A stretch of DNA of 64,000 bases from Steinernema hermaphroditum (taxonomy: Eukaryota; Nematoda; Chromadorea; Rhabditida; Steinernematidae). The notes below the pieces were generated by a model. That model worked only from the letters and a program-made list of their open reading frames with translations. It did not search any database and was not told the DNA's origin. This document shows, piece after piece, positions 1 to 64,000 of this stretch (position 1 is the stretch's first letter; each line of letters opens with the position of its first letter). The stretch lies in assembly GCA_030435675.1 (NCBI GenBank), contig CM059621.1, positions 12,896,001 to 12,960,000 of the forward strand. The letters are read 5' to 3'. The translations under genes and the position numbers were made by a program.

Positions 1-888
1 GGCGGAAAAAAATTAATGTTTACCAAGTGTCCCATTTCTAATGCTCCAACCCAATGGTTTCATTTCCAGCGATAAGTGATCGTGAAGTATATATTAGAAG
101 ACGTTTTATTTTCGTCCATTGTTCCGCCTCTGAATGCATGTTTATGTTCCCAGATCCGGCACAAAATGTGTCAAAAACAAAACACTGTTTGCCAAACACA
201 CATTTGGAACATTCTATGTATAAAGCATGCAATTCCGGAACAACTATTCCGATGAGAATACAGGTCAACGGTCAAAATGGGAGAAACTATTAGCTACAGT
301 GCAGCGCTTACAGTATCCAATAGAGATGATCCCTAGAGTGCCACAGTACTAACCGAGACCTCAAGTAAGACTTGCTCCATGTGATCACGTTTTCAGGAAT
401 AAAAGCACATTGTATATACCTTGCCCTATCGCCCTATGGAGGCATTTGGTAAAAACTAGTAATTTTCGGGAAATTACAGCATCCTTGAATAGTTGCTGAT
501 TCGCTTTTGTTCTTGGTGCTGATGTCAATGGAAAAAAAGTGAAAACAACGCTGGGAACATACGTTAAACGCAAACAAATTCGCATATTTAAGGAGGTCAG
601 ACGAAATTTCTGTCATTCTCTCTGCTTCGAACTCGTTGCCCTCCATCGGCTCTAAGATTACTTGCACTTTCCTCTGTTACTGGACTGTGCATCTGTAAAA
701 GGACTGTAGTGCATATTTTTGAGTGTTTACTCTAAGAGAAACATGTTTATTTGTGAATAAATTTCTATCCGATACAATTTGTAGGCAGAGTGTAATTCTA
801 TTTTTCACTCGCGTCTTTCCGAAACCTAATTTCCCGTTCAGTATTTAAAACGCCGCCTTTCCCAAGAGACCTCATTGCTTCCAGAGTC
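1..888. other. Leading intergenic DNA, no gene seen
   Basis: No open frame here has splice sites, a signal peptide or a recognisable domain. The last 45 bases before 889 are almost the same as those before 8756 and belong to the duplicated srsx segment. Confidence 0.6.
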
Positions 889-2140
889 ATGATGCTGCAG
901 CTGGCGGTGATCACCTTCGGCATCTTCGGACTCGGCACTTTCGGGATATTCGGCAATCTGAACATCATCTTCGCGACGCTCCGCTCCAAGGAACTCAAAT
1001 CAAAGTGCGGTGAGTGGCCGAGCCTTCCTCCAGAACCACAGCCTCCTTCAGGCATTCTGATCGGCATCCTCGGCTTCTGCGATCTCACCTGCATCGTCTT
1101 CGAGTGGCAGAATGCGGCGCGTCTCCTCCTCGGGGTGCAGTCCTGGCGTCTCTCCTGCTTCATCTTCATGACGCCCTACATGTTCATGATCAACTTCCAG
1201 AGCACCATGATCCTTGCCGTCGCCCTGGACCGCTTCTTCGCCATTATGTTCCCCATCAAGTAGGATCCGGGTCCGTTTTGTCCTTCTTAACTGATTCAGA
1301 TGTCGTGTGATTCAAACTAGGACCTACATCTTGGCCATGATCACTCCTGGTGCGCTCTACGGCGTGGGAATCGTCATCGCCGGCTACGTCTACATGATAG
1401 ACGAACCGATAGAGGTGTGCAACCCTCCTCTCGGGTTCCCTCCGAACGTCAGCATTGCGTGGAACCGCATTACCATCTCCATCAACTTCGCCGTCCTGTT
1501 CGTCTACCTCTGCGCCATACTCGGCCTCAAGTACAAAGGCAAGTTCTCACGGCTGTGTGAAGAAAACAAGAGTCGCCAAATTTTCCGAAAAACTGCTTAA
1601 ACATTCCCGCCGTGGCCACTTTTTTCACAATCTACGTATGTGGGCTCACGCACTTACTCTCACGCTCTGCAATCCAACCAAAACATTACGAGCAACTTTT
1701 TCAGTAAAATTCGGAGACGGCAACGGCAATGGAAAGTCGTACTACCGCCATCAGCAGGCGATCATGAAAAATCTCAGCGTCATGATCATCTTCTTCATCC
1801 TTTCTTGGTTCGTTTGCCACGCGGCCGTCCTCATCGTCACCTTATTCAACTTCGGAGGCGAGGCTATGCTCCACATCGCTCAGTCCACGGCGGTAGGCAA
1901 CACTGTGGACTCTAATCTAACGAGGAGCCTCAGGTGATTCCGGCGATGCTCTGCTACAGTCAGAACTTCTACATCTACTTCTGGCGCAGCGACATGTACC
2001 GATCGATCTTCAAGAAGCAGCTTCTCCGCTTGGTGAAGTGCGGCAAGCATTCATCCCAGGTATACACCACCGAAGGGGTCACCTCGAAGTTCCACTCCCC
2101 GAGCTTCTACAGTAGCCGAGGAACCGAATCACGAACGTGA
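889..2140 (+). CDS. srsx-class chemoreceptor (7TM GPCR), copy 1
   Basis: Five exons: 889-1009, 1052-1259, 1300-1538, 1705-1892 and 1934-2140, 320 residues, all phases consistent and no internal stop. Seven hydrophobic segments are visible. TM1 carries GN, and TM3 ends with DRFFAI at about residues 100-105 (the DRY position). A Cys at the top of TM3 and one in the second extracellular loop (EVCNPP) can pair. TM7 ends NFYIYFWRS. Length and motif order fit the nematode srsx family of presumed sensory-neuron chemoreceptors. Intron 3 begins GCAAGT, not GT: a GC-AG intron, supported because the paralog at 8756 splices at the same codon with GT. Exons 1-2 are nearly identical to that paralog, while later exons differ. 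The ligand cannot be told from sequence. Confidence 0.85.
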
Positions 2141-2946
2141 ATATGATACATGTTTGATCCTGATTGATCTCGAGTCTTTATTCTTGTACCTCATTTCATT
2201 CCATTAGAATATGTTTGGACCCCTTTGTATCTGCCCTTCCGACCATCTGTGAACCACAAATTAGGCTTTGCGACTTCTGTGTGATTTTCGTTCTTCCGTG
2301 TTCTGTTGGTCACATACGTATAAGGCGCAAGCACTCCTGCTACAGGTATACATCGTTGAATGTTATCCCCAAAAAATTATCCCACCATACCCACCGTCTT
2401 CGCCGTTCGAACGTTACTTTTAGACAAGGCACTATTTTAAAGTCGACCACGGATTTTGATAAATATTTGTTATGCGTTCATGTTGGTCAGGTTGTAGAAC
2501 AAAGTGCACAAGAATGGCTGGAACTCAAAGCTGGACTCGAATCATGAGGCCAAAAGCCAACCAGTTTGACGACGCAGGTTGTGTTGTCTTCCATTCGAGC
2601 ATCGGCCGATGAAATTCCGGGTTTACATTACTTTTACTTAGGGCTACTTATCCACCAACACTTCAAAAGGATCCCCTAATAGACAGAGCGCTAGGCAGGG
2701 TACACTAAATGTAGACACACTGTTGTAAACCTTGTAGAGGTGTGGGAAGAACAGTTTATTAGACCGCTGGGTCAAACATGAATGAGCTATTTAGGAGGTG
2801 TGCATTAATGGGTATTTATACAAATCAAATTATTTATCCACAATTGCATGTAAACAACGACAGCAATTGGGTGTTATAACACTCTGGCCGGAGCGCTTCT
2901 AGAGTGAGGGGGGAACAATGGGTGTTAGCGGCGGGCATAACAGTTA
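2141..2946. other. Intergenic, no gene seen
   Basis: AT-rich DNA downstream of the srsx gene. Short open frames here lack splice signals and recognisable domains. Confidence 0.5.
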
Positions 2947-3798
2947 TATACTCAGATTAAAAAAACTCTTCGGAGGCTCCTGCCGCGCCTTATAAAGGTC
3001 GTATGTTCGTGCAGCGCCGAAATTTCAATGGGATTTTTGAGTTTGTGGATGAATCGCTTGTTTTCTTTGCGTACGAGGTGTGATTTCGAAGAAACTAAAC
3101 ATTATGTTGTAGATCTGTCTCTGGCGGATCGTTTGCGCCATCATTGAGCGCCAGAGGTAGAATTTCCACGGAGGAGATAGCTTTTTTCTCACCCCGACTT
3201 GTGTTTTTCCCTAGTTTCTCGCCTTCTACACTGCGCGTCTTGTCCAAACTGGCAGAACAGATCGCGCCGCCCGACCTTGTCATCACAGAATCCATTTGGA
3301 CCGATATGAAAGCTATTCAGCGCAGATCAGATCAATGCACTCAGAACATCGCATTTACACGCAGAGGTCTCGTACCGCGAATGTTCGGTTTTTATTCGCT
3401 TTCATTGTTCTTATTCAAATCGCTTTCATATCAGTCCAAATGGATTCTGTGATGACAAGGACGGGCTGCGCGATCTGTGGTGCCAGTTTGAGCAAGACGC
3501 GCAGTGTAGAAGGCGAGAAACTAGAGGAAAACAGAAGTCGGGGAGATAAGAAAGCTATCTCCTCCGTGGAAATTCTATCTCTGGCGCTCAATGATGGCGC
3601 AAACGATCCGCCAGTGACGGATCTACAACTTAATGTTGAGTTTTTTTGAAATAACATCTCGTACGCGAAGAAAACACGCGATTCTTGCATAAACTCAAAA
3701 ATCCCATTGTAATTTCGGCGCTGTACGAACATACGATACATATAAGTCGTGGCGGGAGTACTCGCCGTTTTGCCAAGAGTTTTTTTAATCTGAGTATA
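2947..3798. repeat. Palindromic (foldback) element of about 850 bp
   Basis: Two long arms, about 2947-3313 and 3423-3798, are imperfect reverse complements of each other around a loop of about 110 bp. Both ends carry TATACTCAGATTAAAAAA in inverted orientation. The inner arm edges read GAATCCATTTGGACCGATAT and its complement. The overlapping open frames on both strands mirror each other and are not genes. It resembles a non-autonomous foldback MITE. No transposase is present. Confidence 0.8.
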
Positions 3799-3905
3799 CA
3801 GAAAGACAGAGTTATACAGACAGTAGACGTCTAAGGGCCGAAATGGATGTCGCTCTGCCACAAGCCTAGAACATCTAAAATGACCATAATGTTGATTTTA
3901 AGTAT

Positions 3906-4127
3906 CTTTCACAAGGTCGCCGTCACCGGCACCGTCTTGTATTCACGTTGCCACCGGCTCCGTCACCGGCGCCGTCACCATCACCGGCGCCGGCACCGTT
4001 TTGCATGTGAACAGCCGCCGTCTCCGTCGCCGTCACCGTATGTGAAAAGGCGCCGGCACCGGTGGCAACGTGAACACAGAACGGTGACGGCGACGGAGAC
4101 GGCGCCGGTAAGGGCACCTTGTGAAAG
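3906..4127. repeat. Short GC-rich palindromic element (222 bp)
   Basis: The ends are CTTTCACAAGGT at 3906 and its complement at 4127. Inside, degenerate CACCGG/CACCGT hexamers run in one direction on the left and in the complement on the right, and CACGTTGCCACCGG pairs with CCGGTGGCAACGTG. The block is far more GC-rich than its flanks. It looks like a compact hairpin-forming MITE whose arms are built from a (CACCGN)n-like minisatellite. Confidence 0.7.
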
Positions 4128-6939
4128 AGCCATTAACCATCCGTCAGAAATTACCGTATGTAATACATTATGCATAAGTGTGTCGCTTACCACAGCCTGC
4201 ATTTCACATTTAGCCATCCACCCAGAAAGCCAGTTTTCCTCTTGAGGCAGACACAAATTCAAGATCTTTCTCTCTAGGTGGCCAAGTCTTTCCAGCGCAA
4301 CTTCCGAGCTTACAGGTTTGAAAAACTATAGTATATGTACATTCAAATCCACTCAACTCCGTTTTGACAATTTTAGCGATCTGAAATTAGAATATGTATG
4401 TGCAGTACTGCACTAGAGCCACCATCAACGAAGCGACTAAACAAGTTTTTAGGTCAAACAACCGAAAGAGAGAAAGTCGCCTGAGTCAAGAAGCCAGACG
4501 AACATAATTCGTGAATAACTATAAATCCATTCATTTTGCCCAGACGGCGAGTGTGTCCGTCTATGTTGTTTCAAAGCTGTCACATCGACTAAATCCAAAA
4601 ACAAAAAACAGAACGACTTTTTGCCCTTTTGTCGCCAAAACAAGGCAATTTAGGAGATGTCGTCCAATTAGCTTTTCTCGATCTACGTGATCAAAACGCG
4701 TTTGCATTAACTTTTGTTGTCCTCCTAATTTGTTGAGTCCTTTGAGAAATTGAGATTTCTCCAGGAATCTACTCTGAAGTCTTGTACTTGGAAGCCGTTA
4801 GTGTACGGTAGGCCCTAAACGATTTGTATGAAAACAAACTTTGTTTTGATCTTTTAGTTAGCGGCACCAAAACAATTTCCACGAAATCCTGCGATTTGAG
4901 GTGGGATAGATTTTCACGGTTTGACCGAAAAGGGGCCGATAACTACATAAGAGCACAAAAACAAGCTAATTAGAGGGCGTATTTAAGTCAGTGAAGGTCA
5001 TCACTGCCGATTTGAATCAGCAGCATATTGCCATCTGTGTCAGGATCTGACAGATTTGTAAGAGGCTTCGCTACGCTCCGTAGATCGGAATTGTAAGTTT
5101 TACAAGAATCTATAAGAAGCATTTTGGACAAATAGTGACCAGTATTACCATCCCACAATCTAACAATCATTGCACGGAGAGTTTATTAACTTTTCTACGT
5201 ATTCGTAATTAACTTATGCCGTGCATGCCAACATAAAGCATAAATTTCCGAATACCACACAGGTTTTCGCTTCTTCCGATCTTTTGTGAGTGGAATTGAT
5301 AGTATTTAAGTAATTGATATTACATAACAGCAATCAAGAATTAGATGGTTTTCTTTCAAATGGTCAAAAACTCAAAACGAGTAAGAAAAAAGTAACGATT
5401 TTTTGAATTCACGCTCAATGTGTAAACGGAGAACCGATGGGTCCATTTTTAGCGTTTGCGCCGAAAGGGGAGCGGTCGGTTTCAGACAACAGACAAGGGC
5501 CGGCGTCGAACCGACTCCGACGGTTTACAAAGCATATGTGTTCGCAATGAGCCACGCAGACATCTCCGAGGACGCCGGTTTACTGTTTATTAGGGAAGCC
5601 AGGCCTTGCGTTTCATTACATGTTCTGAGTCATTTTAGCCTTTTTTGTGAGCATCAGTCTTGCTTCCCGCAGGGTCATGGCGTCTTCACCCGAAAGGCCT
5701 TCAAGCATTTAATGTGCTTACCGTCAGTAGGGTGCTCGCCGGCTGCTTATCGCCAAAGAGACAAAAAAAATCACTCAGCGCCGCGTTTAATAAATTCGGT
5801 ATTCAATAAACCATTTTCTTTTTTTTTCCAATTTGTACTAAAAGCAACTTTACACATAAATACAGCAACATTTCACATGTAGTTATTTATTGGATAACTG
5901 AATTTACGCTTTTTATTTCCCATAATGATGATTAGACTAGAGTACAATGTAGTCACATATATCTAATTATACTCTTTCGTTAATCTGATTGTAACTTCTC
6001 CAATCTGGCCAAGGATCAACGTCCGTTTGCACTCAAATGCAATTTTGTCGCTTCACTTAATGTTTCACTGTGATCTTGTGCCCCAATTATGTATAGTAAG
6101 GATGTGGGTTCCGCGCTCTTCTGGGTCTGGATCTCTACGGAACGTCGCTTTTTGGAGTTTAGTGTTGATCAAAACACATTTATGTTCGGAGGATATGATT
6201 TGATTTGGACGTCTACATTTGTGAGCAATATGTAAAGCAAACTGCTAATTAGCAACACCAGAGATGTCGATGATATTATTTGTTTACGCTCTTTCTTGAC
6301 TTTTCTTTTGTCTGATAACACTGTAGGTATATGAAGAAGCTATTCAAACAATTCGAATAGTTGTATCCTTCTGTAAATCATGTGTTGTTCGAACAGCATA
6401 GTACAACCTTTTCGTCTTTTTCGAAATGTTTTTCACTCATTTCGTGGCTCTTGGAATTGCACAACGTAGACTAACTAACAACTACAACGCATGTCCAAAC
6501 AAAAAGAGGCATCCAGAATTTAAATGATGTTCATTATCCGCTTTACAATCAGAAGAAGAACTTCGTAGCACACCCAGCACAAGAGAGCGTAAAACCAATT
6601 GCATTTACCACCAGTCGAACTGTTGTCCCTTGTTGTTCTTTAATGGAATAGTCTCTACAGCATCAACGATCCACCACCACGGGACATATTGGCTAGTTCT
6701 TTTTAAAAAGAGTGACTTCATCCACGGTGCCATACTGCCGCGCCTACTTCTTTTGATCTGATTGATCTTTTCGCCTGGAACCCACCGAATATGCTCTGAG
6801 TCTTCGGCGTCTGTGCCGCCAGTAGAACATAAGATTGGATTCGCTCCGTTCGCTATGCTTCACTGTCTACGCCTCTACGAATCTGCGAATCAGCTCTTGA
6901 CCTCTCCAGATGGGATAGCCATAGATCTTTATCTCTGAA

Positions 6940-7095
6940 ATCGCTCCCCCGTGCCGAAGAAAGAAGAGAAGCGATGACTACGGCGTGACCTATGATTTTT
7001 TTTTGTGCTGCGTATGACGCGTTCCAGTGCGTAAGCCGCTGATTCAAAAGTATAAACTAGGTAAAACTTTTTACAAGCGGTGGCGGGAATCGAGG
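6940..7095. repeat. Dispersed repeat, copy A
   Basis: Shares CGTGCCGAAGAAAGA, a following GACTACGG-GT block, AGCCG-TGATT and AGTATAAAC-AGTAAAACT, in the same order, with 8235-8375. Identity is moderate with small indels. It is probably a remnant of a transposable element of unknown type. Confidence 0.5.
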
Positions 7096-8234
7096 ACAAA
7101 AATTCTAGGTGCCGGAGCACTTTAAAATCTTATGGTCAAGCCTGAACGTTAGGCCTTGCTCTAGAACCTCAAATTCCGATGAATCCGCCATCTACTCGTG
7201 CATGCAGCTCCGTAGCTCCTTAGTTTCTTTTGTGACACTTCATAGTCACATCGAGATCATAATAAACTTTCGTACTTTTCTTAATTACGGTAAGATCGGC
7301 GAAAGAACAACTTTTGAGACAACACCAGAATAGTTAAAAGCGAATTTGTTTTGTTTGAAATATTTTAAACTCTCTTTGTGTTAGACGGTCTTTTGTAGTG
7401 ATTGTGTTGTTGGAAGAAGTGCACGGGACTAAGAAGTGCTGAGAATACGCTCTTCTTTGTTCTACGTATGCTATTCGCTGACCTTCTTGTTTTTACGTGA
7501 TGTTCCTCGAATACAACGTTCGATCAAAGACTATATAATTCGCTGACATTTTCGACAGTGAGGTGGGAACGTTCTTCATTCGATGTGCTTGAGGTTCTTG
7601 CCGAACATGGAATGTTCATTTAACTGCAAAGATCGCACGAATGAGGTCTCTATTTTGTATCGGTGTTGATCGTTCAGATCGGAGTGCACCCGGTTTCGGG
7701 TTTTCCGCCTCTTTTAGCGCCGGAATGCCGGTTAGAGGCCGCTCTGAATTTGAGGCTAAAGGTCGTGGCGCTGGTCATGTAAGAAGACGGTATCACTATT
7801 CAAAAATGCTGGAAATTCAGATCAAATCACTAATATCGGAGCCTATTCACTATCTGATGTGGTGTTCCAATATGACGCCACGGTTTTCGTGGGCATAGAG
7901 GGCACCAGGTGATGAATTTGCGCATAATCGTGGAAGCAACTGTAATAGATTTAACGAATGTTTCTGTAGAGACTTCTTGTTTTCCCAGTGATTGTCTACA
8001 TTTCATTTAAATAGTATATACAAAGAAGTAGTAGGATAAACCTTCCAGGTTATTCTTGAGGGCACTTTTGTAGTGGTGATCGGTCGGGCCATCGTTCTTG
8101 GCGCAATGATCGCCCCGGCTGAAGCGAAGACTCTTCACGCCATTTGCTGTGCCCCACCGCCGTGCCTCGACTGGATTCAGCTGTTCGTCGTTTCGACGCC
8201 TCGCAAACTAATGGGATCGCCACTTTTCACTTAG

Positions 8235-8375
8235 ACATCGTGCCGAAGAAAGACGACTACGGTGTTACGTTGTTCCTCTTTGTGCTTTATGAAATTATTG
8301 CGCCTTGCACGGTGTGAGCCGTTGATTTAATAGTATAAACGTAGTAAAACTCGGCTTTGCGGGAATTATTTATTC
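8235..8375. repeat. Dispersed repeat, copy B
   Basis: Second copy of the repeat at 6940-7095, same orientation, ending in GCGGGAAT like copy A. Both lie in the interval between the duplicated srsx genes. Confidence 0.5.
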
Positions 8376-8755
8376 TTTGTTTTATCGTTCGTCACGTGAA
8401 CTTATCGCAGAGATTTATTCATATCTGCACTTATGAATATCTACACAGCTTAGCCCGTGTTGAAAGAGTAAAATGTAGGCTATACGTCCGTGTTATTTAG
8501 AAAAAATTAGCAAAATAAAATTTTTCATTAGACTTGCGTGGCTGCACTTTCCCTTCACGAGACATTTCCGAATCTCTTGGATAAAGAAATTCACCTTGCT
8601 GTGATTTTTAAACTGCCTCCACTTCCCATGATGTGTTTATCCCGTGTTGAAAATAACGAATGACGACTGACTTACTGCATATGTTGAACTTATAGGCCTA
8701 CGGTATCTGTATTTAAAACGCCGCCTTTCCAAGAGACCTCATTGCTTCCAGAGCT

Positions 8756-9856
8756 ATGATGCTGCAGCTGGCGGTGATCACCTTCGGCATCTTCGGACTC
8801 GGCACTTTCGGGATATTCGGCAACCTTAACATCATCTTCGCGACGCTCCGCTCCAAGGAACTCAAATCGAAGTGCGGTGAGTGGCCGAGTCTTCCTCCAG
8901 AACCCCAGCCCCCTTCAGGCATTCTGATCGGCATCCTCGGCTTCTGCGATCTCACCTGCATCGTCTTCGAGTGGCAGAACGCGGCGCGTCTCCTCCTCGG
9001 GGTGCAGTCCTGGCGTCTCTCCTGCTTCATCTTCATGACGCCCTACATGTTCATGATCAACTTCCAGAGCACCATGATCCTTGCCGTCGCCCTGGACCGC
9101 TTCTTCGCCATTATGTTCCCCATCAAGTAGGATCCGGGTTCCTTTTTTTCCCTCGAGACTGATTCAGATGCCGTATGATAAAAACGTGGACCTACATTTT
9201 GATCATGATGGCTCCCGGTGCGCTCTACGGTGTGGCTATCGTCATCGCCGGCTACGTCTACATGGTAGACGAACCGATAGAGGTGTGCAACCCTCCTCTC
9301 GGGTTCCCTCCGAACGTCAGCATCGTGTGGAACCGCATTACCATCTCCATCAACTTCGTCGTCTTGTTTGTCTACATTATCACTATTTTTGCGCTCAAAT
9401 ACAAAGGTACATCTGAGACAGGTCTGCGAGAAACAATACACTTTATTTAGTATCCCACGTGGCGATATCTGCGAAGCACTACTACCGGCACCAGCAGTCG
9501 ATCATGAAGAATCTCGGCGTGATGATTCTTTTCTTCTTCTTCTCCTGGTTCATCGCCCACGCCTCTGTTCTCATCGTGACCTTCTTCAACTTCCAGGGCG
9601 ACGCTATGCTCCACATTGCTCAGTCCACGGCGGTAAGGCATCCTGGGGTTCTAAAGCTGACAAATCCACTCAGGTGATTCCGGCGATGCTCTGCTACTGT
9701 CAGAACTTCTACATCTACTACTGGAGGAGCAATCTTTACCGACCGATTTTTGAAAAGCAGATCCTTTCGTGTGTGAAGTGTGGAAAGAGTCCCGTCCAGG
9801 TTTATGCGACCGAGTCGCTGAACTATTTCGGAAGTAGAGGGTCTCGTCTCTCGTAG
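8756..9856 (+). CDS. srsx-class chemoreceptor (7TM GPCR), copy 2
   Basis: Five exons: 8756-8876, 8919-9126, 9168-9406, 9451-9632 and 9674-9856, 310 residues, all phases consistent. The architecture matches the 889 copy: GN in TM1, DRFFAI after TM3, EVCNPP in extracellular loop 2, NFYIYYWRS after TM7. Introns are 41-44 bp with standard GT-AG ends. Its third intron is 44 bp against 166 bp (GC-AG) in copy 1. The loop after TM5 and the C-terminal tail differ most from copy 1, so G-protein coupling and trafficking regions have diverged while TM1-TM3 are nearly identical. This is a functional-looking paralog, not a pseudogene. Confidence 0.85.
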
Positions 9857-10711
9857 TTTATATACACATGCGATATATTGAATTCACATAGGACAGCTCT
9901 AGAGGCCACATGGAGGCATGAAACAGAATCCAGATCCGCGGCGGTCGGGGGTTCGAGTCGGATGTATGTTTACGTATGCATCGTAGCAAAATCAGAATCT
10001 CCCGACAAACTGTTTTTACTTTTCTCATTCGATAGTCGTGTAGCTCCACAACCAAAGTATCGTATTTGGAGGAGACCACACTGGGTTACATTGATTTCTT
10101 TTTGTTGCAATTTATTTGTCGCACCTTGTATGTCTACAGTAGAAGAAGATAGAAGTATGTACAATTCATGTATGATGCTTTTTGCGTCAATTGTAACAAC
10201 CGCTGTTTTCACATTGTTGTGACATCTCCCTCCCATCGCGTCCATCCCATCTGATCAATCATTCTCCTCTGTGTACTTCGGTAAACAGCCGTTTCACAGT
10301 AACAATCGAATTTATTACGAACTTGAACGGACATTAGATCTCAGCAGAGAGTTGATTAGAGAGTTAAGGGTCGAGATATTACGGTGGTAACACAAGGTGC
10401 GCCATTCCGAGTCGCGATGCGACGATTCGCATCGCGAAACGGAATCTGGAGGCGGCGGCGAGCGATAGATATTTACAGAAACGGAGATATAATCGAGGAA
10501 GGCGCGTCGAGGAGTCCGAATCCGCTCACGTCGGGTGGTCTGACGTCGAGTCGAAGGGTGTGTTCGGGGAAGAAAAGAAGTCGTGTCGAGAGCCGAGCAA
10601 ACCACAGGACGCAGAGCATCCGCCCGCGCGGAATCGGTGGCGGATTCGGAGTCGACGACGAGGTCACAAGAAGGGGTACATGGGGGCGGTAGTGAGTGTG
10701 TGTGTGTGTCG
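9857..10711. other. Intergenic, no gene seen
   Basis: Contains GC-rich sequence (10400-10690) that opens frames on both strands by composition only, and a short TG run at 10693-10708 just beyond the PMP3 stop codon. Confidence 0.5.
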
Positions 10712-11732
10712 TTAGACGCGGAAGAAGCAGTACCAGAGGGCGTGGATGATGGCCGGGACCCAGAAGAAGATGCAGAGCACGATGTTCACCGCCACGTGGA
10801 TGTTGCACTCGGTGGTGTGGATGAAGATGGCCAGAGGCTGCAAAGTGGTTATTACTTGGGTGGCTTTCGGAGGAACGATCGATTTTAGCGGAATTATAGA
10901 CAAAAGAGAGTTTTAGAGATCCTGCATTTGGAAATCGCTCAAAAAAGGCATCGAAGACACACTTTTCATGTTTTTCTAGTTCATGTTTTTACATCATCAA
11001 AGCCGTTCCCTGTTAAATACCGTGCTAACAGTATTCAAGTTGGTCACAGTACATCAACATAATTCCTAGAATGACCTCTGAACATAACACAGAATCATGC
11101 CGAAGCAATCCAGTCTGGACAGCAAAAGATCATCGCTTTCAGGCTCATAAAAACAACCGCTCTACTCCTCGCTTGAAGTGAGGTCGTTGCAGACAGCAGC
11201 TAGTATTTTCGGTTTTTATTATGCATGGGAGCGGTCGGTTTTTGGATGCCCTATCGAACTGCTTTCACTGGAATTCTTATTATGAACTACGAGTATTCAT
11301 TTATGGTCAAGACCGTTGTTTTTATTCCTCTAATTCTGTCTCTAATGACTATATACTTCCTAACAAACGGTCTAGCCTCTGTTGTTTTGGAAAAAAAAAA
11401 CCATATAATAAACAGTTCAGATAAAAGGAATCATTTAAAATCGATGCACTTTTGGAAACATCTACTTTGAACAGAAATATTTGAATGATTTCTTCACATT
11501 TTCCAACGAAACCAGTCCCCTCTAGCTCGAAAAGGTCTCCGTTTCAATTTCTCACTTTGATTTCCAATTAACTCTTTACGTTCCGCTGCGTCGAGTGAAA
11601 CCAAACAATCAAGGACGTCGGACTTAAACCGCGACGACGTCACACAGCGACGCGCAACTCTTCGGTTTCTGAACTCACCGGCAGGATGATACAGAGTATC
11701 AGTTCGATGATTTGTTGAACTTCGATTGCCAT
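10712..11732 (-). CDS. PMP3/UPF0057 small membrane proteolipid
   Basis: Two exons on the minus strand, 11732-11679 (18 codons) and 10837-10712, joined in phase 0 across an 841-bp intron (donor GTGAGT, acceptor TTTGCAG). The product has 59 residues, typical for the family. TM1 is [17 protein letters not shown]; the loop carries the family hallmark ECNIHV; TM2 is [18 protein letters not shown], where the PAIIHALW block is diagnostic. Family members (yeast Pmp3, plant RCI2) are plasma-membrane proteolipids affecting membrane potential and salt tolerance. A TTTCAG acceptor lies 16 bases before the ATG, consistent with spliced-leader addition. The long intron is unusual for this window. Confidence 0.9.
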
Positions 11733-14700
11733 TTCGATTTGATTTAACCTGAAACGACGAAGGACGATTGTGGCGCTGTTCGAAGATCGCCGCGAAAAAC
11801 GGCCCCGAGAACACGACTAACGACGACGGCGCTTCCCGGAATCCCTCGCGGCGACTTTACACTCCCCAGGCAGCTGGCGGACGTCGCGACGAGGCGCTCG
11901 TCACTCAAATGGGTCACCGCGCGACGTTACGGAGAAGGAATCTGTGGTATCGTCGGAAGGTTCGGGTCGGAGAAGATGGGACGGCGACGCGAATCGGAGA
12001 GCTTCCAGTGGGAGAGAACCGCCGGGGTGCCTTGGAGGGAGTGATTATGGACTGGGGCCATGGGATGGGCGGACAACGGGTTACGATGGGGAAATATTTC
12101 CGTTTTGTAATTCGGGAAAGGTGGGGAAAGCGTCAAAACAAATTCTAAGTCAACGTTGACGTAAGCGACGAATCATCTTCTACGGCCACCTTTGGTGGGT
12201 GGCGATTGGATTGGAGAAGGTGCGGCCAAGACAAATACTTGTTCCTCATAATTTCGTTTGTGGTAACTTCAATATGCGAAAAAACGTCCCGTAGAGTGAT
12301 GTTGTGGTAGAGTTGGTGAAAACATCGTTCTCAACTTTTATGATGTTTGCGATGTTCCACTCGACGAAGACCCGTTTCAAGTGGCACTTGACGCGGCAAC
12401 GCTCCATTTTGAGATGCTGTCACGGTAACGGGAAATATGTTTGTGTGTTATTTGACATCACCTTCCTAGTTCATTTTAAATTCCGGTTACAATCTAGGAT
12501 AAGAGACGAAATTGCGTTCGGAATTCACTACTTTGTTCAAATTAGAATAACTGAGAAAATTACATGGAGAAAAAATGGCAGAAAAAAACTATTTAGTACG
12601 TCAAAACAGCTTCTTGTCATTCTGAGAGAGGGAACCCAGTCGGAGACAGATTTTCGTGTCTCGTCTCTTGTCTGCTACCGATAAATCGGGACTCCTTTTC
12701 CAGACGATCCTCCGATTTGCAAAACGAGACACAAATGTCTACTTGTCTACACGTACGACCGGTCCCACTTCCATACCCTCTCCAAATAAAAAAGTCAAAT
12801 AAAGGCGTACTTTCCAGACTGTCATTGTCTCTTTGTAGGGGCAGCTAGGAAAGTGCATTATTTTTGAACGATTGAGGTGGCCAACTGGTCGATTCTACGG
12901 ACAATGTTTGAAACTCCCTGGTACATCCTATATATTTTTTCTATAACAGAGAGTTTCGAAGGGACCATAGTGATACGTTTCTTGTTGTTAAGGGTAGTCA
13001 TTATCGCGAAGCACTTCTTTCCGCTGTTCGAATCCCTCGAAGAGGGCCGAACTTATAGAAACAGGTAGTCGGTAAACAGTGATCTATTCACAGCGAGGAT
13101 TACGGTGTTCCAAGAATAAACAGGATTCATGAGAAAGGCATCCCACGGAGAACGTCTAGAACAAGAAAGGCACTACCATACCCAGCCGAAAAATGCAAAA
13201 AATGCCGCCTCGGGTGCCGAACGGCGTTGCACAAACAAAACCGCACACTAATCACCTCGCACTTCGCTCTCCCCATTCAGTCCATAAATCATCGCGCAAC
13301 GCAATCGCGCCATCGCTAATGGCGAACCGGTCTCAGCGATGCAAATTTGCGGTCGATGCACTCGGAGACCACAGAGCAGAGGAGGGGGCGAAGCGGGCGC
13401 CGACGAAACGGAACACCGCGACGCCGCGCCTGGCGACGTCGCCGGAGGCGAAGACGGCGACGACGGAGAATCGATTCCGATCAGGCGGCGGGCGGAACCT
13501 GTTTGCACCGCCCGCCAAAAACCGGAATGGGCTGCAGAGGCTCAGAGTGCACAGGCGAGCCTCGGCGACGCTGTTTTGGAGTGTAACGCCCGGGGGAAGG
13601 TAAACAGAACGATCAAGGAATGTGACAGAAAAACATCGAATCGACAGGGAAGAAGAGAAGATATGCGGCAGATAACAGTCAGTTCGTGGCGGCGGCGGGA
13701 ATGGGTCACCTTGATCGCTATCTCGGAGAACGTGTGGTTTCCGGGACTGTACTGATCGGGAAGGTCATAAGGTAGTGGTCATGAGATGTGTATAGTCAAA
13801 TACAAAACGGTTTTTGACGCTCTGAGTCATGGCTTCCGGCTGTGGTATGTCACGATGTCACTGAATTTTAGGACCCGATGGGAAAAGTCATAAACTGAAC
13901 AAACAACGAGGGACAGCTGTTCAATGGTAGTGTCTTGTCTGTCGTGAGCGATCATCAAACAACTTGTTCTGGAATAGGATATGAGGCAGTAGAGAAAGTT
14001 CAAAAAGAAGAGGAATGGCCCCAGAAGTGGCTGCGCGTTTCGGTCTTTTAAAGCTTTAAAATGGAAGAAGACGCATTCAATTCTAGCGTGGACGAAACTG
14101 AAGCTGCTTCAGTTCCCATTCAACGAAATTGCTAAAGGCGCGCCACAGAAGTGAGTCACGCGATTCTCGGTGGGACGTCTTCCTCCTATGGCGACAAAAC
14201 ACCGTCCGACGGCGGTCGCCAGGCGACTCGTCCGCATCGACAAACAGTTTTCTGAAAGGAGCTGTTTGCCGAAGCAGTCGGAATGAAAGGAAGCGCCGAA
14301 GGGGGCGCCGAGACCGGTTCATTTTCCGACTGAGGGTGTGGTCATGGCGCAAGACGTGAGGTTGGAAAGTTCCAGGCGTGAATCACAGAGTCGAAGTGGT
14401 TAAGACGCTGATTTATAGGAAACATGTTCCGTCAGAGGTGGAGGGAAAACAAATTCAGAAAAAGTGCCCAAACGATGATGGGTGATGCATCGCACCTTGA
14501 ACGAGATTCGATCGCGAGCTACTTAAAAATACAACCGGAAAACGATAGTTCATCTGCAATTCCTTTCACAAGGAACGAAAAGCTAGCTTGGCAAACGATG
14601 TACAAGAAGCGCCGCCTTTGTAACGTCGTTTTCCTCCAAAAACGACGATCGCGAGAGTGAGAACAAACAGCTCTCTTCCGCGCCGATTGGATAGCACCTT

Positions 14701-15366
14701 TTGTGTGGGTTTGACTCGTAACACACCTTTCATCTCCGCGTTTGGGAGTCGAGTGCACGCCCGTTTCCGCCGAATTCCGCGCCTTTACACTTTTTTCTTA
14801 GTGACCCAAAGGGACGAAGGCGCGGACCAAACACCAGGCAGCGCCGCTACGGTGGTGGCGGATCAAGTGGAACGCGTGGGGTAAACCTTTTAGAATGGGA
14901 ACGTTTGGTTCGACGCGGAAAATACAGGAGGACAGATCATAGATCAAAAGGATGAGAGATCAGAGTCTTATTGAAGGAGACAGAGTCGCCTAATCCACCG
15001 GTTTCTATGTGGGGAGAACATGAAAAGGAGGTGTTATTTCAAGGGATGTTATCAGCAGGATTATATCATGATCATTTCTTTCATTAGTCCAGCTTCTCCA
15101 TGAGCACATTTGTGCCTTAAAACACACGCCCACATCGTATGAGTAAGCGTCATAAATGGCGAGCAAACACTGACTCACGTTAGAGTTTCAGTTTCAGATC
15201 AAACCACATTTCAACGTTTATGCACAACGGAGAATACTTCACGCTCAGAAATGAGAAAGGCTTTTGTTAGATGGACAGCAACATCAGCACTGGTTAAATC
15301 TGGATCCTGGTTAAACGTTTTTCGGCGTCCAATGCGAGTTTTATTTCTGCCATATCCATACATTTC
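11733..15366. other. Intergenic, GC-rich blocks, no supported gene
   Basis: GC-rich blocks at about 11750-12110, 13190-13600 and 14090-14900 open several frames at once on both strands, the pattern expected from composition. I found no signal peptide, domain or consistent splice chain. They may be regulatory DNA. Confidence 0.4.
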
Positions 15367-16555
15367 TTATGCCTCCGTGAGCTTTACAGTCGCAGAAACG
15401 AAGTGGGAGCTTCTTGATTGGCTGAATCTAATAGCGGGCGTCCTGACGACGCTCGGCTTCGGTTGCCTAGCAAGGCCTTCCACAAGGGCTCTTCTCAGAC
15501 GACTGCTGAAGAAGAGCAGGAAGTAGGGGGTGCTCATGGCGGTGACGTCTCCAGTTATGTAGCTGCAGCACAAACCAAGGATTCTGAGTTTCCCGGAAGG
15601 TTCTACCTTATTTCGATGAAAATGTGATGTTTATCAGGGTAGATGAAGTATCCGAGATAGACGACGATGCAGTTGGCGGCATAGAGGACGACTTGAAAGA
15701 AGATCGTCATGGAGAGGCGCACCTCCACGGGGACAAGAATCCGTCCTAAAATCAGTTAGGCCATTTAGAGGATCGCCCACTGTTTCGTTGTGCCCGAAAC
15801 TTCTGTGCCAGGATTACGGTAATGACGCTGCCGTAGAGGACGAGTCCGACGACGGAGACGACGAGTTGGACAAAAGAAATGAAGAAGACGTAGACGAACT
15901 GAACCGTCTTGCTCTCCATCGAGCACATCGCCTGTGTGATGTTCCCATCTGGGTTCCCACGGTTGTCGACGTACCTAGGACCTTTATTTCGCGTAGCCAA
16001 ATCCGAATCTTACCGGCTGACGGTCAGGAAGGCTATCGGGGAGAAGATGAGGGCCGTGATTATCCATATGGAGAGACACATCGCAATCGTGTTCTTCCGG
16101 TTGAAGATCTAAACTTTGTCAGCCTATTCCCTTCCTCACTACAGCGGCACCTTCACGTAGACGGATGGGAAAACGATCGACGTCGTTCTGTTGACAGTGG
16201 CCAAGAATATCGTGTAGGACTGCACGTTGATCAGCGCCCAATTCCACTGGTCGCACATGAGGGCGAAATAGCCCTTGACCAGTTTCAGATAGAAGGCGTC
16301 GAGGAGAAATCCGAACTTAGGCCATATTTGGAAGAAGTGTATAAATATCGTCTGAAGAAGAATGGTTCTGGGTCGCCGAGGAAGTGACTCTACCGAGAGG
16401 ACCTCGCTAACTCCGAGAGAGAGGCTGATGACGAAGAAGGACGAGTTCAGATGTTTGTCGTTCCTGTGGCGAACGATCGACACGAGCACGACTACGTAAA
16501 GGAGGAGGGACAAGTAGGTGAAGGCGAACCAACCGATCATGGGAAGACTCTCCAT
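15367..16555 (-). CDS. srv-like chemoreceptor (7TM GPCR)
   Basis: Six exons on the minus strand: 16555-16394, 16351-16151, 16108-16014, 15974-15781, 15745-15607 and 15562-15367, 328 residues with all phases closing. Seven hydrophobic segments follow the srv pattern: a very short N-terminus, TM1 at residues 8-28, HLNSSFFVISLSLG entering TM2, WNWALINVQSYTIFLATVNR at TM3 with NRTTSIVFP in the DRY position, and TM7 ending YFLLFFSSRLRRAL. Introns are 35-46 bp. The last intron could instead end at an AG 23 bases after its donor, but that is too short to splice. The class call rests on recall of srv motifs; another sr class is possible. The function would be chemosensation. Confidence 0.75.
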
Positions 16556-16917
16556 TATGAAATGGGTAAATGATAAGGTTTAAAGTCAGTGGATGTTGCG
16601 TGTTTGGAGATATAATTTCTGTGACCACCGGAAATCTTTTCAAACTGTTGCGTTCCCGGCTTTTTCCAAAAGTACAAATAAGCGGTGTTTAACCACAAAA
16701 CTGAAGATCAAAACTGAGAAATCTCTCGGTGTTCTGTATCTTGTTAGCAAAAAGGGAACAGACATAACCACATCTCGTATGCATTTCTACACGATATTCA
16801 CGGCACAACCACTTGTAAAATAGACCCAACGAACCAACAATAAACGTATTTAAACAACAATACCTTTAAATAAACATATTTTCATATAAACTACATAATA
16901 AATAAGCTTTCTTCTTA
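16556..16917. other. Short intergenic spacer between srv-like and arl-1 genes
   Basis: AT-rich DNA holding the promoter side of the srv-like gene and the 3' side of the Arl1 gene. No further gene is visible. Confidence 0.5.
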
Positions 16918-18092
<1,175 letters not shown>

Positions 18093-19305
18093 ATGTGGAC
18101 CATCTTCGACACTGCCACGGAGATTCTGCCGCAGTCCGCATCGGAAGCGAATCTGACGTATTCGCCGTCGCTGTCACCCGTTTCTTCGTTCGCCTCTTCG
18201 CGTCGCGCTGTGCCCGCTTCTGTTAGCCTCTCGCCGATTCTGCCAGCTGAGGAGCACGTAGCATATGTGATTCGCGAAGAATTGGAGCGGAAGACCCCGC
18301 CAGCTTCGCCTTCAGCTTCTCGCCGCGTCCACCGCGAGAAAGCTCCTCCGCGGCCACAAGTGGGCTTCAGCGACTTCGTTGGTTTTTGCAAAGTGAGCGG
18401 ACTTAGCCACTGAGATCTTTCTGAAATTCTATTTTTAGGCGACGATAGATGAATTCCAGAAGAAAGCGATCAACTCGCTCATCAAACGGCTTCGTAGTCA
18501 TCCTGCCATGCTGGACAACTTGCGCTTGGCGTTGATCAATCAGTCACCGGACACACCCTGTGTTGCATTTCCTCGTACTCGCGATGGTCGCATGCAGGTT
18601 GAACAGTGATATTTTTGTCAAGAGACTTGTTGTGTTTTTGCTTCAGATCGGAGCACGCAAGTGTGTTCCAGAGGAAACCTATTTTCGACTCTTTCGGTTT
18701 CCGGGGGCCATTCTCAAGCGTTACGAGCTTAAACCTTTGGAAGTATGCGATTGCAATAAGACGACAATGGTAAGTGCTGTTAAAAAAGAGAATGATGATC
18801 TTCATTCACATCGAGGAACCATATTAATTTCAGGTATGTGTTAATCCATATCACTATGAGTTGCCCAACGAAACTGCAGAAGGAGCAGCTCCTCCCAAGA
18901 AGCGCCGTTACGTCTCCAAGGCGAACATTAATTCACCTGATGCAACTGAATGCAAGCCGCCGGAAGCGCGCCCAGCTCTGGAAGAAGGCGGCTTCGTGAC
19001 CCTTAACGAGCTCACTCAGACCTCTTTTGTTGCAAATGGTTCGTTTGCATGTCCAAGCTGCTTACATATGACAGCAACTTTCAGGTAATGAACAAGAAAG
19101 TCAGCTAATGCAGTATCCCTACTTCCAGTACCAGGACCCCTACTACAACCGCTACATGATGATTCCTGCGGATCCGCCTTGCGTCGCTGAAGCAATCGAG
19201 GAAGAAGTCGCTGAATGCCAGGAGGAGCTGCTAGCGGATTCCTGCATTGACGACTTCTTATATGGTCAATGGCAGGATCATCGATCGACGTACGAAGGAG
19301 CATGA
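18093..19305 (+). CDS. Smad-family protein with MH1 domain only (no MH2)
   Basis: Five exons, 18093-18392, 18439-18597, 18647-18769, 18834-19038 and 19085-19305, 335 residues. Residues about 90-205 form a complete MH1 domain, including RDGRMQ and the signature VCVNPYHYE. The four zinc ligands are present (C141, C187, C196, H201; spacing like Smad3 C64, C109, C121, H126), and so are the three DNA-contact residues (R151, Q153, K158 for Smad3 R74, Q76, K81). After MH1 come a short basic stretch PPKKRRYVSK (possible nuclear signal) and an acidic, Tyr/Pro-rich tail ending YEGA. There is no MH2 domain, and the next gene starts 291 bp downstream without one. Without MH2 it should bind SBE-type DNA but not receptors or other Smads. 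The first 90 residues are Ser/Pro-rich. Start chosen as the ATG that gives a phase-0 first exon. Confidence 0.85.
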
Positions 19306-19596
19306 ATATCTTTTGCGTTGTCATTTATCTGTTATCTAATATTCAGTGTATTTATGCCGTGCTGCTTATGTATATAAAACTAATACTAACCAGTTTGATG
19401 CACCGGTGGGACAGAGTGGCTTGCACCCGCTTTGGTATTTTAGTCCCTTTTGTGTGTCCCCTTCGTCACTGTGTCTTAAATTGTTTGTTACCCATCGTCT
19501 CCTAGACCGCAAATGAGCTTGCAGTTCCATTGAGGCTCTCATTTCCTTGGAGAGTCGGTGGCAGAGCGGGCGGTTCGCTCCGGCGCCGTGGTGAAC

Positions 19597-19977
19597 ATGC
19601 TTTACCACCTCTTGGTCGTTACGTAAGTGGCTTCCTTGCCTTGCCTTTTCGTAATCTGTGTTTACAGGCTTATTGCATGCTTTGCTATGACATCTCCCAT
19701 GTGCAGCAGCAAGAAGCAGAAATCGGGGAGAGTGGTGCTACCAGGGGTGAGTCCGCAGCCAACGCCTACGCGGAATGGTGACGACTCTTTCGAAGAGCAC
19801 AAACCGGTCGCAAGGGAGGTTAAGCGCGCCAACGAGGTTACTTGTTTTTCTCTGTAAGAAGCACTGAATAGGCTTTTGCAGATTCGTAAGAAAAAGCCTG
19901 TGCCCGAGTACCGTGACGACTACAAGACGTTCAACAAGAAGTACATGCCGGAAAGCGATTTCGACAAGTCGATATGA
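19597..19977 (+). CDS. Small secreted protein, unknown family
   Basis: Three exons: 19597-19622, 19668-19836 and 19882-19977, 96 residues, with consistent phases and good splice sites (AC|GTAAGT, TTTACAG, TTTTGCAG). The N-terminus MLYHLLVVTLIACFAMTSP is a signal peptide. The rest is hydrophilic and basic, with a Pro/Thr patch, then KRANEIRKKKPVPEYRDDY and the C-terminus ESDFDKSI. There are no paired cysteines after the signal region, so it is probably not a disulfide fold. It lies 291 bp downstream of the Smad gene on the same strand, wider than a typical nematode operon gap. I do not recognise the family. Confidence 0.65.
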
Positions 19978-20041
19978 GGACGAAGTTTATTAGTCATTAA
20001 ATAGTCGGCTTGCATAAATTAATCGGTTTTTCTAGGCTTGG

Positions 20042-22447
20042 TTAGTCACTTCTCTTGTTGCGCTCCTCGATCTGCGCCGCATCGACTTCTGCTCGAAGGC
20101 GCGCGAAGTCAATCGCTTCGTCATCGGCAATGGCGTCCTATAGTAACCCCCTCAGGAAAGGCATGGAATTCTTGCTTACATTGTTCAGAAGCGCTGATGG
20201 GTCGTCGCTCGCCTCGACGGGCGCGTGGTGCATCTTCTTCGCCTTCTTGCTGAACTTTGTCGCCATGTTCTTGTAACGAAGACAGCACGTCTGTGGGGCG
20301 CACTGAACGTAACCCGGCTGGCACTGGCAGGGGTCGCCACATTGGATGGTCAACTGCATAGTCGGAGCAGAGGGCACCACTGGAAGAAGATATTTTGGGA
20401 AGGAAAATTTTGATAGATAGATGTTTCCTTTTCCAATGTGATTTCACCCATCACCAGGTCCGCAATTCACCACCACCTCCACCGTAACCCAACCACCACC
20501 TCCACCAAGGTCGCTCTGAGGGAAGGACTCTTTATACAGACAGCGGACAATATCGGATGGACAATAAATATCTCTTTCGGTGCGAGACCGCCTCCACCAG
20601 GACCAGAAGCTCTGCGTTTACTTACCGAAAGCGGCGTTGCATTGAGGTTGACAAGCGGGCATGCACTGAGGGGCGCACTGCTGGATGACGGGCACCTGGA
20701 TCTGCTGGATGCACTGTGGCTGGCACGCAGGCATGCACGCCTGGACGCACTGCTGCTGGATCACAGGGATTTGGATCTGCTGGACACACTGGGGCTGGCA
20801 CGACGGCATGCACTGAGGAGCGCATGTTGGCATCTGAAGGGTACTGTAGGTCGGAAGGGACGTCGAAGGATGTACCTGGATCTGGACGGCCTGGATCTGG
20901 ATCTGCTGGACACAAGCAGGGGCGCAGGCGGGACGACACTGTTGAGGACAAGTGGCCACGATCTGTTGGACACATTGGGGCTGACAAGCGGGCATGCAGG
21001 CCGGAGCGCACTGCTGGACGACAGGCTGCTGGACGATCACCTGGATCTGCTGGACACATTGGGGCTGGCATGAGGGCATGCACTGAGGAGCGCAGACCGG
21101 CCGCGGACCACACGCAGAGGGGCAGTTGGAGCTGCAGCTATTGCACATCTGCATCTGGACGCACTGGGGCTGACAAGAAGGCATGCAGGCCGGGGCGCAC
21201 TGTTGCTGCATGACGGGCTGCTGGATGATTACGGTAGTCTAGAATGGGAGAGAGCGTCTAGGGATGTGGTGCCCTTGCTTACCTGTTGCTGCATACAAGT
21301 AGGTGTGCACGAGGGCATGCAAGAAGGCTGGCACGTGGGGATCACCGTCTGGACGCACTGAGGTTGGCAGGCGGGCATGCAGGCCTGCACGCACTGCTGC
21401 TGCACGACGGGCACCTGGATCTGCTGGATGCACATGGGCTGACACGCAGGCATGCACTGCGGCATGCAGGTCTGCTGGACCTGCAATTCTTAGGTCTTCA
21501 AGAGACGACAGGCCTGACGACACACCTGGACTTGGACCGACTGGAGGCACTGAGGCTGACAAGACGGCATGCAGGCGGGAACACAGGTGGCCTGAGGACG
21601 GACCTGGATCACCTGGATCTGCTGAACACACTGTGGCTGGCAGGCAGGCATGCATTGGGGCGCGCACTGCTGGACCATCGGGGGTGGCTGGATGACGACC
21701 TGGAACTGCTGAACGCAGGCCTGAGTGCACATGGGGAAGCACTGCTGGGGACACTGTTGCTGCACGGCGATCTGGAGGCACTGGGGCTGGCAGGCAGGCA
21801 TGCACTGAGGTGCACACATCGGAGGCGGCGGAGGAGGACAGCCGCCACATCCACAGTTCCCGGTGGGACAGACGCTGCAGCACTGACGCTTCCGACGGAC
21901 GAGAGCCGCCTTCAGGGAGGAGAGGCGCTCGCCGAGGGCCTTCGTCGAGGACTCGAGCGAATCGGGTTTCTGGAAGGGACGAATCGGGTGCTGACAGAGG
22001 ATAACAGTGAATGAAGCCGTACTGAGGCGAGTCATAGTGATCGTGGATGAGACTTATCAGAGCAAAAGGAGAAGAGCTTTCAAATATGAAAAAGGGGCCA
22101 GTAGGACCCTCTGCGTCTGTCTAGCAGACAGACCCTGCAGAGAGTGGAAATCATTTTTTCGAGCGGATCTGCCCGAAATCGGTCGGTTTCCCATTTCTTT
22201 CCTTTTCGTTTCATTTTGCATTTTATAGCACTTCAGACGAAAAAATGAAGTAATTTTTTGAAAGAGCTTAAAGTGTAAAGTCCAAGTCCTAATTGTACTG
22301 TTCTATAGTGTCGAAAAATTCAAACCTAATGCCTCGTAGGGCAGATCCACATCCTACAGTAACCCACTGTACCTTTTCGTCTTCAGCGGAGACAGAGGCG
22401 AGAACGAGGAGTGCGGCGAAGAGCAACCGTAAAGCGTCCATCTTCAT
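20042..22447 (-). CDS. Secreted Cys-rich QC-repeat protein with two furin-type sites
   Basis: Six exons on the minus strand: 22447-22373, 21969-21526, 21480-21283, 21238-20626, 20379-20180 and 20137-20042, 541 residues. Exon 1 supplies the signal peptide (MKMDALRLLFAALLVLASVSA) and joins in phase 0 to a short propeptide that ends RRKR (residues 50-53) directly before QCC. The core is a long series of CxPxCMPxCQPQC units spaced by hydrophobic Gln/Val/Ile stretches such as VQQIQV. The C-terminal region carries CQCQPGYVQCAPQTCCLRYKN, also found in the 26042 gene, and the chain ends RNKR-SD. A GCTTCAG acceptor lies 7 bases before the ATG. Likely an extracellular, heavily cross-linked or matrix protein; the function is not known. 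An ATG at 22035 opens the same region but lacks a signal peptide, so I prefer the upstream exon. Confidence 0.85.
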
Positions 22448-24019
22448 GGCGTTTCTGAAGCGAACTTCTAAGTCAGAACGCCACCACGGGAGCGGCAAAC
22501 CTGAGATTGGAGCGCTGAGGAGTGACCGCGATTGGAATGAATGTCCGTAGGCCCCTCCTCACTTTTAAGTAGCCGTCGGGGAAAGTTTTTGCGCCACGAG
22601 GAGAGCGCAGACGGCGGCGGGGCGTGTCCACTCCCGGCGGCCTTCGGAGGCCCGCGGCTGTTTGCGTCGCTTTTTTCGTCTTTGAAGCGCCAAGTTGGCC
22701 CAGCCAGGCTGGAACTGGATTGGCCAAAACACAGCGGTGATTCAGCGCTGTTTGCGTCCACAGAAGTCGTCTGCCGGTGACGTCGCCGTCGACAAACACT
22801 CATAAGGGGCTAATGGACTTGCAAGTTCTGTACGCGTCGCGTGAGTTCGTGTTGAGGGGTTCGCTCGGGGCCGACGACCTGACCGCGCAAAAACTCTCTT
22901 GATCCCCTTGATGGCGCGGTTTGGCGCTTACAAGTGGAATGCACCTTCGAGTGTTTTTGGTTTGCAACGAAGACTCTTCGTTTTCGGATGTAAAGATTCG
23001 AACATCTCTCAGAGGGAAGAATATAACTGAAGATCGGAATGTTCTTTGAGCGCTGGCGATAGGGCGTAACGTCCTGTATGGCTTCGGCTCAGCAAAGTGC
23101 AAGGGTATGTGTCAATAGACCTTGCTACAAGTGGTTAAAGGCCAGTTTCGACCTAGCTCGTCCTGAAGGTACCAAACGGAATAAAAGTTGATCGACTCGG
23201 TGCCAAATCACAAATGCATCAAAAAAGATAAGGCTTCGAGACGTTTCTTAAAATTAGTCGCCACGGCCGCGAGCACTTCCTCGCTGATTCGGACCCACGC
23301 CAGCTTCACAGTGCCCAAATTAGTGTGCCAAACTAGCGAGACTTCACTGTCCAGGATTCTCGAGATGGCATAGTCCAGTTCAAGCCATGACTATTCGAGG
23401 ACCGTATCTCCCCACATCTTGAAGCAGTCCACCTTTGAGACCTCCATCGATAATTTCGATCCATGCGCCGTAGATCGAGAAAATCTGGTCATCCGCTAAC
23501 AGGCGTCGTCGGATTCCTCTGCTCGACGAAGAATTCTAAGAATAGTCTCGAAGCCTGTATCGGCGCTGCAGGTTGCCATTTCGAATTCGAACAATTCCAC
23601 GTATTATAGTTGAATACATCAAGTTTTAATCCAGCAAGATAAGCTCATTTTGATGCGTTAAGGAACTTTTGCACCACCCTGGAGAATCCTGTGGACATAG
23701 TCTCATTGGCCATCGGAATTATAACAGTGACAAGTTAACCGTGGTTCTGAACATCCATGATTATATCTCGACTTCAAAAACTCAATTTTCTGAGAACTTG
23801 TGTGTCCTAATTGGCCCTTTCACACAGCTCACACTTCGCTCTCTCCGTTTGACATCTGCAAAGACCCTGTTTTGACAGACTTCAGTATCACTTTCGTCGC
23901 AACAATGGATCTTCGCGTCGTATCTGTTTTCCCTCCGCGCGCACTTCAGTGGCGCCCCCTCAGCTGCGTTCCCCGTGGACACAAACACTGTCGTCCCCTC
24001 TTTACACACGTTAAATAGT
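22448..24019. other. Intergenic, no gene seen
   Basis: Includes a GC-rich block (22540-22920) upstream of the QC-repeat gene that probably holds its promoter. No exon chain was found in the remainder. Confidence 0.45.
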
Positions 24020-24863
24020 TCACAAAAAGTGTTTCAACGCGTCGTTTGGCCGCATGGCGATGAGGGCGCGCTTCTTGCGTCCGAATCCGAAGCCCATTCC
24101 GCAGCCTCCCATGCCACAGCCCCCGCGCATGCACATAGGCATGCACACCGGCATGCAGCAGCCACAGCACGAGACGATCGGAGGGGGAATCACAGGCATG
24201 CAGCAAGGCTGAAAACGGGGTTATGAGGGCCATGGGTCGAGTGACGTACAGGGGGAATGGGAGGGGGAAGCATGGGTTGGCAGCACATCGGCATCGGAGG
24301 CGGGATCGGGGCGCAGCAGCCGAAGCCGCCCCACTGGCGCTTGGCTCGAAGGTGTCCGAGGGCCGTTGTTGTCGGTTCTGTGACGACGGCGAGCTGAAGA
24401 CAGTAGATGAGTAAACGGGGGAGCGGATCTCAAGAATGCCATGTTTTCTATTCTGGGCATCGACCCAGCTTTGTGTTTTGAACTATGCGCTGAGATGGTT
24501 TGCAGCTGGACTTGCAGCGGGGCGTACTTTGCACTCTCCACCCTAAGTAAATAAGCTCAGATGTGCAAAACGCAAACAGATCTGCACGCGTAATCGAGGA
24601 TAGATATGTATCCAAATTGTCCCTGATCTAATCTGTTAACCCTTCTTTTGAGCCGAACTAGAGGTGAGAAACTGGGAAACTACGTTTACACAAACGGGCT
24701 CTTACTCTTATCGGTAAACCGAAAAAATACGGTAACATACCGCAGTTTCCAAGACAGCCGACGCTTGGGGCTCCGTGGAATTCCATCGCGGCTCCACTGT
24801 GACGTCCAGATCGAAAGCGTCGATTGTGAGGGCCAAAGAGAAGAGAAGGCCGATAACAAACAT
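24020..24863 (-). CDS. Secreted Cys/Met/Gly-rich protein, furin-processed, possible amidation
   Basis: Three exons on the minus strand: 24863-24741, 24393-24250 and 24208-24020, 151 residues, all phase 0. A signal peptide (MFVIGLLFSLALTIDA) leads a propeptide ending RAKR (57-60), directly followed by QWGGFGCC. The core is built from CC pairs, MPxC and Pro runs and a GGCGMGGCGMGFGFG tail. Then GRKKR (132-136) is followed by a 15-residue C-terminal extension. Gly before the basic site is a possible C-terminal amidation signal. Cutting both sites would release a peptide of about 71 residues with 14 Cys. Same prepro layout as the genes at 22447 (-) and 26042 (+). Role unknown; antimicrobial or matrix functions are guesses. 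Confidence 0.8.
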
Positions 24864-26041
24864 GGTGTGGGGGTACTGTGGATATGACGCATGCGTATCC
24901 TTATGCGCAATTTATATCTGCTCGGATTCGACCCATTTGGGTCAAGAGGACTCAGTCCATATGCAAATTGTTTGTTTGCACTTTCACTCATCCGAAGCTG
25001 GTTTGGACGCGGTCTCGCGTCCAGGATCTCCTCCTCGGATCGCTGTTTCAACCGCACAGCGCAAACAGAGATCGCGCGGAGGTGACAGCGATGCGTCGAG
25101 AAGCTTCGTGTGTTGCTTTCACAATGGCCTCTGTTTCGAATCGAAGCTGCAGGACGCGGCTAATGTGTCACTTGAGTGGACGGCGAACGCGAAGAAGCAG
25201 GAGGGATCGCTTGGTCAGGGGGCAAGAAGCTGAGGTTGTGGGAAGCAGGGATGTTCTACGCAAAAGCGTAAAGGACAACAAGGAAATCACTTTTGATGAC
25301 CCTGAAATCTATGTGACCCAATACCTAAGTGTTACTTTTCTCATTTCTGTAAATCACTAGAGCAGCATTCGACACATCTTTTCCGTTTTTAAAATCACAG
25401 TGGTCTCCGTTTCTAGCTGTTCACAGTCTCACAGAATGGTGTGGAGAAGCTGTCCAAGCTGTACAAAAGCAGGACAAAAAGAATGGCCCTTTTCAACAAA
25501 CCGTCCCGACTAAGAACCCAATGAACCTTGGAAAGAATGTAGGAGATCAAACAAAGAAGTAAACCTTGTGCTCTTGTTTCAAGTTCTAACATGCACGCAC
25601 ACAAAACGGGCCGTTCTTAGGGAGTTCCTAGAATATTGCAGGCAAATAATATACTCTCCAAAAACAGTTCAAATCCTAATCTACCTCCAAACGATTGTTT
25701 GTCATTCAACACCTCCAAAATCGCCAAAATCCGTTTGTTTGTTCTGTGCGAACACTATTGTCCGAACACCTTCTCGACGTTCCCTCGTCCGGTCCCCTCG
25801 AGAATGCGGCGACGTCCAGGTAAAGCAGGTAATCGGCCCTCAATCGTCTTTCCGCCCTTCGGACTTTTTCTGCATCCGGATTACGCGCATTTCTGCGGCA
25901 TGAGTCAACACCGGAATCCAGATCGACGCGGAACCAGCTCCGGCCGGGAAGCGAGTCTTGGGAGGGGCCGCCGGCGTCAAAAGTCGCCAAACTTCGACGG
26001 TACTTAAGGTGAATTCGGCGTGGAAGGGGCAAACCGCGGCT
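24864..26041. other. Divergent intergenic region between two Cys-rich genes
   Basis: About 1.2 kb separates the divergently transcribed 24863 (-) and 26042 (+) genes, so it likely holds both promoters. Open frames in it show no domain or splice chain. Confidence 0.45.
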
Positions 26042-27716
26042 ATGCACTTCCGACTCGTCCTCCTCCTCGTGTTCTTCGTCTCCTCCTTTGCGGTATCCCC
26101 CGATAGCCTTGGACTTCTTAAAATCGTCCCTTTAGGAGGAGTCAAAAGTGGTGGTGCGAGGAAAGAGACAGAACTGCGGAGCTTCGGGATACTGTGGATC
26201 GACCTGCTGCGTCACCATCGAGATCCAGACCCCAGGTAACACCCGCAGAAAAACAGCCCTAACCACTTACTTTAAGTCGTTCAACAACAGCTGTGCTGCC
26301 AACAGCCCGGTATGAATGGGTCAAATCCGCTTACGGTAGTGTAAACAAGTCTTTTCAGTCGTTCAGCAACCGTCTTGTGTTTGCGCGCAGCCGCAACAGG
26401 AACCCTGCTGCCAGCCTGTTGTCCAGCAGCAGCCGTCTTGTGACTGCCAGCCTGGTAAGGGAGGAAAACATTAGGCGTTTTAGAGTAATTGGCTAAGGGT
26501 CAGTTCATAGATTTGATGAGAAAAAGATATAGGATAGAGACAAGGCCGAGGAATCTGGCCACTATTCACATTTCGGCTCAAGTTTAGCTTAAAGCGCAGT
26601 TTACGTCAGCACTCCCCATACAGTGAACATTGCAGGAGAACATTACAACATTACAGTGAACATTGAACATAAGACAACATTACTCACTAACTACTGTACT
26701 AATTCCTTGCAAAAACATCGCCATTGTTTTCAGTCCAGCAGCAACCGTGTTGTCAACAAGTTCAACCTTCGTGCGACTGTGCCCCGGTCCAGCAAACTTC
26801 GTGTTGTCAGCCAGTGAAATGTCAGCCCGCCTGTGGTTGTGTCGCCGTTCAGCAACAGCCGGCTTGTGATTGCCAGCCTGGTAAGTCATACCACTAGAAC
26901 TTGGATTGATTGTCATTTCAGCTGTGCCACAACAACCGTGCTGCCAGCCCGTCCAACAGCCTAGCTGCAGCGACTGTCTTCCAGGTACGGAACTAAAATT
27001 TAGTATTCATAGCCTTCCCTTTAACATTTCCTGACTGGAAGTTTAGGAGAACTCATCTAATTATGCACTCAAATTCACCTGCTCGGAATTTATCTGTTCT
27101 TTTCAGTGCAACAAGAACCTTGCTGCCAACCCGTCCAACAACAGACCGCCTGCACCGATTGCCTTCCAGGTACAATTCGAACAAACGTGCAAACACTATG
27201 CAAAAATATCTCGTTAATCTCCAAACTTTGTCAGTTTGGCCCAAGGTCAATGTTTGTGACCTAAAATGGAACCAGAAAGAAGCTGACGTTTAGAGTACTA
27301 ACCGAACTTTATTGATTAGTTCAAAACGAAACAACCCCATTTTAGTCCAACAGGAACCCTGCTGCCAACCTGTCCAGCAGGTGCCGTCCTGCAACGACTG
27401 TCAGCCAGTCCAACAAGCGCCCTGTTGTCAACAGAGCCAGCCCCAGGCCGCCTGCAATGATTGTGCCCCTGTCCAGCAGCCCTATTCAGTCGATGTCCAA
27501 GTGAGCCTCCAGTGTCCCCCCGCCTGCCAGCCCTCGTGCAATCCTACCTGCTCCCAGCAGGCCCAGGCCGTGCAGACGCAGTTCGGTCCTGCCACGCAGA
27601 CATGCGATGCCAACGTCTGCGTCTGTCAGCGTGGATACGTCCAGTGCGCTCAGCAGACCTGCTGTATTCGCTACAGATACACCCAGCAGGGACGAAAGCG
27701 CCGATCGCTGAACTGA
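26042..27716 (+). CDS. Secreted Cys-rich CCQP/QQ-repeat protein with symmetric phase-1 exons
   Basis: Eight exons: 26042-26092, 26136-26235, 26277-26309, 26359-26454, 26734-26880, 26922-26984, 27107-27169 and 27346-27716, 307 residues. A signal peptide (MHFRLVLLLVFFVSSFA) is followed by a short propeptide ending RGKR (25-28), then QNCG. The core repeats V-Q-Q-x-P-C-C-Q-P-V-Q-Q with SC-DC units. All introns after the first are phase 1, each interrupting the P-G/V/A junction after a C-x-P, so each repeat exon can be gained or lost in frame. The C-terminus carries CVCQRGYVQCAQQTCCIRYRY, homologous to the 20042 gene, and ends RKRR-SLN. The 33-bp third exon is the least certain. Function unknown. 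Confidence 0.82.
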
Positions 27717-28202
27717 AGGGTTTGGAATGGAGATGTGAAGTGTATTGTACAAATAGAGAACTGAGAGATAAATGATGCGATCGTAATCGTTCTAGTGTGG
27801 ATCACAGTAAATATTTCATTCGATGAGTCCAAAATCATCATAAGAACTCTCTACACACAGCACATAACAGTCCAACCCGAATGAGTCGATACGGTCACAG
27901 ATCCAGATCGACAGAATCTAGAGAGTTTCACAAAAAGGACATTTTAGACAAAGGTCTACAAAGGGACCGGTCCGGTGAGGTTCATTCGCAAAATTCATGA
28001 GCCTGAGTCCGTAGTCTGCAAAGCCACTTTCGGGCACACTCAGTGGTGGGACCGGTCCGTTTCTTTGGCTTTCCGACCGATCTCACTTTTGGATACCCTC
28101 GGAAATGACTTCCCTGACTTCTGTCTACATAATGCCCTTGGGTTCACAAATGCCCTTGGGAAGAATCCACAAATCGTCGTTTCACTTATTTACATATAGG
28201 CG
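27717..28202. other. Intergenic, no gene seen
   Basis: Holds two copies of GGGACCGGTCCG (27963 and 28048) and a short tandem duplication around ATGCCCTTGGG near 28131-28160. No gene. Confidence 0.45.
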
Positions 28203-29369
28203 TCACAAATGATAGCTACACAATCTCATCATCACCTCCTTTCTCAATTCGTTGTGACGGAACGTATAGATAAACAGATTGATGACAGTCTTTAGAAGAG
28301 ACGCCCTACTGAAGATGAGATGGTGCGCTCTTAGTTGGAACAAATCGAAGTTGATGATGATGTCGGGGATGAAGAGCAGCACAAGGTCACTGAGGCAGGT
28401 TAATCCTAGAGAAAACATCGCGGATCCGCCATGGGAAGGGCTGTTACCTATGGTCACGGAGAATCTGATATTTGAGTTGTTCTGTGTCACAGAGTTGAGA
28501 GGTTGCTGAGAGCCTCCTTGGGGAGTGGCGGAGTTCGACGTCGAGATGAAGACGGCCTTTTTCTGCGCGTTTGAGATGGCCACTTTGAGTTGGAAGATTC
28601 GAATGGTGATAGGCAGATAGAGAGCGATGCCAAGACCCGTGGCGGCGAGTCGAATGGTCATCAAGAGGTTGGCGACTATCGGGGGATAGACGAAGGCGGA
28701 GTAGCAGAAGGCGTTGATGAGGGTGTTCGGAGGCGATGTGGCGATGATGTAGAAGTAGACAGCAAGATGGAGGAGGAAACAGAGAAGAAGGCACGCTGAA
28801 AGGACAGGAGTAGATGGCATCCAGAAGGTCAAAAAATCAAGCTGTTTTGAACCACTTAGGAGATCGCTTTGTTCAAAGAGCATTTCCATTACCTATCATT
28901 GTGAAAATTAGCTTTCTTCTCGTGACTGAAGTGTAGAAGAGAGGCAAGAAAACGACTATAAAGCGCTCACACGAAACCAGGAGGATCATGATTCCGACCA
29001 GCAGCTGCGCATAGAAGAAGACCACCACATAGTAAGTGAAGAAACACGCCATCTGGGGCACCAGGGTATCTGTAGGTGATGATCGGGTGCTGTGCCGTCG
29101 AGAACGCCTACCTGTGCCGTTCGGGAAGCTTATGAGTCTGTCTATAGAGGCTATCGAGTTGAAGAGGGCGCAGAAGACGTCGACGGCGCAGAGTCCGCCA
29201 ATGAGGACGAGCTCCTTGTACTTCTTGATCGCCTTTGAGGTGAAGATGACGACGATGGCGGGGACGTTGATCAAGGCTACGGTAAAACCTAGAAAGAGGT
29301 GAGAAGAGAAAGCACTTCAGATATACCTATGATGGCGAAGATGGTCATCTCAACGGGATTCGCCGACAT
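28203..29369 (-). CDS. Nematode rhodopsin-like chemoreceptor (7TM), tandem copy A
   Basis: Five exons on the minus strand: 29369-29327, 29288-29112, 29069-28893, 28795-28448 and 28405-28203, 315 residues; every intron is phase 1. The seven segments include KELVLIGGLCAVDVFCALF (TM2), CFFTYYVVVFFYAQLLVGIM (TM3) followed by CERFIVVFLP in the DRY position, FVYPPIVANLLM (TM5), and LKTVINLFIYTFRHNELRKE (TM7 and helix 8). The third intracellular loop is long and Ser/Gln/Asn-rich. An in-frame stop precedes the ATG. The layout equals the next gene at 32278. It is related to, but not the same as, the srsx genes here; the class is not assigned. Confidence 0.82.
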
Positions 29370-31008
29370 CCCGAAGGGAGCGGGCGGAATGAGAAGACTG
29401 TCCTCGGACAATCAGCAGTTTTGTAATTAGAAGTTTGCGCATGAGTAGACACTTCTATTAGACGAGTCACAAACACCGCATCGAAGAACCTTGATCGGAA
29501 CAGAGGCTAGCGGCTCCATCACTGAGGAAAATAGTCCAATTAACACAGGTGCTTCACAAGAATGCGTGAACTGAAAACAATTAATCTGTTTTTGTTGAAG
29601 GTGACGGTTCATGGTGTGCTTTGGCGACGCTGATTTTGACCTGACACGCCCAGATGACCATCCAGGCGCGGTGCCAAAACAAAGCGAAGAAAACATTCTT
29701 TCAGTATGTTATTCTTAAACAATAGTGCGTGTGGGGCACAATTCATCCGTATGGCAAAAAAAGCTTTGTAGTCGTCTAGTCTCTGCATTCTAGATTTACC
29801 CAATGTAGTCGAACGATGCGGGTTGGCTTGTTTTGGTTTGCGTTTCTTTTTTTGGCAAAGTGTACCTTTGATACACCGAAAGAACGGATTGAACAAGACT
29901 TGTTTGACCTAGAATTTGCGTCCAAAAGAAATAATGTATTGGAAGTAATGCTATTCTACAAATTACCTACCCAAACGTTAAACAGTGGGCAATGACAATG
30001 ACTTCGGTTGTTCACTTAGCCAAGGCAACGGTTAAGTTTATAAATTGCTATTTGAAAGGGAAGACAAGAATTACACTCATTACGCGGCTGTTTGTTATGT
30101 TTGGCCATTTCTATACCCTTTTTGTTGCTGAACTACCCGCTTGATCTTCAGTTAAAGTCACAAGAGAAGCCATACGGCTAAATGGCTAAAAAATGGCTAA
30201 ACCTAGTCCACAAACCATTGAACAACGCTGCATGTGCGAAGGAAGCAGAAACACGGGCTTTCAGACGATATCTCCTCTCCGAGCGCGGTCTCAATAGGGA
30301 ATCTTCCGAACCTGAAAATTGGCCTCCATATTGACCTTCATTACAGAACGTCAACCTAAAAGGGCGCCTGCTTATACGCATATAAACACCGTTCGAAAGA
30401 CACTATAGCGAACTTCCACAACGACAGAAGTTTGTGTGCGGCCGAAGTGGTAGTACCTTGGCTGACATTTTTGGGGTCAGGGTTCGACTCGACTCATTTT
30501 TCATGTTCCACATATTTATCTTTCCCCGTGATCAACCATATCCCAATATCAGTCGTGATTGCCGGCAATTTTTTGCTGCTCCTAACTAGGAAACAGCCAA
30601 TGTGCAGTTTTTAAGAACGCTAAGATTGGCACGAGACCAGGGGCAAACTATACTAGTTATCTGAAGTCGTCTCAATTTTATGAGATGCATGGACAATTTC
30701 GTGAATTTTTAAAACCAGTTATAAGTTATAAGAGTATATTCGACAACCTACGTAAGAAAGCATGACAAATAAAACCAGAATTACGATCGAAATCCGTTGA
30801 TATATTTATTTCCATTAGATTCATGGTATTTGCCTAAAAGCCGGCACAGTTGAGAGCGATCGATAGTACTCAACTTGCCCGTAGATGAACGAACTCGAAA
30901 TGAAACTGGATGAACACTATCGATCGCTCTCAACGTAGATGAACGGACTCCGTCTGGCTCGGGGGTGTGAAAGCAGCTGTTGTGCAGGAACTGGCCGTGA
31001 CGTTTTAT
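29370..31008. other. Intergenic, no gene seen
   Basis: AT-rich DNA. Contains a 19-bp inverted repeat at 30849-30935 (listed separately) and a tRNA-like B box near 30478. No exon chain. Confidence 0.45.
30849..30940. repeat. Inverted repeat with 19-bp arms
   Basis: GTTGAGAGCGATCGATAGT is followed about 50 bases later by its exact complement. GTAGATGAACG also recurs beside each arm, so part of the segment is a direct repeat as well. It could fold as a cruciform or be a transposon footprint. Confidence 0.6.
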
Positions 31009-31009
31009 T
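31004..31009 (-). terminator. Poly(A) signal AATAAA overlapping the stop codon
   Basis: The minus-strand sequence TGAATAAA places AATAAA so that its first A is the last base of the receptor stop codon (31011-31009). The 3' UTR would be extremely short. Confidence 0.5.
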
Positions 31010-32278
31010 CACCAATGATAGTTGAACACCTTCATCATCACCTCTTTCCTCAATTCACTGTGTCTGAACGTGTAGATGAACAAGTTGACCACGGTTTTGA
31101 GAAGAGAAGCTCTGTAGAAGATGATGTGATAAGTCTTGAGGTGGAAGAGGTCGAAGTTGACTATCAGGTCGGGCACGAAGAGGAGGACAAGATCGCTGAG
31201 GCAGGTCAGTCCTGGAAGAGAGAAGTTGGTACCGGAAAGGAGCTAATTAGACCCCACCTATGGTCACAGAAAAGCTCATGTTTCTCTTCTGTTGGGTGAC
31301 CGACTGGAACGGGGAAGGAGTGTTGGAGGCGTTCGTGCTGTGGACGAAGATGACGCGCTTCCGAGCGGCCACCTTCAGCTGGCATATCCTGATCGTGATG
31401 GGGACATAGAGGAGGATGCCCAGGCCCGTAGCGCCGACTCGTGTGGAAACGAGAAAGATGGAGACCAGTGGAGGGTACACGAAGGTGGTGTAGCAAAGCG
31501 CGGGGATCAGAATGTTGGGAGAGGAGATCTGGAAGATGTAGGCGCCGACGAGAAGAAGCGAGCACAGAAGAATACAGCCTGAAATAGGGCATGAAAAGCA
31601 ATGTTTCAGAGCCCCATTGGGGTCAAAGTGACTCGTAAAAGCGTGCGTTCTTCTCAGGCATCTGTCTCTATCAGGGGATACGTATTAGTGAAGCTAATTA
31701 TAATGGATCGGGTTTATTCGTCATTTCATCGTTTGGTTCCCACGAACTGTTCCCCTAACTCGAAACTAGAGGCACTTCTGAATAGGCTACACTTACCCAG
31801 AATCATGGCGATCCCCTTTGTGCGCGTGTAGTGCGCTTTGTAGCGGAGAGGGAAGAAGACGGCCACGAAGCGTTCCGTGGAGACAAGAAGTGTCATGATG
31901 CCGACAAGAAGATTGGCGTAAAAGAAGAAGAGCACGTAGTACTTGAAGAAGCACGCCATTTGAGGCACTTGCTCATCTGCAAATATGGGTGCATTCTTGG
32001 AGGCTATGCCCTTCTACCTGTGCCGCCGGGTAACGTGAGCAGGCGATCCATGGCCGAGACGGAGTTCGACATCGCCAAGAAGGCGTCGACGGTGCAGAGT
32101 CCGCCAATGAGGACGAGCTCCTTGCACTTCTTGAGAGCCTGTGAACTGAAGATGATGACGATGACGGGGACGTTGACGAAAGCTACGGCAGCGCCTAAAG
32201 GGGGAAATGAAAGGATCTAAATGAGTCAGAAGAACCTATGAGGGAGAAAATGGTCATTTCGGTCGGGTCGGACGACAT
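31009..32278 (-). CDS. Nematode rhodopsin-like chemoreceptor (7TM), tandem copy B
   Basis: Five exons on the minus strand: 32278-32236, 32194-32018, 31976-31797, 31578-31258 and 31211-31009, 307 residues; all introns phase 1. Exon sizes 43/177/180/321/203 match copy A (43/177/177/348/203), showing tandem duplication. Conserved blocks are KELVLIGGLCTVDAFLA (TM2), CFFKYYVLFFFYANLLVGIM (TM3), TERFVAVFFPLRY, FVYPPLVSIFLVSTRVGATG (TM5), LTCLSDLVLLFVPD (TM6) and NLFIYTFRHSELRKE (TM7). Loop 3 is shorter than in copy A. An in-frame ATG at 32314 would add 12 residues; I chose the start equivalent to copy A. Confidence 0.82.
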
Positions 32279-33358
32279 CGCTGTGGGCACAGTGTGGCCT
32301 AGCAAGGTTCCCATGAAACTCACGGACTTCTGAAAGCGGGTGGGAATATCTTTTAAGGAAATGAGGACTTTGCGAAGCCGTAGAAGGATTTTCGCGGTGT
32401 GCATGCTCGGATTCACGATGACTTCATTTATGCAACAATAGATTACTATTCGAAGAAGCAAATGCACTCCTAAACTAAACAAAACGGTCTCTGCCTGACC
32501 ATCCGCCGTCACAACTTGACTTTCCCATTCCCTTCAGTTCCTAAAGTTCTGAAATTCGTCACGGCACATGTCCTATTCTACGAGTTCGGCTTTCAGACAC
32601 TAAACACTGTATTTTCCTATGACAACGAACGTTTGATCCAAAAAAGTGCATTTCTACACAACTGCGAATTAGACTCCGTACGAATAGTACATCAGGGGGA
32701 GATGTCAGATGTTTTTCCGCCCTACATCAACATATAAGTTCATTCTTGGCCGTCGCTCTAACAAAGGGAGCTGTAACAAAGCTTTACAGGTTTGTTACAG
32801 CTCCCTTCACGTGGAAGCGCGCGTGGTCTGGCGGTAGTGATGGTAAGACGCACGTCTCCCTGGTGTTCCATGCTTTCTGGGACATCATTGCGTCAAAGAC
32901 GCCGGCCAAGAATGAGCTCACTCAACTCAGCGAGCGTCAGAGGGTGAGTGAGCGATCCGACCGACGATCAGGCTACCGTCACAAACGGAAGACAACTAAA
33001 TCTCACAATATGTATAACAATACGTGTTATGATAAAAGTTGTAATTGAAGGAATCAATAATTAACGCTGTTATTCGTCAATGTTTTTGAGAGCGCGAGTA
33101 GGAAGGCGACTGTTCGTTAAGTGACAGATGCATTCTAGTTAATTACAGGGTGACTACGCAAAGAAAAGAAAAATAAAATCACATAATCAAACGGTCCAGA
33201 TGCTTTCAAAACTAATGCGCTTAAGTAACGATTAAGTAACGAACTAGTTCCCAGTGGACGATTATCATCAAAGACGTCAGCATGAGCGGCCGGCATGACG
33301 AAATATCATTTTAGGATCGTTTTTTCGAGAAATAATTATGACAAAATCATTTAATAAA
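32279..33358. other. Intergenic before the satellite, contains a hairpin
   Basis: No gene. A strong hairpin at about 32762-32807 has 17-bp arms (AAGGGAGCTGTAACAAA and its complement) around an 8-11 base loop. Confidence 0.5.
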
Positions 33359-36300
33359 CAGCCATGTTTTATATCAAAATTCCGATTTTGCCCTTTGAAT
33401 GTCCTTTAATCAAGTCGTGGAAGACATGTTTGACCTATCAAACTGCGGGGTATGTCCAGGGATCCTTATAGCCTACCGGAAAGCGCAGTTCATTCTACTT
33501 AGCCCGGCACATCGGGTGACTTGACCATGAGCTGGAAACATTCATTTCTACAGCCATGTTTTACATCAAAATTCCAATTTTGCCCTTTGAATGTCCTTTG
33601 ATCAAGTCGTGGAAGACATGTTTCACATTTGAAACTGCGGGGTATGTCCACGGACCCTTATAGCCTACCGGAAAGCGCATTTCATTCTACTTAGCCCGGC
33701 ACATCGGGTGACTTGACCATGAGCTGGAAACATTCATTTCTACAGCCATGTTTTATATCAAAATTCCAATTTTGCCCTTTGAATGTCCTTTGATCAAGTC
33801 GTGGAAGACATGTTTGACCTATCAAACTGCGGGGTATGTCCACGGACCCTTATAGCCTACCGGAAAGCGCAATTCATTCTACTTAGCCCCGCACATCGGG
33901 TGACTTGACCATGAGCTGGAAATATTCATTTCTACAGCCATGTTTTATATCAAAATTCCAATTTTGCCCTTTGAATGTCCTTTGATCAAGTCGTGGAAGA
34001 CATGTTTGACCTATCAAACTGCGGGGTATGTCCACGGACCCTTATAGCCTACCGGAAAGCGCATTTCATTCTACTTAGCCCGGCACATCGGGTGACTTGA
34101 CCATGAGCTGGAAACATTCATTTCTACAGCCATGTTTTATATCAAAATTCCAATTTTGCCCTTTGAATGTCCTTTGATCAAGTCGTGGAAGACATGTTTG
34201 ACCTATCAAACTGCGGGGTATGTCCACGGACCCTTATAGCCTACCGGAAAGCGCATTTCATTCTACTTAGCCCGGCACATCGGGTGACTTGACCATGAGC
34301 TGGAAACATTCATTTCTACAGCCATGTTTTATATCAAAATTCCAATTTTGCCCTTTGAATGTCCGATCAAGTCGTGGAAGACATGTTTCACATTTGAAAC
34401 TGCGGGGTATGTCCACGGACCCTTATAGCCTACCGGAAAGCGCATTTCATTCTACTTAGCCCCGCACATCGGGTGACTTGACCATGAGCTGGAAACATTC
34501 ATTTCTACAGCCATGTTTTACATCAAAATTCCAATTTTGCCCTTTGAATGTCCTTTGATCAAGTCGTGGAAGACATGTTTCACATTTGAAACTGCGGGGT
34601 ATGTCCACGGACCCTTATAGCCTACCGGAAAGCGCATTTCATTCTACTTAGCCCGGCACATCGGGTGACTTGACCATGAGCTGGAAACATTCATTTCTAC
34701 AGCCATGTTTTATATCAAAATTCCAATTTTGCCCTTTGAATGTCCGATCAAGTCGTGGAAGACATGTTTCACATTTGAAACTGCGGGGTATGTCCACGGA
34801 CCCTTATAGCCTACCGGAAAGCGCATTTCATTCTACTTAGCCCCGCACATCGGGTGACTTGACCATGAGCTGGAAATATTCATTTCTACAGCCATGTTTT
34901 ATATCAAAATTCCAATTTTGCCCTTTGAATGTCCGATCAAGTCGTGGAAGACATGTTTCACATTTGAAACTGCGGGGTATGTCCACGGACCCTTATAGCC
35001 TACCGGAAAGCGCATTTCATTCTACTTAGCCCCGCACATCGGGTGACTTGACCATGAGCTGGAAATATTCATTTCTACAGCCATGTTTTATATCAAAATT
35101 CCAATTTTGCCCTTTGAATGTCCGATCAAGTCGTGGAAGACATGTTTCACATTTGAAACTGCGGGGTATGTCCACGGACCCTTATAGCCTACCGGAAAGC
35201 GCATTTCATTCTACTTAGCCCCGCACATCGGGTGACTTGACCATGAGCTGGAAACATTCATTTCTACAGCCATGTTTTATATCAAAATTCCAATTTTGCC
35301 CTTTGAACATCCTTTGATCAAGTCGTGGAAGACATGTTTGACCTATCAAACTGCGGGGTATGTCCAGGGATCCTTATAGCCCATCGGAAAGCGCAATTCA
35401 TTCTACTTAGCCCGGCACATCGGGTGACTTGACCATAAGCTGGAAATATTCATTTCTACAGCCATGTTTTATATCAAAATTCCAATTTTGCCCTTTGAAT
35501 GTCCTTTGATCAAGTCGTGGAAGACATGTTTGACCTATCAAACTGCGGGGTATGTCCAGGGATCCTTATAGCCCATCGGAAAGCGCAATTCATTCTACTT
35601 AGCCCGGCACATCGGGTGACTTGACCATAAGCTGGAAATATTCATTTCTACAGCCATGTTTTATATCAAAATTCCGATTTTGCCCTTTGAATGTCCTTTG
35701 ATCAAGTCGTGGAAGACATGTTTCACATTTGAAACAGCGGGGTATGTCCAGGGATCCTTATAGCCCATCGGAAAGCGCAATTCATTCTACTTAGCCCGGC
35801 ACATCGGGTGACTTGACCATAAGCTGGAAATATTCATTTCTACAGCCATGTTTTATATCAAAATTCCGATTTTGCCCTTTGAATATCCTTTGATCAAGTC
35901 GTGGAAGACATGTTTGACCTATCAAACTGCGGGGTATGTCCAGGGATCCTTATAGCCCATCGGAAAGCGCAATTCATTCTACTTAGCCCGGCACATCGGG
36001 TGACTTGACCATAAGCTGGAAATATTCATTTCTACAGCCATGTTTTATATCAAAATTCCGATTTTGCCCTTTGAATGTCCTTTGATCAAGTCGTGGAAGA
36101 CATGTTTGACCTATCAAACTGCGGGGTATGTCCAGGGATCCTTATAGCCTACCGGAAAGCGCAATTCATTCTACTTAGCGCGGCACATCGGGTGACTTGA
36201 CCATGAGCTGGAAATATTCATTTCTACAGCCATGTTTTATATCAAAATTCCGATTTTGCCCTTTGAATATCCTTTGATCAAGTCGTGGAAGACATGTTTG

Positions 36301-36749
36301 ACCTATCAAACTGCGGGGTATCTCCAGGGATCCTTATAGCCCATCGGAAAGCGCAATTCATTCTACTTAGCCCGGCACATCGGGTGACTTGACCATAAGC
36401 TGGAAATATTCATTTCTACAGCCATGTTTTATATCAAAATTCCGATTTTGCCCTTTGAATGTCCTTTGATCAAGTCGTGGAAGACATGTTTCACATTTGA
36501 AACAGCGGGGTATGTCCAGGGATCCTTATAGCCTACCGGAAAGCGCAATTCATTCTACTTAGCCCGGCACATCGGGTGACTTGACCATGAGCTGGAAACA
36601 TTCATTTCTACAGCCATGTTTTATATCAAAATTCCAATTTTGCCCTTTGAATGTCCTTTGATCAAGTCGTGGAAGACATGTTTCACATTTGAAACTGCGG
36701 GGTATGTCCAGGGATCCTTATAGCCTATCGGAAAGCGCAATTCATTCTA
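33359..36749. repeat. 192-bp satellite array, left block
   Basis: Head-to-tail monomers start with CAGCCATGTTTTA at 33359, 33551, 33743, 33935, 34127, 34319, 34508, 34700, 34889, 35078, 35267, 35459, 35651, 35843, 36035, 36227, 36419 and 36611. The period is 192 bp, except 189 bp in units starting 34319, 34700, 34889 and 35078, which lack three T near TGTCC(TTT)GATCAAG. Units up to about 35266 mostly read CACGGACCC and those after read CAGGGATCC, so the array has at least two locally homogenised domains. The last unit is split at its base 139 by the transposon. No coding potential. Confidence 0.97.
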
Positions 36750-38050
36750 CAGGGTGTTCAGAAAGTTCTGTGAAATTTCTGAGTGGTCTATTTTCGCAAG
36801 TTTTTTGGCGTCCGCGCAAATTTTCAATGTTTTATTCGCGTTTATCAACTCTATTTACCCTATGTTCACTGTTATTCATACTGGTATTCACTGTTATTCA
36901 GAAACAAAATGGTCTCGGAAAAATTGCGTTCCACCATCGTCGAGCTCCACTGTGCTGGGAAGTCAAACCCTGACATCTGCAAGGACCTCAAACTGCACCC
37001 AATTATGGTCAAGCGGGTGTTAGATCGATTTGAGGACACTGGTGGGATCAAGGACCGTCCCCGAAGCGGAAGACGGAAGACCGCCAGAACTTCAAAGGTC
37101 CGAAAACTGGTCCGACAAAAAATTAAGCGGAATCCTGAGCGTTCGATCAGAATGCTGGCGAGGGACCATGGAATCAGCATTGGATCCATGTATAAGCTTA
37201 TTACAGATGATCTACAGCTCAAGAGCTGCAAAATTAGACGTGGCCAGCTTCTGACGGACCATAAAAAGAAGGAAAGGCTGGAAAAATGCAAAAAGCTGAA
37301 GGCCGAGGCACGGGGGTCTGGATTTTCGAATGTTATCTTTTCAGATGAAAAGATTTTTACAATCGAAGCGATCCACAACAGCCAGAATCACCGCCAATTG
37401 CTGCCGGAGGGCTCTCCACGTACGAAGCGCGTGGAAAGAAGTCATTTCCCCAATTCTGTGATGGTGTGGGGCGGAATCTGCGTAAAAGGCAAAACTCCGC
37501 TGGTTTTTGTCGATAAAGGCGTGAAAATTAACTCTACTGTGTATCAAGAACAGATCCTGGCGAAGCATCTGATTCCCTGGGCCCAAAAACACTTTCCAAA
37601 CCATGATTGGGTGTTTCAGCAGGACTGGGCGCCCGCCCACGGATCGAATTCCACACTGGCCTTCTGCAAGGACCAAATCCCGCAGATGTGGGGCAAAGAT
37701 ATTTGGCCCTCCAACTCACCGGATCTGAATCCGATGGACTACGCAATTTGGTCCATTCTGGAGGACAAGGCCTGCCGAAGACGACACACCACCATAGACT
37801 CCCTGAAGAGAGCGCTGAAGCAAGCCTGGGAAGAAATTAGTGTGGAAACCCTTGCGTGCATCGTGGGAAATTTCAAGAAGCGTGTTCAGGCCTGCATCAA
37901 CGCCGGAGGCGGCCATTTCGAGTGATACTCATTTTGATTATGTTCAATTTTGCGTGATGAATAAGGTAGTCTTGTTTGTTTTCCGAAATTATTGTGTTTT
38001 CTATTGAAAAAATCGTTCTTTTCATTTCACAGAACTTTCTGAACACCCTG
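36750..38050 (+). mobile_element. Intact maT (mariner/Tc1 DD37D) transposon, 1301 bp
   Basis: Perfect 27-bp terminal inverted repeats (36750-36776 and 38024-38050, starting CAGGGTGTTC) are flanked by a TA duplication at 36748-36749 and 38051-38052. Removing the element and one TA restores an exact 192-bp satellite monomer. The transposase frame is uninterrupted. Identical TIRs and an intact frame point to a recent insertion, possibly a mobile copy. Confidence 0.95.
36909..37925 (+). CDS. maT-type transposase (DD37D)
   Basis: A single exon of 338 residues. The N-terminal half holds two helix-turn-helix regions (about 5-45 and 75-115) separated by RPRSGRRKT, the GRPR-like AT-hook linker typical of Tc1/mariner. 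The catalytic triad is D146 (FSDEK), D239 (FQQDWAPAH) and D277 (SPDLNPMDY). The 37 residues between the second and third Asp define the maT (DD37D) group, between mariner DD34D and Tc1 DD34E. VMVWGGI lies before the second Asp as in the superfamily. Start chosen at the ATG giving MVSEKLRST; an upstream in-frame codon at 36783 would add 42 residues lacking family similarity. It cuts and pastes the element at TA sites. Confidence 0.95.
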   Translation: MVSEKLRSTIVELHCAGKSNPDICKDLKLHPIMVKRVLDRFEDTGGIKDRPRSGRRKTARTSKVRKLVRQKIKRNPERSIRMLARDHGISIGSMYKLITDDLQLKSCKIRRGQLLTDHKKKERLEKCKKLKAEARGSGFSNVIFSDEKIFTIEAIHNSQNHRQLLPEGSPRTKRVERSHFPNSVMVWGGICVKGKTPLVFVDKGVKINSTVYQEQILAKHLIPWAQKHFPNHDWVFQQDWAPAHGSNSTLAFCKDQIPQMWGKDIWPSNSPDLNPMDYAIWSILEDKACRRRHTTIDSLKRALKQAWEEISVETLACIVGNFKKRVQACINAGGGHFE

Positions 38051-38052
38051 TA

Positions 38053-38820
38053 CTTAGCCCAGCACATCGGGTGACTTGACCATGAGCTGGAAATATTCAT
38101 TTCTACAGCCATGTTTTATATCAAAATTCCGATTTTGCCCTTTGAACATCCTTTGATCAAGTCGTGGAAGACATGTTTGACCTATCAAACTGCGGGGTAT
38201 GTCCAGGGATCCTTATAGCCCATCGGAAAGCGCAATTCATTCTACTTAGCCCGGCACATCGGGTGACTTGACCATGAGCTGGAAATATTCATTTCTACAG
38301 CCATGTTTTATATCAAAATTCCAATTTTGCCCTTTGAACATCCTTTGATCAAGTCGTGGAAGACATGTTTGACCTATCAAACTGCGGGGTATGTCCAGGG
38401 ATCCTTATAGCCCATCGGAAAGCGCAATTCATTCTACTTAGCCCGGCACATCGGGTGACTTGACCATAAGCTGGAAATATTCATTTCTACAGCCATGTTT
38501 TATATCAAAATTCCAATTTTGCCCTTTGAACATCCTTTGATCAAGTCGTGGAAGACATGTTTGACCTATCAAACTGCGGGGTATGTCCAGGGATCCTTAT
38601 AGCCCATCGGAAAGCGCAATTCATTCTACTTAGCCCGGCACATCGGGTGACTTGACCATGAGCTGGAAATATTCATTTCTACAGCCATGTTTTATATCAA
38701 AATTCCAATTTTGCCCTTTGAATGTCCTTTGATCAAGTCGTGGAAGACATGTTTCACATTTGAAACTGCGGGGTATGTCCAGGGATCCTTATAGCCTATC
38801 GGAAAGCGCAATTCATTCTA
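38053..38820. repeat. 192-bp satellite array, right block
   Basis: The interrupted monomer resumes at 38053, and full units start at 38106, 38298, 38490 and 38682. The array stops at 38820, after base 139 of the last unit, where a transposon-like end begins. That last partial unit matches the interrupted unit 36611-36749 base for base, including the CCTATCGG variant seen in no other unit. Confidence 0.95.
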
Positions 38821-38836
38821 CAGGGTGTTCAGAAAA
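38821..38836. mobile_element. Orphan transposon end (TIR-like) at the satellite edge
   Basis: The first 15 bases, CAGGGTGTTCAGAAA, match the maT TIR. Sequence then diverges and no matching right-hand TIR or transposase is seen downstream. It follows TA at the same monomer position as the intact element. It is either a truncated related element or a rearranged copy. Confidence 0.6.
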
Positions 38837-41800
38837 TCCTAAGGTCCGTTTCTTGAAAACTACTGGGTTTTTTGGGAAACCGACTTCACCACCGTGCTCA
38901 GCGACCCCGAAAACAGGGGGACAAAAATTTTCAGGCGATTTATAAAACTTTTTTTATCCATGACCGGGTCCCTTTAAGTGATGTTCCTTTTTTATGCCTA
39001 AAATGGCTGTATTGCATCACCCACGATGTCGACTCGGTGAGATACTTGAGTTGCCGGATCTTCGAGATGATTTTGGTAAATGCCATAACAAATATTTTTG
39101 CTAATCCGGCCAATATCAAAATTGTTCTATTATGCGGTTCGCTTGGCTTTCATCGGCACACATGTTTAAAGTCAACACAGTCATCAACACTCTCCGTGTG
39201 GAATAAATAGCCGCCATCTGTGCACACTAGCTCTGAATGAAGGGCTATGAGTGTTATTCTGTGTATCAATCCACTAGCTCCGGCACCCTTAGACATGTGA
39301 TTCTGGACCCTTTTCTTAAAGTGTTGATGTGCTTCGGCTGCTTAGATTCCAGTCAAATGCGTTTCATGAATTTCATGATGGTGCGTACCTTTCCATACCT
39401 AGTGCACTTTGAGTTCAATGTTCCATTCCATATACCTTGTTTGATTTCCACTCCTCCCTAATATGATGCCGATGCTTGCGTCCTAGCGCATTGAAATGGA
39501 AGTGATGTCGATCTTTTTTACTGTGGCTTTGATAAAACATCAACACACAAGGACACGCCTAGAATGGGCAAATGCTCTAAGGCACATTTTGGATGTAAGA
39601 TGCTGATTGAGCACGATGGAGCTCTGTTGACAAGGGAGCGCGTATCGTGGCCTTTGGCTGGGCAAAGAACGACTCAAATGACATATTTATGAGTTTGTTG
39701 TTTGGAGACATCCGCTTTTCCATCAATATTCTACGCGTTTCGAGACAAAGTCGCGTGGCTTTTTTTGCTGGGACTTTTCGTTCTTCACATGCGTGATTCG
39801 AAATGTCGTACTGAATGAACAACAGAAGCAAATAAGAACTATAGGCCAAGGATAGGGAAACAAGTGTTCATAATTGATTGCTGAACCACTGAAGTGGCGA
39901 TATTTTGATGAGAGCCTTTTTCGATGCAAGATTGGATACGACTCCTTTAAGACATTAGTCTAAAGTTGCGTCGTGCAAAATAGAATCTGCGTTGCAAATA
40001 AAACGTGGTGTTTATTCCGGGGCGGGCCATTATCGCCCAGTTCTCATGGCTATTGCAGATTCATTCCATGGATATCCATTAAAGACAGCTTTTGCAACGT
40101 TACCTTCTTCGAGAAGCAAACGTTGAATAATTTCACCCACCGCTGGGACGTTTCTGCATGAACTATGCTCTAGGTTAATCAATCTCTCTTAACATGATTC
40201 TCAAGTAGGTTCACATGCAAAAACTCGACAAAACGGCATAAAAAACAACATCACCTCCACCTAAATATGTGTCATGTCAAGCAACGGGCTTCTCTCCCCC
40301 TCGCAGCCGCCGACGTTCCCAGCGGAAAACCCGTTGCGCGTCTTTCCGAAGGAATTTCCCGTAGACGCGCGCCCATCAGCCCGCGGCGGATGGCTACTTG
40401 TCTAAACAACGACGTCGTCGGCGACGTTTTCGACGCTTTTCTGATCGCACCGTTGCGAACAGTTTGCTTTACGCACCTCCGCGACGTCCAAAAACTCTGT
40501 TTGTCCTCGAAGAGCCGACAGAAGCCGGCAAGGAAGAGGATGGGATCGTTTTGCGCACTCTGCACTCTGTGCTATCTTTGTCTTTGGACACTTATCGCCG
40601 TTTTCTTGCACTCTCGCCAACCACCTATTTGTGTTCTGTGTTATAGTGATATGACGTTTTTTTCTTCTAAAACCCGATTTATGCAAGGCCGATGTCACAA
40701 AGTGGGTAATTGAGTCACTTTCGGCTTCCGCTGATCTTTGGCTTGGTTTCAGCCTCAACAGACCTTCCAAAATATTCATCTAATCAGATTCGGGAGGTAT
40801 ACGGTATCCACTTTATTAACAACTTGGTGATGCTAGAATACACGATCCAATTCGTGAATTTGTGAATTATTGAATGTATTCCTTTCTGTTGTTAAGGAGC
40901 GCTTGACGCTTCAACGTTTCAAACACCAAGCGGCACTTGGTAACGCTTCGATTGACAACTTTGCCCCTTTTTGAGCATGCTTGCATGTTCAGAGCTTTGT
41001 TGAATATTCAGAACCCGTTCTGACTCTATAGCTTGCAGGCAAAAATATTCGCACTTCCAAGTAAGATGTGCACTCAGATACAAACGCGTCTCCATTCATG
41101 ATGGAAATCTATTTTTGTTCTTCTGCAATATAATTTTTGTAGAATTGATTTGCAATTTCTCTCAAAATAACCATACAAAAATGAAAACTGTACATCAATG
41201 ATGTCAATATACGCCATTAATTGAAACATTTCCGATAAGTTCCTCACGCCCAGAACAGTGATTCCCGACAAACCTCACAGATCAACCATCAAGTCTCTTT
41301 CTATTTGTTTGGTTCGGAACGTATTCATGTGGATCGCTGTTTCAAAGCATTTCAGCTTTACGTTTAGCAAATATGCACCATCTGTGTTCACTTTTTACGA
41401 ACAGATATGGAACGAACATCAACGTTTTAAGCGTTTCAGCAACGCCCTGACCTCAAATTAATCACTTGAATTCGATACTGGTGGGACTATGGTGGGTTAT
41501 TGGAGTCTTGCCACCCACAGGGTTCTCAATTCTTAATTTGTTCATACTTTCGTTTCGTGTCGTTTATCCAGTTCAGAATTGTGTGAAGGGCCTCTTTTGG
41601 TTCATCTACGGTGCCAGAGATGTTTAGGCTATTTGAAAATCTCTTCCTTTGGCAGGCAATTGTCGCGCGATGATGCTGGGAATTGCCGGCAGCAGAGGAG
41701 CTTCACACAGTTCATTACGGTGAATTTGCACTGGACGCTGCTGCACTTCGTGCATTTGCAGTCATCTTCGCGTGAAAGCGGGCAAACGGCTCGTGTCAAT

Positions 41801-42908
41801 TCAGGACCTCCGTGACGGGATGCCGGGGTTCTGCAGCGAGTGAACGTCTAAATTTAATTCGTGTCAGTTTAGAATCAGTGGCGACCCTAAACGCCGATTT
41901 ATAGCGATTTTTCTGTCGAGGCTAGGATATTTTCTCCATTAGCGCCCTTTACCGTACACTTTACGACCTTTTTGATCTTTTCCGTTCGCTTTTTTTGCTT
42001 CTGTCCTAGTTTCCCGGTGCTTTTTTGAACAACCGCGTGATCCTTAGGAGTTGCGTGGCCGATTTAGACGGAGAAGGCCGATCTCGTCGATCCGAACGAC
42101 CCGATGCGATCAACGGTACGTTTGAAAAGCTTCGTATTTGTGATTTACTCCGTCCCTTTCAGGTCTCTATGGGAAAAGAGCAAGCTGGCCGGTAACGGCA
42201 GGGCCAGAATGGATGTGCACAACCAATATGAAAAGCCCGCGTGGGTTTGATATTTTGATAACTCATTTTGACACTCAAACTACGCTGAAATTTGACGCGT
42301 GAGTTGGCCCAGTAGTTGACAGTCACACTATGATCTGCTGGTTTCAGCTCGATCAGAGCTGTACACTTCAGAAGGGACCATTGTGAGTGGAACTGTAGAA
42401 AGAGCTGCAAGCGCTTAACGTAATAAAAGCCGTGTGTATTTGACATTTTGATAACTTAATTAACGTGTATATGGGCGTGTTCGTTGTGCGCACTGCTTGT
42501 CGTAACTGCCGAAGCACAGCGAATTTGTGTTCGTTTAACGATTAACGTTGAAGAGCTGTGTATTTGAGTTTCACGTGTTTGATACATACCCTTCAGCACG
42601 TTAGGATGAAACAAGTACGGGCCTCTTTTCAGCATCGCGTTCACGCCAGTTTAGTTATGCTCGTGTGGCTATGTTCGTGTTACCTGTCGTCATGACTTAA
42701 ACCTCAGAATTGTGCTTTGTATTTGCAAAAATTTAGTGTTCTATTTCGTTTTTGTCGAAACCTGCTCTCCAGCCTTCGGTAATCCGAGCAATTATCGTCG
42801 GCTTAACGCCACGAGAGGGGAACCCCGCGATCTCCCGTCCGTTCGTTAAGCGTGCGCGCCGCTCGATCGACCCTTTGAAACTAATCTAAAAACAACTCTT
42901 TCAGGGCG
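38837..42908. other. Gene-poor stretch after the satellite
   Basis: No complete gene. A GC-rich block at 40290-40560 opens frames on both strands. A candidate Cys-rich exon at 41629-41847 on the minus strand is listed separately. Confidence 0.45.
41629..41847 (-). CDS. Candidate Cys-rich terminal exon (fragment)
   Basis: Reading down from an AATTTAG acceptor at 41848 gives 72 residues to a TAG, including VCPLSREDDCKCTKCSSVQC and a later LLCCRQ; Cys is about 14 percent. The density and spacing resemble a disulfide-rich secreted domain. I could not find a signal-peptide exon upstream, so it may be chance, a decayed gene, or the last exon of a gene I failed to assemble. Confidence 0.25.
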   Translation of the reverse strand, partial: TFTRCRTPASRHGGPELTRAVCPLSREDDCKCTKCSSVQCKFTVMNCVKLLCCRQFPASSRDNCLPKEEIFK

Positions 42909-44651
42909 ATGGCGGTCGCGCGATTCGGCAACTCACGACACCTTCTTCTGCTGATCGGCGTACTCTGCTTTCTCCTTCTGCTCATCAACTTCTACAAGAC
43001 CGAAGTGCACAACCACGAGGTCATTGTGGACAGGGAGCACTACTTGAGGCACATAGTTCCTCGGGGGGAGTTCGCGGACCGCAAGAAGGAGGCCGATGCA
43101 CATATCCACATGATTCCCGCAGTGGCTCCCACCACGAGGACGCCCTACCCGAAGCGGCAGGAAATGGGAGAGTGCAAACCCCTCTTCGGGAAGGTCCTCG
43201 TCTTCGTCGCCTACGTCGAGTCCAGCATGAAGACGTAAGTTGATAGGAGTGAGCATGTATATGAAAGCATTTCAGGCACTACAAAGTGGCGCAGGACTCC
43301 CTCCATTGCTACTTGAAGGGCGTCAACTACACGACGGCGTTCGTCGATTTGGACCACGATAAGAGGGTCAAGGAGAACTGCCCACACGATCAGGTTTGTT
43401 ATGTGTCAAGCGAATTTGAAAGGAAAAATGGCAAGCTAGGGCGGAGACAGTTCCCTCTCACATTGAGCTCAAATGCTGCCCTTCTTTCTTCACTTTCATA
43501 CTTTATATGGTCAATATAAATTTCATCCAAAAATCCACCATTTGAAAAAGACCGACGCCGAAAAATTGAAATTCGGGAAGGTATTCTACTTTCAAATTAT
43601 GTCCTGAATATCTGCGAATTCGACCAGCTTCATATTCTTCTCTTCTTTAGCTCTTCTTCAAGAAGCACTGTGCCGCCTCGATCTACCTCCAGGACGCCGA
43701 CTGGATGCTGGTTCTGGATGCGGACACCGCCGTCGTCAATCCGAACCACTGCATCGAGGAGTGGATCGACGACCGCGTCGACATCATCTTCTACGAACGT
43801 TTCTTCAACTGGGAGATTGCCAGCGGGAACTACATCGTCAAGAACACGGAGTTCGCACGTACTTTCCTCCGAAAATGGGCCGATTGGCAGTACATCCAGC
43901 CGAGCAACTGGAACGGCGCCGACAATGGCGTTCTGCAGGTGAGCACTTCGGGCTCTTTTGAGAGGATCACGCAATATGCCCGCCGATTCCAATGGAATCT
44001 GCTTTTAGCGAGTGTGCTCTCTTTTTAGCCATTCACAGTTTTGCCGCTTCATGAGTATTTCTACAGATCCACATCCTGCAAACAGTTCTTCCGGACGCCG
44101 TAGAAGAAATCAAGGCATGTGACGCGATCTGGCACAAAGGAACGGACTACGACACGTACATGGCCTACGTCACTTGTGTGAAAGTCATGCTGGGTGGGTC
44201 ACATTCAAATACTCCTTCTTGAATGCCTATTTTAGGAGCCAACAGATTATGGCCCGGGAAGGTGCGCATCTACAGGAGGGCGCACGGCTGGGTGCGCGAC
44301 GGGTTCTTGACCGGCGACAACTTCTGCGACAACGACTTCATGCTGCACGGATGGAAACTACAGGCGATCGAGACGAACGGGTGGAATTCGCCCTTCAGAG
44401 TCAGTCCTTAACCTCCGTCCTCTGCGAAGGAAACATTTCAGAAGATGTTCAACGTCTCCGAATGCGGCACTGGGTACCTGGGATGGAACTACCGTCCGGG
44501 CTACAAGATCACCGCCGAAGAGATTCGGAAACGTCTCGCCGCCTTCGAGCAGAGCTCCGGGAACAGTTTTCCCAAGAAGGCCCAAGTGTTTCCCTACTTG
44601 TCGCAGCCAGATATCGGAAACTGCTATCCGAAGTGTGACGACCTTACGTAG
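42909..44651 (+). CDS. DUF273-type nematode glycosyltransferase (type II membrane protein)
   Basis: Six exons: 42909-43234, 43276-43393, 43651-43938, 44067-44193, 44236-44399 and 44442-44651, 410 residues, all phases consistent. A short cytosolic N-terminus is followed by one membrane anchor ([17 protein letters not shown], about residues 12-28), then a stem and a lumenal catalytic domain. DAD at 171-173 (in [12 protein letters not shown]) is the metal and nucleotide-sugar motif. [19 protein letters not shown] and [12 protein letters not shown] are blocks I associate with the nematode DUF273 family, related to GMA12/MNN10 galactosyltransferases. Expected in the Golgi; the sugar acceptor is unknown. 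A CTCTTTCAG acceptor ends 4 bases before the ATG, and AATAAA follows at 44753. Confidence 0.85.
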
Positions 44652-44752
44652 TAGACCAGAGGGAGTACGGTACCTTTCTTCTTTCTCAGCGGGTTCTAGT
44701 CAATTCTTGTTGTGATATTCCATTGAAGTGTCTACGTCTATTTATTAAGTAT

Positions 44753-44758
44753 AATAAA
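44753..44758 (+). terminator. Poly(A) signal AATAAA of the DUF273-type gene
   Basis: AATAAA lies about 100 bases after the TAG at 44649-44651 and is the first such hexamer downstream. Confidence 0.6.
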
Positions 44759-44840
44759 CTCTACTTGTTCTCAAGCGTGGCAGTCGTAAGTGAAATTCAG
44801 ATTAAGCGTGGCACTTCTGCTTGTCGTACCTTCCCTCGAA

Positions 44841-45746
44841 TCACTGTTTCTTAGCCTTCTGCGGCTGCATCCACTGGTAGTGGCGGGACTCGCAGTAGAA
44901 CTCCTTCTTAGGCGTGCAGAAGGCCCACTGCATGTCGTGGCTGCGCCGATTGAAACGCTCGATGATACAGCTGCCGAGCTTCTTATCACAGTGACACCCT
45001 TTGTTCCTAGAAGGATCAAGAGGTGGATGCGCGTGAGAGCTCTCTTACGTCCAAGTGAAGTCAGGTGCCATGACACACCAGTCGCTCGGTTCGCGCGAGT
45101 CGTAGCAGTGCGAGTGCTGGGAACAGGGCTGGAAGCTGAAAACATCGCTTGTTGGACATGTCGCATAGAATTTTCATCCTCCTGTCACTGATAATAGAAA
45201 AAGCAAGAATAGTGATTGTTCTAAAAGGTGGAGCAGGGCTTCCTATTTGAGACTATGAAGCTTAGAAGAGTAACTTCTGATGTAGCAACTGCTCCTGGCA
45301 AGTGCTTTTTCTGTACAGTAGAAGTCGATCTCTGATGCTTCTCTCCCCAGATCTTCATTTTAGACACCACTGGCGTGTGTGACCGGTGGTTCTCAGACAG
45401 CTCGGCAAAGATGAAAACAACCAACCGTCCTTTCGAGACGTCTAGAGTGGAGTCTTCTGAGACAGTCTAAAAATTGCGCCTTGCTATGTCACGCAGGGTC
45501 ACCTACTTGGTGCAGTTGCACACCAAACGCAGAACCCAGAGCTATTCCATTGACCACTTCAAAACCAACTTACAAGCCCCGCGAAACCTGGAACTTCGCG
45601 CCTTGGCAGTCGAATCGCGAATCGTTCTTGACGTCGGCTGTCATCACACAGCTCTTGTCCATCTTGAGATGGGAAGTGGGCGGCGGATAGTAGAGTCTCT
45701 GGGCAGAGGCGCTGGCGAGCGAGAGGAGCGCGAGCGGGAGCAGCAT
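44841..45746 (-). CDS. Secreted phospholipase-A2-like protein, probably non-catalytic
   Basis: Three exons on the minus strand: 45746-45574, 45135-45049 and 45006-44841, 141 residues; both introns are phase 2 with GTAAGT or GTAAGA donors. A signal peptide (MLLPLALLSLASASA) leads a mature chain rich in Cys. CSQHSHCYD (62-70) aligns with the sPLA2 active-site block CCxxHDxCY, and GCHCDKKLGSC (90-100) with its CxCDxxxxxC block. His65 and Asp94 match the catalytic His48 and Asp99, but the calcium-binding Asp49 is Ser66 and the glycine-rich calcium loop is not apparent, so hydrolysis is doubtful. An in-frame ATG at 45803 would lengthen the signal region; I chose 45746 for its compact hydrophobic core. 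Convergent with the DUF273-type gene. Confidence 0.7.
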
Positions 45747-46689
45747 GGCGGCGATGGAGACAGCTCCACGAGTGCAGAATCTTTCTCCTCCGGCGAGGGA
45801 CATGCATTTCTAGTGCGTCTGCAGCCATCCATATGCATTAATGAGTGGCGCGGAGTCTGGGGTGGCGACACAAAAAAATTGGACAAAATGATGGCGGCCA
45901 TAAATTGGGAGCACAACTCACAAAAAAGTTCTTGCAAATGGGTGAATTAAAAAGTTGAGGGTGGAGACGAGGAGCGTTTAAAAAGCAGGAAACACCCTCG
46001 CGGCCAGTCATTCGCCTTTGAACTCCACCAGGATTCGCCGTTCCACTTCTGCCTGTAGGTTCTTAGAGTTCGTGGCTTTGGGATCTGGCTTTGGATTCTT
46101 AGCATTTTGACCTCAATTCTGGTACAGTAGGGCAGCAGAAGGACTATGAAAATTATGTCTTTCTTAGATATATTTAAGGATTGACACTGGGATTGAGAAA
46201 TGATGGAAATTGACAGTAGTGAACATGGATATAGTTTGTACAACTGACGCTTGCCTAACCGCAGACACATGCACAAATCTATGAGATCTACCCTGGAGTT
46301 CTGGTTGGTGTATAAACGCATTTGATCGAGAAGAACAACTTGATCTTGAGATCCTCTTGAGATCTTGAGTAACATCGAGTCGCTGACTTTTTGTGAAAAA
46401 AGGAACCCATTATTTGAAGGAAAGCCTGTCCAAAACAGCACGTGATCAGCATGAAAGTATAAAACAACACAAACACGTGTTGATTCATAGGGTCACAGAG
46501 TCAACTTTTACGGACAAGAACTGAACATATTCATGGAAATCCTTTGAGTGCTTTGATGTCCTTATGTGTTTTATGCTTTTACACTACGTCCTGGGCTGGA
46601 TAAATATTGCTTTTCTATTGATAGTCTTCGGTCCGTCGCCTCCTACTCATCCAGCCACTCTTGCTCTAAGAACTTCACCATTTCAGGCC

Positions 46690-47147
46690 ATGTCCACCTC
46701 TCTCTGTCTCCTCCTCCTCAGCGCCATAGTGTGCCTCGCCTACGGCCTCAGGTGCCAACTCCAAACGCAGACCGAGAACAGAAACATGATCTGCAAGGAG
46801 GGCCAAAACTTCTGTATCATCAAGATGTGTAAGTTCTCCAGCTCATCATTTTGTCTCTCAAGGCCGATGTTCAGTCAAAGACGGTGTAGTAGAGAGGTAC
46901 TGTGATGGATACCAACGCCAACAGCAGTTCTGCATGGTGAGTTTTCCCCATAGACGCAGTGACTATGTGGCTATTTAAGAGTGCCGGAACGTGGCGAGTG
47001 GAGAACGGAGAGATGTTCTGCTGCATGACAGACTACTGCAACACGAACACATCGACGGTCATGACGAAGGCAACTCCGATCAACTCTTCTGCCAAGAAGA
47101 CCGTCTCCGCTTTGTTTGTTCTTCTTGTAACCGCTTTCATCGCCTGA
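46690..47147 (+). CDS. Small Ly6/ET-module-like GPI-anchored surface protein
   Basis: Three exons: 46690-46828, 46863-46936 and 46980-47147, 126 residues, phases consistent. A signal peptide (MSTSLCLLLLSAIVCLAYG) is followed by a Cys-rich domain starting RCQL and ending FCCMTDYCN. The CC-x2-D-x-CN ending is the hallmark of three-finger Ly6/uPAR and nematode ET-module proteins. The C-terminus (residues about 108-126) is hydrophobic after a small-residue stretch, as for a GPI-attachment signal. The CACCATTTCAG acceptor lies 3 bases before the ATG, indicating trans-splicing. AATAAA is at 47167. The partner is unknown. Confidence 0.8.
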
Positions 47148-50100
47148 ATATTAAGTCTTCTTCTCAAATAAAATGTAAATGTCATGTATTGGACGCAATT
47201 AAACAACTTAGTCCGATGCGGAGATGCAAACAGAGCCGAAGCTTCTGATCAGTTTACTCCGATTGAGTCGGTATCTCTAGTCTGATGACAATCTTTTAAA
47301 CCGCTTCTGGATTTTCTTTTCATAAAATAAAGAAGCGCCTGTTTCAGACTGTCTTGTCTGCAGAGGACGGTTGATCGTTTTCATCTTTGCCGAGCTGTCT
47401 GAGAACGACCGGTCAGACACTCCATTGGTGTCTAAAATGAAGGTCGAAGACACTTGATTATAGTTTGAACGCCCGCTAGCTGTCGTCATACTGTAATACC
47501 TTGTCGTAGATATGATAAAAAAAATCTGTGGAATCAGTAAACATCGAATTTCAGTAAAAAATCACCACAACTACGAACCCTCAAGTGGAGATTGCAATGT
47601 AAATATGGCATGAAATCGGTGAACTTCGTCATCTCTTCAGAGATCGATTTCGGATTTATGTGATACGGTGCTGCAAAGCGGCAGCGTCAAAATGTGTGTG
47701 TGTTCCAAATTTTCGTTTCACTGGCACCATAAAATTCAGACGTCAAGAACGTTCGCTTTGATCCGTTTCAAGTACTAATTGGGCAGAAGCCTTTCCGACA
47801 ACTCAATTTTAAACAGCCCATCGTATGTTTCTGGAGTTAATCTAAGCCGTAAAGTTCCAAAGTTCAACTCAGATCGGATTTCTGCGTCGTTCAAGCCAAA
47901 CATTCGACTATAAAAGTCGGTTGGGTCAGTTCTGGATGTAACCAACACCACAGCTTTGAATTAGCGCAGGATCAACCCTCAGAGAATCGGGTTTCCCATC
48001 AACCTGATCTACAGGCACGCTAATGGATTCCCCAAAGCTCCGTCTCCCAGGCATTGTCCTCCCAAGCCTCCCTCAAAAGAGCACCGCACCAGCGGTGGCT
48101 ATGTTTGCTCGTCGGAATTCTGGTTGGCGGACCGTTGGCCGTCCCGCCGCGAAAACAGCGGTTAGTCCCGCGGTTAATCCGGTCACTCCGCGCCCAATGG
48201 CGCACACTTAGCCGCGGCGCGCCTCCAAACATTTCCTTCGTCGACGTCTCAGCGGGTGTCAAAGTGATTTTGGCGAAAAAATCGGTATTCGTGTCACCTC
48301 TTTCGCCGCTTTTTGTCCGAATGTTTGCGATAGGAAAGCGGAGAAGCGACTCATCGAAACATTTATGATTTTAGGGCGCGTCCGACGGGCTATTAGGCAA
48401 TGTTGCTTTGCGTGATACGGTGACTGTTGGGGTGGCGGAAAAGGTGGAGGCTTGCTAGGCTGATGTCAGATCTTGAGTGGAGTGTTTCTTTTGCTCTCAG
48501 AGAAGAGCGCTCCGACCGCTGTTTTTATTGTTTGTTCAGTGTCCAGGTAATTGTGGCTTTACGAAGAAAACAGCTTTTGGGTTAGGATGGTTGACGTTGA
48601 TTACCTCAACATTTTGTTTGGAACGGAAGCACGGTGAACAGGTCCAAGGAAAATTATTGCCCTACAGAATCCTGACTATGCTTTGAACGATTATCAAAAT
48701 TGCGGAAGCTAGAGATCATAACCACTTGATTTTTGAAAATTACAAAAAAGGGCCGACTTTATTTGTATTCAGAAGCTGTTTAAGTTATTTTAGTAATTCA
48801 GTAGGTCTATCCTGATGGTCATTTTGTACGGGCTTCCTATGGTATTAATTGTGTGATGGACGGTGGCTGCCTTCAAGCACGTGCATCCGTGGTCATGGCT
48901 ACGGATCTGTGTTGGTCATATATCACAACATGGTCAAAAATCTCCGATGAATCTAATGATGGTCTTATGGGATCACCATGTTTTATTAACGCTAACGTTT
49001 CCAATTGGTCAACTACCACAACAGGCTAAGGAGAACTGCAGCAGGTAGGTATCACTCACAGCTACCGTACCCAGATAGCGACTCCACGAGCTCATTCCTA
49101 TTTCAAGGAAATAAAGATTAAATGTTGAAAAAGAGACCCTTACTGTCTGACACCTTACATTTCCAAGTCGACCTCCACAATAGGTATCCTATTTTTTTTT
49201 ATATAACACTGTCTTAGTTCTATCTTATCGTAGTACACGGGTGTCCATCAATGACGATATCAGAGGAAATCACTTATGATAAGATAGGTAGGTCGAATAT
49301 CGGCCCCAAAACTTTTTTTTGCCAAAACATTTTCATTTTTACGAACGACGAATCCGCATGCTGCCCACAAAATGGGCTGATATTGCCAATGTCAATGGTA
49401 CCTTGAGTTGGATCGTGTTGAAGGTGAATACATACGGTTAAATCTCTGTGTTTTATGCAATTAAATAATCGTTGCAAAAGTGACTCGCCTTCAAGTTAAC
49501 AACCCAGTGCTTAGCGCTTCCAAGCAACCTCTCACTCACAACTTATTTTTGAGGGAGTGAGTGGATGATTAGGCCGATCGTCACCGACACAAATGGAAGA
49601 AGACTTCATTTGTGCGACGCTTGCATGTCGGTATCGGTAGTGTTCTGATTCAAGAGTAATTTGTTAAATAGTTAGCTGCAAGCAAAATTTCATGTGCGGT
49701 AGAAATCTTAACAACCCAATATAAAAAATAGTTGCAAAATATTGTTTGGAGGTAGATAGTCTTGGGTTGTTGTCATATCACAAAGATAATTCGGATAATC
49801 GTCCTTCTCTTTATTCTCACGATTAAATTTTAATTTCTCTTCGTTCCACCCAACTTCCCCTTCTCCTTCAGAAACGCCTTCGATCGCCCCTTAACCTGTA
49901 AAGAGCGATTTCCACGTTCTAATCCTCCTCTCGGCTCTCACCTCTTCGGTTTGCACTCCTTCTCCTCTTCTCCGCGCCGTGCACTTCGGCGCTTTCAAGT
50001 GGTCGAACGACGATTAACCGCGAGAAGCGTCTCCATTCAGCCGATGACACCTCGTCGACGGCGATTACACATTTCCAGATTCGCCTCCAAATCCGCCTCG

Positions 50101-53100
50101 ATCGTTCCCTAACGGTCCCCGCCCCCCTAATAGCTCGTATAGTCAGTCGATCGCCCTCGGCGCTGTCCACCGTTTTTCTCAAAGCAGCTCATTAGTCGAA
50201 TTAAGTGTCGTTTCGAGCACCGAATACGGAATCGCCGGCCGGGATAAAAGGATCGGACAGCTGGAACTCGTTTCCGCCTCTAATATTCCTCCGAGAGAGG
50301 CGTTCGTTTTTTTGAGTGGACGCGCGACGGCGCCATTCGCGGAAATTGTCGCATTTTGGAGATTTGGAGGTGACTTCTTCGCTCCCACACTGTGTTTTTG
50401 CCTCTTATTCTCGCCTCGCCCGGCGACCTTTCGGCGACTGAGCCGATAGGTGACGCCGGTTAATGCGCTCGTTTTTGGCGCTTAAGTGTGCTGGAGGTTG
50501 TTTGCCGGATCTATGCGCCAAAATGGGTTAAAATGGTCCTTTTTTGTACGACTGTTGGTGAGAAACGTTCATCGAATTGCAAAATTGGAGTTAGCGGAGA
50601 GTTTCGTCGCTAATGCATTCTACCAAGAATCAAGTTAAACAAATTTCAGGACAAAAATTAAAATAAAATTATTTGTGAACCAATGCGAACGATTAACATT
50701 GGATGATTGTTCATTTAATGCCCATTTAAGTCACACAAATGAATTCCCATCTTGTTCAGCTAAAAAAGCCCAAAAAGTGCATCAGGACAGAAGTCCTGAA
50801 TTTCATTTTTGTGAGCATCCGAACGTGAATCCGAATGAAAAAGAGAAGCTACCAGTCTACCCGGTCTGAATTTCTGAATGGTTTTCTAGACATTCCTATT
50901 TAGGTTCACTTTTGGGCCACCTTGTATTTGCAAAGAAATATTTCCAGGAAAGAGTCAGGAAAGTTGAGGACGCGATTATCAAAAATCGATAAAATCTAAC
51001 CTTGGCAGCAGATAAAATACGCCATCTCCTTTCACCTCCTTTCAGCCACTTTATCCGATTTTGAATTTTATGCGGAATGCTAATTATTAATTAGAGAAAT
51101 TAGCTCCGGTCTCCAGGCGGTAGACCGTGAACCCTCAAGATGAAATAGAAAAAGCAGTGTGACCGTAAGTCGAATCGGAATTCAGAGGGTGTTTACCACA
51201 GATGGTCTCCGCATGTTTTGAGCGAGTTCGACTCATCAGACGAATATCGACCGAAAAGCACTTAATCTTCTTTTGAATTCGACACTTGTTTGGTTCGACG
51301 TTCACTGGAAGGAACATTGCCCAACCAATCTTCACAAATGTGTATTAACACCACTATGCATGAACAATTGAGAATCTAAGAGGTGTGTGTACAGGACAGG
51401 GTGTACAGGCCGTTGCCAATCATTCCTATTGTGCCTTCCAATGTCGTATCATTACCCAGTGATAAGCTTCTAAGCCTCTGTATTGCCACGGTGCGTTCAT
51501 ATGTACAGGATGTACTGGACGTTTCCAACCATTCCATTTGAGCTCGGAGATCATCCCTTATGATGAACATCCATTCAGCACCAACAGATATTTCATAACT
51601 ACAATTCCGATGACCTAGGGACCCTCTCTTTCAAGCTCCTTCACCCAATTATGAACAGTTTTTGGCCGTGGGAATGGCAGTGGCACCTCTGCGTGTCACC
51701 GCTTCCATTTACTATCTTGAACACAACTCCCATTAGTTACCAGTTTTTTCGAGGCTGTGTAACATTCAGCATATGACCCCTATTTGATCGAGTTGACTGA
51801 TGGCGTCGAAGTGTCCGTTCTGTGGGGTTTCGAACACCCATAAACACAACATGTTATTAATGACTCTCCCCTCGTTCCAAATCATTCACTTTTTCGTCCA
51901 AACACGGCGTCGAATTCCTTCGCAACACCGACGGCCACTCGGCAGAACATCAAAGCGGCCTACTTGACACCCAACAAAGGCCGAGGCGCGTCGGATTAAT
52001 TCGAACGGCTGCCGAATGGGGTCAGAAATCGGTTTAGGCAGTTTTTGTGCACCGATTGTGTAATTCATCCCGTTCCTTCCGCGCTCTCTGTTAACCATAA
52101 ATAAAATCTCGCGGCGACCTTCTCCCCCCTCGAGTTGTTAATCGCGGTCTGTGGGAGGTCGGAGCCCCGCGGAGACGTCGAAGGCGCCTTTTTTAGCGAC
52201 CGAAACATCTTCCGCGATGAGATAACTCTTCGTTATCGAGGGTGGCTCGCTACCGGAGGGCGCCTTCTTGCGCTCTATAAGAGGATTAGCGTCTGTGGTC
52301 ACGTTTTTGCAGAGTTCGGAAGCCGGAGGTGGTGTTTGGGACTTCTTCACGTGGTGCTTGCGATCTGTTGCCTTTTGCCGTGTATGTAGATCTTTGAGAT
52401 TTTCGTCCGATGAGGACTCTATCCGTTAAAGACGTCTCAAGCAGTAGGCGACAATGTCCACAACCTATTGCTTTTGGTGCAATCAGTTGCCAGTTCAGAA
52501 AACAAGCCATCCCACATTGCTCGGAATAAGTTAGATTAGAAGTAGTCCTGACTTTTTAACTGAAGCATCCTTCATGTATCGCTGATTCGAATTTCTAGAA
52601 ATTTCCCATTTCCCGGATAGCTCATTTTGAAACAACAAAGCCAAGCATTTCCTAGACAATACACATAACTGAACTGCAGTAACTCCGTTGCCGGATCCGG
52701 TTCCGCTCCATTCGAACAAAAGCGTTCGCTTTCTCCTCCGACTCCCACGCCGCTACGCTCCTCAACTCCTCCATCCACGCGTGCCTAATTCAATTAGACT
52801 CCCATTGCACTGCCCACCGATCGCGCCGCCTAACGGCCTTCCTCACGCGACCCACGAGGAACGAGTTCTCGCTTCATCGACGGCTTTATGACTCTCCGAC
52901 AGCGCCTTTTACGGTCATTCGAGTGCTGTCGAAGAGACAAATCCGCGTCGCCACTTCCAGAGTTGATTACTCGGCGGCGGCGTCTTTGGCGCGCAATTAG
53001 GTCAGCTGATCGGAAGACGAAAGAAAACACTCCAGCGACGACTTCTGGTAATTATTTTCACTTCCACTCACTTTCGCTGTTTCGGAGGATCAGAGCAAAT

Positions 53101-56100
53101 GGGCGCGACTTGTTCATAAAGGGTTGGAACGTTTCCTGTTAATTCGATCTTCCAGCCACTTTCTGATTCTGAGTTTACAAATTTGAGGTTAGTCTTATTT
53201 TGTTGGAGATGACCTTCAGGATTTGTGGCTCTCTCCTGGAAAAGTTTTCGTGGAAGATCGCCAAATGATTTTCAAAAAATAAAATTCCCACGGCGTTTCT
53301 TAAAATCAGCTTTTCTTTAAGTTTACAGTACAAATTGCGGTCTTGGTATAGTTGGAACATTAATCTGACGCGGAATACTGGAACACCTGCCACCCTTTGC
53401 CATCATAATAAACAAAATAAATTTTTTTATTTTTGTTTTTTTTCTTGTGCAATATTCGAAAAAGAACTCACAAATTACACGATGGTGTTTCGTACAAATA
53501 CGTACAACTCGGCTTGGCTTCGGCACGAGTTTCCGATAGATTTTTTTCCAAATTTCCCGATTTTTTATAGGACTTTGCATCCTTTATCGTTTCCGACTAT
53601 TGTTTTTTAGAAACCTTATGTCTGTTCACTGAAACAGCGCCGCAAACTATTCTACAGTGTCCCACCTGAATTTAGGACTTTCTCAAACCGAAGAAATCCA
53701 AATCGTTTCTCATTTCAAATCAGGAACTCTAATGTTCAGTCCAACACAATGTTTGCTTAGATGGCCGTCTAGATGCATTTCATGTGCACGATTGGTAGCA
53801 ATTTAAACATCAAACATCAGTCAGATCTTACAAGGGAAGCATAAACTGTCACACATAGAAATATGGCATGAAGGTGGCATGTCAGAGTGTAGCAAAACTT
53901 GATAGGTTTCAACAGTAAATGGGAGACTTTAAGTCGTATTTCAAAGTCAACTAATGCCATAGAAGATACCCATCTTGCCACTATTCGTTTTTGTTTTTCG
54001 GTCACATTTTTCGGTTTCCTTCCGACTTTTTGTAACTACCTAAAACGACTTCCCGTCGCCCATAAACTCCTAAATTGCCTTCTCCATTGCCAAAAAGCGC
54101 CCACAACGCCGCCGTCTTCTTCCGCTACCGAGCGGCGCGAACTAGTTTTTCTCAACTTCGGCACTAAAAACGCGTGTCTTCGCGATCCTTATCTCGACAC
54201 CCAGCACGCCTAACCAGTCGTTAAATTTTATGTATTACCCAGTGATCACGGTGCCTGCCACCTTTCCAGAGTACAGAGTTGTTCTGCTTGTTTGTTTACT
54301 TCCTTTTCGTATAGGCGATACTCACAAAAAGTGTGCACAGTGCAGTCTTCTCTTCCCAGCGACGCAATGCTTGGACAAAGAAAGAGAGTTCTTATCCCTT
54401 CAGCAGAACCCTCTCCTTCCTTCTTTTGGCTACTGATAAGTCCCCGAGTAGCTGATAAAGTAGCTCCTGCAGCGCTTCCTTTCTTCTTCTTCTCTGTTTG
54501 TCTTCTCTTCCTACTCGGAGGGTCAAGTGAGTCGTCCCAGGCATCTCCGGCTAGGCACATTTGCCCATTTGCATAACCAGCTCGGACGACTTTTTGTTTG
54601 GCGACGATGATCTCGTGTTGATTTAGGAGCGAAGAAGAAGAAGGTGTCGTCCAGTTTCGGAGTGCGCGGCGGCGTCTCGCAACGCTTTGTTATGCTAATT
54701 TGGTTTTATCCCTCGCATTTCGGGCGATTTATGGCGCGCGGAGGACTGGAGGTGTTGGAACGGTGGGAAAGTCGATTTGATTCGGGTGGATTTAGGTTTA
54801 TTTGGAGACCTTATGGGTTGTGGATATCGGATCTAAAGTTATTTACAGAAAGTGGTACGTACCGTACAATCACGGACTATTTTATGGCCACCTGTCTCCG
54901 TGTGCATGTTTACAACACTTTCGATCTGTTTGTTTGTTTTCCTTTGCACTAATGTTATCTAGTCCATTCGTATTAAAGCACCATCTTAAACCATATCACC
55001 ATCTAAAACCACGTTTACGCCATTCCGATTACGGTCTTGGGTCTTATAAGCCGGTGTTACGACAGCCGTCCTGGCATCTTTTTCGTGCTTCTATACGGAC
55101 CGCAGAGCCGTCCTCCGTTCGGTGCGCCCTTCGGAGTTTCAGCGATTCTTCGGCTTTTCGGGACGTCGCGGGTGGTCGATCTGTGGAGACTGGCTCCTTG
55201 GCGCCTTCTGGGAGCCGGTGCGACCATTGTACCAATAACTATGGCCAAGAACGACCGCTCCCTCAACTCATTCCAACGTATAAACGGGGACTGCACACAT
55301 AAAAACAGCTATTCACTTGTACTGTCAAGGAACTCTCAGTGCACTCTTTTATCTCCTTAGATTTCGATCTTTTTATTAAACGATTCCAACTCATAAAACT
55401 ATTTGTCCCAGGTCTCTGTTTGCCTTCAGTTCTCCGAATTCTATTTGCCCACCCAGTCCCCGTGTTATCTCCATCCTTTTATCGCCTTATTTACCTCCAA
55501 CCTCCGTCATTTACCATATTCGTCACCATTCAAACCGTTCCTCGCCCATAATAACCTCGCCTTCTCGGACAGCTCGAGAGGCCCGCCGCCGATCGTGATC
55601 GCATCCCCGTCCCCTCACGTTTTCTCTCTTTTGTCGCCTTCTCGACAAATAGCGCGTCTTCTTCGCGCACTCTTTATGTCACAAAACGCGCTTTTTACGT
55701 CCAAATCCCCGAGAAGGCGCCGAAGTGGAACGAGTTCGCTCATTTTTGCGCATAATCCGCCGCCCTTCTCCGCCGCCATAATTACTCCTCGGCGACAAAC
55801 CGCCGGCGGCCTTCGCCCCTTCTTCGCCTCTCCTTGTTTGCCCAACGGATCGTCGGCGTTGAAATGATAATTTCCTCCTCTCCCGGTGACCGTCTTCGAC
55901 CGAAGGACAATTCAAGGACACCCTGTATTATGTGAGTAATTTGCATATCCCAGGGGAGGAAAGTGGCGCTCTTGTTGACTCATGCGTCGGCTCCTCCTCA
56001 AGTGACCCTCGCGGACGGTGTTTGATTTGGTCCCATCGAGAGAGCGACCAAACAAGCGCCACGTATCACTCTCCGCTATCGCGGATTACCGACGCTTTTG

Positions 56101-57949
56101 CTGAACGTGGCGCTGTGGTGTGTTTTCGGTTTTGTCTCTAAAGTGAAGAGTCGCCAAAAGTCGCGGGGAACGTCTCGACGACTGATCTTTCGTTTTGATG
56201 ACGGTGATAAAAAGGGCTACTGTACCGGTGATATCTGCGACTGTGTGGGTATACTCTGTGTGTTAAGTTTGCTCTCGTTTTCTGTTTTTGTGAGATTCAC
56301 ATCGACATGTGACACTTAATCTTTTTGATCTCTCTTTCTACTGATACTGTGTTCGTGTGTTCGATGCCGTCTATAACATTTAAACGCTCCATTCGTTCCA
56401 GTGGCGAAGTGCCTTGATAAGCCTCTGTTTCAATCCGAGACGCTTTGACATCTTTTAAGTTTAAGTTTATTTGCAAATTTATTTGTGTTTCTCAAAGTTG
56501 TAGGGTTTTCTTCTCAATCAGTTCATCTCCTCATTTGGCGTCAATTCGCCAGTCAGAGGAAGCGCTAAGACGTTTCGATTCCGCATTTACACCATGATGA
56601 AAGAACTTCTTGCTTCATTCTGCCAGCGTTAAGTTCCCCATAGTTTTCACAAAGTCAACTCTCCATCTTCGGTCTACCTTGTGGACCTCTATTCTTAAAT
56701 GAGTGTAGACAATTTACGACTATCCACTACCCGTTTCACCATGTTCCACGCAAATCTTTCACACAAAAATGAACTAGAGCTCATATACTATATTTACTGA
56801 TTATTGTGATCAGAGTTGTCCAAACTTTTGGCTACCCGGACACCTCTGCTTGTGCCATGTTGTTACCGTATTTAGACCGGCTTCCGAGCTATTTCTAATA
56901 ACCTCTCAAAAATCTTGATATTTTCCAGTTGAGCTAATAGAGATTCATATGTAGAGCGAACAATTGCCTCCCAGTCCGAAATATGGCGCAGTTTAGGCAC
57001 CAATTTGAAGACATAAGGTCGTGATGATAGATAATATAGGGTGATCATGATTTGGACCACCTTAGTTCAAAGCCTTCAGAAAGTGACAATTTCATTTCAC
57101 CGGTATTTCTCCTTGTTTTTGTCGGTATTCCGTTCAAAAGCACCTCGAAGTCGAATATCTTCTCACACGTCAATCCACGGGGGTCTACGAAAACAAACGT
57201 AAAGATCGCGTGATCTCGTCGCTTCAATGACCTGTTCAAATGATAAAAAGGGCTTCTGAACTTAGACCTCCTCAGCGGACTATCGAGACCACAGACGTCA
57301 GACGCTCTCCTTCTCCCTTATGCGCCAAAAAATATTATTAAAGATCTCTGTGGTGTCTGAATGTGACATTTAATGATGTAATTAAAACCGCTCTCCTTTT
57401 GTCATCGCTTCCACGCTCTAATCGCGAGATTAGCCATTGGAACGTCTCCTCCCTTCTTCTTCTTCTCTTTATAGCTCTGGAGCGAATTATTTTGATTCTA
57501 CTCCCTTCCAAAAATAGTTGCATCCATCGGCGAGCTGTCATAACGCCACGTAATCCCCGATCAGTCAATTTAAATTTCGCTCCTCGGCCGTCGGTCCTCT
57601 GATAAAGCGCCGTCGATCGTCACCAACTTGGCTCCGTGGCCCTTCTTATCTTCTTCTCCGACCTTCTCCTTCCTTCTTCACGTAGATGCCTTCATCTCCC
57701 AAGGATTTTACCTAGCCTACTTACCTACTGGGGTACTGTCTCCACTCCGTCTACCCTTCCAGAACTGTCTTCTCCCTTTACGACCCTCGAGATTCGTCTC
57801 CTGTTGCGCTCTCCTTCTTGTTTAGGGGTGCGTCTTATCAGGAGAACACCCAAAAAACGCGCTTTTTCAGCGCTGCGCCCAAAAGCGGCGACGCGTCGTG
57901 CTAACGCGATAAATGAACGCTTATTGTCGACCGCTACCGTAAACGTGCG
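47148..57949. other. 10.8-kb stretch without recognisable genes
   Basis: AT-rich DNA alternates with GC-rich blocks (about 48000-48250, 49900-50480, 51890-52330, 52700-53040, 54060-54190, 55030-55250, 55560-55870 and 57390-57930). Open frames in the GC blocks occur in several frames at once and have no signal peptide, domain or splice chain. The blocks contain repeated GGCGC/GCGCC words. It could be a regulatory domain, decayed genes, or very long UTR/intron sequence of the 57950 gene. Confidence 0.45.
47167..47172 (+). terminator. Poly(A) signal AATAAA of the Ly6/ET-like gene
   Basis: AATAAA begins 20 bases after the TGA at 47145-47147. Confidence 0.65.
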
Positions 57950-59136
57950 ATGTCGCCTTCAGAGCCTCCGAAGTCAGCAGAAGGAGCGATGACCGCCGTC
58001 CGCGAGAACTTCATCAACCTTCCGCCCATGGAGATCCCGCGCCCCAAGTGCCAGGGTATGCAGTTCATCACCACCCGTGGACGACAAGGATTCTATCAGG
58101 TGAGCGCATTCTGGAAGTGTTTACTTGGGGCATTTACAAAACGGATAGAATTTTTGGTAAACAGAGCCGTACACTGGACACATGATTCATCTCAAACCGT
58201 TAGGGGAGGACGCTAGGGAGGAATATGACATCAGTAGAGGGAAGTAAGCATCCTGCGCAGGTTTTGGAAAATCGGATTTATCGGAAAGCCCTTGAAATTA
58301 GAAGAATAAACATTGGCGATCCTACTGAAAATTTGAAAACCTCTCAAACCTGGGATCATGAATCGAAATAAATAGTTTTCGGATAGCCACTTTGGAAAAC
58401 GGTTCACCAGATTAGTTCACATTCTTACATTCTTGCTCATATCGACTGTCTTTAGCAAGCAAATTACAAATTAACGACCGAGCCCCTTTCGTTACCCACT
58501 CATTAGCAACCATTGGTGGTCGTAAACCATTTTAGGACAGTCGTCCACTCCAGAAAAGCCTACCCTAAACTGATGCCGTGATTCATTCTGTCGGCACTTT
58601 TGTTAAAGGACCATAAAAAGGTCCCTTGTGACCTTCTTGTGACTCTCTCGTGTTGCAGAGTATCCGCCGGACCGGAGCACAGTACGGTCTGCAAATCAAG
58701 CCGATGGGACCTCGCCGCGCCGCCCTCCCGGACCAGAGCTTCTGGAGTCGTCCAGAAACGGTGAAGGAGGAGGAACCGGAGACGGCCTCGCTCCCGAGTC
58801 CGACGACTCCGCGCGACAGTGGCCATTCCTCCGACAGCGACTCTCGCAGAAGCAGCTCTGTAGGCTCTGGCGGTTTCGGTCCTTTTCACAGAGAACTTCT
58901 TGCAGGTCTCCTACTTCTCCTCGAAAGAGAGCTCTCCTCAGCCCAACAGCTTCCGATTCTCGCAGCCTATCATGGAGGAGCCCGAGTTCCCGGAACCCGA
59001 GCCTGACTACGACGACCCCACGCCCGCTGCGCCGGTGTGCACCCCTACTTCACCTCCTCCGCCGGCGCCCCCTCTTCCTAGCTTCCAGAAGAACCGCATG
59101 GCGTTGGCCAAGAAGCTGAGCGCCGGCCGCCTGTAG
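57950..59136 (+). CDS. Proline/serine-rich protein, unknown family
   Basis: Three exons: 57950-58099, 58659-58859 and 58906-59136, all phase 0, 193 residues. No signal peptide or membrane segment. The N-terminal part includes FINLPPMEIPRPKCQGMQFI, continuing across the first intron into QSIRRTGAQYGLQIKPMG, which is probably the conserved core. The middle is acidic and then Ser/Arg-rich (SGHSSDSDSRRSSS). The C-terminal part has long Pro runs (SPPPPAPPLPSF) and ends in a basic helix, KNRMALAKKLSAGRL. Pro runs suggest SH3, WW or EVH1 ligands; cytosolic or nuclear. Splice sites are good and AATAAA follows at 59327. I do not recognise an ortholog. Confidence 0.7.
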
Positions 59137-60504
59137 GCATCCCAGAAGGTCCCAACTCCTGCCTCCCAGAAGGTCACAGCGCTTAGAGCTTTATTCGACT
59201 CTTTCCTTCACCGCGTTCCCCTCCCATGTATAGTCCCGAAACCGATGCGATCACTACTGTAATCTGCGATGTACACCCGATGTGTTCTTTCCGTGTAATC
59301 GATTTTTTGTCTCTGATTCTGACGTCAATAAACCAACTGAGGCTAATCACAGGTTCCTTCTTATCGCTCACCTCCGGGTCGAACGGTAGCGCAGTTGCGA
59401 TCGAATCAATAGATCATCGTGGCTACAGGACCAAAAAAAGCATCTAGACAGTTCTCGAGAGTGTAGACAGTTTTCATATGTATCTAGACACTAGACAATT
59501 TTCGGGGGTTCTCCATTGTGAAATTAGTCGGAATGAGGCAAGAAGCACAACCAAGTTTCGGTGTGATGTCTAAAGAGAAACTAAAGTCAATCTGCATCCA
59601 GGCCTACATTAATCATACTACGGTCTGACACTTCACATTTCTGGACACTTTGGTCTCTTTACATTTTTATAAAGAGTTATTTCAACCTCCAAAAAAGTGG
59701 CTACATTCATTAATCTCATTCGAGCGGAGAACCCAACCGATCGCTGGGGATACAAATGAAAACTCTAGCTTTTCCTTGTATCCTCAAAGTTAGAATAATT
59801 TTGAATTTTGATGTGCCTTTCATTGATGTACCATCGCTGACCATTCGCCGCTAAGTGCTGAGAAAGGAGGATGTCGAAAACACCAAAATACATACGAATG
59901 TTGTTCTGCCTGAGGACACTTTTTTTCCCGTTTTGCACCTGGGGAATTCGCAATGAACTTAAAAAGAGTTCCCAGGACGCGAGCAGATGTAACGCCGTAA
60001 AGCATGTGATCCTAGACATATTCAACCTTTCAAAACATGGAACGAACGCAGAGAGAGTTTCCTGGAAATCGCTCAAGTGCGCCCGAGCTGAACTGGAAAT
60101 CAGTACACGAAAGAAAACAAAACGATTTCTCGAAAGTCTGTGTCATATCACCAAAGAAACGAGTTCCACGGGAGATACTGCCTTCGGAATCACAATTTCA
60201 GAAAAGTTTGAAATGGTGGTATAGGTCAAACACTTCACTGAACGTAGCTAAAGGCACTGTATATGTCAGATGTTTCAGGAAGACTTTTTGATTCTATTTT
60301 CTATGAAACAAGTCCAAGTGCTTCCAAAGCTCCAAAATGAAACAGCAAGGGGCACTGCTTAATCCATTTCAAAATTCACTCTACTGATTAAGATGCAAAC
60401 TTTCCTTCTCCTTCCTTCTTATGCTACTGTCTAAGGCATATAATGAGGCAGTCCAAGAACATTGTGCTAAATTCCCTGGTTCTCAATCACTGGGCGAAAG
60501 ATCG
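59137..60504. other. Intergenic, no gene seen
   Basis: AT-rich DNA with the 3' UTR of the proline-rich gene. The open frames at 59765-60291 are unspliced, lack domains and occur on both strands. Confidence 0.45.
59327..59332 (+). terminator. Poly(A) signal AATAAA of the proline-rich gene
   Basis: AATAAA lies 190 bases after the TAG at 59134-59136 and is the first such hexamer downstream. Confidence 0.5.
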
Positions 60505-60510
60505 TTTATT
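60505..60510 (-). terminator. Poly(A) signal AATAAA overlapping the stop codon
   Basis: The minus-strand sequence TAATAAA joins the receptor stop TAA (60511-60509) with AATAAA, the same arrangement as the receptor ending at 31009. Confidence 0.45.
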
Positions 60511-61681
60511 AAATATTCTTCATGACACTTAAGATAGAAGGTTTCTTACTGTGTTTCACACTGGACTCGTATTTAGTTGACCTAAAAGAAACCGTTAGAA
60601 CCTGCATAGACGATGCTCCCCACCTCACTGAAGGCGTTTTGGCGACAGAGTTGCTCGGCATGTCCACCGAGGTGCTGAAGAGGACCCGTTTCCCGGAGGA
60701 GACCTTCATGTCGGCGCCGCCGAGGCATCCGAAGACGGCGACGATGAGCGCCCTCCGGAGTTCCCTGTGCCGGAAGATGTAGAGGAGGACGCTAAGGACG
60801 CAGTTGTTGAGGGAGAAGAAGTAGAAGACGAGGTGGTACTCGGAGGCGACATTCCCGAAGTTGAAGAGGAAGAAGATGTCGGGGACGACGAGCAGAAAGA
60901 AAGAGATGGAGGTGGTGATGGCTGAAGGCGAGAAGTGGATGAAGGAGCGCCATTTAAGGATATCTTACCAATGGTGATGGTCAGGTGGACGAGCTTCCGA
61001 TGCTTGCTGAGTTTACTCTTCTGTGCGGAGGCGTTCTTTGTGGTAATGCCTCGGATCTTCTTGGCGACGGGGATGCAGATGCCGCAGCTGAGGGTGATGG
61101 TGACGATGCGGAAGCAAAGGACGTAGGACCAGAGCTGTGAGACGAGTCCTTTAGAGACGTAGCACTCGGCGATGATCATGCGGGCGCCTTCTGAGGTATT
61201 CGATTCAATGAACCACGCGAGAGGGGCCGTGCAGAGGATCAGGAAGAAGATGACTGAAAAGACCAAGGTAAATTGTGTCAGGCCATCTGAACATACCGGT
61301 CAAGATGACCGTCTTCTTCCTCTGTGTCACCACATTCAGATGCCAAGTGGGGAAACAGGCGGCCACAAGCCGATCCATGGAGATGAGCAAAGTCATCAGA
61401 GCGGTGGACTGGTACCCCACCAGGGAGAGGAACATCCAAGGCAGCCAGTGGCAGTCGAAGTCGTTCCCAACAGCGTTCACGTGGGTCTTGAGGAGTCCGG
61501 CCAACAAGAAGGCCAACCCGTAGATAGCGTCGGCGAGGCAGAGGCCCCCGATGAAGGTGAATTCGCGCGCATTCTTGAACTTCGAAGAGAAGAAGATGAC
61601 CAGGGCGACGGGGAGATTCGCCGTGACGATGAGGATCCCCTCGGAGACGTAGAAGAGGGCCTCGGCATTCTCGGCCACCAT
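60509..61681 (-). CDS. Nematode rhodopsin-like chemoreceptor (7TM), third member
   Basis: Three exons on the minus strand: 61681-61297, 61253-60969 and 60921-60509, 360 residues; both introns phase 1. Seven hydrophobic segments: EGILIVTANLPVALVIFF (TM1), FTFIGGLCLADAIYGLAFLL (TM2), TM3 ending SMDRLVAACFP, KTVILTVIFFLILC (TM4), LVSQLWSYVLCF (TM5), SISFFLLVVPDIFFLF (TM6) and FSLNNCVLSVLLYIFRHREL (TM7). The GGLC-AD block of TM2 and the FRH-EL-R end of TM7 relate it to the pair at 28-32 kb, with fewer introns. The C-terminal tail of about 75 residues is long and Ser/Lys-rich. A CTTCCAG acceptor is 6 bases before the ATG. Confidence 0.8.
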
Positions 61682-64000
61682 GTCGTCCTGGAAGAGTCAC
61701 CTTGTGAGTTTAGAAGGCGCGGATATTCAAAGTGACAGATGGGTCTGTGACACGCAGGGAAAGGAGAAATTCTGAAACATAAGTTGCCAAGGGGTGAAGA
61801 AGACCAGCGTCGATCTTTGAGCTCTAAATCGGGTGGAATTCCAAATTGTTTTGGGCGCACTCTAAATTTAGAATTCATGGACGCGATTTTTAAAGTTTTC
61901 TCATCTGCCATTCGGAGGGCATGCCTACGCAGTGAAGAAAGGATGAAAATCAACAAAGTTCCAGGGGAAAGAAGTATTCTATGAGGTGTGTCCTTGAGAA
62001 AAAAAAGCCAAATATCACAGCAGCCGCGCTAATCGAATCCTTTGTGTGGATTATGTTGTACCCGGTCTCTTTGCCGATAAATAAGAAACTCCAAAACCTT
62101 TCCAAAAATAAAACACCACTGGAAACAACCTGTTTTTCACTCTCGCAAATATATATAGAGCAGCTGCTTTTTCACTAGTCCAACCGTAAATAGCGCATTT
62201 CAATGGAGAGGATAGCGGAGAAACGTCGAAGGAGCTGATTATCCAGGCTCTAAAGGGAGGAGTCACTTCGGCAGAGATCGTCTCCCTAATCCAAAGTAGC
62301 GCTAACATTAGCATCGCAATGTCGCAATACAGATTTGGAGGAAATCTATGTGCTTACAGCACGAGGAGTGTACACGGCCACCGAATGTCCTTATAAAGCT
62401 GAGGAGATCGGAGAATCTCCCACGTCCCTCTCCCTTTCTTCTACCCTCTAAGGGTATTCCACATAACAGCCCAAATGACACATGCACTCAAAAAACCTGT
62501 TTTCAAACGGAATCCTATCTCATGTCGGACAACAGCATCAAACTAAGGAGGTCAGACGCCTGAAACAAAGGTCCCGGCTGCAAACTACAGCATACTTTTG
62601 AGGCCAAGAAGCAGGCGGAAGCGAAGAATTATTGATGCCCCGACGGGCGTAAATAACCGAAGGTGGAAGCGATGGCCGAAGAGTGCATCGAAAGACAAAC
62701 GATTAGACGAGCCGGGAATGATTCTGACATATTGGTTCTAAAGTGCGGATGTTCTGCACTCATCTTGCTAGAAGATGACCTTTTCGGCAATTAGACCTTA
62801 TTGGAAAGAGGCAGCTTTGGCCAACAGTGGTGGTGTGGCGCTACAGAACGAAAGATTATCCTGTGAACCTTGGCGGATATAGAAGTAAATAAGCAATTTG
62901 AAGCTATTAAGTGAATGACTTCTTATAATTTGTGGATGATGACTGCGCGTTATAGAGAAGCGTCGCCTGGAAAACAACGAATTTCGTGACGGCACCGCGT
63001 TATAGAGGTCGGAATTCTGCTATAAAGGTGCACAATTGGAAACACACATGAATATGATGTCAGCTAAATTATATTTCAATTGTAATGTGAACTAACGAAC
63101 GCCGTCGTTTAACAAAATACGTTAACTTCATACTATTGTCATGGTCATTAATGTCGTTTTGACGATTTTGAGCCATTCAGTCTAGGTACAACGGCAGTTC
63201 AGTGTACACACTACAGTAGGTTGACCCAACATTTGATATTTAGAGAAGGCACTTAGGAAGATATAAAATGTCGAGAATATACTCAGAAAGTGGATTGGTT
63301 CAGCAAGAACGTCCGATTGTATTTCATGTCTTAAACTCTAACGTTACCCCGATTTTGGACCTCCTCGCTTTTAGCGGAATGCTCTATCTTGGGACACTCT
63401 CGTCCACTGTACAAATAGCTTCAACCACCACTTGCGCCGTTCGATGAACATCGATATCACCGGAAAATACTTGGCGCGCATTATTGGAACTACGAAGTTC
63501 TTAGGAGCACAGATCCTCTCTTAAACTTAAACGTTACTTCGATTTTGGACTTCCTTTTACTTTTACGGAATGATTTATCTTGGGATACTCTCATCGACCG
63601 TACGAATAGCTCCGAAAAAGAGGAAAAACGAAAGAAAAAGAACAATGCGAAAACCGCCTTTCAGCGATTCGGAAATGGGGGGCCCTCTGACTTTGTCAAG
63701 TACGGTTTGAGCGTACGACCTTTCGATATCCTACGTATTTTGAAGCACTTTAAGGTGTATCCAAAGGTGATGCTGTTATGAGGTGTCTATCGTCTATCTT
63801 TTTGCAACGACGTTTTGGGTGATTCCCGTCGAAACGGTCATTTGATTTGGAAGCATTTGATATCGCCTAGCGATTGGATGCTCTTGATAACTCCTAGTAT
63901 CTTACATGTTTTCTTCTTTTTCATCTCAAGTACTTTTATCTACATAGACATGCAACTGAAAGGCCTGCAGAAATGGCGCAAACAATAGGCCTGTTTTTGA
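61682..64000. other. Trailing intergenic DNA, no gene seen
   Basis: No exon chain or domain. Contains a diverged direct repeat at 63331-63424 and 63521-63611. A gene running off the window edge cannot be excluded. Confidence 0.45.
63331..63611. repeat. Diverged direct repeat, spacing about 190 bp
   Basis: TTAAACT-TAACGTTAC, CGATTTTGGAC, a following GGAAT block, TATCTTGGGA-ACTCTC and AATAGCT recur in the same order from 63331 and from 63521. Identity is moderate. It could be the edge of another roughly 190-bp tandem array. Confidence 0.6.

What the first reader, a model, noticed from the sequence alone, without database searches (positions are those of the whole stretch)
20042..27716. Cluster of three co-processed Cys-rich secreted proteins with a shared double-furin prepro design
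All three genes at 22447 (-), 24863 (-) and 26042 (+) encode a signal peptide, a short propeptide, an R-x-K-R site (RRKR, RAKR, RGKR) followed directly by Gln, a very Cys-rich core, and a second R-x-(K/R)-R site near the C-terminus (RNKR, RKKR, RKRR). Gln at the new N-terminus could cyclise to pyroglutamate, and Gly before the second site in two of them could be amidated. Furin-like convertases cut at R-x-K/R-R. That three otherwise different cores keep both sites in one 7.7-kb cluster suggests one extracellular system processed together, perhaps matrix or a defence secretion.
Basis: partly seen in the sequence, partly recalled or inferred. Interest (0 to 1): 0.78.

Follow-up and report, generated by a model that had tools for sequence, protein, structure and literature searches.

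The report
Nematode cysteine-rich cuticle proteins, furin-cut
Three neighbouring worm genes make cysteine-rich secreted proteins, probably building blocks of the throat lining, that start with a detachable piece ending in a furin-type site; this front site is a trait of the wider gene family, while the second site near the end is backed by relatives in only one of the three, a small and apparently undescribed protein kept across many nematodes.

Summary
Spliced models of the three genes give signal peptide, propeptide, R-x-K-R|Q, Cys-rich core, and R-x-(K/R)-R near the end. The window is Steinernema hermaphroditum.

Genes 1 and 3 have homologous C-terminal modules; gene 1 is a Pfam C_tripleX protein, the ABU/PQN (APPG) type found in the C. 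elegans pharyngeal cuticle. The first site is a family trait, not a property of the cluster: three unlinked CxxxCxxxC-repeat genes on two other contigs have the same build, signal exon, phase-0 intron, R-x-K-R|Q, and five gene-1 relatives of other species keep R-x-K-R (then Q in three, N in two).

The second site differs. In gene 1 it is absent from those five relatives and leaves two residues; in gene 3 it leaves three and cannot be tested. In gene 2, 11 of 12 homologues (nine named genera) keep G-R-(K/R)-K-R, far more conserved (0.93) than its flanks (0.28, 0.35).

Verdict: one member and one probable member of a known kind, plus one apparently undescribed, conserved, double-site microprotein. 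Cleavage, pyroglutamate, amidation and pharyngeal location are inferred.

The parts
20042..22447 (-). Gene 1: secreted C_tripleX (ABU/PQN-like) protein, 527 aa (541 aa if the 42-nt intron 20834-20875 is retained). Exons 22447-22373, 21969-21526, 21480-21283, 21238-20876, 20833-20626, 20379-20180, 20137-20042
   Evidence: models; P0001, deposited model that contains these 527 residues; PF02363, E 7.9e-09
21886..21897 (-). Gene 1 first convertase site RRKR, followed by QCC
   Evidence: R, K, R invariant in 6 of 6 rows of A1
20051..20062 (-). Gene 1 second site RNKR, two residues from the end; not conserved in 5 of 5 relatives of other species
20264..20338 (-). Gene 1 C-terminal module (CQCQPGYVQCAPQTCC), homologous to that of gene 3
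24020..24863 (-). Gene 2: secreted Cys/Pro/Gly/Met-rich microprotein, 151 aa. Exons 24863-24741, 24393-24250, 24208-24020
   Evidence: family alignment A2
24337..24348 (-). Gene 2 first site RAKR, followed by QWGGFGCC
   Evidence: 11 of 12 homologues
24068..24079 (-). Gene 2 second site RKKR, preceded by Gly, followed by a 15-residue C-peptide
   Evidence: 11 of 12 homologues
26042..27716 (+). Gene 3: secreted Cys/Gln-rich protein, 296 aa, 7 exons (26042-26092, 26136-26235, 26359-26454, 26734-26880, 26922-26984, 27107-27169, 27346-27716)
26157..26168 (+). Gene 3 first site RGKR, followed by QNCG
27693..27704 (+). Gene 3 second site RKRR, preceded by Gly, three residues from the end; no relative to test it
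27618..27665 (+). Gene 3 C-terminal module CVCQRGYVQCAQQTCC
24864..26041 (.). Shared upstream region of the divergent pair gene 2 / gene 3; 3 high-affinity and 3 medium PHA-4/FoxA-type heptamers (weak evidence)
   Evidence: site classes

Best explanation
The three genes encode structural proteins of a secreted, disulfide-rich apical matrix, most likely the chitinous lining of the pharynx and mouth. Each is made as a prepro-protein. The signal peptide takes it into the secretory path; a furin/PCSK convertase of the BLI-4 type then cuts after R-x-K-R and removes the propeptide. That exposes Gln (sometimes Asn) at the start of the Cys-rich low-complexity core and lets the core condense and crosslink outside the cell. 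Gene 1, and probably gene 3, are built in the ABU/PQN (APPG) manner. Gene 2 is a small companion protein that must lose both ends, the N-propeptide and a conserved C-peptide of 15 to 24 residues, so that its assembly is gated twice. Shown: gene models (computed), sites, conservation, homology of modules, shared exon design. Inferred: cleavage, the enzyme, N-terminal cyclisation, possible C-terminal amidation in gene 2 (Gly before the site), disulfide crosslinking, the tissue.
For: Gene 1 hits Pfam PF02363 C_tripleX, E 7.9e-09 with 11 stretches, has 29 overlapping CxxxCxxxC (0 of 2,000 shuffles reach this) and 13.7% Cys. The published marks of APPG proteins are at least 9% Cys, one or more CxxxCxxxC and, in 27 of 29, a signal sequence (PMC4232772, section 6). 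Relatives of gene 1 in Ancylostoma, Haemonchus, Strongyloides, Parastrongyloides and one unnamed source (P0002-P0006) keep R-x-K-R before [Q/N]CC: R50, K52, R53 invariant in 6 of 6 rows. Genes 1 and 3 share a homologous C-terminal module. Three unlinked repeat genes of the same genome (L010 on C4, L029 and L030 on C5) read signal-peptide exon, phase-0 intron, R-x-K-R|Q, as do genes 1-3; L030 is above Pfam's C_tripleX cut-off. Gene 2 family: first site with Q in 11 of 12 homologues, second site in 11 of 12, both in 10 of 12; second site mean pairwise identity 0.93 against 0.28 and 0.35 in its flanks, 11 of 13 rows used. CxxxCxxxC in 13 of 13 rows of the gene 2 family. Furin-site cleavage gates secretion of C. 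[quoted passage not shown] PMC13225626, passages).
Against: No expression data. The PHA-4 consensus TRTTKRY is not enriched upstream; only high+medium heptamers between genes 2 and 3 stand out mildly (6; 15 of 629 windows reach it), and not upstream of gene 1 (3; 106 of 630). Pfam does not recognise genes 2 and 3, nor the unlinked gene L029, and scores L010 just below the cut-off (21.4 against 22.9 bits). Gene 2 is not Q/N-rich (3.3%), and only 4 of its 12 homologues reach 9% Cys. CxxxCxxxC in gene 3 is no more than its composition gives (586 of 2,000 shuffles). Not all relatives have the R-x-K-R|Q junction: of 16 hits to gene 1, P0008-P0011, P0014 and P0015 have no R-x-(K/R)-R, and P0013 and P0016 have one not followed by Q or N. 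The structure of the gene 2 homologue P0017 was predicted with low confidence (mean pLDDT 50.8). No C. elegans sequence was compared.
Confidence: 0.68

Rival explanations
1. One reading: one dedicated extracellular system in which all three proteins are cut at both ends and act together, the cluster being the functional unit.
For: Both motifs are present in all three proteins within 7.7 kb; genes 2 and 3 form a divergent pair with a 1.2-kb shared upstream region.
Against: The first site is shared with unlinked genes; the second site of gene 1 is missing in 5 of 5 relatives of other species, and those of genes 1 and 3 lie 2-3 residues from the end, where shuffles of the last 20 residues give such a motif in 437 and 963 of 5,000.
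Confidence: 0.12
2. Gene 2 is a signalling or antimicrobial peptide precursor: N-terminal pyroglutamate and C-terminal amide (from Gly before R-(K/R)-K-R) cap a 72-residue peptide, and the conserved C-peptide may be active too.
For: Gly directly before the second site in the 12 rows that have the site, and Q after the first in the 12 that have that one (window gene included); tail conserved at 0.35 against 0.16 for the N-propeptide.
Against: The region before the site is Gly-rich in any case; the core has the CxxxCxxxC spacing of cuticle proteins; the linker is of variable length and often proline-rich, unlike a folded hormone; the predicted model shows no confident fold.
Confidence: 0.15
3. 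Gene 2 and gene 1 are one gene: the deposited model P0001 (770 aa) joins them.
For: P0001 contains gene 2, then 92 other residues, then gene 1.
Against: The 92 residues lie between the two genes and the join passes over gene 2's stop; the gene 2 homologue of S. glaseri (P0017) ends at the same place, homologues in other genera are separate short proteins, and gene 1 relatives are separate proteins.
Confidence: 0.03

Closest known systems
ABU/PQN paralog group (APPG), C_tripleX (PF02363), C. elegans pharyngeal cuticle proteins (PMC4232772; PMC9629831)
   Same: Signal peptide, at least 9% Cys, Q-rich (genes 1, 3); many CxxxCxxxC and a PF02363 match (gene 1). Unlinked genes of the same genome with such repeats have the same R-x-K-R|Q junction (L010, L029, L030) and, in L010 and L029, the same C-terminal pattern.
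   Different: Genes 2 and 3 fall below Pfam detection; gene 2 is Pro/Gly/Met-rich, not Q-rich, with two overlapping CxxxCxxxC and a conserved second site. The words furin and proprotein do not occur in the main text of either paper.
C. elegans cuticle collagens with an N-terminal consensus furin cleavage site (BLI-4 substrates; PMC10538796, PMC11304992)
   Same: Apical matrix proteins with an N-terminal R-x-x-R whose cleavage is needed for secretion.
   Different: No Gly-X-Y repeats; the core is Cys/Gln/Pro repeats; the site is the stricter R-x-(K/R)-R followed by Gln.
ZP-domain matrix proteins with a C-terminal furin-like site (PMC11304992, passage)
   Same: A C-terminal convertase site whose cleavage permits assembly: the analogy for gene 2.
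   Different: No ZP domain was found (no Pfam hit); gene 2 also has an N-terminal site.
IDPB family of Cys-rich disordered pharyngeal cuticle proteins (PMC9629831)
   Same: Cys-rich, low complexity, expected in the same matrix.

Membership tests
APPG / ABU-PQN (gene 1) | PF02363 C_tripleX repeat(s) CxxxCxxxC | tested here: met
   PF02363 E 7.9e-09, above curated cut-off; 29 CxxxCxxxC
APPG / ABU-PQN (gene 1) | At least 9% cysteine and Q/N-rich | tested here: met
   13.7% Cys, 21.6% Q+N
APPG / ABU-PQN (gene 1) | Signal sequence | tested here: met
   Read by eye from the sequence: hydrophobic N-terminus ending SVSA; no predictor was run
APPG / ABU-PQN (gene 3) | CxxxCxxxC repeat, PF02363 | tested here: inconclusive
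   Two overlapping CxxxCxxxC, 586 of 2,000 shuffles reach this; no Pfam hit at E <= 1; but C-terminal module homologous to gene 1
APPG / ABU-PQN (gene 3) | At least 9% Cys, Q/N-rich | tested here: met
   15.9% Cys, 24.3% Q+N
APPG / ABU-PQN (gene 2) | Q/N-rich | tested here: not met
   3.3% Q+N; therefore not filed as a member
APPG / ABU-PQN (gene 2) | CxxxCxxxC and at least 9% Cys | tested here: inconclusive
   CxxxCxxxC in 13 of 13 family rows; 9.3% Cys in the window gene, but only 4 of 12 homologues reach 9% (6.5-11.3%); no PF02363 hit
APPG / ABU-PQN (all three) | Expression in pharyngeal cells in the moult, product in the pharyngeal cuticle | not testable with these tools
   No expression data at hand; upstream PHA-4-type sites give weak and mixed support
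APPG / ABU-PQN (all three) | Closer in sequence to the 29 C. elegans APPG proteins than to other PQN proteins | not tested
   No C. elegans sequence was listed by the searches
Furin/PCSK substrate, first site | R-x-(K/R)-R after the signal peptide, conserved | tested here: met
   gene 1: 6 of 6 rows; gene 2: 11 of 12 homologues; gene 3: present, no relative to test conservation
Furin/PCSK substrate, second site | R-x-(K/R)-R before a C-peptide, conserved | tested here: inconclusive
   gene 2 met (11 of 12); gene 1 not met (0 of 5 relatives of other species); gene 3 not testable
Furin/PCSK substrate | Cleavage shown | not testable with these tools
   needs protein chemistry

The most novel reading that the evidence does not exclude
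The gene 2 family is an unrecognised class of nematode matrix microprotein that is liberated by two convertase cuts, leaving a Gln-first (pyroglutamyl) and possibly amidated Cys/Met-rich core plus a conserved free C-peptide; with the R-x-K-R|Q-bearing C_tripleX proteins it forms a convertase-gated assembly programme for the pharyngeal lining, parallel to the collagen programme of the body cuticle.
Probability: 0.35. Interest if true: 0.6.

Novelty: new variant of a known kind. Interest (0 to 1): 0.42.

Why it matters
How the chitinous pharyngeal cuticle is assembled on time and outside the cell is poorly known. A conserved R-x-K-R|Q junction in its sticky low-complexity proteins offers a simple answer that can be tested by point changes: they are kept inert until a convertase trims them, as cuticle collagens are. 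The gene 2 family adds a small protein, found in nine named nematode genera, with two conserved cut sites and no function that I could find; a search for four of its motifs in the held library of 5.39 million open papers found nothing. It has a relative in Caenorhabditis bovis, so a genetic test in a laboratory Caenorhabditis is likely to be feasible.

Tried and rejected
Homologues of gene 3: none at E <= 0.001 among 7,992 candidates; its repeats matched nowhere else in the genome at E <= 0.01. Family count by PF02363 in the genome: nothing rang, nor in the 14 controls, so uninformative. Solved structures: no match for A1 or A2. Structure of the gene 2 family: low confidence, so no fold search was made. 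Pfam on the gene 2 family: four families, each in one of 13 members, that look compositional. NCBIfam on the gene 1 family: none. Pharyngeal promoter sites: consensus not enriched, strong sites only mildly. Locus L013 was fetched for a DNA match to gene 3, but the match (window 27123-27284) covers mostly intron and no related protein frame was seen. Locus L011 holds another gene with such repeats and the C-terminal module; its N-terminus was not modelled. Locus L031 (C5) holds a long Cys-repeat frame, a weak C_tripleX match (E 0.046, below cut-off); no R-x-(K/R)-R-(Q/N) frame was seen in the 7 kb scanned. A fused gene 2 + gene 1 (P0001) was considered and rejected.
Full report
What is there. 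Models with intact frames and GT..AG introns were built for the three genes. P0001 (770 aa) holds gene 2 letter for letter, then 92 residues, then gene 1 without the 14 residues of a probable further 42-nt intron (20834-20875). The join of the two genes is probably an annotation artefact: homologues of each part stand alone.

Chance. Shuffling the N-terminal regions (signal peptide left out) gives R-x-(K/R)-R-Q in 23, 3 and 6 of 20,000 shuffles for genes 1, 2 and 3. In the last 40 residues shuffles give R-x-(K/R)-R in 111, 162 and 465 of 5,000, and in the last 20 in 437, 296 and 963. In the whole window seven stop-to-stop frames of 50 or more residues hold R-x-(K/R)-R-(Q/N): these three and four others, none of the four Cys-rich. 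So the first sites need an explanation; the second ones need support from relatives.

Gene 1. It matches Pfam C_tripleX (E 7.9e-09), with 13.7% Cys and 29 overlapping CxxxCxxxC. Of 16 hits in the protein search, P0001 is the gene itself; P0002-P0006 cover 88-99% of the query and show 34-44% identity in the multiple alignment. All five keep R-x-K-R before the first cysteines, three with Gln and two (Strongyloides, Parastrongyloides) with Asn. None has R-x-(K/R)-R near its end; P0005 ends KEKRD. P0007 and P0012 also have R-x-(K/R)-R|Q near the N-terminus. P0008-P0011, P0014 and P0015 have no R-x-(K/R)-R, and P0013 and P0016 have one not followed by Q or N. P0008 is named partial; that others of these are different sub-families or poor models is my reading.

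Gene 3. No protein hit at E <= 0.001, no Pfam hit, and its repeats matched nowhere else in the genome. Residues 227-286 are homologous to the C-terminal module of the gene 1 family (54 aligned columns, hhalign probability 97.1, E 6.7e-11, 48% identity). The pattern CxCxxGYxxCxxxxCC is in genes 1 and 3, in 11 of the 16 hits to gene 1 (P0001-P0006, P0009-P0012, P0015) and in the unlinked genes L010 and L029.

The design is a family trait. Three genes with CxxxCxxxC repeats on other contigs were found by searching the genome with gene 1 repeats and gene 3's module. Each shows a signal-peptide-like exon, a phase-0 intron and then R-x-K-R|Q: L010 (C4) RAKR|QCC, L029 (C5) RAKR|QQC, L030 (C5) RRKR|QIGC (acceptors and phases by script, donors read by eye from the printed sequence). 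Pfam C_tripleX is above its cut-off in L030 (32.6 bits), just below in L010 (21.4 against 22.9) and not reported in L029, although L029 is visibly made of such repeats; a missing Pfam hit therefore says little for gene 3. Genes 1-3 have the same order and phase (exon 1 of 75, 123 and 51 nt). The unlinked genes end ...RRRHRVAKAKTA...CCRK and ...CKRRKF, without R-x-(K/R)-R near the end. Thus the front site is not evidence for a special cluster. For two more loci of this kind (L011, L031) no N-terminal model was made, so three of five such loci were modelled.

Gene 2. A search found 12 homologues at E <= 10, the worst at 3.7e-4: Steinernema glaseri, S. carpocapsae, Panagrellus, Panagrolaimus, Nippostrongylus, Trichostrongylus, Auanema, two Pristionchus, Diploscapter, Caenorhabditis bovis and one unnamed. 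R-x-K-R|Q(W/F)GG is in 11 of 12 (not in P0027, whose N-terminus looks mis-modelled), G-R-(K/R)-K-R in 11 of 12 (not in P0018, whose tail looks out of frame), both in 10 of 12. Leaving out P0018 and P0027 (11 of 13 rows used), mean pairwise identity is 0.16 in the N-propeptide, 0.68 at the first site, 0.25 in the linker, 0.77 in the core, 0.28 in the Gly stretch, 0.93 at the second site and 0.35 in the tail. A five-residue island at 0.93 between stretches at 0.28 and 0.35 is what a conserved cleavage site would give. The core keeps CxxxCxxxC in 13 of 13 rows. In this genome one intact copy and a degenerate partial copy of exon 2 on C2 were found.

Mechanism. Inference from known families: the APPG proteins are made in pharyngeal cells, induced at the moult, and two tested ones localise to the pharyngeal cuticle (PMC4232772; abstract and sections 6, 9 and 15 read); cysteine-, proline- and glutamine-rich proteins of the pharynx peak when the new cuticle is built (PMC9629831, section 11 and passages). 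Cuticle collagens are cut at N-terminal R-x-x-R, BLI-4 being the main enzyme known, and changing the site blocks secretion; [quoted passage not shown]). Many ZP proteins need a C-terminal furin-like cut for assembly (PMC11304992, passage). Put together: the propeptides keep the sticky Cys-rich cores inert in the cell; a convertase removes them; the cores condense and form disulfides outside. Gene 2 needs two cuts. Pyroglutamate at Gln and amidation after Gly are possible and untested; Asn in Strongyloides relatives of gene 1 shows that Gln is not essential there. An ABU-14 protein with GFP fused to its C-terminus is found in the cuticle (PMC4232772, passage), which agrees with no C-terminal cut in that protein.

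What is not in print, as far as searched. 'Furin' and 'proprotein' do not occur in the main texts of PMC4232772 and PMC9629831; their supplements were not seen. Four papers hold both 'pharyngeal cuticle' and 'furin'; I looked at passages of two (PMC13225626, PMC11304992) and saw there no mention of a convertase site in ABU/PQN proteins; PMC4395870 and PMC13181417 were seen only in the listing. Searches joining furin with ABU and R-x-K-R with ABU gave nothing on such a site. Gene 2's motifs give no paper. Most subscription papers are not in the library.

Limits. No expression or protein data; no C. elegans sequences compared; no synteny outside this genome; signal peptides judged by eye; the upstream PHA-4-type sites are weak: TRTTKRY not enriched (237 of 630 and 82 of 629 windows reach the counts), TGTTTGC 2 and 2 in the two regions against 22 in 64 kb (41 of 630 and 54 of 629 windows reach this), high+medium set 3 (106 of 630) and 6 (15 of 629) (site classes from PMC523228, passages).

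Noticed in passing
window 20042-24863: The deposited protein P0001 (QR680_018135, 770 aa) fuses gene 2 and gene 1 through 92 residues that lie between them; probably an annotation artefact. Gene 3 itself did not turn up in the protein search, so it may be missing from, or very differently modelled in, the deposited set.
   Followed up: partly
window 27123-27284 (end of exon 6 and intron 6 of gene 3); C1:16240250-16240413 (L002, L013): A stretch, mostly intron, is 86% identical to a place 3.3 Mb away: perhaps a dispersed repeat inside the gene.
   Followed up: partly
L012 (C2:16706953-16707012 and around): Degenerate partial copy of gene 2 exon 2 in which the first Arg of the first site is changed.
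   Followed up: partly
window 36783-37922 (+): 380-aa open frame with HTH, paired-box and DDE_3 matches (only the paired-box match reaches Pfam's cut-off): looks like a Tc1/mariner-type transposase.
   Followed up: no
window 28876-29316 (-), 9281-9853 (+), 1413-1934 (+): Pieces that look like serpentine chemoreceptor genes (Srsx type; two of the three below Pfam's cut-off).
   Followed up: no
L011 (C1:17574500-17580000): Another gene with such repeats and the CxCxxGYxxCxxxxCC module, like P0009-P0011 and P0015, which lack R-x-(K/R)-R.
   Followed up: partly
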